64,000 nucleotides of DNA from Terriglobia bacterium (GTDB lineage: Bacteria > Acidobacteriota > Terriglobia > Bryobacterales > Bryobacteraceae): assembly GCA_025350105.1 (NCBI GenBank), contig JANXYJ010000147.1, positions 1 to 64,000 on the forward strand, in the 5' to 3' direction. Below are positions 1 to 64,000 of the stretch, piece by piece; position 1 is the stretch's first letter; the number at the start of each line of letters is the position of its first letter. Below the pieces are notes generated by a model. That model did no database searches. It was not told where the DNA came from and worked only from the letters and a program-made list of their open reading frames with translations. The position numbers and the translations under genes were made by a program.

Positions 1-20
1 GCGCTTCTGCGCAGAAGCGC
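1..20. repeat. Perfect 20-bp palindrome at the window edge
   Basis: The first 20 bases are their own reverse complement (gcgcttctgc followed by gcagaagcgc). It lies about 90 bp past the stop of the leftmost minus-strand gene, with no T-run, so it could be a terminator stem or a REP-like element. What lies to the left cannot be seen. Confidence 0.5.
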
Positions 21-111
21 GAGGCCCTTCGGTTGCCACATGGCCCATGATTGGCTACGATTTTCACCTCGAAGCTGGGATTGACCTCGGCAATCAAAAT
101 TCCGCCGGATG

Positions 112-1267
112 TTATGGCAGCCCAATCGCGGTTAAAGTGCCCGTGATCGTTCCTTGAATGTTCCCGTTGGGTCCCGGGAAGGTAAGACTCCCAGTGGCCT
201 GGCTTCCTTGGGTCGCAGCGCTCACCGTGAGGGTCAAGGTGGCTGAGTTTATTGGAACGAGGGTCCCTGCGTTTGTGTACAGACTCGCAATCGTCGCACC
301 GCTAAACACTATCGTGTTGCCTGACCCAGTGGGGACGGTGCCATTATAGCCGAGGATAATGGAAACTGGGTACGTCACTGATAGTTGGCTAAGCACCAAG
401 AGGTAGCTAGTGCCACTCGAAGGTGCAGCTTGTATCTCTATCATAATGGCTTGGCCGCCGATGTTCATCGTTCCGTCAATGACGAAAATCTTTCCCAATA
501 AGGATGGGGAACCACCACCTCCCCCAATAATCGGTGCACCCGTCTGCGAATAAATTGGCGACGAGGTCAGCGCCAGCGTAGGATTAAAGCGCAATGATGC
601 AATCGCCAGCGTGCCGCTGGTCACATAGAATTCCAGCAGTCCCCGATGATTCGCCGTCGCCGGCAGTTGCGGGCCTGTAGTAAACGCCAATTGCCCGTTG
701 GCAGGAAGGGCTGGGCAGCGTGGCCGTTGTGACAGTGCCACCGTCGGTCTTGATATTCACGTTTACCGTTTCCGCCGTGGCGTTCGGGTTCGCGATGGCC
801 ATGCTGGTGACGAAACTGTTGGTATTGTCAAAGGGCACAAGAATTCGGGTGGCGGGCGCGGTGGCGTCTGAGGTGCCGTCTTGATCGGGGCGGCCGTTGT
901 AGGATTCGTAAGTATAAATCGCGGTGCCCACCACGCCCGTGCCGGTCAATAGTCCCCAACCCTGCGACAGCGCGGCCGCGGTCCCGGGAGTGTGCAAGAA
1001 AATCGTCCCACCTGCGGCGATGGGCATATTTTGGGTGTTGCTGGTTTCAAGAAAAGGGGGACTCCACGGGACGGTGGCACCACTGGTGCTGTCCTGATGA
1101 AAGGTCAGGCTGGCGGTTGAGGCGGTAGCAGTTGTGTTGGTGAGTACGATAGCCGTGCGCCAATTTGATCCGTCCGCGATTTGCGACATAATCAACTGCG
1201 CTGGACAGGATGCGGCCAGGGTTAGAAATCCTACCGAATAGATAAAAGCGCGCGTTATGTTGAGCAT
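112..1267 (-). pseudogene. Secreted hypothetical protein gene with an internal frameshift
   Basis: Two overlapping minus-strand frames read as one protein. The first (start at 1267, with a GGAGG ribosome site just upstream) has a signal peptide ending near SCPAQ, then a beta-rich Ser/Thr/Ala domain with GSNWRTAIVLTN and FDNTNSFVTSMAIANPN. Near TVTTATLP it leaves frame, and the neighbouring frame resumes smoothly with ALPANGQLAFTTG and continues to a stop at 112. The shift falls around positions 700-725. The joined product would be about 380 residues and exported. Strings like this are frequent in Acidobacteria secreted proteins, and the gene at 19380-20390 has a similar style. Whether the shift is real or a base-call error cannot be decided here. 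The function is unknown. Confidence 0.7.
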
Positions 1268-1302
1268 GACGGCCTCCGTAAGCTAAAGACAGAATTTCCA
1301 TA

Positions 1303-1330
1303 AGTATATACGAAAGCAGCAAATTCACAA
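1303..1330 (-). promoter_or_regulatory. Candidate sigma70 promoter of the frameshifted secreted-protein gene
   Basis: On the minus strand TTGTGA (1325-1330) and TATACT (1303-1308) are 16 bp apart, giving a leader of about 29 nt before the ATG at 1267. The -10 lies within a 14-mer, ATATACTTATGGAA, that recurs upstream of the secreted-protein gene at 26717-27490. Confidence 0.45.
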
Positions 1331-1334
1331 GGCC

Positions 1335-2099
1335 CTATTTCTTAAGAAACAAACTGGCCGCCATGGCGAAGCCTACCAGTACCACAATTCTTCGCACGGC
1401 CGTGCGGCCGATCTTGCGGGCGAGTCCCGCTCCGAAGTAGCCTCCGAGAATAGATCCCACCGCCATCACGCCAACGTCGGGCCAGTAGACCATGCGGTGG
1501 AACATGAAATACAGCGCCGCCACGAAATTGATAATCCCTCCCAGAATGGTTTTAAATCCGTTCATCTGATGAATATCGGTCAAGCCTAAAATGCTGAGTG
1601 CCGCCAGCATCATGATGCCGATGCCGGCTCCGAAGTATCCGCCGTACATGCCCACGGCGAACTGAAAGAACATGGCTCCGATGAACCAGGTGGACGAGGC
1701 ATGGGCCTCCGGGTGAGATGTTTTCAGCAGCTTTTGAATCGGGTCCTGCGCCATGAAGAGCAGCGTTGCAAACAGAATGAGATACGGAACCAGACGATCA
1801 AAAACACTGGAAGGAGTCAGCCGCAGCAGCAGTGCGCCCACGAAGCCTCCCAAAATGCTGGGCACTGCCAGGGCCAGCAGGCGGCGGTTCAGCGATTGCA
1901 GTTCGCGCCGGTAGCCGAAGACTCCGCCCAAGGTAAACGGCCAGAGGGCTACGGTGCTGGTGGCGTTGGCGGTGATGGAGTTCAGGCCCAGCCAGCGCAA
2001 AACAGGAAAGGTTAACAATGTTCCGCCGCCGGCGATGGAGTTGATCAGTCCGGCGGCCAAGCCGGTGGCGAAGGAAATAGCCGCGTGAAGAAAGTCCAT
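1335..2099 (-). CDS. TauE/SafE family membrane permease
   Basis: A 254-residue polytopic inner-membrane protein of the TauE/SafE (DUF81) family, whose members are thought to export sulfite or other small organic anions. The substrate here is unknown. The N-terminal segment carries the family's GLINSIAGGGTLLTFP signature and a second repeat has GYFGAGIGIMM. Hydrophobic stretches fit about eight membrane helices. The ORF could open 22 codons earlier at 2165, but the ATG at 2099 is preferred because the extension (Pro/Gly/Ser-rich) is not membrane-like and overlaps the start region of the divergent gene. The gene lies just upstream of the frameshifted secreted-protein gene, which has its own promoter candidate. 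Confidence 0.88.
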   Translation of the reverse strand: MDFLHAAISFATGLAAGLINSIAGGGTLLTFPVLRWLGLNSITANATSTVALWPFTLGGVFGYRRELQSLNRRLLALAVPSILGGFVGALLLRLTPSSVFDRLVPYLILFATLLFMAQDPIQKLLKTSHPEAHASSTWFIGAMFFQFAVGMYGGYFGAGIGIMMLAALSILGLTDIHQMNGFKTILGGIINFVAALYFMFHRMVYWPDVGVMAVGSILGGYFGAGLARKIGRTAVRRIVVLVGFAMAASLFLKK

Positions 2100-2188
2100 G
2101 GAAAACCCGGATCTTTCATCATAGTGCGTGCTGCCTGATAACCAACCACCGCCGGGCGGCGTCATGCTAATTGTTGCGAGGAATTTCT

Positions 2189-3079
2189 ATGCTGCAAAAT
2201 GAGCTGTTGACGCGAAGGACGATCCTGCGAAGCGTATTCAGCGCTCCCCTGCTTGCTGCGGTTCCGGCGTTTGCCGGCAGCAAGGAATTCTGGGAAGCCA
2301 AGGCTTCCACGGATTGGAACGCGGATGAAATCGATCGCATGTTGACCAAATCGCCGTGGGCCAAGGAGGCGTCGGTCTCCTTCAATGGCGGACCGGGAGG
2401 ATACGGCGGCAATCGCGGCGGCGGTGGTGGCGGCGGGCGCAGAAGCGGTGGCATTGGATTTCCGGGCGGCGGCGGTGGCATCGGCTTCCCCGGTGGCGGA
2501 GGCGGTGGTTACCCGGGCGGCGGACGCACCGGCGGTGGCGGCTACCCGAGTGGTGGTGGTTATCCGAGAGGCGACGACGGCCGGCAGAACTACCGCGCGA
2601 CGGTGCGTTGGGAATCCGCGCTGCCGATTCAGCAGGCGCTGCATTTGCATCCGGAAGACGGCAAACCCGATCCGGAATTCGCCAAATATTACGTGATTCA
2701 AGTGCTGGGCGATTTGCCGGACTTCGGTGCGCGGCGCAGACGCAAGAGCGACAACGATGATGACAGCTCCCCACCACGCCGCAGCGACACGAATAGAAGA
2801 GATGATGAGGACGAAGATGCCCAGAACGAACGGCGTTTGGAAATGTTCAAGCAGTACACCAAGATTGAACTGCATGACCGTTCTCTGCGGCTGGAAAAAG
2901 TGGAGCAAGGCTCGCGCACCAGTTCGCGCGGGCCGGGAACGCTGTTCTATTTTTCGCGCATGGACGATCTTTCGCTGGATGACAAACAGCTGACCTTCAT
3001 CACCAAGATGGGGCCGGTGGAGATCAAAGCCAAGTTCGTGCCCAAGGAAATGGTTTACCACGGCAAATTGGCCGTGTAG
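2189..3079 (+). CDS. Secreted glycine-rich hypothetical protein
   Basis: A 296-residue protein with a hydrophobic export segment (SAPLLAAVPAFAG). It has four parts: a short conserved-looking block DWNADEIDRMLTKSPWAKEA, a long Gly-rich tract of about 65 residues (GGGGG, PGGGG repeats), a folded-looking middle (QALHLHPEDGKPDPEFAKYY), and a highly charged Arg/Asp/Glu linker followed by a beta-rich C-terminus (FYFSRMDDLSLDDKQL). Blocks like DW..DE...ML..SPWAK occur in secreted Acidobacteria proteins of unknown role. The ATG at 2189 is chosen because a GCGAGGA ribosome site precedes it. A TTG six codons upstream is possible. It is divergent from the TauE gene and 9 bp before the alkyltransferase, so the two may be co-transcribed. 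No function assigned. Confidence 0.8.
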   Translation: MLQNELLTRRTILRSVFSAPLLAAVPAFAGSKEFWEAKASTDWNADEIDRMLTKSPWAKEASVSFNGGPGGYGGNRGGGGGGGRRSGGIGFPGGGGGIGFPGGGGGGYPGGGRTGGGGYPSGGGYPRGDDGRQNYRATVRWESALPIQQALHLHPEDGKPDPEFAKYYVIQVLGDLPDFGARRRRKSDNDDDSSPPRRSDTNRRDDEDEDAQNERRLEMFKQYTKIELHDRSLRLEKVEQGSRTSSRGPGTLFYFSRMDDLSLDDKQLTFITKMGPVEIKAKFVPKEMVYHGKLAV

Positions 3080-3088
3080 AATTACCGT

Positions 3089-3574
3089 TTGAACTACGTT
3101 TACCTGCAAACACCCATTGGACCGCTGCTGCTGGCGGGGAACGACGATGCGCTGGTGACCATTCGGTTTGCCGACAACGGACAACCGGCGCCGGTGGAAG
3201 CGGATTGGGTGCCGACGGCCACTCCCGTGTTGGACCAAGCCGTCCGCCAACTGGCTGAATATTTCGTGGGGCAACGCCAGCACTTTGATTTGCCGTTGGC
3301 TCCGCAGGGCACGCCGTTTCAGCGCGCGGTCTGGCGGCACTTGCAGGAAATTCCATACGGCGAAAAAATCTCTTACGGGGAATTGGCGCGGCGCGTGGGA
3401 AATCCCAAGGCCTCGCGCGCCGTGGGTGCGGCGAACGGAGCGAATCCCTTGCCCATCGTTGTGCCGTGCCATCGCGTGATTGGCGCGAACGGATCGCTGA
3501 CCGGCTTCGGCGGCGGATTGCCGGTGAAGAAAATGCTGCTGGCGCTGGAACACAGGTTGCCGCTCATAGGATAG
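3089..3574 (+). CDS. ogt: Methylated-DNA--protein-cysteine S-methyltransferase
   Basis: A 161-residue suicide DNA-repair protein that transfers alkyl groups from O6-alkylguanine or O4-alkylthymine to its own cysteine. The active-site motif PCHRVIG is present with Cys127. The helix-turn-helix DNA-binding segment ([28 protein letters not shown]) and the Asn/Gly-rich hinge before the active site ([13 protein letters not shown]) are intact. The length fits the single-domain Ogt type without an Ada regulatory half. Translation appears to start at a TTG (3089) nine bases after the previous stop, with a weak ribosome site, which suggests read-on from the upstream gene. Confidence 0.95.
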
Positions 3575-3630
3575 AATGGCGTCACTCGACCTCACCCATC
3601 GTCGTCCACAAAATAGAGGAACACAGCATC

Positions 3631-4944
3631 ATGGCCGCGCCGCAAACCACTCTTTCGCCTCCCGGAACCACCAACACAAGCCCCGCGTTTAACCGTTGGA
3701 TCATTCCCCTGGGCGCGGTGGCCGTGCATATTTGCATCGGTTCGGTGTATGCGTGGAGCACCTTCAATCGCCCTATTCAGTCGCTGTTTCCGAATTCGCC
3801 GTGGTGGTTCAGCCCACCCTATATCACGTTCACAACGGCTTTGATGCTGCTGGGATTGAGCGCCGCGTTCGGCGGCCCATGGGTGGAGCGCCGCGGTCCA
3901 CGCGTGGCTGCCACCGCCGCTGCGCTGTTCTTCGGCGCAGGGTTACTGGTGGGCGGTATTGGTTTAGCACTGCACCAATCGGTACTGGTGTTCCTGGGTA
4001 TGGGCGTGATTGGCGGTATCGGATGCGGGTTGGGCTACATTGCGCCGGTCAGCACACTGGTGAAATGGTTTCCCGATCGCCGCGGGATGGCCACGGGCAT
4101 GGCGATTATGGGCTTCGGCGGTGGAGCGTTCCTGGCCGGTTACTTGAATGTATTTTTCATGAACCGGTTGGGAGTCGCGCGCACCGTGATATCGCTGGGC
4201 GTGGTGTATCTGATAGTGATGCTGATCGGCGCGCGCATTTTGCGCCGTCCTCCGGAGGGCTGGAAACCGGCAGGCTGGGAACCGGACATCGAAACCAAGA
4301 CCAACATCACAACCCACTTCACGCGCGATCAGGCTTTGCGCACACCGCAGTTTTATCTTTTGTGGGGCATGTTGTTCATCAACGTGACGGCGGGGATTGG
4401 CATTCTGGCGCAGGCTTCACCCATGATGCAGGATCTGTTCCAGAAGACACCGCTGGCCGCCGCCGCGGTGGTTTCGGTGATCAGTCTTTTTAACGCCAGT
4501 GGCCGCTTTTTCTGGGCGTCATCGTCGGATTACATCGGCCGGCGCAATACGTATATTGTTTTTTTCCTGGCCCAGGTGGTTCTATTTCTGTTGATTCCCA
4601 GCTTCGCGGCGCAGGGCAACTGGCTGCTCTTTGAGGCCAGCCTGTTCATCGTCTTTACGATGTACGGCGGCGGCTTTGCGGCCATTCCCGCGTTTCTCGC
4701 CGATCTCTTCGGGACCGATAACGTCGGCGCGATTCACGGCGCGCTGCTTACGGCCTGGAGCGCGGCGGCGGTGGTGGGTCCGGTGATCATCACCGAACTA
4801 TCCAACCGCGCCAAGGCTGGCCTTGCGCCGGGCGCCAGCAAAATTCATATTTACGATGTGCCCTTGCAGGTGCTGGCGTCGCTGTTGGCCATTGGCTTCC
4901 TCATCACACTGTTCGTCCGCAAGCCGAAACAGCCTGTTACTTAA
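3631..4944 (+). CDS. OxlT-like (OFA family) MFS transporter
   Basis: A 437-residue major facilitator protein of the oxalate:formate antiporter type. The first membrane helix holds the family-typical VHICIGSVYAWSTF, and the loop between helices 2 and 3 has ERRGPR. The central loop WFPDRRGMATGMAIMGFG matches the MFS signature, and twelve hydrophobic segments are apparent. Known relatives exchange oxalate for formate or carry other small monocarboxylates. No oxalate genes are nearby, so the substrate is open. The start at 3631 has AGAGGA ten bases upstream. Its stop overlaps that of the convergent tamB by 8 bp, leaving no room for a separate terminator. Confidence 0.9.
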   Translation: MAAPQTTLSPPGTTNTSPAFNRWIIPLGAVAVHICIGSVYAWSTFNRPIQSLFPNSPWWFSPPYITFTTALMLLGLSAAFGGPWVERRGPRVAATAAALFFGAGLLVGGIGLALHQSVLVFLGMGVIGGIGCGLGYIAPVSTLVKWFPDRRGMATGMAIMGFGGGAFLAGYLNVFFMNRLGVARTVISLGVVYLIVMLIGARILRRPPEGWKPAGWEPDIETKTNITTHFTRDQALRTPQFYLLWGMLFINVTAGIGILAQASPMMQDLFQKTPLAAAAVVSVISLFNASGRFFWASSSDYIGRRNTYIVFFLAQVVLFLLIPSFAAQGNWLLFEASLFIVFTMYGGGFAAIPAFLADLFGTDNVGAIHGALLTAWSAAAVVGPVIITELSNRAKAGLAPGASKIHIYDVPLQVLASLLAIGFLITLFVRKPKQPVT

Positions 4945-7900
4945 AGCGCTTGCGGTACTGAAAATCGATGCCGAATAATCCGTTGGCATCGCGCACCGCC
5001 ACGGCGGACCATTGCGGATTCAAATCCCACTGCAAGCGCACAATCTGTTCCTGCGTGCGGTTCAGGTTGGTCGTATAGGTGAGCGTTACATCGCGCGAGA
5101 CCTGTTGTTCCAGAGTCAACCGCGCGGAGGGCAAGGTATCTACGCCGGTCACCGTAGGATCGATCTTTACTCGGCTGCTGCCAAAGAAACGCTGCAGGCG
5201 GTTCGACAATTGCTCGGAAACCGCTTGCCCCAGCAATCCGCCGGCATCGCCAAAGCCGGTGGTTGTAGTGGCGGCAAGCTGCGAATTCTGCGACAGCGCC
5301 GTCGGGTCGCGCCCCACCGCCAGCAGCGAAATGATTTCGCGCGATTGCAACGGCGGGTCGGAACTATAATTCACATTCAGCTTTTGCGGCGAGCCCGTCA
5401 CCGTAACACTGACCACGATGCCGCGCGCCTTGGTTTCCAGATCCAGGTCGAGCACTGGCTCAATCTTCACCGGATTCAAGAAGCGCACATCGCCGCGGTT
5501 CACCGTATAACGATTGCCGAACATCTGCACTTCGCCGGAGCTGGCCGAAACCGTTCCGGTAACCGAGGGCGCCAGCAGGGTTCCGCGCAGGCGCAGATCC
5601 ACTTCGGTTTGAATGTCGCGGGTGAGCGACGTTTCCAACTGAAACGTAGACCCGCTTTCCACATGCACGTCCAGGCGCATGCCGCGCAAATATTCATTCC
5701 CGTTGGGATCGCCCGCCGATGGCGCGGAGGCGTTGGCCAATACGTGTCCCAAGTCCGCGCCCTGCGTGACCGCGGCGCGATTCAGTGTAAGCGTTCCCGA
5801 TAACACACTGTTATCGCTAGGCCCGTTCAGCGCTAACTGCGCGCTGGCCGTCAGGCTGACGTCTTCGAGATAGCGTACGCGCACCTGCTTCGCTTCGCCC
5901 TGCAGGCGATACACCAGCGCTTGCCCAAATTCAAGCGAGCCCTTGATTGCCAGCTGGCCGCCGCCGGTTTCGGCCGTCAAGCGCTCAATGGTTGCGCGGT
6001 TGCGATCGAACACCAGCACGCCGTTGGCGTTGTCTACGCCATTGGGAACATCGGTCAAATACAGCGATGCGTTCATCAATTCCATGCGGCCGTTCACTGC
6101 TGGGTTGGCCAAAGATCCACGCACGTTGGCGGTGACCGAAGCCGCGCCGCGCGCCAGCAGATCCGGATTCAGCAGTTGCAAAATCGCCAGGTTCACGTTG
6201 CCTTTAATGTTGAAATCCGCGCCGGCGTTTTGGGTGAACGGCAAGACGCCTGTAGCTTCCAGATTAGTCTCGCGCGCGGTGAAATGCGCCGTCCGGAAGC
6301 GCGCTTCTTTCTCAGAAACCGCGACGACGATGGGACCACTGTTGCGCAACTGAATATCTTGCGCCGGCACGTCCAGTTTCAGCGCCTGCGTGGATTTGGG
6401 ATGAAACTCCAAGCCGTCCAGGGTCACCTCTGCTTGAAAATGGGCAGGCGAAGCCAATGCCATGGTCACCGTCGCGCCGCCCTCCACGTATCCGTCAAAA
6501 GGCGGCGCCTGGGGCCCCGGCCCGGGCGCGTTGGCCAACACCATAAGGTCGTGCACCGTCGCCACATTGATGCGCGAAAAATGCAGCGTGCCTCCACCCG
6601 GCATTCCTTTTTCGGCGAGCCTCCACTGGCCTTGGCCCTTCACTTCGGCGTCACGCAACTTTGCGTTGGTTTCGAGTGACAATACGTTTTGGGCGGTGTG
6701 GGCGGTCCAGTTCACTGTGCCCAGGGGCGCGCCGCGGAAGGTGATCGCGCTGGCGGCACCGCTGCCGCTTAGCGCTCGCCACGCCACCGATTGCGGCTGC
6801 ATGCGCATATCCGCAAGATGAAGATCGAAGTCGAATCCGCCGTCCAGTTTCGCGTCAGCCTCCGGCAAAGCGGCCTGCCATGCGCTGATCGCGCGCGCGG
6901 TTAAACTTTGCGCGTTGATGTGTCCGCGCACGTCGCCTTCGGTCCAAGCATTTTCGGGATGCGAGAACGTCCCCGAAAGATCCACTTTGCCGGCACCGAT
7001 GTCGGCTTCGCTTTCACGAACTTCGATGAGCTGTTGCGTGTAATGAACCCGCGCCCGCACTTTGTCCACCGCCTGCCCGCGGACCATCACTTTTACGGCA
7101 CTCAACGTCATCTCCGCTTCGGGACGATCCACGCGGCCGCTGATCCGCGCATTGCCGGAAACCACGCCCGTTACGGAGTCGGTAACACCTGCAAACTCCT
7201 TCAGCGTTTCAGAGAGCTGTATATTCGAAACGTCCAGATTAGCGTTCAGCTCGCCCGTGGCGAAATCGCCGTCGCTAGCGGCTACGGCGAACTTGCCCGT
7301 GATCAGGGTTGCTCCGCGAGACAAATTCAGATTCGCGATTTCGATGCCGCGCGCGTTTGCCTGTACTTCACCACTGAAGCGATCTACGGCATGACCTTGC
7401 ACCACCGAATTGCTCACCACCGCTTGGCCGCGGAATTGTAAATCATTCAGCGGCCCCACGACAGTTCCATTGGCCGACGCTTCACCATGCAGTTGGATTG
7501 GCAAGGTTTTCGGAACGGTCTTCGATAGCATAGCCATCGCCGGCCGCAAATCTTCCAGGTCCGTCGTGCGGGCACGGACATTCAGCAACTGCCCCAGCGT
7601 GCCCGATAAATTTATGCTGGTGGCAGGCGTGTTCACACGCGAATCGCCAAAGCTAACCGTCCCCGCGCTTTGGTCATAGCGGAAATCAATTTGTCCTTGA
7701 ATGCCGGATGCGCTGGGCGTTGCAGCATTTGGTGAAATGATGCTTGAAATTCGCAGCTTCGCGTCAGCGGAACCGAGCGTTGCGTCGGTGGTGAGAACTC
7801 CGCCGGCCGATCCGGTCCACGGCACCGTGGTAGCGGCCAACTGTTTGGCGGCCTCGCGAATATCGATGCCTTGAAAATTTCCTTCGGCGTGAAACCCACG

Positions 7901-9016
7901 CGGGCCGTTTGCTGAACGTTGCGAAAAGTTTGCCTTGCCGGCGAACTCGCCACCCATGGCTTCGCCGGAAATATCGTCGATGGAAATTTCGCGCTGGGTG
8001 ATCTGCATGGAGGCGGTCAACTCACTGCCGCTGATGTTGGTCTGCCCTGATTTGTAACTGAATTCCTTGGTGCTGCTTCGTCCGTTCAATGCGAAATCAA
8101 ACTTGCCATTCTTATCTACAAAAACCAATTGCAGATTACCGTCAAAGGCCGTGGTCCCATCCACGCGATGTTCGCTGGGCAGCGCGATCCACGCAGTCAA
8201 ATCCGGCGCGGCCACCATCGCCTTCACCGAAAACTTTCCGCTGGGCGAACGTAAGTTGGTGAAAGCCCCGGTTAAGTCAGCGCGCGAATGGCCCGCAGCC
8301 AAATGCAGGCGCGAAAACTGCGCGCGCTGCTCGTCCAGCGTAAAATCTGCGCCCAACGCCACACCCAGAGGCGCGGCGCCTCCCCACTGCAGTTGCACGC
8401 GTTGCGAGGAAAGCTGCCCCTGATAGTGCGCCGGCCGTCTTGCCCCCGCAGTTTGGCCGGGCACATAATCCATCACCAGATGCAGTTCATCGCCCAATAC
8501 GTTTAACGGCAGCACCCGTGAATCCACCTGCAGCGTTCCTCGCGTGATCTCGTAGTGCCCCACTGCAAGGTCCACCAGATTCTGCGCCCAGTCCTTGCCA
8601 CCCGCCGCAATCTTCGGCGCAGGCAAATTCGTCGAGCCATCGGCGTACACCACAATACGAATCGACGGCCGGTCCACGCGCAACGAGGCCAGATCTACAT
8701 GCCGCTGCAACGGCGACGTCATTCGTAATCCCAGCGTCACGGATTCCACGCGGGCCAGCGGTGCCTCGGTGGCGGTTTCTCTCCCGTGCAAAATCAGGGG
8801 CGATACCGTGGCGGTCAAATGGGTCCAATCGAAATTGAAATTGGCCAACTCCACCTGGCTGCCAGTGGCACTTTCCAGCTCACTGACAATGCGCGCGCGC
8901 ACCCGTTCGCGGAACCACCCGCTTTGTACCACCAGCACGCCAGCCAAACCCAGCACCACCGCCAGTAAAATGGCGGCGGCCAGAATTTGCAAGGCGATGT
9001 GGCGGGCTCGATTCAT
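4937..9016 (-). CDS. tamB: TamB-like translocation and assembly module protein (DUF490)
   Basis: A 1359-residue protein with one N-terminal membrane anchor (ALQILAAAILLAVVLGLAGVLVV) followed by a very long beta-rich periplasmic body, as in the AsmA-like TamB/YhdP lipid-transport family. The C-terminal 300 residues carry the conserved DUF490 pattern: SGEVQMFGNRYTVNRGDVRFL, then DLDLETKARGIVVSVTVTG, SDPPLQSREIISLLAVG, a typical linker and ending FGIDFQYRKRFK. Family members bridge inner and outer membranes and take part in phospholipid transport and outer-membrane protein assembly with an Omp85 partner. Here it is the last gene of an operon with an Omp85 protein and a SurA-like chaperone. The ATG at 9016 has an AGGAAA ribosome site, and an upstream extension to 9091 would run into the preceding gene. 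Confidence 0.92.
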   Translation of the reverse strand: MNRARHIALQILAAAILLAVVLGLAGVLVVQSGWFRERVRARIVSELESATGSQVELANFNFDWTHLTATVSPLILHGRETATEAPLARVESVTLGLRMTSPLQRHVDLASLRVDRPSIRIVVYADGSTNLPAPKIAAGGKDWAQNLVDLAVGHYEITRGTLQVDSRVLPLNVLGDELHLVMDYVPGQTAGARRPAHYQGQLSSQRVQLQWGGAAPLGVALGADFTLDEQRAQFSRLHLAAGHSRADLTGAFTNLRSPSGKFSVKAMVAAPDLTAWIALPSEHRVDGTTAFDGNLQLVFVDKNGKFDFALNGRSSTKEFSYKSGQTNISGSELTASMQITQREISIDDISGEAMGGEFAGKANFSQRSANGPRGFHAEGNFQGIDIREAAKQLAATTVPWTGSAGGVLTTDATLGSADAKLRISSIISPNAATPSASGIQGQIDFRYDQSAGTVSFGDSRVNTPATSINLSGTLGQLLNVRARTTDLEDLRPAMAMLSKTVPKTLPIQLHGEASANGTVVGPLNDLQFRGQAVVSNSVVQGHAVDRFSGEVQANARGIEIANLNLSRGATLITGKFAVAASDGDFATGELNANLDVSNIQLSETLKEFAGVTDSVTGVVSGNARISGRVDRPEAEMTLSAVKVMVRGQAVDKVRARVHYTQQLIEVRESEADIGAGKVDLSGTFSHPENAWTEGDVRGHINAQSLTARAISAWQAALPEADAKLDGGFDFDLHLADMRMQPQSVAWRALSGSGAASAITFRGAPLGTVNWTAHTAQNVLSLETNAKLRDAEVKGQGQWRLAEKGMPGGGTLHFSRINVATVHDLMVLANAPGPGPQAPPFDGYVEGGATVTMALASPAHFQAEVTLDGLEFHPKSTQALKLDVPAQDIQLRNSGPIVVAVSEKEARFRTAHFTARETNLEATGVLPFTQNAGADFNIKGNVNLAILQLLNPDLLARGAASVTANVRGSLANPAVNGRMELMNASLYLTDVPNGVDNANGVLVFDRNRATIERLTAETGGGQLAIKGSLEFGQALVYRLQGEAKQVRVRYLEDVSLTASAQLALNGPSDNSVLSGTLTLNRAAVTQGADLGHVLANASAPSAGDPNGNEYLRGMRLDVHVESGSTFQLETSLTRDIQTEVDLRLRGTLLAPSVTGTVSASSGEVQMFGNRYTVNRGDVRFLNPVKIEPVLDLDLETKARGIVVSVTVTGSPQKLNVNYSSDPPLQSREIISLLAVGRDPTALSQNSQLAATTTTGFGDAGGLLGQAVSEQLSNRLQRFFGSSRVKIDPTVTGVDTLPSARLTLEQQVSRDVTLTYTTNLNRTQEQIVRLQWDLNPQWSAVAVRDANGLFGIDFQYRKRFK

Positions 9017-9030
9017 TGGCTTTCCTGAGC

Positions 9031-9726
9031 TTACTGAAAAACGCTTTCGCGATACTGAATGTTTGCGCCCGCGCGGGCCGCCTCCAACCACCGGTCCATG
9101 GCTTGATTCAGCCGCTCGGCAAAAATCAACTGCTGTAACTGATCCTTACTCTTCTCAAACTCGTCGTCGTGTGTCAGCGGGCTTACCAGCGGGTTCGAAC
9201 TGGCCGTCGGTTCCGCTCCCAATCTGTTTCTCGCTTCCTTCACCAGCTTGTCGTATGCCGCGCGCAGATCCGCTTCGCTCACGTCCACTTCGGGATGAAA
9301 ACGGGTTTCGGTGTAGCGCAGAAGTTTTAGGCCGTTCAAAAAATGTTGGGTAAGCTCGGCTTCGCTCACTTGCGCTTGATCCAGCGCCGCTCGATATTCC
9401 AGGTTCGACCCATAGCGCGCACGAATCGGCGCCATCAGTGCGGCAGCTTCACTATCGCGCGCGGAAACAAGCGCGCGGGAAATCGCCGCGTCCTCCAGAA
9501 TCAGATACTGATCCACCAGGCGCGCCGCGGCGGTGCGTTTGGTGGCGGCGCTCAAATCCGCGGCAGCCATATCGATGAACGCCGTCACCCGCATTTCCGC
9601 CACAATCTCGCTTTCCGCAATCACGTGTCTGCCGATGGTCACCGCAATGCGGTCCAGCGTCGCGGCATTCGCCGGCAGGTCAGCCAACAGCGCCGCGCAA
9701 AACAGTATCGCCGCTCGCGTGAACAT
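9031..9726 (-). CDS. SurA-like periplasmic chaperone lacking a PPIase domain
   Basis: A 231-residue exported protein: signal peptide (AAILFCAALLADLPANA), then a helical SurA N-terminal-type domain that opens with the characteristic strand LDRIAVTIGRHVIAESEI and continues with VDQYLILEDA. A C-terminal helix follows (LNQAMDRWLEAARAGANIQY), which is where SurA returns to its chaperone fold. No parvulin domain is visible between them, so this is probably a holdase rather than an isomerase. Its ATG overlaps the stop of the Omp85 gene (ATGA at 9726), and tamB starts 14 bp later, so the three are very likely co-translated. The role proposed is delivery of unfolded outer-membrane clients to the Omp85 machine. 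Confidence 0.85.
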   Translation of the reverse strand: MFTRAAILFCAALLADLPANAATLDRIAVTIGRHVIAESEIVAEMRVTAFIDMAAADLSAATKRTAAARLVDQYLILEDAAISRALVSARDSEAAALMAPIRARYGSNLEYRAALDQAQVSEAELTQHFLNGLKLLRYTETRFHPEVDVSEADLRAAYDKLVKEARNRLGAEPTASSNPLVSPLTHDDEFEKSKDQLQQLIFAERLNQAMDRWLEAARAGANIQYRESVFQ

Positions 9727-12700
9727 CAGAACGTCTGTCCCAAAGAAAAATGAAACTGGAAAGTACTTATGCGCTGATCGGTAGGCGTGCCTTGATTCGT
9801 GTACAGTTGCTCAATGGTTCCCTTCAAGCCGTGAAAGCGCGGTGAATCCGGACTGTAGCTTAAATCCACGCGTACCGGACCGATCGGGGTTCGATAGCGA
9901 ATACCGAAGCCCACCGAATGCACCATGTAGTCGAAGTCCTGCAGGTCGCGGGCACCATTCACGAACCGCTGCCCCGGCCGGAAGCTGACATTGCGAATGC
10001 TGGAATAGACGTTGCCCATATCGTGAAAGAACACGCCGCCTATATTGTCGCCAATCAAAGGAAAGCGCAGTTCGGTGGAGTGCAACAACATCGCGCTGCC
10101 GCCCAGCGGAAAGCCGCTATCAACGTCGCGCGGTCCGGCCTGGTTATCGGGAAAGCCGCGTTGCGAAGAAGCACCGCCCGCGAAAAAACGTTCCGCCAAG
10201 GGGATTTGGGTCAGCCCCGCCAATCGTTGTTGATAGCCGAACTGTAGCGTCCGCGCCAGCACCCATTCGCGGCCAATCGGATGATACGTAGAATTGCGCA
10301 GCAGCACTCGCGTGAAGCTGGAAGCCGAGCCAAACTGGGGCAGCGAAATCCCTGCATCGATGGTGTTGTAAATGCCGCGATGCGTGTCCACCGAATTGTC
10401 GCGCCGGTCCTGAATATAGGAAAGCGCGAACAAACCCACACGATCCGGTTGCGACAGCAGGGGCAACAGCCCTTGATTGATGATCAGCGAACCCACCGTG
10501 ACTTTGCGATACGATACCCGGGCCTGCAGCGTACTGGCGCGCGAGAGCCTTCGCGCCAACTGGATGGAACCCTCCCAGCGCCGCGCCGCAAAGGTGCGCA
10601 CATCATGCGAGCTGTCAAACAAGGTGGAGTAGGTGAGCGACAAATTTGGATCGTCCGCTAATTGCGGCACCACATAGCTCAGCACCGCCCTCTGCTGAAA
10701 ATTCGAAACCCGGCCCTGCAAGTTCACCGTATGCCCCAAGCCCCAAAAATTCAAACGGCTAATGCCTGCCGAAACGCGTGGGCTGAAACCGGTGGTGCCG
10801 GCGGGCGCATCCAGCGTATTCACGCCGCCGCCAATCTGCCCCAACTCCGCCCCAAAACCAAGGTTAAAGGCATAGCGGTTTGCTTCGTCCATTTGCAGCA
10901 AAACGTTTTTGTAGGCTTCCTGCCCCAGCGGATTCTGCAGCGCCGTTTGGACGCGTGAAAAAATCCCCGAATCATAAAGCTTCTGTTGCGTGGCGGCGAT
11001 TTGCGCCTGCGAAATGGGATCGCCCGCTTTCAGGCCCAGCCGGCTTTGCACCACTTGCGGCCGCGTGGTTTCCAGCCCGCGCACGAAAATGTTGCGAACA
11101 TATTGGCGCTCGCCCGGCTTGATGGTGTAGCGCAAATTTACCCGGTTGGCCTCGCCATCGGCTTCCTGCAGCCAATCGAAAGTCGCATTGGGGTAGCCGT
11201 TATCGAAATAGTAGCTCAACGCCATATCGCGATCGGCGGCAAGATTAGAATCGCTGAAAGTCTGCCCCACTGACGATTGCATGCGGCGGCGCAGATATTC
11301 CACCTCGGCCGGCGCCGGACCGTCAATCTGCAGACCGCTGATGAACCAGGGCTGCCCTTCTTCGATCTCGAAACGCACTCCCAGTTCGTCCACCCGGCCC
11401 TGGTAGTTGTCCATGGTGCTGGCCGTCACCTTCACGGCGCGAAATCCATTGGATCGATACAGGTCGCGAATCAGATCACGGTCCTGATCGCGCAATTTTG
11501 GGGAGTAACGCCCATAGCGGTAGCGCAGGGTTTGGTTCTCGCGCAGAGAAATCCGTTCGCGCAAAGTTTCCGTGTCGAAAAAATGGTTCCCGGTAATCTC
11601 AATCGCCACCAGTTTGTGGCGCGCATTGCGCAGGATGTTGTATTCGATGATCTGCCGGTCATCCTGACTCCCCTGACTGCCGGAACTCTGGGTTTGGGTG
11701 TGGCTCACCGCCACTTCGAAATAGCCCTTGGATTGAAAATAGTCCACCAGGTTGCGATCACCTTCGGTAAGCAAACCCGGTTCCACGGCCCGTTCTTCAT
11801 AGATGGGGATCAGTTGGCGCAGTTTGCTGCGGGATACTTTGGCGCCAGTGGTGCGCACCTCCGTTACCGGACCCGCATCCAGCTCAATCGACGGCGTGAT
11901 GGTGTTGCTGGAGGGAGTATAGTTCAGCTCCAGCAAAGCCACCCGCGATTGCAGCCGGTTCTCGCTCAGAAAAACATTGCGGATGCGATTCAGCCCATCT
12001 TGTACCCGGTTTTCTGTCACTTCGCGCCAACCGGGAAATAGAATCGGACCAAAGCCACGCCGCCAACGGGTGGCGCGCAATAAGCTCTCCGGGGTAGTGG
12101 AGCGCGCGGGCTTCAACGGGGACGGTGCCTGCACGCGCAAGGCACTCTTACTTTCAGCCAGTTTGCTTTCGAACAGCTTGCCTACGAAAGTGGCTCCGGC
12201 AAAGTGCGTGCGGGGCCCCGGCGCCAGTTGGAAACGGATACTCATCTCGCCGGTCTCGGGCGACGGCGCCAATTGATAAGCCAGCTTGGCCCGGTATAAA
12301 CCGTTGGCTCGCATTCGGTCCTGCATGTTGGCCACGCTTTGTTCCATAAACTTGGCCTGAAACGGCGCGCCCAATTCCAGTTTGGCCGCGTTCAACAAAC
12401 TGTTCCGGTTGGGTGGGCTGGCTAAGCCCACAATACTGACCCCACTGACGAACAAGGCAAATTGAGTAGAAATACGAACGGCCACTCCCGCCGCCTCGTC
12501 CGGTTTGTCCGGTTTGTCCTGAACCGGTTTACTGCCCACGGGAGTGCCCTCAATGCTGACGTCGCTGTAGTGGCCCGTGTCGTACAACAGCTGCAAAGCA
12601 TGCCGGATGTCGGCCGCCCGCAAGGGTTGCCCCACCCGCAAAGGCAGCAGTTCCCGTAGTTCGGCTGGCGACATGGGCTGGGTGGGCGGATCGAAGTCGA

Positions 12701-12866
12701 TGCGCTCCAACCGTTTGCCCTCAAATTCCTTGCCGTCAAACAGCGGCTGCACCGATTGGGCAAATGTCCCGCTCATGAACACAACCAATGCACCGGCAGC
12801 TCGAAAAAAGGGTACCTGCACCGTTCGGCACACTATTAATGATGATAACCCAGGTTGTGAGGGCAC
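9726..12866 (-). CDS. Omp85-family outer-membrane assembly protein (BamA/TamA-like)
   Basis: About 1046 residues: a signal peptide, an N-terminal run of POTRA domains (for example LERIDFDPPTQPMSPAEL with GQPLRAADIRHALQLLYDTG, and several more through about residue 640), then a 16-strand beta-barrel. The barrel holds the loop-6 motif SSQRGFPDN and the near-terminal strand GPVRVDLSYSPD, and it ends in the aromatic FSLGQTF expected of an outer-membrane signal. The N-terminus is unsettled: the longest frame begins with GTG at 12866, but GTGs at 12833 and 12821 would give a better signal peptide (VPFFRAAGALVVFMSGTFAQS). The ATGA overlap with the SurA-like gene and the downstream tamB suggest a TamA-TamB type pair, although the number of POTRAs is more BamA-like. 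Confidence 0.93.
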   Translation of the reverse strand: MPSQPGLSSLIVCRTVQVPFFRAAGALVVFMSGTFAQSVQPLFDGKEFEGKRLERIDFDPPTQPMSPAELRELLPLRVGQPLRAADIRHALQLLYDTGHYSDVSIEGTPVGSKPVQDKPDKPDEAAGVAVRISTQFALFVSGVSIVGLASPPNRNSLLNAAKLELGAPFQAKFMEQSVANMQDRMRANGLYRAKLAYQLAPSPETGEMSIRFQLAPGPRTHFAGATFVGKLFESKLAESKSALRVQAPSPLKPARSTTPESLLRATRWRRGFGPILFPGWREVTENRVQDGLNRIRNVFLSENRLQSRVALLELNYTPSSNTITPSIELDAGPVTEVRTTGAKVSRSKLRQLIPIYEERAVEPGLLTEGDRNLVDYFQSKGYFEVAVSHTQTQSSGSQGSQDDRQIIEYNILRNARHKLVAIEITGNHFFDTETLRERISLRENQTLRYRYGRYSPKLRDQDRDLIRDLYRSNGFRAVKVTASTMDNYQGRVDELGVRFEIEEGQPWFISGLQIDGPAPAEVEYLRRRMQSSVGQTFSDSNLAADRDMALSYYFDNGYPNATFDWLQEADGEANRVNLRYTIKPGERQYVRNIFVRGLETTRPQVVQSRLGLKAGDPISQAQIAATQQKLYDSGIFSRVQTALQNPLGQEAYKNVLLQMDEANRYAFNLGFGAELGQIGGGVNTLDAPAGTTGFSPRVSAGISRLNFWGLGHTVNLQGRVSNFQQRAVLSYVVPQLADDPNLSLTYSTLFDSSHDVRTFAARRWEGSIQLARRLSRASTLQARVSYRKVTVGSLIINQGLLPLLSQPDRVGLFALSYIQDRRDNSVDTHRGIYNTIDAGISLPQFGSASSFTRVLLRNSTYHPIGREWVLARTLQFGYQQRLAGLTQIPLAERFFAGGASSQRGFPDNQAGPRDVDSGFPLGGSAMLLHSTELRFPLIGDNIGGVFFHDMGNVYSSIRNVSFRPGQRFVNGARDLQDFDYMVHSVGFGIRYRTPIGPVRVDLSYSPDSPRFHGLKGTIEQLYTNQGTPTDQRISTFQFHFSLGQTF

Positions 12867-12971
12867 TGGTCACATTTAGGACGTCAACGCATTGAAAAGT
12901 CTGGGCCAGCTACACACCCCAACATGATGCGGCCTACGCACCAATCGTTACCACAGGCTTAAGCGGAACCC

Positions 12972-13020
12972 CTAACTTTCACCTAACTTTCACCTAACTT
13001 TCAATAGACAAGCATAGGAT
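12972..13020 (+). promoter_or_regulatory. Triple 11-bp direct repeat resembling a Pho box with a -10
   Basis: Three head-to-tail 11-mers, CTAACTTTCAC, CTAACTTTCAC and CTAACTTTCAA, fill 12972-13004. Ten bases later comes TAGGAT (13015-13020) as a possible -10. Direct repeats on an 11-bp period ending about 10 bp before the -10 are the arrangement used by PhoB and other OmpR-class regulators. The next gene starts at 13102. The regulator's identity is inferred only from this geometry. Confidence 0.5.
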
Positions 13021-13101
13021 TCCCCCTGTTGGACGCCAAATTCCAGCCTTCTCAGCCCGGGCGCGCCGAAGAGGGTTAATAGGTGGATTGCCTTCATACC
13101 T

Positions 13102-16100
13102 ATGCGCACCCATTTTCGCCATTCTCATTTTTGTCTCCCGGTTTTCCTGTTGCTTCTCTGCTGCCTCGCGCCTGCCTTTGCCTGGGAGATGAAACCTGCC
13201 GTGCGAACCTTACCGCTATTTTTTGTAGAGGACTCAACCCCTGCCGGAGCGCGCTTTTGGGCCCAAACTCCCACCATGCGCGCGGAGTTTACACGCGCGG
13301 GCGTCACCTTCGCCGTGAAGGGCAACCGGGCGCAGGTGCGCTTTGCCGGAGCCAGCAACGCTGTGAAAATGGAAGGCACGGAATCAGGCGGAGAAGCAAG
13401 CGTCAAATCCGGTGTCGAAACGCGCCGCCCGCAGGCCAACCTTCTGTTGGGCAGCGATCCCGCCCAGTGGCGCACGGGCCTGCCGGTTCACGATCGCATC
13501 CACTACCGCGAGCTCTACCCCGGCATCGATTTGACCTACGCCGGGAAGGATGGCGCCCTGAAGTCCGAGTTCATCGTCCGGCCGGGCGCGGATCCACAGC
13601 AGATTGTGTTGCAATATTCGGCGCCGGTAGAGATTGCGGTCAACGGCGATCTGATTGTGGGCAGTTCAAGTGCCGCCCCGTTGCGCGAAGCCAAACCAGT
13701 AATCTATCAGGAGTCTGCCGGCAGGCAAATCCCTATCGACGGGCATTTTCACCAGCTTGGGGCCCGCAGTGTCGGTTTCGAAATCGGCGCTTATGACCCT
13801 GCCCTGCCGCTGGTGATCGACCCCACCATCAGCTATTCCACCTACATCGGCGGCACGGGCCTTGGTGCAGTGACCGGCGTTGCTCTCGATTCCTCCGGCA
13901 ATCTCTACGCCGCTGGTTGGACCGAAGCTTTGAATTTCCCCATAGCTGGCGCCTACCAGGCCGCCAACCTGGGGGGCGTCGACGCCTTTGTGGTGAAGTT
14001 CAGTCCCAACGGATCAACCCTTCTCTATGCCACCTACATCGGCGGCGCTGGTGACGACCGCGCGGCGGGTATCGCGGTTGATAGCAACGGAGGCGCCTAT
14101 ATCACAGGCTCCACGTCATCATTCAATTTTCCCACCGTGGCCGCCATTCGCTCCACTCTGGGCGCCCAGAAAACGGCGTTTGCGTTGAAACTGAATGCGG
14201 CGGGTACCGGCTTGGTCTATAGCACCTACCTGGGCGGCACCGGGTATGAGGTGGGCACGGCCATTGCGGTCGACACCAACGGCAACGCGTTTGTGGTGGG
14301 TGACACCCAGTCCGTCAATTTCCCGGTCGCATTTGCCGTACAGCCCACTTTAAGAGGCATGACCGACGCCTTCGTTACGAAGCTCAACCCAACCGGGACG
14401 CTGGTCTTCAGCACCTATCTGGGCGGTAGCGCCGTGGATCATGCCGGCGGCGTGGCCGTCGATGCCAGCGGCAACGTGTATGTCACCGGCGGCACCTATT
14501 CCACCAATTTCCCGGTGGCCGCTCCCCTGCAAAGCAGCAACGGCGGTGGCCAGGACATCTTCGTCACCAAGCTAACCGCCAATGGTGGCGCATTGATTTT
14601 CAGCACCTATCTGGGCGGCAACGGCGCGCTGACCCCGGAACAAGCCAACGCCATCGCGCTCGATGCTAGCGGCAATGCATATATCGCCGGCGTCACCAAT
14701 TCCCTGAATTGCAGCGCCACGCACCCGTCCTCCTGTTTTCCGGTCACCTCCGGCGCCTATCAAACCCAATACAACGGCAGCCAGGATGCCTTTGTCGCCA
14801 AGCTGAACTCCGCCGGCAACACGCTGGTTTATTGCAGCTATCTGGGCGGCACGCAGTTTGATTGGGCCACGGGCATCGCGGTCGACGCCGCCGGTAACGC
14901 CTACGTTTCCGGCTACACTTCGTCCCAGGACTTCGCCACTGCCGGCGCCGTGCAAAACACCTTCGCTGGTTTGTACGACGGTTTCGCCGCGGAAATCAAC
15001 GCCGCCGGAAACACGTTACTTTTTTCCACCTTTTATGGCGGTTCCGGCGCGGACGCGGCCAACGCCATCGTGGTGGACACCAATGGCAACATATTTACCG
15101 GCGGACAAACCAGTTCGGCCAACTTCCCGCTGGCCAGTGCCGTGCAGTCCAGCAACAATGGCTATAGCGTGGGTTGGGTGGCGCGCCTGGGCGTGACAGC
15201 GCCGCCCAACCAATTTCCTTTGACCAGTGGCGTGTCCCCCTCCTCCGGCTCGGGCAATACGGTCAGTTTCGCCTCCACCTATCTCGATAGCGCCGGCGCC
15301 GCGGCCCTCACCACCGTGGGCCTTTTGCTCAATACCTCCGCATCCACCGCTCTGGCGTGCTACGTCACCTACAATCAGGCCAGCAATATATTTACGCTGG
15401 CTAACGACGACCCCTCCACCGGCTCGCTCACCGTCATCCCCGGCGGCGGCAGTCAACAAAACAGCCAGTGTCAATTGAACGGCGCGGGCAGTTCGGTTTC
15501 CGTTCAAGGGGCTTTTGTGACGGTGACGGTTTCCCTCACCTTTTTGCCCGGCTTCGGCGGCTCCAAAACCGTCTATCTCAGCGCGGCCGATGCGCTCAGC
15601 AGCACCGGTTGGGTGGCGCGCGGCACCTGGACCGCCGTCATCCCTCCGCCGCTGCCCAGCGCCGATTCCGTCTCTCCCAGCGGCGCCACCGGAGCGTCCG
15701 GAAGCTTTACGTTTGTCTTCTCCGATACCCAGGACGCGGCCAACCTCACCGGCATGGCCATGCTGTTCGGCAACAGCGTCAGCACCAGCAACAACTGTTA
15801 TCTGGTTTACGACCGCACCGCCGGTTCACTCTCTCTTTTATGGGATGGCGGCAATGGATCCAACTCGCGGCCCATCGCCTCCAGCACCACTCTGCAAAAC
15901 AGCCAGTGTTCGGTGGGCAACGCCTCGGCAAGGGTCTCCGGCACCTCGCAGATCATTACCGTGAATATAGCCTTCAAAGGCGCCTTCAGCGGCGTGCAGA
16001 ACGTGTATCTGTACGGTTCCGAAGGCAGCACCAATACGGGTTGGGTGCAACGCGGCACCTTCACCGTGGCAGCCGGCGGCGTTCCTACGGCGGGTGCTGT

Positions 16101-16944
16101 CGTCCCCGGCGCGGGCTCCGGCCCCGCGCAGCGTTTTAGCTTTACTTTTTCCGATCAAGGCGGCTCCGGCTACCTCACCGGGCTGGCCATGCTGATCGCC
16201 CCCACCCTGAACACCGCCAACGCCTGCAGTATTGTTTACGACCGCAACGCCAACGTGCTGTCACTGGCCTTTGACAACCCTGCCAATGGCGCTTCCTCCA
16301 TCGTCCTGGGCTCCAGCGGCGTGGCCAACAACAGTCAATGCACATTGCGCGGAGCCAACTCCACGGTTCTGTTTTCCGCCACCTCCGTGGTGGTGACGCT
16401 GGACCTCAGTTTTAACTCCGCTTGGTTCGGGGCCAAAAATATCTATTCTTATGCCGGCGAGTCCGGCGTGAATTCGGGTTGGATCACCACCGGTTCCTGG
16501 ACCGTCCAGGGCGGTACACCCAGCGCCGATTCCGTCTCCCCGTCCTCCGGCGCTGGAATGTTTCCGTCCCTAAGTTTTTCCGTCAGCGATACCTTCGTCC
16601 ATAGCAACATCAGCGGCGTGGGTGTACTGATTACCGCGGGCTCCCCGGCGAATCTCACCAATGCCTGCTATGTGGTCTTCGACCGTCCCAGCGGCACCGT
16701 TCGCCTGTACAACGATACTGCCTTAGGCTACAGCAGCAAGCCTCTGGGCTCCTCGGCCAATCTCCTCAATAGCCAATGCGCGGTCGGCTACACGGTGATC
16801 GGCACCTCCGGCAACGCGCTCCAATTCACCCTGAGTGTTCTGTTTTACCCCGCATTCAGCGGAGCCAAATCCGTCTACCTGCAGGCCTTCGAGCCCACCT
16901 CCAGCTCCGGATGGGTGGCCAGAGGCGCCTGGAGCGTGCAGTAA
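13102..16944 (+). CDS. SBBP beta-propeller repeat secreted protein, 1280 residues
   Basis: A large exported protein. A signal peptide (VFLLLLCCLAPAFA) leads into an N-terminal domain of about 210 residues with GNRAQVRFAGASN, HYRELYPGIDLTY and PLVIDPTI, as usual ahead of SBBP repeats. Seven SBBP repeats follow (about residues 245-700), each with a (Y/F)STYLGG strand and a later G(N/S)xYxxG turn. The C-terminal half contains four related modules of about 143 residues, starting near 709, 853, 996 and 1141 with PS(S)G(S/A)G and ending in TGWV.RG.WTV. Each has a spaced Cys pair (ACYVTYNQ and SQCQLN in the first). Such proteins are common in Acidobacteria and are thought to be surface or secreted binding proteins. 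No ligand is known. Upstream lies the Pho-box-like repeat. Confidence 0.92.
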   Translation: MRTHFRHSHFCLPVFLLLLCCLAPAFAWEMKPAVRTLPLFFVEDSTPAGARFWAQTPTMRAEFTRAGVTFAVKGNRAQVRFAGASNAVKMEGTESGGEASVKSGVETRRPQANLLLGSDPAQWRTGLPVHDRIHYRELYPGIDLTYAGKDGALKSEFIVRPGADPQQIVLQYSAPVEIAVNGDLIVGSSSAAPLREAKPVIYQESAGRQIPIDGHFHQLGARSVGFEIGAYDPALPLVIDPTISYSTYIGGTGLGAVTGVALDSSGNLYAAGWTEALNFPIAGAYQAANLGGVDAFVVKFSPNGSTLLYATYIGGAGDDRAAGIAVDSNGGAYITGSTSSFNFPTVAAIRSTLGAQKTAFALKLNAAGTGLVYSTYLGGTGYEVGTAIAVDTNGNAFVVGDTQSVNFPVAFAVQPTLRGMTDAFVTKLNPTGTLVFSTYLGGSAVDHAGGVAVDASGNVYVTGGTYSTNFPVAAPLQSSNGGGQDIFVTKLTANGGALIFSTYLGGNGALTPEQANAIALDASGNAYIAGVTNSLNCSATHPSSCFPVTSGAYQTQYNGSQDAFVAKLNSAGNTLVYCSYLGGTQFDWATGIAVDAAGNAYVSGYTSSQDFATAGAVQNTFAGLYDGFAAEINAAGNTLLFSTFYGGSGADAANAIVVDTNGNIFTGGQTSSANFPLASAVQSSNNGYSVGWVARLGVTAPPNQFPLTSGVSPSSGSGNTVSFASTYLDSAGAAALTTVGLLLNTSASTALACYVTYNQASNIFTLANDDPSTGSLTVIPGGGSQQNSQCQLNGAGSSVSVQGAFVTVTVSLTFLPGFGGSKTVYLSAADALSSTGWVARGTWTAVIPPPLPSADSVSPSGATGASGSFTFVFSDTQDAANLTGMAMLFGNSVSTSNNCYLVYDRTAGSLSLLWDGGNGSNSRPIASSTTLQNSQCSVGNASARVSGTSQIITVNIAFKGAFSGVQNVYLYGSEGSTNTGWVQRGTFTVAAGGVPTAGAVVPGAGSGPAQRFSFTFSDQGGSGYLTGLAMLIAPTLNTANACSIVYDRNANVLSLAFDNPANGASSIVLGSSGVANNSQCTLRGANSTVLFSATSVVVTLDLSFNSAWFGAKNIYSYAGESGVNSGWITTGSWTVQGGTPSADSVSPSSGAGMFPSLSFSVSDTFVHSNISGVGVLITAGSPANLTNACYVVFDRPSGTVRLYNDTALGYSSKPLGSSANLLNSQCAVGYTVIGTSGNALQFTLSVLFYPAFSGAKSVYLQAFEPTSSSGWVARGAWSVQ

Positions 16945-16962
16945 GGCTACCCGATTCGCGCT

Positions 16963-17032
16963 TTCCTGCGATCGAGTGAGAGCCTGATCGCTTCCTGCGA
17001 TCGAGTGAGAATCTGATCGCTTCCTGCGATCA
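16963..17032 (+). repeat. 29-bp tandem repeat, 2.4 copies
   Basis: The unit TTCCTGCGATCGAGTGAGA plus (GC/AT)CTGATCGC occurs at 16963-16991 and 16992-17020, with 12 bases of a third copy. Each unit contains the inverted pair GCGATC...GATCGC, so the RNA could form a small hairpin per unit. It lies between the SBBP gene and the small ORF at 17043. Confidence 0.75.
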
Positions 17033-17042
17033 TCAGAGAATC

Positions 17043-17309
17043 ATGTCCGTCTACGAAGACCGCAAAAGCGCGCTCGAAGAATACGAATTCCGCATGGGCC
17101 TGGAACGCGGGCGCCTGGCCGTAACACTGGACGTTCTCACCGATGCGCTGGTGCTGGTGGGCCAGCACGGCGTCTATTGCCAAAGCGCACGCCAACCCGG
17201 CAAACCCGCCATGGATATTGAAATTATCAGCCAATGCATCACCGGCGCAAAAGAACTGGTGAGCAGCGTGATGGGGGAATTGCAGCGGAAGAAATTGGAG
17301 ACGCTGTAA
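17043..17309 (+). CDS. Small helical hypothetical protein, 88 residues
   Basis: An 88-residue ORF with no export signal or membrane segment. The composition is that of a soluble helical protein (SALEEYEFRMGLERGRLAVT and IISQCITGAKELVSSVMGEL). It starts with ATG eleven bases after the 29-bp repeat array, with only a weak purine-rich ribosome site (AGAGA). It ends just before a REP-like palindrome and a RAYT fragment. I do not recognise the family. Coding-like composition argues that it is real, but isolation between repeats lowers confidence. Confidence 0.55.
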   Translation: MSVYEDRKSALEEYEFRMGLERGRLAVTLDVLTDALVLVGQHGVYCQSARQPGKPAMDIEIISQCITGAKELVSSVMGELQRKKLETL

Positions 17310-17317
17310 CGGCATCG

Positions 17318-17345
17318 GTAGCTCCGGTCGCCAGAGCGGAGACGA
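17318..17345 (+). repeat. REP-like palindrome, GTAGCTCCGG family, copy 1
   Basis: gtagctccggtcgcc agagcggagacga forms an imperfect hairpin (CTCCG with CGGAG). Related copies lie at 20663-20693 (inverted) and 26612-26640. All three are intergenic. Confidence 0.65.
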
Positions 17346-17349
17346 AACG

Positions 17350-17509
17350 CTCACCGCGGCTGCTGGGAGATGAGCTATTCTTGAACAGCGCCGAGGCCAA
17401 GTCTGGCCGCGTCCTGTCCCTGCGCCCTGTTGGCCGGCCGAAATCCAACCGAAAAGAGGATAGTGATCAGCTCAGCCTTGCGCTTGGTGTTGGAGTGTAC
17501 TGTCCCGAA
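17350..17509 (+). pseudogene. 3' fragment of a RAYT transposase gene
   Basis: About 146 bp from 17363 match the 3' end of the RAYT remnant at 19096-19241 with seven mismatches by eye. It encodes LGDELFLNSAEAKSG, RVLSLRPVGRPKSNR and SDQLSLALGV, and runs on into the same tgtactgtcccga tail. The stop present in the other copy has been lost (tga to gga), so an open frame continues to 17653 without evidence of being a gene. This is a decayed second copy of the element's right end. Confidence 0.8.
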
Positions 17510-17674
17510 TATACCATTCCCAATATACCATTTATTACAAATAAGGCCTTGAAAATTTTCGGGGTCGAATTCGAGATCCCGGAATCACCCGAGGCCGTAA
17601 ATCAAGTTTTAGACAAGATTAAGGAATGGTGCGAGGCAACATTTCCTGAGTAGGCCAGGTAGTCGCACGGATCT

Positions 17675-18397
17675 ATGAAAAGCATCAACCTCACGATAAG
17701 CACCAACGAGATCTTCAACCGCTCCTCGCCGAACGACGAACTCAGCGCCAGCACTTTTAATACGGTGATGTCAGCCACCGTCGTGTTCGGGCTTATGCTG
17801 TTCGCCGCGTTCGGAAGTCTTTCTGCTCGCGTCGTTCAAGCGCATCTTATCGTGGGGCGAGGCGCTCTAGCCTATCTCTTAACTCTTGTGATTCTGTTCT
17901 TTGTAGGTGCAGTGGCTTCAACCAGCCGAGCACCGGCTCGAGCCGTGGTCGGACTGGCACTCAATGCGTCATCGTTAGGAGCCCTCTTCGGCCCTGTCGC
18001 AAACTACTACCAACGTGGATCGATCATCGACATCGCCCTCGGTACGGCCTTACTGACGATCGTCCTTGGGGCTGCCGGCGCCCTATACCCGAGAAGCCTG
18101 GAGAAATGGGGCGGCATTTTGTGCTTAGCGGTCTCCGGATTGTTCCTTGTTCAACTCAGCGAAGTAATGCGGCATCCGTCGGATCCAGCATTCCGTTCAC
18201 CAACCAGTTGGATTGGTGTCATAATTTTCAGCGCGTCAATCGTTTATGATTTCAATCGAGCACAATTGGTCGCGCGGACAATTCCGAACGCGATTCAATG
18301 CGGTATCGCAATATTTGTTGATGTCGTCAACATATTCCTAAGGCTCTTGCGGGTCCTAGGGAGGCGCGAACAAGAAACGACGGGCAGCTCTACATGA
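17675..18397 (+). CDS. BAX inhibitor-1/YccA-like membrane protein
   Basis: A 240-residue protein with about seven hydrophobic segments after a polar N-terminus of about 25 residues. The last part reads SASIVYDFNRAQ, then AIQCGIAIFVDVVNIFLRLL and RVLG, which matches the BI-1/UPF0005 pattern of an Asp-containing penultimate helix followed by a (L/V)D..N(L/I)FL..LR.LG ending. Bacterial members such as YccA and YetJ are inner-membrane proteins linked to FtsH inhibition or pH-sensitive calcium leak. The gene sits alone between a RAYT 3' fragment and the larger RAYT remnant, so it may be cargo of the mosaic region. The ribosome site is weak. Confidence 0.75.
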   Translation: MKSINLTISTNEIFNRSSPNDELSASTFNTVMSATVVFGLMLFAAFGSLSARVVQAHLIVGRGALAYLLTLVILFFVGAVASTSRAPARAVVGLALNASSLGALFGPVANYYQRGSIIDIALGTALLTIVLGAAGALYPRSLEKWGGILCLAVSGLFLVQLSEVMRHPSDPAFRSPTSWIGVIIFSASIVYDFNRAQLVARTIPNAIQCGIAIFVDVVNIFLRLLRVLGRREQETTGSST

Positions 18398-18452
18398 ACC
18401 AGCACGAAACCGCGTTACGAATTACGCCTACACCAACCGCGACCAGCTTTTC

Positions 18453-18500
18453 GGTCCCAAGGGGACGTCCTGGTCCCAAGGGGACGTCCTGATGTGTCCC
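18453..18500 (+). repeat. Tandem 19-mers running into the left REP-like arm
   Basis: ggtcccaaggggacgtcct occurs twice in tandem (18453-18471, 18472-18490). It leads into gggacgtcctgatgtgtccc (18481-18500), which is the inverse of 19275-19294 with one mismatch. The core GGACGTCC is itself palindromic. Confidence 0.8.
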
Positions 18501-19294
18501 TTTAGTAAACAATTCGAAAATGCGGATTTGGGGCATTTTCACGCCAATTCTCAAATGCCGCCGAAACGCGAAACCGAACGGTGTGGCAGCTCCGTCCAAC
18601 AGAATCAATTGCATAACCATATGTGAATTCGTGCGTTTTTACGCAAAACGCTACAAGGTACAGATCAGGACGTCCCGCCACGAGTCCAATCACATTCATC
18701 TCATTGCAGTTCCCTCCAACCCGGAAGCTCTTGCGCGGACCTTGGGCCGCACTCACGCCGATTTCGCGCGCCATTTCAATTTCCGCAGACGAAGTTGCGG
18801 GCATGTCTGGCAGGCGCGGTTTTTCTCCTGCCCGCTGAACCAGGCCCACCTTTGGCAAGCGATGGCATATGTGGAGCGCAATCCGGTTCGCGCGCGAATC
18901 GTGGCGGAAGCCCATCAATACCGCTGGTCCGGCGCCAAGGCCCACGTGGGCGATGGGCAGGATGACTCGCCGTTGGACCTTGCCGCCTGGCGGCGGGAAT
19001 ACGATCCACAGCGCTGGCGGAAGGTGCTCAATACCAGTGTTGGCGAGGAGGCGCTGGGCAAGCGCATTCACCAGGCAGTTCTCAGCGGGCGGCCGCTGGG
19101 AGATGAGCTATTCTTGAAAAGCGTCGAGGCCAAGTCTGGCCGCGTCCTGTCCCTTCGCCCTGGTGGCCGGCCGAAATCCAACCGAAGAGAGCATAGTGAT
19201 CAGCTCAGCCTTGCGCTTGGTGTTTGAGTGTACTGTCCCGATAGACGCGATAGACCGATACAAGCTTTTCGCAAGGGACAGATCAGGACGTCCC
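18481..19294 (+). mobile_element. RAYT remnant flanked by inverted REP-like repeats
   Basis: Twenty-base inverted arms at 18481-18500 and 19275-19294 enclose a REP-associated tyrosine transposase frame. A third copy of the arm lies inside the frame at 18657-18676. This layout, one transposase between inverted REPs, is the known form of RAYT/REP units, which are domesticated Y1 (HUH) transposases that mobilise REP sequences. Confidence 0.72.
18520..19227 (+). pseudogene. REP-associated tyrosine transposase (RAYT), 5'-truncated
   Basis: The frame keeps the HUH motif (NHIHLIAVP, His58 and His60) and the catalytic tyrosine helix (AMAYVERNPVRARIV, Tyr117) of the TnpA_REP family, plus a C-terminal tail (SLRPGGRPKSNRR). 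The usual N-terminal strand of the family (a H-V-x-x-R-G type sequence) is absent. Upstream of residue 46 the sequence becomes unrelated. The change coincides with an internal copy of the REP-like arm (18657-18676), and residues RTSRHE stand where a hydrophobic strand is expected. It therefore looks like a 5'-truncated, probably inactive transposase, not a working gene. A second, shorter 3' copy is at 17350-17509. Confidence 0.75.
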
Positions 19295-19330
19295 ATTCGT
19301 CATTCGTTCCATTCGTTCCCCATTCGTCAC
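19275..19330 (+). repeat. Right REP-like arm and short CATTCGT repeats
   Basis: gggacagatcaggacgtccc (19275-19294) is the right inverted arm of the RAYT unit. It is followed at once by four copies of CATTCGT within about 35 bp, a simple-sequence tract. Confidence 0.7.
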
Positions 19331-19379
19331 CAAATGAATGGATAACTACCCTTGCGTCTGACGAGACCTGAGTCTGGCG

Positions 19380-20390
19380 CTAAAATGGAGCAACAGGAAC
19401 GCTTCCCATTGTTTTACCGTCCTGCTTCCAACGCAAGACAATAACTACAATTGGGCCCCCTTGATCGGAGCTGAGCTCCATGGTTCCTTGGCCTTTTGCA
19501 GCATCTTGGCCAAAAAAATTCCCTGCAGTTGCAGCATAGAATCCACCCGGAAGCATTTCGACTCCTGAATTTGGGTTCAGGTTATATGGAAGGAGACTCC
19601 AATTATCTGCATAAGCAGCCTTAAGCATTGGGGTTGATTTGGAGCCGGTCAAAATATTTCCTGCACCATCACGAACCACAATCTTAACCGACTGATCTGC
19701 TGGAGCCATATTGACGACACTGAACGCCGTTGTTTCGCCGTTCAAGTTATAGTAGGGTGCAAACCAGTGTGGATTGGAATCTTTTGACTTCACAGGAAGT
19801 ACAGACACCTGCCAATTTACCCCAGAATTTGCATAGGAGTAAGTCAGTGAAGCCAAGACCATGTCCAGAGTAGAAGCGTCGGTTCCCAAAAGAGCTGTAT
19901 ACATTGGACCTTGGCCAAGACCAGGCAATGCAACACTAGGCAAAGACGCGCATCCCTGCGGGCATTGGCCCAGACTTGAAAAATTCTGAGTTATTGCAGA
20001 GCCCGCGGTTTGATCAGAAGAAGTCACGGAAGTAAAAAAATCTGAAACTCCTAGCGCATCTTCATATAATGAAAATCCTGATCCGCCACCTCCGGAAGCA
20101 TAATACCCAGGTTGGGTTTGAGCTTCTATACCCTTCAATGGAGATCCTTTGGGTTGTGGAGGCAGGGCGTATGTAACTTGAGTCTTCCAGCCCTTCCCAA
20201 TGGGCAAGTCTGGGTCTCCTACGGCAAAATGCGGAAAGATGATTATTTCACGGCAGGAATAACTACCGTCCGGTACCTGAAATAAGCTATGCGTTCCGCA
20301 ATTAGGCTTGGTGGGAGACGTGTAATAATTTTGAGCGTTCCCAAATACCGCAAAGAAAGCAAAAAGCAAAACCAACTGTGTGTGCCTCAT
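19380..20390 (-). CDS. Secreted hypothetical protein of low GC
   Basis: A 336-residue exported protein: signal peptide LVLLFAFFAVFGNAQ, then a Ser/Gly/Pro-rich, beta-type body with YYASGGGGSGFSLYEDALG, a CPQGCASLP cysteine pair, and a C-terminal domain with NGETTAFSVVNMAPADQSVK and GGFYAATAGNFFGQD. Style and length resemble the frameshifted secreted protein at 112-1267, though direct homology is not certain. The ATG at 20390 is chosen because GGAG stands six bases upstream. A longer frame starts at 20417. Base composition is visibly AT-richer than flanking genes, and it lies between RAYT-derived fragments, which suggests acquisition. TTGCCC and TATTAT 16 bp apart upstream are a possible promoter. 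Confidence 0.8.
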   Translation of the reverse strand: MRHTQLVLLFAFFAVFGNAQNYYTSPTKPNCGTHSLFQVPDGSYSCREIIIFPHFAVGDPDLPIGKGWKTQVTYALPPQPKGSPLKGIEAQTQPGYYASGGGGSGFSLYEDALGVSDFFTSVTSSDQTAGSAITQNFSSLGQCPQGCASLPSVALPGLGQGPMYTALLGTDASTLDMVLASLTYSYANSGVNWQVSVLPVKSKDSNPHWFAPYYNLNGETTAFSVVNMAPADQSVKIVVRDGAGNILTGSKSTPMLKAAYADNWSLLPYNLNPNSGVEMLPGGFYAATAGNFFGQDAAKGQGTMELSSDQGGPIVVIVLRWKQDGKTMGSVPVAPF

Positions 20391-20468
20391 CTTAGGCTCC
20401 TTGATGCCTTGTATCAAATCCCCAAAATAATACTTTAGGACAAAACTAGGGCAACGGACAAGGGGAAA

Positions 20469-20491
20469 ATCGGGACAGTATACTCAAACAC
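20469..20491 (-). repeat. Inverted copy of the RAYT 3'-tail motif
   Basis: Read on the minus strand this is gtgtttgagtatactgtcccg, nearly identical to the sequence overlapping the RAYT stop at 19219-19242 and to 17486-17509. Confidence 0.65.
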
Positions 20492-20662
20492 AATTCGCGC
20501 CGCTGCGCATTTCCACCTACTATTTACGCTTTGCGCATTCGTACCAGCTTACTCTCGCGGCCCGCGCTTTACCCTGAAGCGGTGCTGATCCCACCCTTGG
20601 TGGCGGGCGGCTGGGCATGCAGCACCAACGCAAAGAACAACAGAATCGCGGCTGAGCAGACC

Positions 20663-20693
20663 GTAACTCCGCTCTGGCGAGCGGAGCTACCAC
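20663..20693 (-). repeat. REP-like palindrome, GTAGCTCCGG family, copy 2
   Basis: Inverted relative to copies 1 and 3. CTCCGCT and AGCGGAG pair around a six-base loop. It sits about 7 bp beyond the stop codon of the MBL hydrolase gene (minus strand), so it could also serve as an RNA 3'-end hairpin. Confidence 0.65.
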
Positions 20694-20699
20694 GCTAAA

Positions 20700-21329
20700 T
20701 TACCGCAAGAACGGATTCCGCTGCTTCTCGCGCCCGATGGTCGTATTCGCTCCGTGCCCCGGAATCACAATCGTTTCTTCGGGCAGGCACAACAGCTTCT
20801 CTTCGATGGACCGCAAAATCTGCCGTGAGTTCCCGCCCGGCAAATCCGTGCGTCCAATACTGTCCCGAAACAGAGTGTCTCCCGCAATCAGTTTATTCTC
20901 AGCCGGTATCCACACGGAGATACTCCCCTGCGTATGCCCCGGAGTATGCAATATCGTGAAATGGCAGCCGCCCAACTCTAGCACCACGCCCTCTTTGGCC
21001 TCAGCGTCAATCGACGTCCGCTCCGGCGTTTCCATGCCCAGCCAGCCAGCTTGCATATCAATATGATCGTAAAGCTCCTGGTCCCCCTCATGCATCAACA
21101 CGGGAGCCCCCGTCAGCGCCTTCAGTTTCGCCGCGCCACCGATGTGATCGATATGCGCGTGCGTGATGATGATTGCCTTCAGCCGCAATTGGTGCTTGGC
21201 TAGAAGCGCCACAATCTGGTCAATATTGTCGCCCGGATCGATGACGATGGCCTCGCGCGAAACGGCGTCGCAAAAAATCGAGCAATTACACTGCAGCATC
21301 CCTACCGGCAGAATTTCGTGTATCAACAT
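20700..21329 (-). CDS. Metallo-beta-lactamase fold hydrolase (glyoxalase II-like)
   Basis: A 209-residue cytosolic MBL-fold enzyme. The metal-binding motif THAHIDHIGG (His57, His59, Asp61, His62) is complete, and the later ligands are in HTPGHTQGS, GDTLFRDSIGRTD and VIPGHGANTT. Length and the DTLF...GRTDLPGG segment match the YcbL-type small glyoxalase II family, which hydrolyses thioesters such as S-lactoylglutathione or related substrates. The physiological substrate is not evident. It is transcribed away from the YgfZ-like gene and no operon partners are seen. Confidence 0.9.
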   Translation of the reverse strand: MLIHEILPVGMLQCNCSIFCDAVSREAIVIDPGDNIDQIVALLAKHQLRLKAIIITHAHIDHIGGAAKLKALTGAPVLMHEGDQELYDHIDMQAGWLGMETPERTSIDAEAKEGVVLELGGCHFTILHTPGHTQGSISVWIPAENKLIAGDTLFRDSIGRTDLPGGNSRQILRSIEEKLLCLPEETIVIPGHGANTTIGREKQRNPFLR

Positions 21330-22043
21330 GTTGGTTTTTGGCCCCCCCGCGGTTGGTTTACTGGCGCCGTGCGACGGCCAAGCACGATGTTAGCTTAAAT
21401 GCGGGCTTTTTTAGAAACGTTGTAGATTAAGAGTGCATCTGTAAACGATGAGGCGTTAGCAGGTGGATTGGGATTAGAGGACCGATGAGCAGGGAAATGG
21501 TGAATCCCGTTCCCGCCAGATCTCCAAGGGCAGATCGGGAAGGCAAATCGACGGAATCGGTAATCCTTGCAAGACGAGTAAGAAGTACCGGTACGTTTAT
21601 TCGGACTATTGTAGGAGCGCTAATGACAAGGGGTAGCTAGGCGGGCTACGGCACCCTAGGAGGTCTCCCTATCTGGCGACAAGAAATGCGAAAAATGTTT
21701 GAATTGACGAAAATATTTCGCGCAAAATGGAGAGCTCAACGCACTATCAGGTATGGTCACGCAAGCAGGATTTTTCCAGCCGACATCGAGGGATCAAATG
21801 CACAACCGGGCCTACGCTCAACAACGACACACCCAGGATCTACACGCCGTACGCGCCTACGCGCACATACCCGTAGAATGGCCCAGTATGCTTGAAAAGG
21901 ACGCCGCTGGCAAAAGTGGGCCTGCGCGGCCGGAATCTGCCGGCCGTGAGGATGACGCGCACCCTGACACCAAGCCCCACCACAGTTTTAGAGATATTGC
22001 TAAGCTTGATGACTTCAGCCTGAACCGTTTTCCGTTCGCCAAC
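21330..22043. other. Gap between MBL hydrolase and YgfZ-like gene
   Basis: About 710 bp with no supported gene. From 21485 a run of motifs (agggaa, ggtgaatcc, cccgcca, cgggaaggc, gagtaagaagtaccgg) resembles the order of conserved blocks in cobalamin riboswitches, but key blocks are missing (see findings). A 51-codon open frame starts at the ATG at 21485, without known similarity. An in-frame extension of the YgfZ-like ORF reaches back to 21753, but its sequence is not family-like. Confidence 0.4.
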
Positions 22044-22991
22044 ATGAGTGATCACCTGCAAGTAAGTGCTGGCTATCAAGCGCTGCACGACGGCGCGGCC
22101 TGGCTAGACCTGGCGAATCGCGGACGCATTCGCGTGACAGGCGAGGACCGCGCCCGTTTGCTGCATGCCATGACTACGCAGAATGTGCAACAGATGCAGC
22201 CGGGCGATGGCTGTTATCTTTTCTTCCTCAATGCCCAGGGCCGTATTTTGGGCGACGCCAATCTGTTCTGCTTCGCCGATTATTTTCTGCTGGATACCGA
22301 ACCGGAAACGCGCCAGAAGCTTTACGAACACATCGACCGCTACATTATTGCCGACGACGTCACATTAGAGGACGTAACCGAATCTACCTCAGCCATCTCT
22401 ATTGAAGGACCCTCGGCCCGCGAAGTCTTAGGCAGCTTCGGCGTCACCCTTCCCGAACGCGATCGCCTTACCGTGGCTTGGGGAGACCGCGTCATCGCCA
22501 AAACCAGCACCAGCGCAGTGGACGGGTTCATGGTGCTCCTTCCCACTGCATCACCTACGACAACGACAGATGCCTTTACCGCCAGCCTGGGTATTCCGCA
22601 GGCAACCGCGGAAGACGCTCGCCTGGTCCGTCTGGAAAACGGCCGGCCGCGGTACGGCGAAGAAATCACAGAACGCTATCTGGTTCACGAAACCGGCCAA
22701 TTGCACGCGGTCAATTTCAACAAAGGGTGCTATCTGGGCCAGGAAATCGTCGAACGGGTGCGCAGCCGCGCGCAGATTCACCGCGTGTTGCGATCCTTAT
22801 TAATCGAGAGCCCAAACGCCCCTGCCGCGGGCACTCATCTGGTGTCTCAGGAGGCGGCTGCGGGTGAAATCGTAAATGCCGCCTTCTCGCCTGCTCTCGG
22901 CAAAGTGGTCGCCATGGCTTACGTCAAAATTCCCTTTGCAGAACCTGGCACGGAGTTGCAGGCAGGGGATGCCGTTGCCAGAATCACCTGA
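22044..22991 (+). CDS. YgfZ/GcvT-family folate-binding protein
   Basis: A 315-residue tetrahydrofolate-binding protein of the YgfZ type, whose members help maintain certain iron-sulfur enzymes such as MiaB. The N-terminus LQVSAGYQALHDGAAWLDL and GRIRVTGEDRARLLHAMTTQ match the GcvT fold. The diagnostic motif KGCYLGQEIVERVRSRAQ is present with its cysteine. The C-terminal beta-barrel (LGKVVAMAYVK) closes the protein. The frame is open 97 codons further upstream, but that part is polar and unlike the family, so the ATG at 22044 is preferred despite no obvious ribosome site. An ATG at 21888 is an alternative. Confidence 0.9.
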   Translation: MSDHLQVSAGYQALHDGAAWLDLANRGRIRVTGEDRARLLHAMTTQNVQQMQPGDGCYLFFLNAQGRILGDANLFCFADYFLLDTEPETRQKLYEHIDRYIIADDVTLEDVTESTSAISIEGPSAREVLGSFGVTLPERDRLTVAWGDRVIAKTSTSAVDGFMVLLPTASPTTTTDAFTASLGIPQATAEDARLVRLENGRPRYGEEITERYLVHETGQLHAVNFNKGCYLGQEIVERVRSRAQIHRVLRSLLIESPNAPAAGTHLVSQEAAAGEIVNAAFSPALGKVVAMAYVKIPFAEPGTELQAGDAVARIT

Positions 22992-22998
22992 AAAATAA

Positions 22999-23613
22999 CT
23001 ACTCCATCGGGAAAACAAAAACCTCACCCGCTGTTTTAACGGTCAAAGTCCCGCTGCCTAGCGGTTTACCTTGATGAGGAAAAAAAACCGCGCCGTCGGT
23101 TGATTGGCCCGGCGCCAATTTCGTGGTCGCCATCGCAATGGCCGAGGCTGCCGCGGCGGCTTTCAATTTGCTGGAGCCAAACTCGGCAAACGCATTTTGC
23201 CGCCGCGATTCATAACCATTGGTGGAATGAATCCGCGCGTTGTTGAACAAACTGTTCTCGTAGGCCGCCACCAGTTTGATCACGTCGCTGCGGCCGCCTT
23301 TCGTCAACAGTTCACCCACCACGGTGGCCGCAGGCAGAGCCCGGATCGATCCCCCCCCCGTTCCACCAAGATTAGACCGCTGAAAGCTCAAATCATCCGG
23401 CTTCACCGTCCACGATATCGGCGCGCCGTTGGAAATCGCCACCTGCATCACTGCGTATTCCCGAATGGTGTTGGGTAGCGAGGTCACAATCACCGTGACG
23501 CCACTCTGCGTCATGGCTTTATATTTCAGCCCGCCGGATTCAAAGTCGATAATTTGCGCCCGGCCCGATCCCACAACCCACAGAAGCAAGGCCAGCGCAC
23601 GCCAATTTCTCAC
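22999..23613 (-). CDS. Secreted hypothetical protein, 204 residues
   Basis: Exported protein with signal peptide ALALLLWVVGSGRAQ, then a mixed alpha/beta body: YKAMTQSGVTVIVTSLP early, WTVKPDDLSFQR in the middle and FFPHQGKPLGSGTLTV near the end. The arrangement suggests an immunoglobulin-like fold in the last 60 residues, but I do not recognise the family. It converges on the YgfZ-like gene with 7 bp between stops. Confidence 0.75.
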   Translation of the reverse strand: MRNWRALALLLWVVGSGRAQIIDFESGGLKYKAMTQSGVTVIVTSLPNTIREYAVMQVAISNGAPISWTVKPDDLSFQRSNLGGTGGGSIRALPAATVVGELLTKGGRSDVIKLVAAYENSLFNNARIHSTNGYESRRQNAFAEFGSSKLKAAAAASAIAMATTKLAPGQSTDGAVFFPHQGKPLGSGTLTVKTAGEVFVFPME

Positions 23614-23700
23614 GCTTACATGATATGACGAAGCCGCGATTTGTCATACCTCGCAAATCGCGGCCCGAATCACGGCATTATTTCGACCAGCCAACTCGCC

Positions 23701-24117
23701 CTAGGGCCGCTTACTCAGCACCGCTCCCTCCGGCGGGCTCAGCGTCTTCAGTGCGGTCTGTTTCAGCGCCATCGGCACCGTGTAGACCAAGCCGCTGGCT
23801 AGCTTCACCGTGGCCAGCGTCGCGACTTCGCGGCTTTCATCAAAGTCCACGCCCGTTTTGCCACTCACGCTGCTGGTGGACGGAATCGCCAACATCATGG
23901 CGCTTCCGCCACTGCCCCTCAGCGTCAGCACCATCGATGACACATCCACCGCATAGCTCCCGGCGGGCAACGTCTTGCCCCCCGCCGAAAAGGCGAACGG
24001 CACGCTCATCGTAAACGTCTCGGCGTGAGCCGCAACCGAAGCAACCGTCGCGCTGGCAGCCAAAACCGAGGTCATCACAACACTTTTCATGGTATTTCTG
24101 AACAGGTTCGTTTTCAT
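23701..24117 (-). CDS. Small secreted beta-rich protein
   Basis: A 138-residue exported protein with signal peptide VLAASATVASVAAHA and a core reading FTMSVPFAFSAGGKTLPAGSY. This pattern, VPF.F..GGK.LPAG.Y, is widespread in small Acidobacteria secreted proteins of unknown role. Positively charged residues cluster at the C-terminus. AAGGAGA sits eight bases before the ATG, an unusually good ribosome site for this window, so it may be highly translated. Confidence 0.82.
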   Translation of the reverse strand: MKTNLFRNTMKSVVMTSVLAASATVASVAAHAETFTMSVPFAFSAGGKTLPAGSYAVDVSSMVLTLRGSGGSAMMLAIPSTSSVSGKTGVDFDESREVATLATVKLASGLVYTVPMALKQTALKTLSPPEGAVLSKRP

Positions 24118-24378
24118 TTGCAGTAATCTCCTTTTGAATTTGAATGGGCGATGTCTGCACGCACGTGTGCGTGCGGGGTCTTCTTCAGGGAATGCAAATG
24201 TCCTGCGGGGACGATGGGAAGGGAATTGAATTCAGAACGGGGAAGGAAGTGCTTACATCCCAACTCTACGGCCAAATGGCTGGCGAATCAAATCAAATTT
24301 TCTGATCCACTGGATTTTACCGAGCCTCAATTTGGCCCGACGTTGCTTGCACAGAGGCAGTGTTACAAAAGATAGCTT

Positions 24379-24454
24379 TGGTGGACGGCGGGGGGTTCGA
24401 ACCCCCGACCCCCGCATTGCGAACGCGGTGCTCTCCCAACTGAGCTAGCCGCCC
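24379..24454 (-). tRNA. tRNA-Ala, anticodon CGC
   Basis: The minus-strand transcript folds as a cloverleaf: acceptor GGGCGGC with GCCGTCC, including the G3:U70 pair that marks alanine tRNAs, D-arm with GCTCAGTTGGGAGAGC, anticodon loop TTCGCAA (anticodon CGC, reading GCG) and T-arm GGGGGTTCGAACCCCC. The 3' CCA is encoded. There is no intron or adjacent tRNA. Confidence 0.97.
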
Positions 24455-24520
24455 ATCTCGTCTATCTTCAACACCAGCGCCGTTCCACCGGCGCTTCCTT
24501 TCATATTATCACGGCGTCTT

Positions 24521-24562
24521 TGGTTCACCTAAAATCAGCGGTGGTTCACCTAAAATCAGCGG
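24521..24562 (+). repeat. Tandem 21-bp duplication
   Basis: The 21-mer tggttcacctaaaatcagcgg occurs twice without a gap, followed by a partial third copy (ttcatctaaa). It lies between tRNA-Ala and speA. No function is apparent. Confidence 0.8.
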
Positions 24563-24651
24563 TTCATCTAAATTCCGTAACCCAGAATTCACTTGCAGCG
24601 CCCCTGCCTTTAGAAGGACACTAGGAGTTCGTTAGCACGACCTCAAAATCA

Positions 24652-26589
24652 ATGTCCACCGCCAAAATGAACGACTCCGCACCGGTTCGCGAACCGGCCG
24701 ACCGATGGTCCATCGCCGAAGCCGGCGAAATGTACGACGTTGCCAGTTGGGGCAAGGGCTATTTTTCCGTGGGTCAAAACGGCCACGTCTGGGTGCATCC
24801 TGATAAGGACCCTACCCGCCGCATCGATCTGAAGGAACTGGTGGACAACCTGCAACTGCGCGGCATCTCCGTGCCCATCCTGATTCGCTTTGGCGAAATC
24901 CTGAAGCACCGCCTGGGGGAAATGCACCAGGCCTTTCAAAACGCCATCGCCGAACACAACTACAAATCCGGCTACTGCTGCGTCTATCCCATCAAAGTAA
25001 ATCAGCAACGCCAGGTTGTCGAAGAAGTTTTTCAGTACGGCCGCCCCTACAAATTCGGTTTGGAAGCGGGGTCCAAGCCCGAACTGCTGGCCGTCCTCGC
25101 CATCGCCGATAACGACACGCCCATCATTTGCAATGGTTTCAAGGACGATGAATACATCGAAATGGTGATGCTGGCCAAGAAAATTGGCCGCCAGATCATC
25201 CCCGTCGTCGAAAAGTACACGGAGCTGGATCTGATTCTGAAGCACTCCGCCCGCGTGGGCGTTCGGCCGGTGATCGGCCTGCGCCTGAAACTGGCTAGCC
25301 GCGGCTCCGGCCGCTGGAAGTCTTCCGGCGGCTACCGCTCAAAATTTGGCTTGACTGTAACCGAAGCCCTGCACGCGCTCGATCAACTCAAGGCACTCGG
25401 TATGGAAGACTGCCTGCAACTGATGCACTTCCACCTGGGCAGCCAGATCACCAATATCCGCCAGATCAAGGCCGCCGTCACCGAAGCCGCGCGCGCTTAT
25501 GTGGAGATGCGCCGGTTGGGCGCGGGCTTGAATTATCTCGACGTGGGCGGCGGTCTGGGCATTGATTACGATGGCTCGCAGACCGACTTTGAGTCCAGCG
25601 TCAACTACACCCTGCAGGAATACGCCAACGACATCATCTATCACATCCAAAGCGTGTGCGATGAAGCCGAAGTCCCGCACCCCACCATCATTTCCGAAAG
25701 CGGACGTGCAGTGGTGGCCTACCACAGCGTGCTGGTATTCAACGTTCTGGGCGTAACCGGTTTCGGCGGCGAAGAGACTCTGCCCGAATTTAACGACGAA
25801 GTGGAACAGCCGCTGATCGATCTCCGCGAAACGCTCAAAGGCCTCAGCCAAAAGAATCTGCTGGAAAGTTTTCACGACGCGCAACAGTCGCTCGATTCGG
25901 CGCTGAACCTGTTCAGCCTGGGCTATCTTCCCCTGCAGCAGCGCAGTTGGGCCGAAAGCCTGTACTGGGTGATCTGCCGCCGCATTCAAAAAATGGCCAA
26001 GGATCTAAGCGATTTTCCGGAGGAGTTAGAAGGCTTGGACACGCTGCTGTCGGATACTTATTTTTGTAATTTCTCATTGTTCCAAAGCATGCCCGATAGC
26101 TGGGCGGTAAAACAATTGTTCCCCATCATGCCCATTCACCGGCTGGACGAACAACCGCACCATCACGGCATTCTGGGCGATATTTCTTGCGATTCCGACG
26201 GCAAAGTGGATCAGTTCATCGATCGCCGCGACGTGAAGAAGACGCTGCCACTTCACGCCTACACTGGAGAGCCATATTTTCTCGCAGCGTTTTTAGTTGG
26301 CGCCTATCAGGAGATCTTAGGCGATCTGCACAATCTTTTTGGCGACACCAACGCGGTTCACGTCACCTTGAACGAGAAGAGCGAAGTGGTCATCGACGCC
26401 CTCATCCGCGGCGATACCGTCCGCGAAGTTCTCGACTACGTGCAGTTCAAATCGACGACGCTCTTCGAAGAATTCCGCCGCGACGTGGAAACCGCCGTCC
26501 GCGAAGGCCGCATCGGCTATGAGGAATCGGGAACCTTGCTACGCTTCTACGAAGACGGCTTGAACGGGTATACGTACCTGGAGCAATAG
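24652..26589 (+). CDS. speA: Biosynthetic arginine decarboxylase
   Basis: A 645-residue PLP enzyme converting arginine to agmatine, the first step of the agmatine route to putrescine. The fold-III alanine-racemase-type barrel carries the PLP lysine in CCVYPIKVNQQRQ (Lys115), the glycine loop LDVGGGLGIDYDGS, and the C-terminal HLGSQITNI block. The region YFCNFSLFQSMPDSWA and the end ALIRGDTVREVLDYVQF match full-length SpeA. Length is typical. No agmatinase or agmatine deiminase gene is seen nearby. The ATG at 24652 lacks a strong ribosome site, and a second in-frame ATG at 24667 is possible. Confidence 0.96.
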   Translation: MSTAKMNDSAPVREPADRWSIAEAGEMYDVASWGKGYFSVGQNGHVWVHPDKDPTRRIDLKELVDNLQLRGISVPILIRFGEILKHRLGEMHQAFQNAIAEHNYKSGYCCVYPIKVNQQRQVVEEVFQYGRPYKFGLEAGSKPELLAVLAIADNDTPIICNGFKDDEYIEMVMLAKKIGRQIIPVVEKYTELDLILKHSARVGVRPVIGLRLKLASRGSGRWKSSGGYRSKFGLTVTEALHALDQLKALGMEDCLQLMHFHLGSQITNIRQIKAAVTEAARAYVEMRRLGAGLNYLDVGGGLGIDYDGSQTDFESSVNYTLQEYANDIIYHIQSVCDEAEVPHPTIISESGRAVVAYHSVLVFNVLGVTGFGGEETLPEFNDEVEQPLIDLRETLKGLSQKNLLESFHDAQQSLDSALNLFSLGYLPLQQRSWAESLYWVICRRIQKMAKDLSDFPEELEGLDTLLSDTYFCNFSLFQSMPDSWAVKQLFPIMPIHRLDEQPHHHGILGDISCDSDGKVDQFIDRRDVKKTLPLHAYTGEPYFLAAFLVGAYQEILGDLHNLFGDTNAVHVTLNEKSEVVIDALIRGDTVREVLDYVQFKSTTLFEEFRRDVETAVREGRIGYEESGTLLRFYEDGLNGYTYLEQ

Positions 26590-26611
26590 ACAAATCCAGT
26601 AGTTCAGCCCA

Positions 26612-26640
26612 GTAGCTCCGGTCGCCGGACCGGAGACGAG
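26612..26640 (+). repeat. REP-like palindrome, GTAGCTCCGG family, copy 3
   Basis: gtagctccggtcgcc ggaccggagacgag: CTCCGGTC pairs with GACCGGAG across a four-base loop, the most perfect of the three copies. It sits 23 bp after the speA stop, so it may double as an RNA 3'-end hairpin. Confidence 0.68.
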
Positions 26641-26716
26641 TCATGTCCCTGGGCACGGGAAACTCAATACCCCAAAAACCAGCAATAAACCGCGACCGTA
26701 AGGGCGTGGAGAAACA

Positions 26717-29657
<2,941 letters not shown>

Positions 29658-29664
29658 CAGCCCG

Positions 29665-30462
29665 TTACGGCGCCACCGCCGCCGCGCCCCAGATCTTGCG
29701 GCTCAAACGCTCTTGCACGAACACGACATACTTCAGATCTTCGCGTTTCCATCTGGGATTGAAGCGCAGGTGCATGCTATAAACCGTCGGCGCGCCGGGT
29801 TCGGCTCGTCCCAATAAAACCAGGCTGCGAACCACGCCGGTGTGCTTCAACGTACGGCCGCTGTTATCGCCCGCGCCCACTTCGTTTTCAATGTTGCTTT
29901 CGGTCACCGCCAACCAGATTTCACTTTCCATCGCATCGGCGGGGAGACGATCAATTTTCACCGTCGCCACCGAGGCCGATTGAAACGACACATCCACGCT
30001 GGCACGCGGGTTGCGCGCAGCACGAGCGATCTCACTTCGTGCGCGTTCGCGATCGGAACCCAACACTTGCGTTTGCCCGCCAATCACCATTTGCGGCGTG
30101 TACAGATTGTCCATGCGGAACAGGCGGATGTAATCGTTCTGCCGATTGGTAAGTTGCCGTGAAGCGAATGGATCGCGCCAGCCTTGCCCGTTCCAGTAAT
30201 CCACGTGCATCTCGAGCGCAATCACCTCCACGCCGGGAATGGACTGGTCTTGTTCTAATCCTCTTAAAAGATCATCCGCAGGTGGACAAATGGAGCAGCC
30301 TTCGGCGGTGAACAACTCCACCAGAACAGGCACGCGCGTGACTTGCGGAAGGTCGCCCTTCACCACAGACGTTCTGGGAGGGACAAAGGCGGTCGCGGAA
30401 AAGACACAGCAGAGGATCACTGCGGTTCCCAACACGATTTGGATAAGTGCCTTCGGCCGCAT
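29665..30462 (-). CDS. DUF1223 thioredoxin-like secreted protein, paralogue 1
   Basis: A 265-residue exported protein: signal peptide IVLGTAVILCCVFSATA, then a thioredoxin-fold DUF1223 domain with VLVELFTAEGCSICPPADDL (cysteines in a CSIC motif) and VIALEMHVDYWNGQGWRDPF. Further blocks are MDNLYTPQMVIGG and TLKHTGVVRSL. Length and motifs fit DUF1223, which is usually annotated as a protein of unknown function with a redox-like Cys-x-x-Cys. The ATG at 30462 is preferred over a TTG two codons earlier. A paralogue is at 34489-35238 on the other strand. It converges on the pseudouridine synthase gene. Confidence 0.9.
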   Translation of the reverse strand: MRPKALIQIVLGTAVILCCVFSATAFVPPRTSVVKGDLPQVTRVPVLVELFTAEGCSICPPADDLLRGLEQDQSIPGVEVIALEMHVDYWNGQGWRDPFASRQLTNRQNDYIRLFRMDNLYTPQMVIGGQTQVLGSDRERARSEIARAARNPRASVDVSFQSASVATVKIDRLPADAMESEIWLAVTESNIENEVGAGDNSGRTLKHTGVVRSLVLLGRAEPGAPTVYSMHLRFNPRWKREDLKYVVFVQERLSRKIWGAAAVAP

Positions 30463-30569
30463 GAACAAGCTTTCCCCGAATGTCCCGACGCAAGTTCCCG
30501 ATCAAATACAGCGTACAGCAATTCACGCGCCACGCGCATGCTAGGGTGGAGTTTGAACCGGCATTCGCA

Positions 30570-31625
30570 ATGACTTCCTCCCTTCCCTTTTTCGGCAACA
30601 CCGCCGTCGTTTCCGCCCTAACCGAAATGGCCGAACGGGGGCGCATCGCGCAGACGCTATTGTTCTCGGGACCCGAGGGCATCGGCAAAGCCACACTGGC
30701 GCGGCGCTTCGCGGCGTCTTTACTGGGTGGTGAGACACTCGGTGGTGAGATAGCTGCCGCCAAAATTGAACTTGACGATCTCAGCTTGGAAAATAATCGC
30801 CAAAGCATTCTGGATCGCGAAAAATGGACCGCCGAAAAACGCAATGAAGACCCGCTACAGTTTGCCTCACATCCTGATTTTTTGACCTTCGCGCCGGACG
30901 GCCCGCTGCGGCAACTGACCATTTCGCAAATGCGTTTGCTAAAAGATCGCGCCAGTCTGCTCCCGCTAAAGGGCCGCTGGCGCGTGTTCCTGATCGACGA
31001 AATCGATCGCGCCAATGAGCAGGCGGCCAACTCTCTTCTCAAAACCCTGGAAGAACCGCCCGCGCATTTGATCCTGATCATGACCGCGCGCAACCCGTAC
31101 GATCTGTTGCCCACCATTCGCTCGCGCGCCGTGCCGTTCCGTCTCACGCGATTGACCGACGATGAAATGCGCGACTTCGCGAAAGCGCGCGGTCTGGATC
31201 ATGCCGAACGCCGTTTGCGATTGGCCGAAGGCTCGCCCGGATTGGCGGTATCGATTGACCTGGAAACCTACGACCGCCGTCGCGACGCCATGTTAATGCT
31301 GCTGAAAGTGGCCGGCGGCTTAGAACCGTTTGGCGCCTGGCTGAAACATTCCGATTCCATTGCCGCGCGGCGAACCGAGAAACTGGAGTCCTATCTGGAG
31401 GTGCTCTACGTGCTACTGGAAGACACACTGCGTCTTGCCAATCAAGTAAAACCCTTGCGAAACGAAGACATTCGGGCGCAAATGGAGCCGTTGGCGAATC
31501 GTGTCAGCTTCGCCTGGATTCGCGCCGCTGTAGGGCGTGCGGACGAGCTGTTGGTGCTGGGCCGGCGTAATATTCAGAAGGCCTTGGCGCTGGATGCGTT
31601 TGCCACCGCTTTGCGCGGGCGCTAA
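30570..31625 (+). CDS. holB: DNA polymerase III subunit delta-prime
   Basis: A 351-residue AAA+ clamp-loader subunit. It starts SSLPFFGNTAVVSALTEMAE and has Walker A (FSGPEGIGKATLARR), then FLIDEIDRANEQAANSLLKT with LEEPPAHLIL, and the arginine-bearing LLPTIRSRAVPFRL sensor-1/finger region. The C-terminal helical bundle is only weakly similar, as expected for delta-prime. The Cys-rich zinc module seen in many relatives is not visible. An insertion of about 50 residues after the Walker A helix (GGEIAAAKIELDDLSLENN) looks lineage-specific. The ATG at 30570 is preferred over a frame opening at 30480 because the extension is unlike the family. Confidence 0.9.
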   Translation: MTSSLPFFGNTAVVSALTEMAERGRIAQTLLFSGPEGIGKATLARRFAASLLGGETLGGEIAAAKIELDDLSLENNRQSILDREKWTAEKRNEDPLQFASHPDFLTFAPDGPLRQLTISQMRLLKDRASLLPLKGRWRVFLIDEIDRANEQAANSLLKTLEEPPAHLILIMTARNPYDLLPTIRSRAVPFRLTRLTDDEMRDFAKARGLDHAERRLRLAEGSPGLAVSIDLETYDRRRDAMLMLLKVAGGLEPFGAWLKHSDSIAARRTEKLESYLEVLYVLLEDTLRLANQVKPLRNEDIRAQMEPLANRVSFAWIRAAVGRADELLVLGRRNIQKALALDAFATALRGR

Positions 31626-31681
31626 CGCTGTGGTATCAATGAATTAACTAGCGCTGATTTTTGGCGCCCCCTGGAGCTTTC

Positions 31682-31993
31682 GTGGATCCCGCAAACCGCA
31701 AGCTAATTCGTCCTTCCTTCAAAGAAGCAAAGACTGATATCACAAAACCGCCCCGGCCTCCGTTAAAGGACACGGCCAAACGGACTTCCCCGCCCGACCA
31801 TACCAACGCTGAAAACTTCTACTACCTGAAGCAGATGCAATCGAAAACGCCGATGACCATTGTGCTGCGCGATGGCGAGGTGTTGAGCGGCGTCATCGAA
31901 TGGTATGACAAAGATTGCCTGAAAGTGAATCGGGACGGCGCGCCGAATCTGCTGGTGTTCAAAGGGAACATCAAGTATATGTACAAGGCGTGA
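31682..31993 (+). CDS. hfq: Hfq/Sm-like RNA-binding protein with N-terminal extension
   Basis: A 103-residue protein. The C-terminal 63 residues follow the Sm1-Sm2 layout of Hfq: [19 protein letters not shown] (Hfq-like helix and first strand with the P.TI.L pattern), [19 protein letters not shown] and [11 protein letters not shown], where YKHAIST is found in classical Hfq. The first 40 residues are basic and proline-rich ([15 protein letters not shown]) and likely disordered. Hfq hexamers pair small RNAs with mRNAs, so this is probably the local RNA chaperone. Key Hfq residues (YKH) are not conserved, which makes the function less certain. A GTG start at 31682 is chosen for the GGAG seven bases upstream. 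Confidence 0.7.
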
Positions 31994-32008
31994 GTTTATA
32001 ATCAGCCA

Positions 32009-33865
32009 GTGGACCCAACCCCAGATCTGTCCACGCGGGCTGTCGACACTCCGGCATCCGAATCGCCCTTCAGCCGGCGTGTGTTTGAAACGCTACTCGA
32101 GCTAGCCAGCCGTCACAAACGCCGTTTCTTACTGGTCAGCCTGTTTTCTTTTTTGGCGACAGGAGCGGACCTGCTGCAGCCGCTGATCTACCGCCGGGCC
32201 ATCAATGAAATCGCGGGAATGCTGGCAGGAGACGCCTCGGCTGCTTTAGGGGTGAGGCCGCGCAACGCGGAGGAAACGCTGGCCACGCTCGTAATCGCCG
32301 TGATTTTACTGTTTCTGATCAGCGTGGGCGGTTACTACTTTTCCCTCCGCGGCCGCCTGCACGGCGCCAAGGTGGCCAGCCAGATGGAGTCCAACTTCAT
32401 CGTTCGCACTTTCGGCCACGTGCTCCGTTTGCCGCTGACGTTCTTTAGTCACACGGCCAGCGCGGGCTTAGCGAAAAGAATCGATCAATGCGATCAGGTG
32501 GCTCCTATTGTCGCAGCGTTCTCGCAACAAATTTTGCCGGAGGCCGTTCGTCTGGTGGGCATTTGCGCCATCATGTTCTCGCAGAACTGGGAAATGGCGC
32601 TGGTAAGTTTTTCGCTGCTGCCCTTTTATTTGTGGATCGCCCGGCGATCAGCCTTGAAGATGAAGGCCAATCTGGATCCCTATTACGAACTGTGGGAAAA
32701 CATTTCAGCGCACATCGCCGATTCCATTTCCGCGGTGAAGACGGTGAAGTTGTCGGGCGCCGAATCCCGTGAAGAAGATCGCCTGCGCGCGGATTCCCAC
32801 CATGCCTACGAGGTCTATCTCAAACGGGTTGCCACTGCGCAGCGTTACTACATTTCACAAAGCGCGCTGAGCAATTTCACGAAATCAATGGTTTTGGGCT
32901 ACGGCGGATTTCTGGTGCTGCGCCATCGCCTGACGCCGGGCGACGTGGTGATGTTCGTGGCCTATCTGGATCGCCTCTACTCGCCCATCGACGCGCTGAA
33001 TGAGATTGCCGTCAGCCTGCAACAATACATGGCGTCTTTGTTGCGGGCGGTGAAACTGCTGGACACCGGGCCCACCGAAGATCCCGGCGCGGATTTGCCG
33101 CCCGGTCCGGGCAAGGTGGAATTTCGCGGCGTGCGTTTCGGCTATGTGGAAACTCGGGAAGTGCTTCGCGGTTTGGATTTGACTTTGGAACCCGGCAAGG
33201 TGACGGTGCTGGCCGGGCCATCGGGTGCAGGCAAGACCACCACGGCCGATCTTCTCGTCAAGCTGTATGAGCCCACCTCCGGCGAGATTCTGGTGGACGG
33301 CCACAAGCTATCTGAAACCGGCCCCGACGCGGTGCGCCGTGCGATTGGCGTAGTGGCCGCCGACGGCGTGGTCTTCCGCGGCACTCTGGCCGATAACATC
33401 CGCTATAAGAGGCCCAGCGCTTCCGATGCGGAAGTGCTGGCCGCCGCCCAAGCCGCGGGTTTAAGCCGGACGCTGGAACGTTTGCCGCAGGGTTTGGCGA
33501 CAGAACTGGGCGAACGCGGCGTCGGCCTTTCGGCGGGCGAACGCCAGCGATTGCAGATCGCGCGCATTTTAGTGGACCAGCCGCGCCTGCTGATTCTGGA
33601 CGAGGCCACGGCGAATCTGGATTACGCCACAGAGCTGGAAGTGAAGCAGGCACTAGGACAACTTTCGCCGCGGCCCACGATGCTGGTGATTGCGCACCGC
33701 TATTCGCTGATGAAGGAAGCCGATTACGTTTACGTGATGGGCGAAGGCCGCGTTACCGAACACGGAACGCCCATGGAACTGCTGGAGCGCGGCGGCTGGT
33801 TCGCGGAACTAGCGAAGCAATCTGGAAATGAGACGGCGGGCGAGGACAAACCGGAAGCGGCTTAA
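32009..33865 (+). CDS. ABC exporter, fused permease and ATPase
   Basis: A 618-residue half-transporter of the type-I exporter kind. Six membrane helices (about 35-330; for example FLLVSLFSFLATGADLLQPL) precede one nucleotide-binding domain with Walker A (LAGPSGAGKTTTADLL), signature GLSAGERQRLQIARI, and Walker B (PRLLILDEATANLDYATE). The EAT/H-loop end is VIAHRYSLMKEADYVYVM. Homologues handle lipids, peptides or drugs. Nothing nearby fixes the substrate. The GTG at 32009 is 15 bp after the Hfq-like gene, so the two may form an operon. Its stop overlaps the convergent small gene by 4 bp. Confidence 0.92.
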   Translation: MDPTPDLSTRAVDTPASESPFSRRVFETLLELASRHKRRFLLVSLFSFLATGADLLQPLIYRRAINEIAGMLAGDASAALGVRPRNAEETLATLVIAVILLFLISVGGYYFSLRGRLHGAKVASQMESNFIVRTFGHVLRLPLTFFSHTASAGLAKRIDQCDQVAPIVAAFSQQILPEAVRLVGICAIMFSQNWEMALVSFSLLPFYLWIARRSALKMKANLDPYYELWENISAHIADSISAVKTVKLSGAESREEDRLRADSHHAYEVYLKRVATAQRYYISQSALSNFTKSMVLGYGGFLVLRHRLTPGDVVMFVAYLDRLYSPIDALNEIAVSLQQYMASLLRAVKLLDTGPTEDPGADLPPGPGKVEFRGVRFGYVETREVLRGLDLTLEPGKVTVLAGPSGAGKTTTADLLVKLYEPTSGEILVDGHKLSETGPDAVRRAIGVVAADGVVFRGTLADNIRYKRPSASDAEVLAAAQAAGLSRTLERLPQGLATELGERGVGLSAGERQRLQIARILVDQPRLLILDEATANLDYATELEVKQALGQLSPRPTMLVIAHRYSLMKEADYVYVMGEGRVTEHGTPMELLERGGWFAELAKQSGNETAGEDKPEAA

Positions 33866-34242
33866 TCTTTTTTTTGCGTACTGAGGAAAGCCCGCGCCTG
33901 TGCCAGTAAAGCCGTATCGCCGTCCAACTGGGCTGTGGGCAAACGACCGTGCTTCAAGGGAGCGAGATCTTTTTCGAAGACGTAGATCAGTTCCCCGCCG
34001 TTGATTCGCAATGAGAATCTGACCGCGTCGGCGGGCGCATCCGCTGGAAAGCGCGGGCACAAACCGCGCGCATAACCGGAATTGCACAGGTTACTAGGAT
34101 CAGTTGGATCGGCAACGTCTGCATCCAGTTCAACCGGTGAACCGCAGTCACCCGAAAACGCCGCCCCCAACGGCAGGCGCGGGGCCGGATCCCATTCGGT
34201 GGACTCCAATCGCTTTCGTGGATAGAAATACGGGCAAGGCAT
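33862..34242 (-). CDS. Small cysteine-containing hypothetical protein (MPCPYFYP type)
   Basis: A 126-residue cytosolic protein starting MPCPYFYPRKRLE, then LPLGAAFSGDCGSP, NLCNSGYARGLCPRFP and APLKHGRLP. Four cysteines in CPYFYP, SGDCGSP, LCNSGYARGLC suggest a metal or iron-sulfur site. Similar proteins are found in Acidobacteria without assigned function. Convergent with the ABC gene and overlapping it by 4 bp. The remnant at 34287-34466 lies 44 bp upstream on the same strand. Confidence 0.75.
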   Translation of the reverse strand: MPCPYFYPRKRLESTEWDPAPRLPLGAAFSGDCGSPVELDADVADPTDPSNLCNSGYARGLCPRFPADAPADAVRFSLRINGGELIYVFEKDLAPLKHGRLPTAQLDGDTALLAQARAFLSTQKKD

Positions 34243-34286
34243 GTGCGGGCCAAACCGTTATCGTAACGGGAACGGCCCGCTGCAGG

Positions 34287-34466
34287 TTAGTGCGTGCCAA
34301 CCGGGGTGGCGTGCATCGCCGCCACGAACGCGCCGCTGTTGGCAAAATTCTGGTAGCGCGAAACCTTACCGGCGCTGTCGAACTTGAAATAGTGCGCCAC
34401 CGGCGTATCCACGCGGATGCCGCTGGCTGGTAAAAAATCCGGAATAGATTTGGGCGGGGTCCGCAT
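34287..34466 (-). pseudogene. Remnant of an NTF2/SnoaL-like protein, 59 residues
   Basis: A minus-strand frame ATG 34466 to TAA 34287 reads DTPVAHYFKFDSAGKVSRYQ and NFANSGAFVAAM, the typical last strands and helix of SnoaL/NTF2-like domains. The first two thirds of such a domain are missing, and a stop codon stands directly before the ATG. It is probably a 5'-truncated copy, cut near the 5' end of the divergent DUF1223 gene. Confidence 0.45.
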
Positions 34467-34488
34467 CTACACTGAAGAGGGAGGCCTG

Positions 34489-35238
34489 ATGCCACGACAA
34501 CTACTATTGATTTTGCTTGCCGCCGCCACTGCGCTGCAGACGAGCACAGCGGAGACCAAGCCAGAAAACCGGCCCGCAGCGCAAAACCGGTCTATCGTAA
34601 TCGTCGAACTGTTCACCTCCGAGGGCTGTTCCAGTTGCCCTCCGGCCGATGAAGTTCTGGCCAAAGTGGAAGGCCCGGAGGTGATCGCGCTGGGCGAACA
34701 CGTCACCTACTGGGATCGCCTGGGATGGAAAGACCGATTCTCGCAAAGCATCTTCACCGAAAGACAGGAAGCTTATCTCGAGCATTTCCGATTGAGCAGC
34801 GTTTACACGCCACAGGCGGTGGTGAACGGGCAAGCGGAAGTATTGGGCTCCGATCAAGGGCGCGTGCGCAAGGAGATCGCAAAAGCGGCGAGCCAGCCGG
34901 CAGCCTCGGTTGAGTTGAGTATGCAGAGCAATGACTCTGTGAGGTACCGCGTGAGCGGGTTGCCGCTGGGTGCCCGCAGCGCGGAGGCTTTCCTGGCCAT
35001 CACAGAATCGAGCATCGAAACCGCAGTGAAGAGCGGCGAAAACGGCGGGCGCAATTTGCGGCACACCGGTGTGGTGCGCAGTTTGCGGCGGTTGGGCCGA
35101 GTGACGGAAGGATTGACAGAAACCGTTCGCGTTTCGACATCTTCGCCGTCATGGAAGCACGAAAACCTGAAGTACGTGGTCTTTGTACAGGACCCTGCGA
35201 CGCGAAGAATCTGGGGAGCGGCTAGTCTGCGGCCGTGA
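34489..35238 (+). CDS. DUF1223 thioredoxin-like secreted protein, paralogue 2
   Basis: A 249-residue exported protein: signal peptide LLILLAAATALQTSTA, then IVIVELFTSEGCSSCPPADE with CSSC in the same place as the CSIC of paralogue 1, VIALGEHVTYWDRLGWKDRF, SSVYTPQAVVNGQ and NLRHTGVVRSLRR. It shares the domain order and the tail KYVVFVQ...RRIWGAA with the gene at 29665-30462. The start at 34489 has a GGGAGG ribosome site. The two DUF1223 genes flank the holB-hfq-ABC stretch in opposite directions. Confidence 0.9.
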   Translation: MPRQLLLILLAAATALQTSTAETKPENRPAAQNRSIVIVELFTSEGCSSCPPADEVLAKVEGPEVIALGEHVTYWDRLGWKDRFSQSIFTERQEAYLEHFRLSSVYTPQAVVNGQAEVLGSDQGRVRKEIAKAASQPAASVELSMQSNDSVRYRVSGLPLGARSAEAFLAITESSIETAVKSGENGGRNLRHTGVVRSLRRLGRVTEGLTETVRVSTSSPSWKHENLKYVVFVQDPATRRIWGAASLRP

Positions 35239-35239
35239 G

Positions 35240-35899
35240 TTACTTTAGAAGTGTCAGATCGGGTTTCGCAGGCATCTCATAGAGATAGACTTTATGCGCA
35301 TTGCGGCCGTCGGTGACATCTACCTGGGTGGGCTTCCAACCGGGAACCGGATAATCGTTGGAGATCACGCGGGCGCCAGGCTTAAGGAACTTTTCTAAGC
35401 GCGGGCGCAATTTGGCGTTGAACGAGGTGGCCAGATACAACGTCACCACGTCGGCGCCGGTAAGGTCAGTGGTAAGCAGATCGGCATTCTCTACACGAGC
35501 CTGATCAGCCAAGCCGGCGGCTTGAATGTTTTCCGACGCTTTGGCCACCAGGCGGGGCGAGATCTCGATACCGATAGCCTTGGCTTTGTACTTGCTTGCC
35601 GCGGCGATCAGAATACGACCGTCACCGCAGCCCAGATCGTAAAGCGTTTCGCCGGGCTTGAGGTTGGCCATTTCCAACATGCGATCCACCACCCGCGTGG
35701 GGGAAGAAACGTAGGGTGCCAGTTTATTGGCGTAAATGGGAGTTTTATGGCTGGGCTCTTTGGCCTTCTTCGCTTGTGAAGAGCCGGCTTGAGCGGCGTT
35801 CCCTGCTTGGGCAGCGTGCAAAGACACCGCGCACACACCAAGGAAGAGCACGTAATGCCCGAAACCTTTACTGCGCGGCCTTGATCTGACTACGTCCAT
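35240..35899 (-). CDS. Exported class I SAM-dependent methyltransferase
   Basis: A 219-residue protein with a Rossmann methyltransferase fold: GETLYDLGCGDGRILIAAA (motif I, GCGDG), AIGIEISPRLVAKASEN (motif II), VENADLLTTDL and DVVTLYLATSFNAKLRPRLE. Unusually, it begins with a signal peptide-like stretch GHYVLFLGVCAVSLHAAQA, so the enzyme may act outside the cytoplasm or be membrane-tethered. The pattern SPTRVVDRMLEMANLKPGE is found in Acidobacteria homologues. The target is unknown. Its start overlaps the 3' end of the VWA-like gene by 32 bp, suggesting an operon. Confidence 0.85.
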   Translation of the reverse strand: MDVVRSRPRSKGFGHYVLFLGVCAVSLHAAQAGNAAQAGSSQAKKAKEPSHKTPIYANKLAPYVSSPTRVVDRMLEMANLKPGETLYDLGCGDGRILIAAASKYKAKAIGIEISPRLVAKASENIQAAGLADQARVENADLLTTDLTGADVVTLYLATSFNAKLRPRLEKFLKPGARVISNDYPVPGWKPTQVDVTDGRNAHKVYLYEMPAKPDLTLLK

Positions 35900-37169
35900 A
35901 GCTTGATTTTACAATATGCGACACCATCTCGGATAGGGACACCCACATGTCGCGTGGGCGGGTGATGGTGTACTCCGTCCCCCGGAAGGTCTTGATGGCG
36001 CGGCTGATGGAATCCTTCCAGGGCACCGCCTGCGGGTTCAGCGTGTAGTTCATGTAAAACACCGGATAGTCCACCCCCGATAGGGGTTTCAAAGTCTCTT
36101 CAGGAACGGAGGCGTCCAGCATGATTTTCGGCCCGGCGAAGATCAGCGCATCGGGATGGTCGGCACTCGACATTTCCTTTTGGATCAGGTCCGTAAGGAA
36201 TTCGGTGTCGCCGTGTTTATGCCCCAGCTTAGCGGCGTCCACGGTTCCCAGTTTGATGGCGTGCAGAGCATCTCCCAGTGCGGGAAAATCGATTTGCGCT
36301 TCGCTTTCCTGGCGATAGACAACACGCTGTTCCTGAATATTGAACGCCACCAGCGAAAATTTGCCAAACTCCGGTTCACGCGAAAGGCGGCGCAAAATCG
36401 AAACCAGAGCCGCAGTGTCCTGCGGCCGCATGGTAGAGGCCAAAGCGTTTTGCGGCGCGAAATTTACCAGCACTTTAATCTTCAGCGGCGTCTGGTTGGG
36501 AGTTTGAACGGAGACGCGGACGGCCGCCGGTTCCTCGCCAAACTGTTCCGGATTGGATTCGGCAATGCTACCGGCGGGCACATCCAGTATCATTTCGCGA
36601 TCCTTGCCATTCAAAGCCGCGTCAATATTCCAGTAATGCGAACAAACCCTCTGTTCCCTGTCGCGAAGCATCCAATCGACGTGATAGTTGCCTTCGCCCA
36701 AATCGATGGCGCCGCCCAGTTGCGCGTCTCCTTTGGCGTCTTCATCCACTTGCGGAACAGTGTAGTGCTGCACGAAATAAGTGGGCTCAGCCAGTTGCTC
36801 GTTACCGCTGAGGTCAACGCTGTTGCCGTGGCCTATGGGGGTAACCCGGAACAGGATCGTGAGCGAATTCTCCGCTCCCGCAAGATCCTTTAAAGGGATG
36901 TTGACCGCATAGGACGTATGAAAGCGCAGGTCGAAGCCCACCACGGGTTTGTCCGGAGTCACCGAACAGGAAATCTCTTTGCGTTCTTCCTGGCTGGTAA
37001 GGACCGCCAGATCGCTGCCCACCAGGTGTACTTGTCCGCCGGGCCCGGTGAGCATGGATTGAGCGTGGATATTCTGCAGAAACGCCAAAAGGAACACGCA
37101 CGTCAATAGGGTGAAGCTGGAATACGCCGTTGCCGTGACAGGCTCCGAAGCTGCGCACCGTTCTTGCAT
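35868..37169 (-). CDS. Secreted VWA-like Acidobacteria protein
   Basis: A 433-residue exported protein with an N-terminal hydrophobic segment (FTLLTCVFLLAFLQNIHAQ), a beta-rich middle (VHLVGSDLAVLTSQEERK, YVQHYTVP-like strand) and a C-terminal von Willebrand A-like domain. The latter has KIKVLVNFAPQNALAS, FSLVAFNIQEQRVVYRQ and ALIFAGPKIMLDASVPEE. MIDAS residues are not clear, so metal binding is doubtful. Similar proteins are abundant in Acidobacteria. The start at 37169 is chosen for the signal peptide. The frame opens further up with a GTG at 37223. Its gene overlaps the downstream methyltransferase gene. Confidence 0.75.
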   Translation of the reverse strand: MQERCAASEPVTATAYSSFTLLTCVFLLAFLQNIHAQSMLTGPGGQVHLVGSDLAVLTSQEERKEISCSVTPDKPVVGFDLRFHTSYAVNIPLKDLAGAENSLTILFRVTPIGHGNSVDLSGNEQLAEPTYFVQHYTVPQVDEDAKGDAQLGGAIDLGEGNYHVDWMLRDREQRVCSHYWNIDAALNGKDREMILDVPAGSIAESNPEQFGEEPAAVRVSVQTPNQTPLKIKVLVNFAPQNALASTMRPQDTAALVSILRRLSREPEFGKFSLVAFNIQEQRVVYRQESEAQIDFPALGDALHAIKLGTVDAAKLGHKHGDTEFLTDLIQKEMSSADHPDALIFAGPKIMLDASVPEETLKPLSGVDYPVFYMNYTLNPQAVPWKDSISRAIKTFRGTEYTITRPRDMWVSLSEMVSHIVKSSYGRSQIKAAQ

Positions 37170-37271
37170 AACCAAAATAGACCTGCTCTCTACCCGACCT
37201 GCAATGAACAACACCTGAACCACAACTTAACGACAACGTGAACTACAACTGCCTTTACAACTTGGGATTTA

Positions 37272-37306
37272 TCATACACCCGTTGTATGACAAATGGAAT
37301 GCATTC
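37272..37306. promoter_or_regulatory. Two adjacent dyads upstream of ssb
   Basis: TCATACA and TGTATGA pair around five bases (37272-37290), followed by the perfect palindrome GAATGCATTC (37297-37306). They lie in the divergent region between the VWA-like gene and ssb and could be operators. No known consensus is matched with confidence. Confidence 0.4.
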
Positions 37307-37440
37307 AATAAATCTATGGGTACTGGGCAGTTATAGCAATCCACAAATTGGAAGTGCGCGGCGCGGGAATTTCTTCTCTTGGTCTTTTTTGCGGAACGCT
37401 GCTGTTACTTCTTGAAACGCTGTGCTACTTTTTATAGATC

Positions 37441-37944
37441 ATGGCAAGCCGCAGTGTGAATAAAGTTATCCTCGTCGGGCATCTGGGCCGCGACGCCGAA
37501 ACCGCTTATACCGCCTCTCAAGTAGCCGTCACCAAATTTTCGGTGGCCACCAACCGCCGCTGGAAAGACCAGGCCAGTGGCGAATGGAAAGATGAAACCA
37601 ACTGGACTAACGTGGTGCTGTGGCGCGGAGAAAACGTCGCGCCGTATTTGCTGAAGGGCACGCAGGTTTACGTTGAAGGCCGCATCCAAACCCGCAGCTA
37701 CGACGACAAGGACGGCAAGAAAGTTTGGACCACCGACGTTGTCGCCGACGAAGTGATTCTGCTGGGCGGCCGCGGCGCGGGTGGCCAAGGCGGCGGGGCG
37801 GGCGCGAGTCATGACGAGGGCGGCTTCTCGCAGGAGCCTCCGCAGGGGGGCATGCGCAGCGCCCCGCGGCCAAGGCAGGCCCCCGCGGCGCAAGCGGCCC
37901 CTCCGATGAATGAGGGGATCACGGATGATGATGTGCCGTTTTAG
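37441..37944 (+). CDS. ssb: Single-stranded DNA-binding protein
   Basis: A 167-residue SSB with an N-terminal OB fold: SVNKVILVGHLGRDAETAYT, TKFSVATNRRWKD, TNWTNVVLWRGENVAPYLLK and VYVEGRIQTRSYDDKDG. A Gly-rich disordered linker leads to the acidic tip DDDVPF, which binds partner repair and replication proteins. Length and domain order are those of bacterial SSB. The ATG at 37441 lacks a recognisable ribosome site. Operator-like dyads lie 135-170 bp upstream. No rpsF or rpsR neighbours are seen. Confidence 0.97.
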   Translation: MASRSVNKVILVGHLGRDAETAYTASQVAVTKFSVATNRRWKDQASGEWKDETNWTNVVLWRGENVAPYLLKGTQVYVEGRIQTRSYDDKDGKKVWTTDVVADEVILLGGRGAGGQGGGAGASHDEGGFSQEPPQGGMRSAPRPRQAPAAQAAPPMNEGITDDDVPF

Positions 37945-37982
37945 GGTAGAGCAGCCACCAATTTTGGCACGATTCCTTTTCT

Positions 37983-38022
37983 TTCTTGGCAGGGCCACGC
38001 CCATTCTTGGCAGGGCCACGCC
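37983..38022 (+). repeat. Duplicated 19-mer after ssb
   Basis: ttcttggcagggccacgcc occurs at 37983-38001 and again at 38004-38022, a 21-bp period. It lies between the ssb stop and the next gene. Confidence 0.8.
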
Positions 38023-38064
38023 GAAGCCGCCGCCACTGCCAACGCCCTCATGTATAATTTCCCC

Positions 38065-38865
38065 ATGCGCTGGGCCGTCTTGCTTGTTCTCGTGATCACG
38101 GCTGCGAGCGCCCAGTGGATCCACTACCCCACCGCCGGAATCCCCCGCCTCAGCGACGGCAAGCCTAATCTGCAAGCCCCCGCGCCGCGCACCGCCGACG
38201 GAAAGCCCGACTTCTCGGGCATGTGGCAGACGGCGGACCCTTTGCCTTGCGACGGCATCAACCGCGTGTGCGGGGATTTGGCCATCAGCAGGCAGTTTTC
38301 CAATTTTGGTTTTCAGATGCCCAACGGCCTGCCGTATCAACCCTGGGCCATTGAGCGCATCCAAATCAGCAAGCCCACCGACGATCCTTACACCCGCTGC
38401 ATCACCCCCGGCGGACCCTTCATGCACCTGATACCGACGATGAAAAAGATCGTGCAAACGCCGAAAATCTTCGTGATTCTGGACGAACACAACGCCACGG
38501 CGCGGCAGATTTACTTGGATGGCCGCAAGCTGCCGGCAGATCCTGACCCGTTGCCAACCTGGATGGGTTATTCGGTGGGACATTGGGAAGGTAACGCGCT
38601 CGTGGTCGAAAGCATAGGCTATCGCGACGACCAATGGCTCGACGCTCGCGGCAGTCCGCTCACCCACTCCGGCAAAGTCACCGAAAAGTTTCGCCGGCCC
38701 AACTTCGGCAATTTGGAAATTGAAGTAACGGTGAACGACCCCAAGGGCTACACGCGCCCGTGGACCGCCATGGTTCACCAGACCGCTGTCCTCGACACGG
38801 AGATGCTGGATCTTATTTGTCTCGAAAACGAAAAAGACGTTCCGCATTTGAATAACGCGAAGTAG
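38065..38865 (+). CDS. Secreted hypothetical protein, PDFSGMW-type paralogue 2
   Basis: A 266-residue exported protein: signal peptide WAVLLVLVITAASAQW, then LSDGKPNLQAPAPR and PDFSGMWQTADPLPC. Later blocks GYSVGHWEGNALVVES, QWLDARGSPLTHS, TEKFRRPNFGNLEIEV and RPWTAMVHQTAV mirror the gene at 26717-27490. Extra residues with two cysteines follow the PDFSGMW block. The ATG at 38065 fits the signal peptide, and an ATG five codons upstream at 38050 is possible. The role is unknown. Confidence 0.83.
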   Translation: MRWAVLLVLVITAASAQWIHYPTAGIPRLSDGKPNLQAPAPRTADGKPDFSGMWQTADPLPCDGINRVCGDLAISRQFSNFGFQMPNGLPYQPWAIERIQISKPTDDPYTRCITPGGPFMHLIPTMKKIVQTPKIFVILDEHNATARQIYLDGRKLPADPDPLPTWMGYSVGHWEGNALVVESIGYRDDQWLDARGSPLTHSGKVTEKFRRPNFGNLEIEVTVNDPKGYTRPWTAMVHQTAVLDTEMLDLICLENEKDVPHLNNAK

Positions 38866-40275
38866 TAAAAAAGAAGCGGTAAAAAGAAGCAGTAAAATAA
38901 CCTGACTGCAACCAATCTTCCGCAACTTTGCCATCCAGGCGCCATCTATATAGTAACTACCTACTTAGGTCAACCCGGCCAATTTTGAACGCGGGAAAAG
39001 ACGAACGACTTTTATGTCAACGGTTTGGGAAACCTTGCTGTGGTTCGGAACGTCGTCTAAGTCAAGGGTTTCAGAAAGGGGCATTTCTGGTGAGAACGAG
39101 TCTACGTGCTCGCACTGGCATCGGTGCTGTGCTGTGCGACATCGCGAGCAAGGGCCTCCGATAGCCGCGAGACCAAAACTATTGAGACCGCTGTCTCGTC
39201 TGTGTCATCTGTCTCGTCTGTGTTTCATCTGGCTCATCTGTCTCGTCTGTCTCCATCGGCCAAGTTGTCGTGACACGGCCGGGGACAATGCCATTCGGCC
39301 ACCAAAAAGGGCGCGCTTGCCGGTCGATTTGCGTCGAAATCAGCGAAACCAATTTCGCTTGTGTTCGTTTTATCCACATAAAATTCACCAGAGAACTCCC
39401 TAAGTGGTTGACCTTAAGGCAAATAGAGGCACAGGAAAACATCGGTTTTCACTTGACCCACGTTACAGCAACTGGCATGCTAGACGCAGTTCCAAGAGGT
39501 TCGGAGGACAAGTTAGTCAGGCGGGACGTAGCGGTGCAAGAGCGTTGATCCGGTCAAGCGACTTTGTATTGTCTTGCAGTACCGGGGAGTGACGGCACAT
39601 CGGGCGGACCGCAATGGCAAGCTTTCCCGATTGGCCTTCGACTGTGCGCAGGGATCCCAAAGGATGGAGACGTCCTGACGGGGAGCGGCGGTGGAAGTTC
39701 CAACACGGGAGATCTCGAAGTACGGAACTCAGCAACGGGCGACCGCGATGATCGCGCTTTGCAGGCCAACAAAAAGCCTGCCTTGCCGGGAGTGTGTCCG
39801 CCGAACGGGTTGAGTGACGCTTTGCGATTGCGTTGAAGATGTAAGCCAGGAGCAACGACCCGGCTGTGGAGGCGTGCCGCCAAGGCGCCCTTCGCCGCTG
39901 GAAAGCGAAAGGCTGCATCGAGGCGCAAGCTTCTACCGGTAGGAAGGATCAGGCGGGCACCTGCGCTGCGATCCGGCGCTCGAGTAAATCGGGCATCGGG
40001 GAGCAATGGGCCGAACCCTATCCGCTGCCGGATGCCAGGTTCCGACTGTGAAGTCGGGGAACAGGCTTGCTCTCTGAGCCCTTTGGACCTAAGCCGAATT
40101 TCCCCATTCGCTGGGGAGTTTTTCGCACCCTCTTTCGCCTAAACTGCGTAAGATGCCTCCGCCGTAAAGCAGCATCTCAACTAAGCAAGCGTATTTTCAA
40201 GCAGATTCCCGCCAAAGATTTTGGCCCTTGCTGGCAATGTACGTGCATTGTTCCCCTAGGAGGAAGGCACCGATC
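38866..40275. other. 1.4 kb stretch without a supported gene
   Basis: Open frames here are short or mutually contradictory. The longest (minus, 39554-40006) has proline- and arginine-heavy composition typical of chance ORFs. A simple repeat lies at 39191-39255 (next entry). The right end provides the ribosome site of the dioxygenase-like gene. It may hold a decayed element or untranslated RNA, but I see no identifiable one. Confidence 0.6.
39191..39255 (+). repeat. Simple repeat of gtctcgtctgt and variants
   Basis: gtctcgtctgt occurs at 39193, 39211 and 39240, separated by catct-containing variants. On the minus strand it would read as Asp-Glu-Thr repeats, but there is no supported gene. Confidence 0.75.
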
Positions 40276-41337
40276 ATGAATTTTCCCAGCAATTGCATCC
40301 ACCACATTACGGTTTGCTCCGGAAGGGCTCAGGATGACATCGATTTTTTTACCCAGGCACTGGGTCAACGGCTGATCAAGCAGACGATCCTGTTTGACGG
40401 CCGCTATGCGCACTACCATCTGTATTACGCCAACGCGACCATTGATCCGGGAACGGTGATGACCAGTTTCCCCTACAGCCGCGTGCAGGGGCGCCCGGGT
40501 TCGGGTCAGGTTTATGCCACCGCCTACAGCGTGGCCAAGGGCTCTATTGGTTTCTGGAAGGATCACCTGGACCATCACAACGTGATGCACGCCGGCATTC
40601 AGGAACGCTTTGGCCAGAAGTACATCACCATGGAGCACCCCTCCGGGCTGAAGTTTGAGGTGATTGAAGATCCAGCCGAAAAACGCAAGGGCTGGAACGC
40701 CGGCGACATTGCGGCCAGCGAAGCCGCGCGCGGTTTCAACAGCACCACGTTTTCCTGCCGCGAAATCGGCGAAGAGGAATCGTTTCTGGTGGACGCCGTG
40801 GGCTTCCGCAAAACTGGTGTGGATGGCGACTACCACCGCTTCGAAATTGGACCGGGCGGACCGGGGTCAACTATTTTGTTGAAACATGAGCCGCAACGGG
40901 CGCAAGGCAGTTGGACCTTTGGCGCGGGCACGGTGCATCACGTGGCGCTGAATGTTCCCGATGACGCGGCACTAGAACAACAGAAGGCCTACTACGAAGA
41001 AATTGGCTACACCGATTGTTCGGAAATCAAGGACCGCAACTACTTCCACTCCATTTATACGCGCTCGCCCGCCGGTGTGTTGCTGGAGTGTGCCGCTACG
41101 GCGGTGGGCGCGTTCGCCAAAGACGAGGCCTTCAGCGAACTGGGCCAGCATCTGCTGCTGCCACCGTGGTTTGAACATCGGCGCGCCGAGATCGTCGGCA
41201 TGCTGGAGCCCATCACGGTTCCCGAATGGCACCCCGGGGTAACAGTGGGCGTTCGCGGGACACAGTCTGGCATGGGACCTTCGCACCGCGATGCGGTCTT
41301 CCTGCGCGAAGAAGGCCAGTTGGTTACCAAGAACTAG
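40276..41337 (+). CDS. VOC-family ring-cleaving dioxygenase-like protein
   Basis: A 353-residue protein of the vicinal oxygen chelate fold with two-domain layout. It opens HHITVCSGRAQDDIDFFTQA with metal-ligand histidines, has DHHNVMHAGIQERFGQKYIT and the second-domain THHVALNV-like strand (GTVHHVALNVPDD), and Glu ligands near PAGVLLECA. This is the type of protein annotated as LinE/MhqO-like ring-cleaving dioxygenase or glyoxalase. The substrate is not known, as no aromatic catabolic genes lie nearby. The ATG at 40276 is preceded by AGGAGG about 12 bp upstream. Confidence 0.88.
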   Translation: MNFPSNCIHHITVCSGRAQDDIDFFTQALGQRLIKQTILFDGRYAHYHLYYANATIDPGTVMTSFPYSRVQGRPGSGQVYATAYSVAKGSIGFWKDHLDHHNVMHAGIQERFGQKYITMEHPSGLKFEVIEDPAEKRKGWNAGDIAASEAARGFNSTTFSCREIGEEESFLVDAVGFRKTGVDGDYHRFEIGPGGPGSTILLKHEPQRAQGSWTFGAGTVHHVALNVPDDAALEQQKAYYEEIGYTDCSEIKDRNYFHSIYTRSPAGVLLECAATAVGAFAKDEAFSELGQHLLLPPWFEHRRAEIVGMLEPITVPEWHPGVTVGVRGTQSGMGPSHRDAVFLREEGQLVTKN

Positions 41338-41353
41338 GGTTTGGTCGAAATGG

Positions 41354-41388
41354 GGCGGGCCAGTTGCTTTATCTTGGCCCGCCTTTTT
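41354..41388 (+). terminator. Rho-independent terminator after the dioxygenase-like gene
   Basis: GGCGGGCCA (41354-41362) pairs with TGGCCCGCC (41375-41383) across a 12-base loop and is followed by five T. It lies 17 bp after the stop and separates the gene from tldD. Confidence 0.9.
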
Positions 41389-41423
41389 GTCTGTATGGGC
41401 CGGGCAAGTGTTACGCTCGAATC

Positions 41424-42860
41424 ATGAGCTTTTCGCAGTCGTTTTTCGCTGACCGTTTTGGCCTGACCGAGCACGATCTGGAGAATTATTTGAGTGAGGC
41501 CCTGTCCGCGGGCGGCGATTACGCAGATCTGTATTTCGAGTATCTGGCCACCAGTTCCATCGGCATCGATGAAGGCATCGTCAAAAGCGCCACCGAAGGT
41601 GTGACCCTGGGCGTAGGCGTGCGTGTGATCACAGGCGAACGAACTGGCTATGCCTACTCCGATGATTTGAGTCCCGAGAAGATTCGCAAGGCGGCCAGAG
41701 TGGCCGCGCTGATTGCGAAGGGCCCGGCGACGGTGATCAAGAGCGGATTCGAAGAAACCAAGCGGCACAACCTTTATGCCATGCTGCATTCGCCGAATGA
41801 AATGACCTTGGCGGAGCGCGTGGAATTCGTGAAGCGCGCCGACCTGGCAGCAAGGGCCTACGACAAACGTGTGTTTCAAGTGCAGGCCAGCTACGCCGAT
41901 AGCTTGCGGCAAGTGATGGTGGCCACCAGCGACGGCACGCTGAGCTTCGACCGCCAGCCCATGGCGCGGATGAGCGTGGTGGTGCTGGCCCGCGAGAACG
42001 CCGAAAGTTCCCCGCAGCATGGCTATGCGGGCGGTGGCGGGCGCATTACGCTGGATTTTTTCCTCAACGAAAAAACGCCGGAACACTTCGCCATAGAAGC
42101 CGCGCGGCAAGCGATTGTGCAGTTGGGTGCAATCGACGCCCCCGCCGGCGAAACCACGGTGGTGCTGGGCCCCGGATGGCCGGGGATTTTGCTGCATGAA
42201 GCGGTGGGCCATGGGCTGGAGGCGGATTTCAATCGCAAAGGCACCTCTGCGTTCAGCGGGAAGATCGGGCAGCAGGTGGCCAGTCCGCTGTGCACGGTGA
42301 TCGACGATGGAACCATTCACAACCGCCGCGGATCACTGAACGTGGATGATGAGGGCGTGGCCACGCAGAAAAATGTTCTGATCGAAAATGGCATTCTGCG
42401 CGGATATCTGCAAGACAAGTTGTCCAGCCGTCTGATGAAAGCCGCGCCGTCCGGCAATGGGCGGCGGGAAAGCTACCAACACATTCCCATGCCGCGCATG
42501 ACCAACACGTATATGCTGGCCGGCACCAGCGATCCGGAAGAAATCGTCAAATCGGTCAAAAAAGGGCTGTATTGCACCACTTTTGGCGGCGGACAGGTAG
42601 ACATCACCAGCGGCAATTTCGTTTTCTCGGCAACGGAGAGTTATTTGATTGAAGACGGCAAACTCACACGCCCCGTACGCGGTGCGTCGTTAATTGGCAA
42701 TGGCCCGGAGGCGCTGAAATACGTGAGCATGGTGGGCCGCGATTTGCAGTTGGACGAAGGCATGGGTGTGTGCGGCAAAGAAGGCCAAAGCGTACCGGTG
42801 GGCGTGGGCATTCCCACCGTGAAGATTGACAAAATGACGGTGGGCGGGACGGCGGCATAA
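41424..42860 (+). CDS. tldD: TldD-family metalloprotease
   Basis: A 478-residue zinc protease subunit. The metal motif HEAVGHGLEADF (His258, Glu259, His262) is intact. Other family blocks are TEGVTLGVGVRVITGERTGY, NRRGSLNVDDEGVATQK, MTNTYMLAGTSDPEEI and YCTTFGGGQVDITSGNFVFS, with a final GGTAA. In E. coli TldD and TldE form a complex that degrades unfolded peptides and processes some peptide antibiotics and the CcdA antitoxin. TldE follows after a 7-bp gap, so the complex is encoded as a pair. The ATG at 41424 matches the family N-terminus. Confidence 0.96.
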   Translation: MSFSQSFFADRFGLTEHDLENYLSEALSAGGDYADLYFEYLATSSIGIDEGIVKSATEGVTLGVGVRVITGERTGYAYSDDLSPEKIRKAARVAALIAKGPATVIKSGFEETKRHNLYAMLHSPNEMTLAERVEFVKRADLAARAYDKRVFQVQASYADSLRQVMVATSDGTLSFDRQPMARMSVVVLARENAESSPQHGYAGGGGRITLDFFLNEKTPEHFAIEAARQAIVQLGAIDAPAGETTVVLGPGWPGILLHEAVGHGLEADFNRKGTSAFSGKIGQQVASPLCTVIDDGTIHNRRGSLNVDDEGVATQKNVLIENGILRGYLQDKLSSRLMKAAPSGNGRRESYQHIPMPRMTNTYMLAGTSDPEEIVKSVKKGLYCTTFGGGQVDITSGNFVFSATESYLIEDGKLTRPVRGASLIGNGPEALKYVSMVGRDLQLDEGMGVCGKEGQSVPVGVGIPTVKIDKMTVGGTAA

Positions 42861-42867
42861 GACATTT

Positions 42868-44232
42868 ATGGCTCTGAATGATTTAGAACAAATTGCCGCC
42901 GACATGGTGCAGCGCGCCTGCGCGCTGGGCGCGAGTGACGCCGAATGCACGCTTTCCGAGGGCGAAGAATTTTCCGCCGCCGTGCGCATGCGCGAAGTGG
43001 AGAGCCTGAAAGAAGCCGGATCGCGTGGTGCGGGAATTCGTGTGCTGGTGGGCGAAAAGGGCGCGCAGAAGACGGGCTCGTCCTATACCTCCGATCTTTC
43101 TAAAGAAGGTTTGGAAAAGATGGTGCGCGCCGCGCTAGAGCTGGCGAAAATCACCACGGTGGATCCGTTCGCGGGACTGCCCGAAGCATCCGAACTGGGC
43201 AAGCTTGCCATAGACCTGCAACTGTATGACGCCTCGGTTGCTCAGATGGACGCACAATGGAAAATCGATCAAGCCAAGCGCGCGGAAGAAGTGGCGCTGA
43301 GTTTCGACCCGCGCATTACGAATTCGGAAGGGGCATCTTTTGATTCGCACGTAGGCCGCCGGGTGTTTGCCAATTCCCGCGGATTTGTGGGCAGCTACCA
43401 GTCCTCCAGCTGCGGCTTAAGCGTGGTGCCCATCGCCATGGAAGGCGAAAAGATGGAGCGCGATTATTGGCACACCTCGGCGCGCTCCGCCGCCAAACTG
43501 GAGAGCGCCGATGAAGTGGGAAGGATTGCCGCACAGCGGGCCATCCGCCGTCTAAACGCCCGCAAAGTTCCCACGCAGAAAGTGCCCGTGGTCTTTGAGC
43601 CGCGCACCGCGCGTGCGCTGCTGGGCGATATCTTCGACGCAGTCAACGGATCCTCGATCTATCGCCACGCTTCGTATTTAGCCGGAAAACTGGGCGAAAC
43701 GATTGCTTCGGAACATCTCACCGTTATCGACGACGCCACCATTCCGGGGCTCTTCGGCAGCTGCCCGTTTGACGATGAAGGGCTGACGTCCCGCCGCACC
43801 GTGGTGATTGAGCGCGGTGTGCTGAAAAGCTATCTACTGAACACTTACACGGCGCGCAAATTGGGCCTGCGGAGCACAGGAAATGCTTCACGTGGCATCA
43901 CCGGTAATGCGGGCGTGGGCCCGGGCAATTTCTTTATCGAAGCCGGCAAACAAACGCCAGCAGAAATTATCAAAGGAATTTCCAGCGGCTTGTATGTCAC
44001 CGAGTTGATCGGTGGTGGCGGCAACACCGTCACCGGCGATTATTCTTCCGGAGCGGCGGGCCTGTGGATTGAGAACGGTGAGCTGGCGTATCCTGTTTCC
44101 GAGATCACCATTGCGGGGAATATGAAACAGATGCTGCGTGAAATCGAACACGTAGGCAGCGATTTGGAATTTCGCGGATCGGTGGCCTCACCCACATTGA
44201 TGATCCGGGAGATGACCATTAGTGGGCAATAA
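42868..44232 (+). CDS. pmbA: TldE/PmbA-family partner protein
   Basis: A 454-residue partner of TldD. Family blocks: LGASDAECTLSEGEEFSAAV, RGAGIRVLVGEKGAQKTG, SFDSHVGRRVFANSRGFVG and TTGNASRGIT-like LGLRSTGNASRG. The C-terminal half has GPGNFFIEAGKQTPAEII and GGNTVTGDYSSGAAGLWIEN. As in other TldE subunits no HExxxH motif is present. The start is 7 bp after the tldD stop, and the stop overlaps the next gene by 11 bp, which suggests one transcript for all three. Confidence 0.95.
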   Translation: MALNDLEQIAADMVQRACALGASDAECTLSEGEEFSAAVRMREVESLKEAGSRGAGIRVLVGEKGAQKTGSSYTSDLSKEGLEKMVRAALELAKITTVDPFAGLPEASELGKLAIDLQLYDASVAQMDAQWKIDQAKRAEEVALSFDPRITNSEGASFDSHVGRRVFANSRGFVGSYQSSSCGLSVVPIAMEGEKMERDYWHTSARSAAKLESADEVGRIAAQRAIRRLNARKVPTQKVPVVFEPRTARALLGDIFDAVNGSSIYRHASYLAGKLGETIASEHLTVIDDATIPGLFGSCPFDDEGLTSRRTVVIERGVLKSYLLNTYTARKLGLRSTGNASRGITGNAGVGPGNFFIEAGKQTPAEIIKGISSGLYVTELIGGGGNTVTGDYSSGAAGLWIENGELAYPVSEITIAGNMKQMLREIEHVGSDLEFRGSVASPTLMIREMTISGQ

Positions 44233-44680
44233 ATCAACAACCACGCCCCCGATCGTTTACGTTTTAGCCGCAATCGTGGTGTTGGGTGCGGCGGGCTGGG
44301 GATATCTACAGTATTTAGGCAAACATCCAGCCGGCGAAATCACGCTCACGCCGGAGGCCAAGGCCTACGTCGGCAACCTGCAATTGAGCGGCGTGGAACT
44401 GAAAGCCAACGAAACCTACCTGGGCCAAACCGTGGTTGAAATCGCCGGCAAGATCGGCAATGGCGGCAGCCGTCCACTTGAGGCGGTGGAGGTGTATTGT
44501 CTGTTTAGCGATCGCTACGGGCAATTGGTTTTACGCCGGCGCTTGGCCATCGTCAGTCAAAAAATGGGTGGACTAAAGCCCGGGGAGACCAAGAGCTTTC
44601 GCCTGCCCTTTGACGATTTGCCGGAGAGCTGGAATCAGACCATGCCGAAGCTGGCCATTGCGGCCGTCAAATTTTCCTGA
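44222..44680 (+). CDS. Membrane-anchored hypothetical protein after tldE
   Basis: A 152-residue protein with one N-terminal membrane helix (YVLAAIVVLGAAGWGYLQYL) and a beta-sandwich-like periplasmic domain. The domain reads LQLSGVELKANETYLGQTVV and EIAGKIGNGGSRPLEAVEVY, then LKPGETKSFRLPFDDLPESW, the pattern of FxLYD/DUF2393-like domains. It starts with a GTG that overlaps the tldE stop, indicating translational coupling. Function is unknown. Confidence 0.75.
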   Translation: MGNKSTTTPPIVYVLAAIVVLGAAGWGYLQYLGKHPAGEITLTPEAKAYVGNLQLSGVELKANETYLGQTVVEIAGKIGNGGSRPLEAVEVYCLFSDRYGQLVLRRRLAIVSQKMGGLKPGETKSFRLPFDDLPESWNQTMPKLAIAAVKFS

Positions 44681-44688
44681 ATCGACCT

Positions 44689-45054
44689 ATGGCCTGCGTT
44701 CTGCTTGTAGACGACGAACCGGGGTCCTTGGATTTGCGCAAGCTGATTCTGCAGCGCCACGGGCACACCGTGCATTGCGCGGGTGACGTCGCAAACGCCC
44801 GGCGGATTTTCGATGAAACACAACCGGACTCCATTGTTTTGGACTTGCGCCTGCCTGAAGCTAGCGACGGGCTGATGCTGATCCGGTATTTCCGTGAACG
44901 CGCCCCGCAAGTTCGCATGCTGGTGCTCTCGGGATGGCCCCTCGATCTGGAGGGTCAACCCGAAGCCGCCATGGTGAACGCCGTACTGGCCAAGCCTGTA
45001 TCATCGGCGAAGCTCGTCGAACTTTTACAACCTACGCAGGATCTCAGCGAATGA
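44689..45054 (+). CDS. Single-domain response regulator
   Basis: A 121-residue CheY-like receiver without output domain. Acidic pocket Asp8 and Asp9 (VLLVDDEPGS), phosphoacceptor Asp52 in IVLDLRLPEASDGL, Ser81 after MLVLSG and Lys102 in LAKPVSSAKL are all in place, so it should be phosphorylatable. No kinase gene is adjacent. It begins 8 bp after the membrane-anchored protein and may be the last gene of the tldD operon. Its 3' end overlaps the convergent DUF6986 gene by 30 bp. Confidence 0.9.
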   Translation: MACVLLVDDEPGSLDLRKLILQRHGHTVHCAGDVANARRIFDETQPDSIVLDLRLPEASDGLMLIRYFRERAPQVRMLVLSGWPLDLEGQPEAAMVNAVLAKPVSSAKLVELLQPTQDLSE

Positions 45055-46290
45055 TGCGGTGCGCAACTGCTGCTGCGTGATGCCGGTCAGCGCCGGGATT
45101 TCCGCTTCCGGGATCGCACCGCAACTCATCGCCCGTAAAAAGTAGTTCAGCAGGCCCTGGCCAGTGGCCGCGTCGTCGAAAACTTCGCCGATTCGGGTGG
45201 CTTGCGCCGCTTGCTGAATGAAATTGCGGAGCCGTTGCGATGCCGGGCCAATGCCTTCCAAAAAGAACGCATAGACGGCGGCGTAGCGCATGGGAATCTG
45301 CGCGGGATGCAAATCCCAACCCTGGTAGATTCCGCGATGCAGCGCATACCGAACGTTTTCGTAATGCGCTCGCCACGCCCGGTGGACCACATTGGCGTTT
45401 TCCGCTAACTGCGGTTCCGTTAGAGCGGCGCTTCGATGCGGGGCGATGGGCATCTGCGTCGTCGGTCCATCGGACAAAGCCAGGCCCGTGCCGGCCAACG
45501 CCACCTGCATCATGGAACGCGCGAAATCGCACGCAGGGTGTTGCAGACTCTGTTGTGCCGCGGTAATGCCCAATTGCGAAGTGTAGTCGTAGGGCCCGAA
45601 GTGAACGCCCACGCAACGGCCGTTGGTACAGGCAATCAATTCGGGGATCCGAAAAAGGATCTGTGGCGTCTCCATCATCAGCTCCATGTGAATACCAGGG
45701 AAGGGTTCCAGCGCCTGGGTGAGCGCCGCCACTTGCTCTGGCACCGTGATTTTCGGCAGTGTTACGGCGAAATTTGGCGGGAGCTTTCCGCCGGTGTCTG
45801 CAAGCAGTGCCGTCAAGAAGCGCCGTAAGGTGCGCAGTGCGCGGTGCTTTGATTCTTCCGCCAGCGCCTTGATGCGAATGCCGCAGTAGGGTGGCAGTTG
45901 CCCCGCCGCCAGCGCTTGCGCCATTTGCAGCGCCGCCGCATCGCAGTGTGCGTCTTCCTCCGCTTCCGGACGAATGCCGTAGCCGTCTTCGAAATCCACG
46001 CGATAATCCTCAATGGCTTCGCGTTCCAGCTTTTCGCTGATGCGGCCATGCACCGCTGTGGCCAGATCTTCACTAATCCCCGTCACCCGGCTAAGCGCGG
46101 CCCCGTCCGGACAATATTGCATCCAGGACTTGCGGGCGATGCCAGCCAGCTTCGGACATGTGTCTGCCTTAAAAAGATTGGCACCGCCATACACCACGTG
46201 CACCGGTTGTCGTTTGCCGGATTCGCCGGGGTGGGTTTTCTGGAATTGCTGATTCGCTGCCGTCAGTTGTTCCGGAAGAAAAAGGTCCAT
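45025..46290 (-). CDS. DUF6986 / HpcH-HpaI aldolase-like protein
   Basis: A 421-residue protein of the citrate lyase beta / HpcH aldolase superfamily. Active-site-like blocks are DYRVDFEDGYGIRPEAEED (FEDGYG), ALRTLRRFLTALLADTGG, GIHMELMMETPQILFRIPEL (E-xx-xET with a metal-binding Glu) and VGVHFGPYDYTSQLGI. Strings of this form are annotated as DUF6986 or as a putative phosphoenolpyruvate-binding enzyme. The substrate is unknown. An XRE regulator precedes it by 19 bp on the same strand and is the likely controller. It converges on the response regulator with a 30-bp overlap. Confidence 0.83.
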   Translation of the reverse strand: MDLFLPEQLTAANQQFQKTHPGESGKRQPVHVVYGGANLFKADTCPKLAGIARKSWMQYCPDGAALSRVTGISEDLATAVHGRISEKLEREAIEDYRVDFEDGYGIRPEAEEDAHCDAAALQMAQALAAGQLPPYCGIRIKALAEESKHRALRTLRRFLTALLADTGGKLPPNFAVTLPKITVPEQVAALTQALEPFPGIHMELMMETPQILFRIPELIACTNGRCVGVHFGPYDYTSQLGITAAQQSLQHPACDFARSMMQVALAGTGLALSDGPTTQMPIAPHRSAALTEPQLAENANVVHRAWRAHYENVRYALHRGIYQGWDLHPAQIPMRYAAVYAFFLEGIGPASQRLRNFIQQAAQATRIGEVFDDAATGQGLLNYFLRAMSCGAIPEAEIPALTGITQQQLRTASFAEILRRL

Positions 46291-46309
46291 GATGTATTCT
46301 TTTTACACA

Positions 46310-46537
46310 CTATGTTTCTTTGAACAGTTGATATAAGGGCACGCCCAAGGCATTGGCCACCCGCAGAACCGTGCCGAGGCTGGGGTTGCGCCGCCCGCCT
46401 TCCATGTCTGCGATATAAGTCCGCGGCACCTGGCTGCGTTCGGCCAGTTCCCGCTGGGTCCAGCCCTTCTTGCCGCGCAAGTAACTCAGGCGCGCCGCCA
46501 GGCAAGTACGGATTTCGATTTCAGAGACCGCTTTCAC
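46310..46537 (-). CDS. XRE-family HTH regulator
   Basis: A 75-residue protein with a single helix-turn-helix of the Xre/Cro type: ARLSYLRGKKGWTQRELAER, SQVPRTYIADMEGG and RRNPSLGTVLRVANALGVPL. No C-terminal sensory domain. The start is a GTG at 46537. It lies 19 bp upstream of the DUF6986 gene and likely controls both. A perfect 10-bp palindrome 37 bp before its start could be an operator. Confidence 0.9.
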   Translation of the reverse strand: MKAVSEIEIRTCLAARLSYLRGKKGWTQRELAERSQVPRTYIADMEGGRRNPSLGTVLRVANALGVPLYQLFKET

Positions 46538-46943
46538 GTTTAAGAGCCCTTGGATTTAGCCGCAAATACGGTATCTTATAAGAGACATCGCGAGGGTTTG
46601 GAAATACGTGCTTAGCTTGGTCGGCTGGCGATTGCCGGGAAATAGCATGCGTATCACCGTCCATTCAGGGCTTGCCCGCCAGCGGCGGGAATGGTTCCTT
46701 TCTGTGGTTGGCATCACTACGGCCCACCCGGTGGGTTTTAAGGGACCGGATAACTGTTTTTAGGAACCTCCATCTTATCAATCAAGAGAAGCGCAGCGGA
46801 AGGGCAATACGAGAACCAAAACGCGGCAGTACTGATGAAGCATTTTTGTCCGATGAGGAGAGAGGAAGCTACGGGAACCACTAAACACACGGCGGCTCCA
46901 CGGACTCGGCATCGGAACCATCCGGCAAGCGCAGGAGTATTTC
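46538..46943. other. Gap between XRE gene and small ORF at 46944
   Basis: About 405 bp without a supported gene. It contains the palindrome TCTTATAAGA (46574-46583) and a CCCAC/GTGGG hairpin followed by TTTT (46723-46739), which could end or shape an untranslated RNA. GGTTCC at 46693 could pair with GGAACC at 46762. No known RNA family is recognised. Confidence 0.45.
46574..46583. promoter_or_regulatory. Palindrome upstream of the XRE gene
   Basis: TCTTATAAGA is a perfect 10-bp palindrome 37 bp before the GTG of the XRE gene, a likely place for an autoregulatory operator. No second site is seen. Confidence 0.3.
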
Positions 46944-47219
46944 ATGCAATCTTCGTTTTTGTTTAAGACGGCGGTGTTGACGCAGGCAGGTGGCGCCACC
47001 GGACCATTGTTTCGACTGAATCGGGCCATGGCGGACCTGGGCGGAGATGAACAATCACGGTTTCGCCTGCTGGTGTTTGGCAAAGCTTCGGATGCAACCA
47101 CTGCGGATGCCAACGGTGAAGGAGAAATTCCCCTCTTCACTCTGGAATTAAGCGAAGCCGAAGCCTTTACTTTTTCGGAATGGCTGGATGCGGCCATAAC
47201 CTCACGCCCCCCGGAATAG
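46944..47219 (+). CDS. Small hypothetical protein, 91 residues
   Basis: Soluble 91-residue protein: MQSSFLFKTAVLTQAGGAT, then LGGDEQSRFRLLVFGKASDA and IPLFTLELSEAEAFTFSEW. No export signal. A clear AGGAG stands eight bases before the ATG. It is followed by another small gene 39 bp later in the same direction. The family is not recognised. Confidence 0.68.
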   Translation: MQSSFLFKTAVLTQAGGATGPLFRLNRAMADLGGDEQSRFRLLVFGKASDATTADANGEGEIPLFTLELSEAEAFTFSEWLDAAITSRPPE

Positions 47220-47258
47220 ACTCGGAATGAATTCCATTTTTTAGCGTAAGGACGGTGT

Positions 47259-47507
47259 ATGGACTTCTCGCAAACCATCAAGGCGCTTTATGAAGAACGC
47301 GATCTACTGAACCAGGCCATCGCTACGTTGGAGCGAGTTCACGCCGGAGCGCATCTTCGCCGCCGCGGCCGTCCTCCTAAATGGCTGACAAAGATACGGA
47401 CCGCAGTCGACGAGAACACACCGGCCCAAGCAAGCCCCAAGCGAGAAACTTCCAGTAAAATCGCGCCGCGAAAATCCTCCCCAAAAAAGCCGCTGTTATC
47501 CCGCTGA
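47259..47507 (+). CDS. Small basic protein with AT-hook-like motif
   Basis: An 82-residue protein. The N-terminal helix (DFSQTIKALYEERDLLNQAI) is coiled-coil-like. It is followed by RRRGRPPKW, matching the GRP core of AT-hooks, and a Lys/Ser/Pro-rich tail. Small proteins with an I..L..E...L helix and a GRRGRP block are common in Acidobacteria and may bind DNA. The ribosome site AAGGA precedes the ATG. Its stop overlaps the convergent Rieske gene by 12 bp. Confidence 0.72.
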   Translation: MDFSQTIKALYEERDLLNQAIATLERVHAGAHLRRRGRPPKWLTKIRTAVDENTPAQASPKRETSSKIAPRKSSPKKPLLSR

Positions 47508-47828
47508 AATAGGGCTGCGGACGTCCACCCAAATTTCATCACCCTCAATGCGAACCGGGTATTTGGCCTGTTTTACCGCGTCATCGTAAGCACAGACACC
47601 AGTCTTGTAGTCAAAACGCCACCCATGCCACGGGCACACCAGCAACTCGTGCCGAATCGCTCCCTGGCTCAGCGGGCCGCCCGTGCAAGGGCATTCCCCA
47701 TCCAAACAATGCACCTCTCCGCAAGGTTCGGTGGCATGACAGATGGCGTAATAATGGCCGTCGATCTCCGCTTCCATTACCTCACCGGGAGACAGCGCGG
47801 AAAGCGATCCCACTTTCACAAAAGACAT
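47496..47828 (-). CDS. Rieske-type [2Fe-2S] protein with a substituted ligand
   Basis: A 110-residue small ferredoxin of the Rieske fold, as in the ferredoxin component of oxygenases. The two ligand loops are present: ECPCTGGPLSQG and LVCPWHGWRFDYKTG. Canonical Rieske proteins use Cys-x-His and Cys-x-x-His. Here the first loop is Cys46-Pro-Cys48, so the first histidine is cysteine, while Cys65 and His68 are normal and the 16-residue spacing is kept. If a cluster forms it would have three Cys and one His. Additional cysteines (ICHATEPCGEVHC) lie just before. No oxygenase partner is adjacent. Confidence 0.85.
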   Translation of the reverse strand: MSFVKVGSLSALSPGEVMEAEIDGHYYAICHATEPCGEVHCLDGECPCTGGPLSQGAIRHELLVCPWHGWRFDYKTGVCAYDDAVKQAKYPVRIEGDEIWVDVRSPISAG

Positions 47829-47858
47829 TCTAAAAATTTGAATAGCGAAAATGATAAT

Positions 47859-47900
47859 GGCCGGGAATCCCGTCTACGCCCGTAGAACTGGACCCCGGCC
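47859..47900 (-). terminator. Possible terminator of the ankyrin gene
   Basis: GGCCGGG pairs with CCCGGCC over a 28-base loop, in the region between the ankyrin stop (47918) and the Rieske start. On the minus strand attatcatttt follows, which is T-rich but no clean run. It is a weak call. Confidence 0.3.
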
Positions 47901-47917
47901 GTTTTGGCACTTACTTC

Positions 47918-49423
47918 TTACTTGGGCTGCGCGGTCTTGTTTTCCACGTTTTGCGCCGTCTTGGGGCTGGCCGTTTTATTCAGCAGGGATTGAATCAACG
48001 CCACCGTTTCCGGCCGGGGATCGCGTAGCGCCCCGCCAAAGCCACCCTTACCGTTGGCAACATCCAGCGGTGTGAAGTCCTGCTTATTCTTAACGTCCAG
48101 CTTCGCGCCTTTTTCCACCAGATAGGTGACGATGGAATTGGCCCCACGCAACGCCGCTCCATGCATCGCTGTTTCACCACGATCGGTAGCCGCGTTCACA
48201 TCCAGACCCTGTTCCACGCAAATCTTCACGGCTTCCAGCGCGCTGGCTTCCGTGCTGCGCACTTTATCCGCCCAGCTTACGCCGGCCGCCGCCAGCAGCG
48301 CCGTCAGTCCATCCTTGTTTGCCAGTTTGGCATCCGCGCCTTTGGACAGCAGCAGCCGCATGGTTTCCACGTCGCCGCCGCGGGCCGCCCGCATGAACGC
48401 CGTCGCACCGGCAGCCATGGTCTTGTCGCCTTGGTCCTGCGCGAATTTGTGCAGTTCCACGGTGCCAGTAAGCTGGGCGTTCACTTTCGCGCCCTTGTTC
48501 ACGACGGACTGAACCAGGTCCCATGCCGTCCGTTTGTCGTTCTCTTTCAGCGACGGCCGGGGAGAGTATTCTTCATTCTTGATTTCCACGGCGGTAAACA
48601 ATGCCGTTCGGCCGTCTTTGTTGGCGATGTTCAAATCGGCGCCTTTATCAACCAACGTCTGCGCCAAATCGAAATGTTTATTCAACAGCGAAAGCACCAG
48701 CGGGGTGTTCCCGTCAACATCTTTTTGATTGATATCCGAACCGCCCTCGAGCAACGCCTGGGCGGCTTCCACCTGTCCTTGGCGTGCGGCGAAGGAAAGC
48801 GCCGATAAACCTCCCCGCGAAACGGGAGCCACCGGGCTGCCGGCGGGCAGTTTCGGCAAGGTCGTATCCCGGCTGTCGGAAAGCATCTTCGGATCCGCGC
48901 CTTTGGCCAACAGCAATTTGACGATGTCCGCATGGCCTTCCGATGCAGCCCACATCAAAGCGGTTTGGCCCTTGTAGGATTCCTTTGCGTTCGGCTTGGC
49001 TCCGGCGGCCACCAGCGCTTTCACGGCTTCGCTATTGCCCACGCGCGCCGCCGTCATCAAAACCGTTTCGCCCTCTTCGGTGGTTAGCGTGTTGGCGTCG
49101 GCGCCAGCTTTCAGCAAGCGCTCCACCACTGCGCCGCCAGTGCTGCCCGCCGCCTCGCCAATCGGAGTAACCCCGTACCGGTTGGCCGCTTTCGGATCGG
49201 CGCCCGCCGATAACAAGGCATTCACCATGTTCAAATCGTTCCAGTGCGCGGCCCAATGCAGCGCCGTCGTGCCATCGGTTTCCATGGCCTTGGCATCGGC
49301 CTTTTGGGCCAACTGCGCCGTTACCCCAGCGGAGTTTTTGTTCTTGGCCGCATCAATCAAGCCGTTGCTGCCAGCCAAGGCAGCAATCGAAACAGCGAAG
49401 GTGAGAAAAATTAAGCGTTTCAT
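47918..49423 (-). CDS. Exported ankyrin-repeat protein
   Basis: A 501-residue protein with signal peptide LIFLTFAVSIAALAGS and about ten ankyrin repeats, for example TDGTTALHWAAHWNDLNMVN, ALLSAGADPKAANRYG and TALMWAASEGHADIVKLLLA. Two repeats carry long inserted loops (around the PAGSPVAPVSRGG and NEEYSPRPSLKENDKR segments). The C-terminus is Lys/Thr/Ala-rich. Ankyrin repeats mediate protein-protein contact, so it probably binds another secreted protein. It follows the DUF1552 and DUF1592 genes in the same direction, 23 bp after DUF1552. The ATG at 49423 has AAAGGA upstream. Confidence 0.93.
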   Translation of the reverse strand: MKRLIFLTFAVSIAALAGSNGLIDAAKNKNSAGVTAQLAQKADAKAMETDGTTALHWAAHWNDLNMVNALLSAGADPKAANRYGVTPIGEAAGSTGGAVVERLLKAGADANTLTTEEGETVLMTAARVGNSEAVKALVAAGAKPNAKESYKGQTALMWAASEGHADIVKLLLAKGADPKMLSDSRDTTLPKLPAGSPVAPVSRGGLSALSFAARQGQVEAAQALLEGGSDINQKDVDGNTPLVLSLLNKHFDLAQTLVDKGADLNIANKDGRTALFTAVEIKNEEYSPRPSLKENDKRTAWDLVQSVVNKGAKVNAQLTGTVELHKFAQDQGDKTMAAGATAFMRAARGGDVETMRLLLSKGADAKLANKDGLTALLAAAGVSWADKVRSTEASALEAVKICVEQGLDVNAATDRGETAMHGAALRGANSIVTYLVEKGAKLDVKNKQDFTPLDVANGKGGFGGALRDPRPETVALIQSLLNKTASPKTAQNVENKTAQPK

Positions 49424-49446
49424 GATTCTAGAATCCTTTTCTGGAA

Positions 49447-50790
49447 CTACAGCGACAACAGCCCCGTCGCGTCGCCCACCTTGCCCGCATGCACACCCGC
49501 CACTTCCAGCATGGTAGACAGCAGATTCGCCATCGGGGTTTCGTCCTGCAACTTGATGTGCTGTCCGCCCTTCACCTGGCCACAACCGCCGCCGCCCACA
49601 AACACTGGTAGGGGCGAGTGGTTGTGCACATTGCTGTTGCTCATGCAGCTGCCGTACAGGATCAACGAATGATCCAGCAAAGTGCCGTCGCCGTCCTGAA
49701 TGGTCTTCAGTTTTTCCATCAACCGCGCCACCAGGCTGACGTGATAGGTGTTGATGCGCGTCAGCTTTTCCAGCTTATCGGGATCGTTCTGATGATGGCT
49801 GGTCGGGTGGAACGCTTCCGCGATGCCAATGTTGTTGAAGGTCCGGTAGCTCACCTCGCGCGCCATCATAAAGGTGGACACGCGCGTGATGTCGGCCTGG
49901 AAGGCCAGCGCCATCAGGTCCAGCATCAGCTTCGAGTGTTCTTCGTGATCGTCCGGAATCCCAATGGGAGCCGTCGGCACCGCCACGCTCTTATTGTTAT
50001 TCTGCTTTTCGGCGATCTGAATGCGACGCTCAATTTCGCGAATGTTGTCCAGATATTCGGAAACCTTGTTGCGATCGTTCGCGCCCAAACCATTCGAAAG
50101 CGCCTTCACCTGACCGGTCACCGCGTCCAGAATGCTGCGTTCGCGTTGAATGCGCACCAGCCGTTCTTCGGCGGAGGCGCCGTCGCCAAACAAGCGGTCA
50201 AACACGCCGCGCGGGTTGATTTCCATCGGCATCGGGCTGGTGGGTGTGCGCCAGGAAATCGTGTTCATATAGGTGCAGCTGAAACCCACGTCGCAAGCGC
50301 CCAGCAAGCCGCTGGTATCTTCCGTCGCCAGTTCTAGTGAGGGGAGCGGGGTATCCTGGCCAATTTTCTGCGCGGCCATTTGATCGATGGTCACCCCGGC
50401 GCGCACATCTTCGCCTTCGGTGCGGCGCGGACGGGTCCCGTTCAGCCATACTGCGGGGGAGCGCCCATGGTCGCCCCCGCCATCACCCGGAATTCCGGCG
50501 GCCTGTTTGTGGGCCAGGTTGCTGATGACGGTGACTTGGTCCTGAACATTCTTTAGCGGCATCAGCGTCCGCGAGAGCTTGAAATTACTGCCCTCCTTCA
50601 CGGGAGTCCAGTTGGTCATCACCCCGCCATGGGGGATGTAGCAAAAACCCAAACGCACCTGCGGCTTGGCTGCAGTCTGCGCCAGCGGCGTTTGCGCGGG
50701 GACCATCGAATCCAGCAACGGCAACGCCATGGTGACCCCGGCTGCCCGCATGAATGTGCGGCGGTTAAGATGTTTCTTGGTGATGAACAT
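49447..50790 (-). CDS. DUF1552 family protein
   Basis: A 447-residue exported protein with a twin-arginine signal (NRRTFMRAAGVTMALPLLDS). Family blocks: FCYIPHGGVMTNWTPVKEG, VISNLAHKQAAGIPGDGGGD and HGRSPAVWLNGTRP, LELATEDTSGLLGACDVGFS with CTYMNTISWRTP, and HHQNDPDKLEKLTRINTYHV. DUF1552 proteins are sulfatase-like in fold and usually accompany DUF1592-type proteins in Planctomycetes and Acidobacteria. Their activity is not established. The Tat signal implies folding, probably with cofactor, before export. AAAGGAGCT precedes the ATG. Confidence 0.95.
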   Translation of the reverse strand: MFITKKHLNRRTFMRAAGVTMALPLLDSMVPAQTPLAQTAAKPQVRLGFCYIPHGGVMTNWTPVKEGSNFKLSRTLMPLKNVQDQVTVISNLAHKQAAGIPGDGGGDHGRSPAVWLNGTRPRRTEGEDVRAGVTIDQMAAQKIGQDTPLPSLELATEDTSGLLGACDVGFSCTYMNTISWRTPTSPMPMEINPRGVFDRLFGDGASAEERLVRIQRERSILDAVTGQVKALSNGLGANDRNKVSEYLDNIREIERRIQIAEKQNNNKSVAVPTAPIGIPDDHEEHSKLMLDLMALAFQADITRVSTFMMAREVSYRTFNNIGIAEAFHPTSHHQNDPDKLEKLTRINTYHVSLVARLMEKLKTIQDGDGTLLDHSLILYGSCMSNSNVHNHSPLPVFVGGGGCGQVKGGQHIKLQDETPMANLLSTMLEVAGVHAGKVGDATGLLSL

Positions 50791-50936
50791 TTTCTAGCTC
50801 CTTTAATTTGTAATCCCGATTTCTTACCTTGCAGATCCTGAACAGCCGGCCCCTACAGCTGGCGTAAGCGCCGCAATCCCCGCACGAAAACTTGCCATCT
50901 CGCTCCGACGAAACCACTTATATGCTACCTGAAAAT

Positions 50937-53390
50937 TCAGCGCGCGGCGACCGTCACCGCGTTTGCTGTTCCTGCGGCCACCGAACCCTCCGTGGCCTTC
51001 TTTACCTTCATCTGAAAAGGCGCGCTCTTGATCACGCCCATCAGTATCGACGAAAACTTGTAATTACTTTGCCGTGCATCGCGCAGGATCGCCCGCACCG
51101 TGGACATGTCAGAGTACTCCACACCGCGGCCCAGAGCATAGGTCATCAGCTTTTCGGTAAACACCCCGGCGAAAACTTCCGGACGCGCCGCCAGCGCGTT
51201 GCGCAGATCGGCGGGCTTGCTCACTTTCGTCCCTTCAAACAAGGTCCCGGAAGGATCGATCTTCGCGCCTTCGTCCATATCCCGCCATTGCCCCACAGCG
51301 TCAAAATTTTCCAGCGAAAAACCCAGCGGGTCCATCACTTTATGGCACGCCGCGCAATACGGATTGGCCCGGTGCGCTTCCATCCTCTCCCGCAAGGACG
51401 ACGGTTTGCCCGACTCCGCGCTGGTCTTCAGCGCCGGAACGTTCGGCGGAGGCGCCGGCGGCGGTGTGCCCAACAAATTCGACAAAATCCATTTGCCGCG
51501 CTGCACCGGTGAGGTGCGGGTAGGAACCGAGGTCACGGCCAGAATGCTGGCCTGCCCCAGAATCCCCCGGCGATTTTCGTCGGTCACCGGAACCCGGCGG
51601 AAATCTTCCCCGTAAATGCCCTTCATGCCGTAATGCCGCGCCAGGCGTTCGTTGACAAACGTATAATCACCGTTCATCAGATCCATGATGCTGCGGTCTT
51701 CGGTCAAAATACTTTCAAAGAAAAGTTCGGTTTCCCGGCGCATGGCCTGCCGCAGGTTATCGTCGAAATCCGGAAACGTTTCAAAGTCCGGACTCATGCC
51801 CTTCAGGTTGCGCAGATACAGCCATTGCCCGGCGAAATTTTCCGTCAGCGCCCGGCCCTTGGGATCGGCCACCAGGCGCTTCACCTGCTGCTCCAGCACC
51901 GCGGGGTCTTTCAACTTGCCTTGCGTGGCCAACGTGATCAGTTGCTCGTCCGGAATGGTGCTCCACAGGAAGAAGGAAAGCCGCGACGCCAGTTCCAGGT
52001 CATTCACTTTGTAGGGCACGTCCACCGCTACATTCGGCGGATCTGGCTCAAAGCGGAACAGGAATTCGGGGCTCGCCAGAATCAACTGGATCCCGGCTTC
52101 AATTCCGGCGTCAAAACTCTTGCCTTCGTTCCTGCCTTTTTGGAAGAAGGTCAGCAACTGCTCGGTGTCTTTTTCGGTAACTGGCCGGCGATACGACTTG
52201 CGGGCCAACGCGCTCAAGATCTTTTTGGCGCAGGTCACTTCGTCGAGTCCAGGGGCAGGCCGGCAAATGAAAATCTTCTTACGGCTGGGCGTTTCGCTGA
52301 TGCCCGTCGGATTCAGTGGCCCATTCACGCTCACGCGATCAATCGACAGCTGGCCCTGATAACCCACCGGGTCCACGTTGGAACGCAGAAACGGCTGAAG
52401 AATATCATCTTCCTGGGCTGCGGATTTCTTCAGGAACGTGATCACCACTTCGTGCGGCCCGGCCTTCACCGGAATACGCAACGTCAGGCGCTGGTCCAGA
52501 TTTGAGGCCGACAAACCCGAATTCTCTTCGCTTTCTTTCTCATCTGCCTGCCCGCCAATGCGCACCAGGCCGACCCGTTTTCCATCGATGGCGTATTCCA
52601 CTTCGTTACGATACTTCAGGCCGCGGAAAATGTCCGTGGTTGCCCGCCACATCCGCACCCGGAAAATATATTCGCCGTCCAACTGAAAATTGTGGGTGAA
52701 CTTGATCCCGCCGCGCGTTCCTAGCGGCAGGCCTTCCACATGATCGTCCTGCGAAAGATCCGGGCGCACCCGGTAAGTCGTTGTATCGGCAACAATATTT
52801 TGATTGCCCACCGCCAGCCGCGAAATATTCCACGACGCCGACATGTACCGTTCAATCAGCGCGGGCGAGGTTTTCAGCACATCGGCGATATTGTCAAAAC
52901 CGTAGCTTTCGTCATCATTGGGCAGCAGCGCGGCGCCATCAATATCCAAACCCAAAATCTCTTTGATCGCGTTGGCGTATTCGGTGCGGTTTAGGCGGTG
53001 CAGAGTCGCCCGTCCCGGATTCGGCTTGCTGGCAAGCGTTCGATCCAGCGTCGTTTCCAGGTACGTGGTAAATCCGTCCATGGCCGACTGATCCGGCCGC
53101 GGCATCCCCAGCGGCGGCATCGAGCCCGTGTGAATCTTGCGAATCACCTTTTCCCAGACATCGGCATTAGCCGTGATCTTGGAGGTGTCCAGCGTTTCCA
53201 AACTCAAACCCGCCGTTTTCAGCTTTTCGCTGTGGCAAGTCACGCAGTACTTTTTGACGATCACGCCCGCAGCGGCCGGATCAGCCACGGGCGCTGTCTG
53301 CGGCGCGGCCAAAACCGAACCTGAAAGTGCACCCCAAAGCGTACCCAAAATCCCTACGTATGTGATTCTATTCAAAACAGCTACACCCAT
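50937..53390 (-). CDS. DUF1592/DUF1588/DUF1585 secreted cytochrome-type protein
   Basis: An 817-residue exported protein of the planctomycete-type modular family. After the signal peptide comes a c-type haem site YCVTCHSEKLKTAG (Cys49, Cys52, His53). Then, in order, are DUF1587 (NRTEYANAIKEILGLDIDGA), a carbohydrate-binding-like insert (QLDGEYIFRVRMW, AGPHEVVITFLKKS), DUF1595/1592 (RRPVTEKDTEQLLTFFQKGR, ASRLSFFLWSTIPDE, QWLYLRNLKG), DUF1588 (RGILGQASILAVTSVPTRTS, NLLGTPPPAPPPNVP, CAACHKVMDPLGFSLENFD with a second C-x-x-C-H), and DUF1585 (YALGRGVEYSDM). Proposed to be electron-transfer or polysaccharide-associated enzymes, with no proven reaction. A sigma70-like promoter is upstream. Confidence 0.94.
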   Translation of the reverse strand: MGVAVLNRITYVGILGTLWGALSGSVLAAPQTAPVADPAAAGVIVKKYCVTCHSEKLKTAGLSLETLDTSKITANADVWEKVIRKIHTGSMPPLGMPRPDQSAMDGFTTYLETTLDRTLASKPNPGRATLHRLNRTEYANAIKEILGLDIDGAALLPNDDESYGFDNIADVLKTSPALIERYMSASWNISRLAVGNQNIVADTTTYRVRPDLSQDDHVEGLPLGTRGGIKFTHNFQLDGEYIFRVRMWRATTDIFRGLKYRNEVEYAIDGKRVGLVRIGGQADEKESEENSGLSASNLDQRLTLRIPVKAGPHEVVITFLKKSAAQEDDILQPFLRSNVDPVGYQGQLSIDRVSVNGPLNPTGISETPSRKKIFICRPAPGLDEVTCAKKILSALARKSYRRPVTEKDTEQLLTFFQKGRNEGKSFDAGIEAGIQLILASPEFLFRFEPDPPNVAVDVPYKVNDLELASRLSFFLWSTIPDEQLITLATQGKLKDPAVLEQQVKRLVADPKGRALTENFAGQWLYLRNLKGMSPDFETFPDFDDNLRQAMRRETELFFESILTEDRSIMDLMNGDYTFVNERLARHYGMKGIYGEDFRRVPVTDENRRGILGQASILAVTSVPTRTSPVQRGKWILSNLLGTPPPAPPPNVPALKTSAESGKPSSLRERMEAHRANPYCAACHKVMDPLGFSLENFDAVGQWRDMDEGAKIDPSGTLFEGTKVSKPADLRNALAARPEVFAGVFTEKLMTYALGRGVEYSDMSTVRAILRDARQSNYKFSSILMGVIKSAPFQMKVKKATEGSVAAGTANAVTVAAR

Positions 53391-53456
53391 GTGCCCGACA
53401 ATCCTTCCACCGCTCAATAAAACCTTCCCAAACTACCCGCACGGCTTCGATCTTTA

Positions 53457-53485
53457 TGTATACCGGAACAACCAGCTAAATACAA
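53457..53485 (-). promoter_or_regulatory. Sigma70-like promoter of the DUF1592 gene
   Basis: On the minus strand TTGTAT (53480-53485) and TATACA (53457-53462) are 17 bp apart, 67 bp before the ATG at 53390. This gives the best -35/-10 pair found in the window. Confidence 0.5.
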
Positions 53486-53559
53486 GCGCCAATAGGTACA
53501 GTCCCCAGCAAACTGCCGTCTAAGTCGAATTGGTTTAGCGGTGAACCAAACTGTAGGAC

Positions 53560-56500
53560 CTACCGCCGCCCCGCCAATTCCTGCGCCGTTTCGGCGGGCA
53601 CTGCCTGCGCGTGCGATTTCGTCGCCGATTGGGAACCAAAGGCTCCCCGGAAACTCTCCATATACGTGTACACCACCGGCGTGATGTACAGCGTCAGCAA
53701 TTGCGAAACCAGCAGGCCCCCTACCACCGCCAGCCCCAGCGGCCGCCGCGCTTCCCCACCCGCGCCAATGCCCAGCGCGATCGGCAAAGTGCCCATCAGC
53801 GCCGCCACGCTGGTCATCATAATCGGCCGGAACCGCACCAGACAGGCTTCATAGATGGCGTCCGCAGGTTTGGCCCCGGTGGTGTGCTGATGTTCAATCG
53901 CAAAATCGATCATCATGATGGCGTTCTTCTTCACAATGCCAATCAGCATGATCACGCCCACGAAAGAGTAAATGTTCAGTTCGTCTTTAAACAGCACCAG
54001 GGTCAGCAACGCGCCCAGCGCGGCTGAAGGCAAGCCGGAAAGAATCGTGATGGGGTGAATGAAGCTCTCGTACAAAATCCCCAGCACCATATAGATCACC
54101 AGTACCGCGAACGCCAGCAGCAGCCCCATGCCATTCAATGACGATTGGAACGCCGCGGCGGTCCCCTGGAAAATCGTCGTGATCGACGCCGGCAGCGTCT
54201 GCCGCGCCATCTCCTGCACCCGGTCCACCGCATCACCCAGCGCCACCCCGGGGGCCAGATTGAAAGATAGCGTAGACGATGGCAACTGCCCGAAGTGCGA
54301 AATAATCAACGGGCCCACTCCCGCCCGGAAATTCGCCACCGCGTTCAACGGCACCAGTTTCCCAGTCGTGGCCGAGCGCACATACAACATCCCCATCGCC
54401 GTCGGATCTTTTTGATATTCCGGCTTCAATTCCACAATCACGTAATAGTTGTCCGACGGCGTATAGATGGTGGAAATCTGCGGCTGCCCATAGGCATCGT
54501 TCAGCGCGTTCTCAATCTGATCCTCCGTCACCCCCAATGCCGAGGCGTGGTCGCGATCGATATCCACCGCCAGAATCGGGCTGCGCACCTGCAAATCCGA
54601 GTTCACGTCCACAATGCCTGGAATGGTCCGCATCCGCTGCTCGAACTGCGCAACCGCCGGATACAGCACCGCCGTATCATCCGCCTGCAGCGTCACCTGA
54701 TATAAACTGCGGCTTTGCTGCCCGCCAATGCGCACCAGCGGAGGATTGGTGAAAAACGTCCGCACGCCCGGCAGCGCGTTCAACTTGGGACGCAATTCAT
54801 CAATCACCTGCTCCGGCGTCAACGTCCGTTCGCTGCGCCTTTTCAACAGCACGAAGACCCGGCCCAGGTTCATCGATGCGCTGAAGTTGCCGCCCACAAA
54901 CGACGACAACTCCTCCACGTTCGGATCCGCCGCGACGATTTTGGCCACCGCCTGCTGCTGTTCCTTCATGGCTTCGAACGAGATGTCCTGCCGCGCCTCG
55001 GTCTGCCCTTGCAGTTGGCGTGTATCGGTGGGAGGAATGAAGCCACGCGGAACAACGCTCACCAGATACACCGTGCCCACCAGCGTGCCCACGGCAACAA
55101 CCAGCATCACCGGCCGCTGCCGCATCACCCCGCGCAGAGTCCATGCATAAAGTGACCGCACCGCCTCGAACATCTTTTCAGTAGCATTGAACAGCGCCCC
55201 ATGTTTTTCGGTGGGCGGACGCAAATAGCGGCTGCACAGCATCGGCGTGAGACTCACCGACACCAGGCCCGAAATCAGAATCGCCACAATGATGGTCACC
55301 GCAAATTCGTGGAACAGGCGGCCAATAATGCCGCTCATGAACATCACCGGAAGGAACACCGCCGCCAGTGACAGCGTCATCGAAACCACCGTAAAACCGA
55401 TTTCGCGCGCTCCCTCGTACGCCGCCGTCACGCGGTCCTTGCCCATTTCCATGTGCCGGACGATATTCTCCAGCACCACAATCGCATCGTCCACCACAAA
55501 ACCCACCGATAGCGTCAACGCCATCATCGACAGGTTGTCCATCGTGTAGCCCAACGCATACATGGCCGCAAACGTCCCAATCACCGAAATGGGCAGCGCC
55601 AGGCCGGGAATGACGGTGGCGGAAACGTTGCGCAGGAAAATGAAGATCACCAGAATCACCAGCCCGATGGTCAACAGCAGCGTCAGCTTGATGTCGTTCA
55701 TCTGATCCAGAATCGGCTCCGTGCGGTCGGTGGTAATTCGCAGCTTGATCGACGGAGGCAACTGCGTGCTCAGCGTGCCCAGCAGCGCCTTCACCCGGTT
55801 GGCCACTTCCACCGTGTTGGTGCCTGGTTGGCGCAAAACCGAAACTCCAATATTGCGAACGCCTTCGGTCTCGCCGCCCAGCCAGCCCCAACTGGCGGTT
55901 TTGTCATTCTGAAACCCGTCGATCACGCGCCCCAGGTCCTTCAAGCGCACCGCCGCGCCCCCGCGGTAAGCCACAATCATGTCGCGATAGGCCTCTGCGT
56001 TCAGCAATTGGCCGTTCGCCTGCACAGTGAACATTTGGCTGCTGCCCCACAACGCCCCCGTGGGTTTGTTCACGTTGTGCTTGGCCAGCGCCTGTTCCAC
56101 TTCGTCGATCCCTATCGCGCGCGAGTGCAGCAAGTTCGGATCCAGCTGCGCATGCACCGCCCACTTCTGCGCCCCAATCACATTCACCTGCGCCACGCCG
56201 CTTAACATGGACATGCGCTGCGCCATGATGGTTTCCACATATTGATCCAGCGTGATCAACGGTAGCGTCGTGGACGACGCGGTGATAAACATGATGGGCT
56301 GGTCCGCCGGATTCACCTTGGTCACCACCGGAGGCGCCGGCATCCCCGGCGGCAACTTCCGCGCCGCCGCCGCAATGGCGTTCTGCACGTCCTGCGCCGC
56401 CGCGTCAATGTCGCGGTCCAACGTGAACTGAATGGTGATGCTGGACGACCCGATACTGGACGTCGACGTCATCGTGTCGATGCCCGGCACTGTGGCAAAC

Positions 56501-56709
56501 TGGCGCTCCAGCGGCGTCGCCACCGAGGACGCCATGGTATCCGGATTCGCTCCCGGCAGCGCCGCGCTTACCTGCAGCGTAGGGAAATCGATATTCGGCA
56601 AGTCGCTTACCGGCAAATTACGATAGCCGGCAATCCCGAACAGGATGATGCCGATCATCACCAGCGCGGTCATTACCGGACGGCGGATGAAAAGGCCGGT
56701 TACATTCAT
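53560..56709 (-). CDS. RND-family multidrug efflux permease (HAE1/MdtC-like)
   Basis: A 1049-residue inner-membrane pump subunit. It has 12 membrane helices in two halves with large periplasmic loops. Signatures: VTGLFIRRPVMTALVMIGII, DFPTLQVSAALPGANPDTMA, VATPLERQFATVPGIDTMTS, helix-4 pair GFVVDDAIVVLEN with the proton-relay Asp-Asp, and helix-10 Lys in VGVIMLIGIVKKNAIMMID. This fits AcrB/MdtB/MdtC-type exporters rather than the heavy-metal CzcA type. No membrane-fusion protein or outer-membrane channel gene is adjacent, so partners must be elsewhere. GCAGGAGAAT directly precedes the ATG. Confidence 0.96.
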   Translation of the reverse strand: MNVTGLFIRRPVMTALVMIGIILFGIAGYRNLPVSDLPNIDFPTLQVSAALPGANPDTMASSVATPLERQFATVPGIDTMTSTSSIGSSSITIQFTLDRDIDAAAQDVQNAIAAAARKLPPGMPAPPVVTKVNPADQPIMFITASSTTLPLITLDQYVETIMAQRMSMLSGVAQVNVIGAQKWAVHAQLDPNLLHSRAIGIDEVEQALAKHNVNKPTGALWGSSQMFTVQANGQLLNAEAYRDMIVAYRGGAAVRLKDLGRVIDGFQNDKTASWGWLGGETEGVRNIGVSVLRQPGTNTVEVANRVKALLGTLSTQLPPSIKLRITTDRTEPILDQMNDIKLTLLLTIGLVILVIFIFLRNVSATVIPGLALPISVIGTFAAMYALGYTMDNLSMMALTLSVGFVVDDAIVVLENIVRHMEMGKDRVTAAYEGAREIGFTVVSMTLSLAAVFLPVMFMSGIIGRLFHEFAVTIIVAILISGLVSVSLTPMLCSRYLRPPTEKHGALFNATEKMFEAVRSLYAWTLRGVMRQRPVMLVVAVGTLVGTVYLVSVVPRGFIPPTDTRQLQGQTEARQDISFEAMKEQQQAVAKIVAADPNVEELSSFVGGNFSASMNLGRVFVLLKRRSERTLTPEQVIDELRPKLNALPGVRTFFTNPPLVRIGGQQSRSLYQVTLQADDTAVLYPAVAQFEQRMRTIPGIVDVNSDLQVRSPILAVDIDRDHASALGVTEDQIENALNDAYGQPQISTIYTPSDNYYVIVELKPEYQKDPTAMGMLYVRSATTGKLVPLNAVANFRAGVGPLIISHFGQLPSSTLSFNLAPGVALGDAVDRVQEMARQTLPASITTIFQGTAAAFQSSLNGMGLLLAFAVLVIYMVLGILYESFIHPITILSGLPSAALGALLTLVLFKDELNIYSFVGVIMLIGIVKKNAIMMIDFAIEHQHTTGAKPADAIYEACLVRFRPIMMTSVAALMGTLPIALGIGAGGEARRPLGLAVVGGLLVSQLLTLYITPVVYTYMESFRGAFGSQSATKSHAQAVPAETAQELAGRR

Positions 56710-56894
56710 GATTCTCCTGCAATTTATAGCATAGCGTGCAGGTCCCGGAACACTGCGAAATGGCTCATCGCGGATCATGCTACGCCAGGGCCCGGCGCAA
56801 CTCGGATGGCCTTCCCGCCGGCCGTTTCAACGTATACAATGGTCGGGTTCGCAAAACTTGGTTGGTAAAGAAATCAGGTAAAGTGGGGTCGCAC

Positions 56895-58241
56895 ATGATC
56901 AGAATTCTTTTTGCCGGTTTGTTGGTTTCGGGCCTGTCCGCCGTCGCCGCCGACAATGCCGCTGAAGATAAAGCCACCTTCCACAAAGACGTGGAGCCCA
57001 TCCTCCAGCGCAATTGCCAGACCTGCCACCGGCCGGGTCAGATTGCGCCCATGCCGTTCCTCACCTATCAAGGCACACGCCCCTGGGCCAAGGCCATGAA
57101 AGCCGCCGTGCTTTCCCGCAAAATGCCGCCCTGGTTCGCCGATCCCAAGTACGGGAAATTTTCCAACGACCATTCGCTGAAACAAACCGAGATCGACACC
57201 ATTGCCCAGTGGGCCGACGCCGGAGCCCCCGAAGGCGATGCCAAGGACGCGCCGGTGGCCGTGAAATGGCCCGACGGTTGGAGCATTCAGCCCGACGTGA
57301 TTCTGGATGGCCCGGTCACCGACGTTCCGGCTCAACCTAAAAAGAGCGTGATCGAGTGGATTTCCGTCACCATCCCCACCGGATTCACCGAAGACACCTG
57401 GGTAACATCGGTGCAGATTAAACCCCAGCACCCGGAGGTCGCCCATCACATCTGCTCCGGCTTCAATCCGCACACCGAAGGCGTGAAATACTTCCAACCC
57501 ATTTGGACCGACAAGATCCGCGACGAAGAAGGTTCGGCGGTGGTGGACAACGGGCCGACGTTTGGGCCAGCATCTACGTCCCGCGCCACCAGCATGGCGG
57601 AGGATTGCTACCTGCCCGGCATGGTGGCGGCGGATTATCGCGGCTTTAAGGCCGCCAAACTGGTCCCCGCTGGCAGTGACTTGACTTTGAACCTGCACTA
57701 CACCCCGAATGGAACCGCCGTCTCCGATCACGTTCGCATCGGCCTGACCATCGCCAAAGCACCTCCCGCGCGCCGCTATGTTTCGCTCAGTTCCACTGCC
57801 ACCTTCGATCCCAAGGTTTTCGCCATTCCGCCCAATGATCCTAACTGGCAAAGTCCTCCGGCGGAAGCCTTATTCCTGCGCGACGCCGAACTGGTGTTCA
57901 TGATGCCGCACATGCATGTTCGCGGCAAAGATATGACCTATACGCTGGAATATCCCGACGGACGAAAGGAAGTGGTGCTCAACGTTCCCAGGTACGATTT
58001 CAATTGGCAACTGGGCTACGAAACATCCGTGAAGGTTCCGAAGGGAACCAAATTACATGTGGACGCGCACTTCGACAATTCCACCAACAACAAATTCAAC
58101 CCCAACCCGAACAAAACCGTCTACTACGGCGAAATGACCTGGGAGGAAATGATGTTCCCGTTCTTCGGTGTGGTTGTCGATCAGGACGCAGATCCGGCGA
58201 AAATCATCACCACTCGTATCCGCGCACCTGGCGGCGCGTAG
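56895..58241 (+). CDS. Secreted cytochrome c and copper-monooxygenase-like protein
   Basis: A 448-residue exported protein. Signal peptide ILFAGLLVSGLSAVAA is followed by a c-type haem motif NCQTCHRPGQIAPMPF (Cys41, Cys44, His45) and WAKAMKAAVLSRKMPPWFAD. The C-terminal part resembles the copper type II ascorbate-dependent monooxygenase fold, with paired histidines PEVAHHICSGF, LHYTPNG and MMPHMHVRGKDMTYTLEYPD. This fusion is common in Acidobacteria and Planctomycetes, with no defined reaction. It is divergent from the RND permease. The start at 56895 is chosen for the signal peptide. Confidence 0.9.
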   Translation: MIRILFAGLLVSGLSAVAADNAAEDKATFHKDVEPILQRNCQTCHRPGQIAPMPFLTYQGTRPWAKAMKAAVLSRKMPPWFADPKYGKFSNDHSLKQTEIDTIAQWADAGAPEGDAKDAPVAVKWPDGWSIQPDVILDGPVTDVPAQPKKSVIEWISVTIPTGFTEDTWVTSVQIKPQHPEVAHHICSGFNPHTEGVKYFQPIWTDKIRDEEGSAVVDNGPTFGPASTSRATSMAEDCYLPGMVAADYRGFKAAKLVPAGSDLTLNLHYTPNGTAVSDHVRIGLTIAKAPPARRYVSLSSTATFDPKVFAIPPNDPNWQSPPAEALFLRDAELVFMMPHMHVRGKDMTYTLEYPDGRKEVVLNVPRYDFNWQLGYETSVKVPKGTKLHVDAHFDNSTNNKFNPNPNKTVYYGEMTWEEMMFPFFGVVVDQDADPAKIITTRIRAPGGA

Positions 58242-58244
58242 CCG

Positions 58245-58300
58245 CAGTCTCTTCGTAAGCGTCTCTTACTAAGCGTCTCTTACTAAACATCTCTTACTAA
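58245..58300 (+). repeat. Four 14-bp tandem units at a convergent gene junction
   Basis: Two identical gcgtctcttactaa units (58259, 58273) are flanked by cagtctcttcgtaa (58245) and acatctcttactaa (58287). The array lies between two convergent genes, and its last unit reaches into the stop codon of the phosphodiesterase gene (58297). Confidence 0.85.
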
Positions 58301-59412
58301 CGCGAACCCACCAACACGTCCCCCATCGGTGCGCCGGCCTCCGGCTTACTGGCCAGATAATTTTCGCCCAGCAAAGCCGCCACCGTCGCAGCCAGTTGGC
58401 TTTGCTTCACCAAAGGCGTCTGCTTGCGTTCCCCCTGCGCCGCCGTGTCCGGACCCAGAAACGCCATCCAAATGTATTTCGAATCGGGTGTCCCGCGCCC
58501 GTGCGCGCGCCAGCTTTCGCCGTCACCACGTCCATGATCGGTTGTAAATACAAGCGTTGTGGTCCCCCGATATTCTGGGTCGGACGCCACTGTCTCCCAT
58601 AAAACCCGTAAGTATTCGTCCGCCCGATGCGCCGACCGCAAGTACTCCCCGTACTTGCCATCATGCGCCCACTCATCGGCTTCGCCCAACGAAAGATACA
58701 GCAACCTCGGCTTCCGTTGTTTCAAATATTCCAGCGCCGTGTGAAACGTGATGGAGTCAAACGGTTCTTCCCGCCAATCACGTGGCGCCTCGGCTTTAAG
58801 CCGGTTCAATAACTCTATCTGCGGATTTCCCGGCAACCCCCTAAAAGGCTCAAAGCCATAATTTAGCGGAAACTTGGCTCGCCCGCTGTTTAATATGTGG
58901 CCAAAATGATCCCAGGCCGCAAACGCCGCCACCTTCCCGTGAAACGCCGGCTTTTGCTCCAACCATTCCAGCACGCTGACGTTCGGGTTGTTTTCGAAAT
59001 CATTGCTGTCGATCCGTGGATCCGCCACTCCCGTTAGCGTTTCGTTGTAACCGGGATACGACAGATTGAACCCGTTGGTGACCACCACCTCCGACCCCAA
59101 TCCCCGGTTGCCGTAAACCTGGCCCTGCCTGGCAATTACGGACCAAAAAAATGGCAGGAGTGCGGAACGCGCGGTCTCGGGTGATTCGCGCTGAAACAAC
59201 GCCTTAATCCCACTGATAGAGGAGACGTGATTCTCCGCCGTCATCAACGCCGGGTCCGCGCCCGCAAAAACTTCCTGCGTGCGCAGGCCGTCCATCATCA
59301 CCCAAATTACGTGCGTCGTTTTCAGCTTTGACTGGGAACTTACAGAATTGGCGCTGATAACCAGCGCCAGGCACACCCGCCTGATAATCCCTGCCGATTG
59401 GTTCACATGCAT
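58297..59412 (-). CDS. Alkaline phosphatase-superfamily phosphodiesterase-like protein
   Basis: A 371-residue exported protein. After a signal-like N-terminus (IIRRVCLALVISANSVSSQ) comes a nucleotide pyrophosphatase/sulfatase-type fold: THVIWVMMDGLRTQEVFAGA (first metal Asp), NLSYPGYNETLTGVADPRID (nucleophile Thr region), VAAFAAWDHFGHIL, and the second metal site LVFTTDHGRGDGESW. Members hydrolyse phosphodiesters or act on other substrates. The substrate is not known. The ATG at 59412 (MHVNQSAG) is chosen because longer starts would overlap the divergent DUF1801 gene. Its 3' end lies in the 14-bp repeat array. Confidence 0.82.
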   Translation of the reverse strand: MHVNQSAGIIRRVCLALVISANSVSSQSKLKTTHVIWVMMDGLRTQEVFAGADPALMTAENHVSSISGIKALFQRESPETARSALLPFFWSVIARQGQVYGNRGLGSEVVVTNGFNLSYPGYNETLTGVADPRIDSNDFENNPNVSVLEWLEQKPAFHGKVAAFAAWDHFGHILNSGRAKFPLNYGFEPFRGLPGNPQIELLNRLKAEAPRDWREEPFDSITFHTALEYLKQRKPRLLYLSLGEADEWAHDGKYGEYLRSAHRADEYLRVLWETVASDPEYRGTTTLVFTTDHGRGDGESWRAHGRGTPDSKYIWMAFLGPDTAAQGERKQTPLVKQSQLAATVAALLGENYLASKPEAGAPMGDVLVGSR

Positions 59413-59443
59413 ATAATACGATGCGGGAGATTGAATAGAAGCC

Positions 59444-59812
59444 ATGCACAGCAAAGCCCCTGACGTCGACGCCTATATCAAAGAAGCCCCCGCCGAACGC
59501 CAGGCCGCGCTCACCAAACTCCGCGATCTGTGCCGCAAACAGCTGAAAGGCTACGCCGAAACCATGGAGTACGGCATGCCCTGCTACCGCAACGGCGACG
59601 CCGTGGAAGTCTCCTTCGCCAGCCAAAAGCAAAACATCGCTGTGTATATATTGAAGACGCAAGTGCTCACGGCCCACCAAGAAGAACTGCGCGGTGTGCC
59701 CAAAGGCAAATCGTGCCTGCGCTTTACCAAGCCCGAAAAAATCGACTTCGCTCTGCTGGGGCGGCTATTTGCCGCGTCGCGGACCATGTCCGTCGCGCCG
59801 TGCTCGGACTGA
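59444..59812 (+). CDS. DUF1801 family protein
   Basis: A 122-residue cytosolic protein of the YdhG-like DUF1801 family: APDVDAYIKEAPAERQAAL, LRDLCRKQLKGYAETMEYGM, PCYRNGDAVEVSFASQKQ and GKSCLRFTKPEKIDFALL. Structural relatives are small and of unknown activity. A purine-rich site precedes the ATG. It is divergent from the phosphodiesterase-like gene by 31 bp, so shared regulation is possible. Confidence 0.9.
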   Translation: MHSKAPDVDAYIKEAPAERQAALTKLRDLCRKQLKGYAETMEYGMPCYRNGDAVEVSFASQKQNIAVYILKTQVLTAHQEELRGVPKGKSCLRFTKPEKIDFALLGRLFAASRTMSVAPCSD

Positions 59813-59834
59813 AGCCTCTATTTGTCATTCCGGA

Positions 59835-61181
59835 TCACCGGTCATTTCTAATCATCTTCCCGCCCTTCATCACAAACTTCACCCGCTGCAGCTCGGTGAT
59901 GTCCGCCAGCGGATCGCCCTTCACCGCAACTAAATCGGCATACTTGCCCTTTTCAATCGAACCCATCTGATCCTGCCAGCCCATCGCCTCGGCATTGATG
60001 ATCGTCCCCGATTGAATCGCCGCCGCCGGCGTCATGTGCGCGCGTTTCACCAGCGCTTCAAACTCCAGCGCCTGCGTGCCATGCGCAAACGTCGAGCCAT
60101 CCGCGCCACTCCCCACCATCACTTTAATGCCCGGCGTCTTCGCGGCCATCGTCGCGGCTTTCTCAAAAATCGGAATGATGCGATACTTCCCGCCCGTGTT
60201 CTTGTTGTCGTTGTCGTCCATGTAGGGCTCTACGTACCGGATAATCGTCGGATCGTAATACAGCTTCTTCGCCGCCATCATGTTGATCTGTTCCTGATCC
60301 AGCCCAAATCCGTGTTCAATGGTGTCGCAACCCGCGATAATCGAATTGCGCTGGCCTTCGCCGCCGTAAACATGGCAGCCGGCTTTCTTGCCCAGCTTGT
60401 GCGTTTCATCGATGATCGCCTGCACCACCGCCAGCGGATACGTGACTACATATTGATCCTTGCCGTCCGCTGTAAATGAATACGCGCCCGCAGGATAAAG
60501 TTTGATCCAATCCGCTCCCCGCGCCACTTGTTCCCGCACCGCCGCCCGCCCCTCTTCCGCGTTGTGAACCACGGCCGCACCCAGTGGATCGGCGGGACCA
60601 GTTGCTGGCGTGCTGCTCCACACAATTCCCACCGTCGACACCTGATACCGCGGCCCATCGATCCGCCCCTGATTGATCGCATCGCGAATGGCCACATCGC
60701 CATACCCATTCCCGTGCGACGTCATATCGCGAGCTGCCGTAAATCCCGCGCGCAAATCAAACTGGGCATTTTGCGCCGCAATCAGCATGTATTGTTCAGT
60801 GGTTCCTCCAGCCTTTCGCTGGTTGAACATGTGCGTGTGCCCGTCAATCAGCCCGGGCAGTACCGTCGATTGCCGCAGGTCAATCACCTCCGCGCCCGCC
60901 GGAATTTTCACCTGCCCCTCCGGACCAACTTCCGTGATGCGCTCCCCTGAAAGCAGAATCGTCTGCTTCGTCAGCATCTTCCCGCTCTTGCTATCGAACA
61001 ATTTCCCTGCCCGCACCGCCGTAACGTGCGGCGCAGGTGGGCATTGGAAAATGCCGCCATCGGCACCAACACAAGGCGTCGCGCCCGCGCCCCTCCACGG
61101 AGCCAGCGGCGGCAACGGTTGAGCACCCGCCGTCGCCAAAATCAATCCAAAAGCAGCTGCGATAAGAGTTGGACGTTTCAA
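59835..61181 (-). CDS. Exported amidohydrolase-family protein
   Basis: A 448-residue metal-dependent hydrolase with signal peptide LIAAAFGLILATAGAQ. Amidohydrolase blocks: STVLPGLIDGHTHMFNQ (first metal site), FTAARDMTSHGNGYGDVA, KKAGCHVYGGEGQRN, CDTIEHGFGLDQEQ, and the final Asp in VMVGSGADGSTFAHGT, with the usual C-terminal KGKYADLVAVKGDPL. Resembles imidazolonepropionase-like or prolidase-type amidohydrolases found in Acidobacteria. Substrate unknown. The start appears to be TTG at 61181, with a strong GGAGGAGG about 12 bases upstream. Confidence 0.92.
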   Translation of the reverse strand: MKRPTLIAAAFGLILATAGAQPLPPLAPWRGAGATPCVGADGGIFQCPPAPHVTAVRAGKLFDSKSGKMLTKQTILLSGERITEVGPEGQVKIPAGAEVIDLRQSTVLPGLIDGHTHMFNQRKAGGTTEQYMLIAAQNAQFDLRAGFTAARDMTSHGNGYGDVAIRDAINQGRIDGPRYQVSTVGIVWSSTPATGPADPLGAAVVHNAEEGRAAVREQVARGADWIKLYPAGAYSFTADGKDQYVVTYPLAVVQAIIDETHKLGKKAGCHVYGGEGQRNSIIAGCDTIEHGFGLDQEQINMMAAKKLYYDPTIIRYVEPYMDDNDNKNTGGKYRIIPIFEKAATMAAKTPGIKVMVGSGADGSTFAHGTQALEFEALVKRAHMTPAAAIQSGTIINAEAMGWQDQMGSIEKGKYADLVAVKGDPLADITELQRVKFVMKGGKMIRNDR

Positions 61182-61404
61182 TGTGTAGTCGCCTCCTCCG
61201 TATAGCTTACTCGTGTCTGGCTGTTCTTGCGCTTTGGGGCCCCATCCTAGCGGCTAGGTGTGGATAATGGGAATCAAAAGGTAGCACCAAGCCGCCAGCG
61301 TGAGCGAGCGACGTTCTCAGGAGCCCGCATGGAACCTTGCTGCTAACATGAGAGGCATTGGCATTCACGCTGGCAATCGCAGACGACAATGGGCCCACTG
61401 AGGC

Positions 61405-62544
61405 GTGCAGCTTGTGAAACCCGCGCCCGTCATGTTGTGGTGCCGCGATCTCACCGGCGGCGGTGGCTCCGAACGGCAATTGATGGAAGTGGCCAAGGCC
61501 CTGGACCGCTCCCGCTTCGCGCCCCAAGTAGGCTGCTTTCACCTCGGCGACACAGCTTTGCAGGATCTGCGGCAACATCAGGTGCCGGTCCATCAGTTCC
61601 AGCTCACCAGCCTGAAATCGCCGCGTGCGCTCGCGGCAGCCTGGAACATTTTTCGCCATCTTCGTCGTGAACGCATCGCGCTGGCCCATGCCTTTGATTA
61701 CCCCTCCTCCTGTATTATTTTGCCCATTGCGCATTACGCCGGGGTCCCGGTAGTGCTCGATAGCCAACGCGGTTCACCCAAGTTGACGCCATCGAATTAC
61801 CGCCGCTGGCAGGTCTGGGCCGACACGAAGGCCCAAGGCATCGTGACGAATTCCGCCGCCTTGCAGCAAGAACTGGCCGACGAATACCACGTCCCCGCCC
61901 GAAAACTTCGCGTCTGCCCCAACGGCATGCACGCCGCCGGCTTTCACACCAACGCACGGCCCGTGCCGTCGTCACAACGCCCGGCAGCATTGGCAAATGC
62001 GTCTTTGGTCATCGGCTGCATCGCCATGTGGCGCCCCGAAAAGGATCTGCTCACTTTAATCAACGCCTTTGCACAAGTCAGCCCCTTGCATCCCGGCCTG
62101 AAACTTGTGCTGGTGGGAGCCGGTCCCGTCGAAGCCAATCTGCGCGAGCGCGTCCGCGAGCTGAGTTTAACCGAAAGCGTCGTCCTCGAGCCTTTCACCC
62201 CGGACCCCGCCCCCTGGCATGCCGCCATCGACATCTTCGTGCTGCCGTCCCTCTCCGAAGCCATGTCCAACTCGCTCATGGAAGCCATGGCCTCCGGCGC
62301 CGCCGTCATCGCCTCCGCCGTCGGTGGCAACCGCGAACTCGTCACCCCCGAAGTCCATGGCCTGCTCTTCCCCGCCGGTGACAAACAGGCGCTCGCCGCC
62401 TGTCTCACCCGTTTAATTGACGACCCAGAACTTCGCGCCCGCCTAGGCAGCGCCGCCGCAAAATTGCTGCAGGAGCAATACTCCATCGAAGCCATGGCCG
62501 AACGCATGGGCGCGATTTATGACGAGTTTTTGGCAGGCGGATGA
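61405..62544 (+). CDS. Glycosyltransferase family 4 protein
   Basis: A 379-residue GT-B glycosyltransferase. The N-terminal domain begins CRDLTGGGGSERQLMEVAKA, as in GT4 enzymes that recognise lipid-linked acceptors. The C-terminal domain has IAMWRPEKDLLTLINAF, KLVLVGAGPVEANLRERV, and the EX7E motif in PSLSEAMSNSLMEAMASGAA, then VGGNRELVTPEVHGLLFPAG. Likely builds a surface polysaccharide or lipopolysaccharide. It stands alone, without other glycan genes. Starts at GTG 61405. Confidence 0.93.
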   Translation: MQLVKPAPVMLWCRDLTGGGGSERQLMEVAKALDRSRFAPQVGCFHLGDTALQDLRQHQVPVHQFQLTSLKSPRALAAAWNIFRHLRRERIALAHAFDYPSSCIILPIAHYAGVPVVLDSQRGSPKLTPSNYRRWQVWADTKAQGIVTNSAALQQELADEYHVPARKLRVCPNGMHAAGFHTNARPVPSSQRPAALANASLVIGCIAMWRPEKDLLTLINAFAQVSPLHPGLKLVLVGAGPVEANLRERVRELSLTESVVLEPFTPDPAPWHAAIDIFVLPSLSEAMSNSLMEAMASGAAVIASAVGGNRELVTPEVHGLLFPAGDKQALAACLTRLIDDPELRARLGSAAAKLLQEQYSIEAMAERMGAIYDEFLAGG

Positions 62545-62807
62545 GCTGCGTTCCGTGCAAAACCACGAGCGGCACTTTGGAATAGGCGGTTAAGAATCAT
62601 CGAAATACGCGGGAATATGGCCGAAATCGGCAAGCCGGAAGAGGCGTTTCCCTACCCTGGATGCCCAAAATCAAAACGATGCGTCTGGCCGCACTCCAGG
62701 TACCGGCAAATGGAAAATGTTTTAGAGGTTGAGCGCCTGAGGCAAACCCAGACCAGACAAGATGGCAAATCAAAGACGACGCGGAAATGACGCGCGTCCT
62801 TCGCATT

Positions 62808-63251
62808 TTATTCAGTATCAGGAAAATCGTAAAGGCTAGCCTTTTGGGCGAGCCTGCGAGCTAACGCTTCGGCAGCGGCTAGATCACCGCTACTCTGAGT
62901 TCGATCTGGAAATCCGACGATGAGAGCATGCTTAGGGTCCGCTTCCTCTCCATCAGCAACCACATCGAGGGGCTTCGCTTCCCGAATGTCGCCCACCAAA
63001 ATAGAACAGGCGCAGCGGCCCTCGGAAGTGAACTTTCTTCGATGCAGTTCACGATAAACAGCATCTTCGATAGACACAGATAGCCCGTCGCGATCTTGCC
63101 CCTCGGCGCGTGGCATGAAAACCGATTTGCGCACCGCGCCTTTCGCGTTTACTTCCGTCAGTCTGCACTGCCGAAGTGCTCGACCCTCACTGGGAATCTG
63201 TGGTGTCGGTCCCGTCATCGAGGGAATTCGGTCAATTTTCCATTCAGCCAA
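62808..63251 (-). CDS. Hypothetical protein, third gene of right-edge operon
   Basis: A 147-residue soluble protein: LRQCRLTEVNAKGAVRKSVF, RDGLSVSIEDAVYRELHRRK, EGRCACSILVGDIREAKPLD and KHALIVGFPDRTQSSGDLAA, ending RRLAQKASLYDFPDTE. I do not recognise a family. Its start overlaps the previous gene by 37 bp on the same strand, so it belongs to a tight operon with the two genes upstream. Base composition of the operon is slightly AT-richer than the glycosyltransferase side, which hints at acquisition. Confidence 0.7.
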   Translation of the reverse strand: MAEWKIDRIPSMTGPTPQIPSEGRALRQCRLTEVNAKGAVRKSVFMPRAEGQDRDGLSVSIEDAVYRELHRRKFTSEGRCACSILVGDIREAKPLDVVADGEEADPKHALIVGFPDRTQSSGDLAAAEALARRLAQKASLYDFPDTE

Positions 63252-63790
63252 GATAGCAAGCGATTTAAGCGTGTCTTCGAGAGGTCGTGGGCAATCCCGT
63301 GCTGATCATCGTTTGAGTAAAAGAGGTACGGGCGCTGACTCTGTTCGTAGGGGCAAACCAACTCAAGTGTCTTATCGCCCTGTTCCCACACAATGCGTAC
63401 CGCCCCGTCCCGATCAAACGAGATATCGCTAGGTAGCAGGAGTCTAGCGCCGGATTCCAACATCCGAAATGCTATCTCTCCCGCAGCCGCTGTTCCGTAG
63501 TCGCTCGGCCCCAGCCTGCCCAATTCATCAGAATCGGGCGAGGGTGGCCAAACTTCAACTTGGCGCAGAATATCCGCATACGCGGTCATGGACTCTTGCC
63601 CTATGGAACTCTGTGGGGCAAGCGATGGAGTTTGTAGCGAAAGAATGCCTTGGCGTAGACCCTCTCCATAGTTAAAAATATACAGATCGTCCTCAAGCGC
63701 GTGCGCGTCACTCGGCCCACCAAGGATTCGCCCACCTGAATCGACCGAACTACGTTGTCGCCAGCGCTGCGTGCCATCAACTAGGGTCAT
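63215..63790 (-). CDS. Hypothetical protein, second gene of right-edge operon
   Basis: A 191-residue soluble protein: ILSLQTPSLAPQSSIGQESM, YADILRQVEVWPPSPDSDEL and TAAAGEIAFRMLESGARLLL, then ISFDRDGAVRIVWEQGDKTL and LVCPYEQSQRPYLFYSNDDQ. The middle could be a beta-sandwich. The start overlaps the TIGR04255-like gene by 14 bp and it in turn overlaps the next gene. No function recognised. Confidence 0.72.
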   Translation of the reverse strand: MTLVDGTQRWRQRSSVDSGGRILGGPSDAHALEDDLYIFNYGEGLRQGILSLQTPSLAPQSSIGQESMTAYADILRQVEVWPPSPDSDELGRLGPSDYGTAAAGEIAFRMLESGARLLLPSDISFDRDGAVRIVWEQGDKTLELVCPYEQSQRPYLFYSNDDQHGIAHDLSKTRLNRLLSWLNGKLTEFPR

Positions 63791-64000
63791 CGTTCCGATA
63801 CCTTTCTATTGCCCTTGTGGTTAAACTATTGAAAAAGATTCGATTCTTCAAACACCTTAGCTCTTCCAGAGCAGCCCAAATGCCTTCGTCATCGTTCGGA
63901 TCCATATGAACATCACGGAGTGCGTCTACATCAAAGATCAGGGGGGGGGCGGATTCTCCTCCCTGCATCGGTGCCAACGTTTGGTGAATCACCGCGACGG
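63777..64000 (-). CDS. TIGR04255-like protein, C-terminal part, cut by window edge
   Basis: The frame is open to the right edge. The visible end reads VIHQTLAPMQGG, APPLIFDVDALRDVHMDPND and LEELRCLKNRIFFNSLTTRA. This matches the usual C-terminal pattern of TIGR04255 proteins (D.D..R..... and L.LR..KN.IFF...T), which are about 250 residues. A run of nine C on the coding strand (63941-63949) falls within the coding sequence and could cause slippage. The GTG at 63992 is internal, not the start. It leads a three-gene operon. Function is unknown. Confidence 0.6.
   Translation of the reverse strand, partial: VAVIHQTLAPMQGGESAPPLIFDVDALRDVHMDPNDDEGIWAALEELRCLKNRIFFNSLTTRAIERYRNDDPS

Follow-up and report, generated by a model that had tools for sequence, protein, structure and literature searches.

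A Rieske-fold protein of one acidobacterial genus with cysteine in place of the first ligand histidine

How ligands control redox potential and proton coupling is classically illustrated by Rieske centres. Whether such a centre can persist when one of its ligands has been exchanged in nature is the question raised by a gene in a 64,000-nucleotide stretch of DNA (hereafter the window) from a Terriglobia bacterium, whose product carries Cys at the position of the first ligand His and is called CPC here after the Cys-Pro-Cys of its first loop. In Rieske proteins, one iron is held by two Cys and the other by two His, and the canonical motif is described as Cys-X-His-X15-47-Cys-X2-His (PMC11138216). 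The reading favoured here, with a probability of about one half, is that the gene encodes a soluble ferredoxin of Rieske fold, a paralogue specific to its lineage inside a single acidobacterial genus, which would bind a [2Fe-2S] cluster through three Cys and a single His. Together with the ordinary paralogue of its genome, a protein in which nature has replaced one His offers a matched pair for measuring the effect of that ligand.

The CPC gene and its distribution

The initial annotation had described a Rieske protein with Cys for the first His without naming the strand. The frame lies on the minus strand, where it runs uninterrupted from 47828 to 47496 (110 amino acids), while the plus strand meets a stop at codon 4; both the translation and the PF00355 match confirmed the description. 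The ligand motif reads C46-P-C48-x16-C65-P-W-H68, so that Cys occupies the first Rieske His position, whereas the remaining three ligands are intact and the usual 16 residues separate C48 from C65, as had also been noted. The codon of C48, at 47687-47685 on the minus strand, is TGC, again in agreement with the annotation, and it is TGC in all three CPC genes presented below. The features are located as follows, CxH homologues being those with His at position 48:

47496..47828, minus strand: CPC Rieske ferredoxin-like gene, ATG to TGA, 110 amino acids (PF00355, 50.9 bits; AlphaFold2 pLDDT 91.3)
47685..47693, minus strand: C46-P47-C48, the first ligand loop, with C48 in the usual place of His
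47625..47636, minus strand: C65-P-W-H68, the second ligand loop, in the usual Rieske form
47706..47708, minus strand: C41, an extra Cys in 3/3 CPC proteins and 6/66 CxH homologues
47592..47594, minus strand: C79, an extra Cys in 3/3 CPC proteins and 12/66 CxH homologues
47754..47756, minus strand: H25, present in 3/3 CPC proteins and 0/66 CxH homologues
47829..47917, minus strand: intergenic stretch of 89 bases that separates the Rieske gene from the ankyrin gene, with a possible G+C-rich hairpin

A homologue was present in 49 of the 61 genomes searched as relatives. Among 69 distinct homologues, position 48 is His in 66 and Cys in three, namely the window protein and its counterparts in G006, which is Candidatus Sulfopaludibacter sp. 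SbA3 (locus L035), and in G011, the Acidobacteria MAG RBC012 (locus L036), two separate assemblies of the same genus whose CPC proteins are 56 and 55% identical to the window protein. Between the first-loop ligands, the 66 CxH homologues have either Pro (56) or Leu (10). A maximum-likelihood tree of the 69 rows groups the three CPC proteins in a single clade (support 100/98; found in 100% of 200 bootstrap trees) and resolves no nearest CxH sister; the tree builder warned that the columns were few and that the bootstrap had not converged. The check proposed with the annotation, conservation of CxC within a clade, thus had a positive outcome, with three of the 23 genomes of the genus forming that single clade. 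Each of the three genomes also holds a second homologue with CPH (on contig C2 of the source genome, C71 of G006 and C4 of G011), and the CPC protein is therefore an additional copy.

The annotation had named a sequencing error, with homologues having His at this position, as a refutation; an error of assembly at codon 48 and a pseudogene were considered as well, and nothing was found in their favour. The same Cys in two other genomes removes error or chance as the explanation, and with TGC in three genomes, open frames and low dN/dS ratios (given below) this alternative was rejected, its likelihood being negligible. As three related genomes have the change in common, the protein is probably a genuine and functional form of an electron carrier that is very common. 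A CxH clade made up of L039, L043, L129 and L137 (support 97/89) possesses C41 as in the CPC proteins and keeps His at 48.

The range of the variant is narrow. A profile built from the three CPC proteins scores these at 207-217 bits and its next best match at 136.6; above 200 bits, it recovered 3/23 genomes of the genus and the same three among the 237 genomes of the family, where residues of lower-scoring matches were read for those retrieved as loci. Pattern surveys for the motif were confined to sampled genomes of the phylum and class. The pattern CPCTGGP matched in 12 of 396 phylum genomes, a sample to which G006 did not belong; two of the 12 were Rieske genes, both of them known CPC genes, and ten were unrelated frames. 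The pattern CPCxGGPL (x codons VVN) matched in 7 of 399 class genomes, with the same three Rieske genes and four unrelated frames. A broad distribution was not retained, no further CPC Rieske gene having appeared among the matches read in the genus, the family or the phylum and class samples. A scan of 84,980 species genomes, which demanded either VCPWHGW or [HE][VI]DGH[PY]YA and would miss members with neither, matched 581 stretches, of which 496 were relatives; among the best 80 of these 496, CPC occurred only in L035 and L036. Concerning mobile DNA, 22 stretches of viral contigs matched and none was a relative, and 144 plasmid records had a match, with a best listed identity of 38.2% over 93% of the query. 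The hosts are soil acidobacteria of one genus, and since the clade is small, with three genomes, the reach of the finding is limited.

Family, predicted fold and constraint on the cluster site

The window protein matches PF00355 well above its cut-off (20.3 bits) and PF13806 at 47 bits. In NCBIfam, all matches fell below the cut-offs: the best was NirD (TIGR02378), with 42.9 vs. 74.65 bits, and the dioxygenase ferredoxin subunits (HcaC, AndAb and MocE-type) reached 26-32.5 bits vs. cut-offs of 113-150. NEET proteins are recognised by a CxC ... CDGSH motif; the window protein has no CDGSH-like segment, and the Pfam scan returned no CDGSH family. By these sequence criteria, it is neither NirD, nor a dioxygenase ferredoxin subunit, nor a NEET protein. 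Because its first His is Cys, it departs from the canonical ligand motif and is to be classed as a Rieske fold and homologue, not as a canonical Rieske 2Cys-2His protein. The open-access literature, outside which most subscription papers lie, yielded no earlier description of a Rieske protein in which Cys naturally takes the place of a ligand His; on that coverage the natural CPC variant appears new, whereas its fold and homology are those of known Rieske proteins.

A Rieske fold is supported by prediction. The metal-free AlphaFold2 model, computed from a 44-row alignment, has a Rieske-ferredoxin fold with a mean pLDDT of 91.3 and a pTM of 0.85. Its best match among solved structures is BphA3 (2e4p; VIA Z 18.4, rmsd 1.7 over 106 residues), and the Foldseek list is headed by T4moC. 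E. coli NirD, a Rieske fold without the cluster ligands, matches the model at Z 15.2. The Rieske-type ferredoxins of dioxygenases and of toluene 4-monooxygenase (BphA3/BphF, T4moC) resemble the window protein in length, fold (Z 16-18), second loop and spacing; they differ in having a C-x-H first loop, in place of C-P-C, and in belonging to oxygenase systems, whereas no oxygenase lies beside the CPC gene. Orphan Rieske ferredoxins with CPH also occur in this genus and family, among them the C2 paralogue of the source genome; they are up to 56% identical, of the same length and orphan like CPC, but have His48 in all 66 distinct rows and Ala at position 41 in 59 of them.

The cluster loops were defined as residues 43-53 and 64-71 (19 residues). 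Compared with the other two CPC proteins, the window protein is identical to L006 at 19/19 loop positions vs. 40/87 elsewhere, and to L007 at 19/19 vs. 39/86, with a hypergeometric P of about 3e-6 in each of these two comparisons, which are not independent. Among 452 CxH pairs at 50-60% identity, themselves not independent, none reached 19 loop identities (mean 15.1, maximum 18). A loop identity without match among these pairs indicates that the CPC cluster site looks constrained and not decaying. The dN/dS ratio (Nei-Gojobori) is 0.07 between L006 and L007, where dS is near saturation at 1.47, and 0.07 and 0.12 between the window gene and the other two CPC genes, with dS at or beyond saturation (1.5 to 4.9 overall).

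Several residues distinguish the CPC proteins. H25, C48 and R59, found in all three, are absent from the 66 CxH homologues, and E45 and T49, also in all three, occur once each among them; R71, C41, L62 and C79, again in 3/3 CPC proteins, occur in 3, 6, 7 and 12 of the 66, respectively. Three residues of this list flank or form the first loop, and E45, T49 and R71, placed around the loops, changed along with C48. Of the residues listed, the annotation had mentioned only C48. As only three sequences from two lineages are available, the residues common to the CPC proteins are in part due to shared ancestry.

Possible ligands of the CPC site

By analogy with Rieske structures, C46 would pair with C65 on the inner iron, and C48 with H68 on the outer iron. 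The exchange of one neutral His for a thiolate would lower the midpoint potential and leave a single ionisable His, so that the CPC protein would act as a single-electron carrier with a potential below that of the CPH paralogue of the same cell. A lowered potential is plausible for a 3Cys-1His cluster, and we infer for the protein a role as an orphan electron carrier. The initial annotation had expected a change of this kind by comparison with mitoNEET. The comparison stands for the proposed three-Cys one-His ligand set, which mitoNEET (CDGSH) shares with the 3Cys-1His clusters of IscR/IscU; it does not extend to the folds or to the pairing of ligands on the irons, both Cys of CxC being described for mitoNEET on the buried iron, with Cys83 and His87 on the outer one (PMC9737848). 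For the average g in EPR, this source gives 1.945 for mitoNEET, which lies between 1.91 for Rieske centres and 1.96 for plant ferredoxins.

An engineering result that points both ways comes from the Sulfolobus ARF, a Rieske scaffold in which, as in CPC, one His has been changed to Cys, though by engineering and not in nature. In the account of these mutants given by the review PMC2946596, replacement of the second His (H64C) gave a low-potential 3Cys-1His cluster, whereas, with the first His replaced (H44C), the protein failed to insert or assemble its cluster; a mutant with both changes was largely impaired. H44C is the equivalent of the natural C48 change and thereby constitutes the strongest evidence against a 3Cys-1His cluster in CPC: either the CPC family has compensating changes, or it does not carry such a cluster. 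Candidates for compensation, picked from the alignment, are E45, T49, R71, C41 and H25. With slightly less than even odds, we propose that the natural family re-tuned its loops (E45, C48, T49, R71 and perhaps C41 and H25) and so assembles a 3Cys-1His [2Fe-2S] cluster where the ARF mutant failed. Such a cluster would be the natural equivalent, within the Rieske fold, of the set of ligands used by mitoNEET, and its potential would be much lower than in the CPH paralogue; the CPC proteins would then be nature's answer to why the corresponding ARF mutant lost its cluster.

The second branch, in which no such cluster is carried, can take several forms. C46, C48, C65 and H68 could bind a mononuclear Fe or Zn in the manner of a rubredoxin or zinc-ribbon knuckle, in a structural, regulatory or rubredoxin-like carrier protein. 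The ARF work lends itself to this, since H44C took up no [2Fe-2S] cluster and a triple mutant formed an Fe(Cys)4 site within the Rieske scaffold; that site, however, needed another spacing (H44I/K45C/H64C; PMC2946596), while the CPC protein has the Rieske spacing and the remainder of both its loops is conserved, which makes a mononuclear site unlikely. We consider it equally improbable that the cofactor was lost and the Rieske fold persists in a subunit with a structural or regulatory task, or that the Cys are engaged in a disulfide. The resemblance of the model to NirD and the failed assembly of H44C (PMC2946596) fit such a loss, but a NirD-like loss should free the other ligands, and C46, C48, C65 and H68 are all kept within 19 identical loop residues. 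Slightly less likely again is a [2Fe-2S] cluster bound by different ligands, with C41 or H25, for instance, replacing C48, which would then be free or sulfur-accepting. The three extra residues are shared by all CPC proteins, and H25 by no other homologue; C41 and C79, however, are also found among the CxH homologues, where 59 of 66 have A and not C at position 41, so neither Cys depends on C48. A pairing of C41 with C79 was considered and set aside: both are in 3/3 CPC proteins, yet among the 66 CxH rows the two occur together only in L039.

Genomic surroundings and candidate partners

Upstream of the CPC gene and on the same strand lie the ankyrin gene, then a DUF1552 gene and a DUF1592-type gene with cytochrome-like domains. 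The absence of an adjacent oxygenase, already pointed out in the annotation, holds for these neighbours. In the source genome, which is 96% complete, PF00355 has four matches, all in frames of 103-190 amino acids and thus too short for the alpha subunit of an oxygenase. In L035 and L036, the CPC gene follows a 273-aa gene, and an epimerase-like gene downstream faces it. With the L036 protein as query, this upstream family has 107 matches in the source genome, two of them in the window. A conserved operon partner was accordingly rejected, the window neighbours being different from those of L035 and L036 and the upstream family being so abundant. Members of about 270 amino acids with a PDFSGxWD segment are found at 38074-38850 (plus strand) and 26720-27472 (minus strand) of the window and at 5170-5991 of L036, where the member has no Pfam match.

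The source genome encodes one Reductase_C protein (106 bits), on contig C61, and this single Reductase_C-type ferredoxin reductase is a candidate electron donor by family membership. When the homologue loci were searched with it by tblastn, the only matches outside the locus of the reductase itself were in L086, L101 and L105 (25.6-26.7% identity). In these three loci, the Reductase_C-like sequences lie about 2 kb or less from CxH Rieske homologues and may be reductase partners there.

The G+C-rich hairpin of the 89-base gap has a z of -2.28, with 6 of 200 shuffles folding as well, and might terminate or attenuate the transcript that arrives from upstream; a search of 47200-48100 gave no sigma-70-like promoter. 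At 49447-53417 (minus strand), the DUF1552 protein adjoins a DUF1587/1595/1592/1588/1585 protein with the cytochrome-like domains. On the plus strand, two small frames without Pfam match lie on the other side of the CPC gene, one at 46944-47219 and one at 47259-47507, the latter with a basic RRRGRPPKW segment and an end that shares 12 bases with that of the Rieske gene on the opposite strand.
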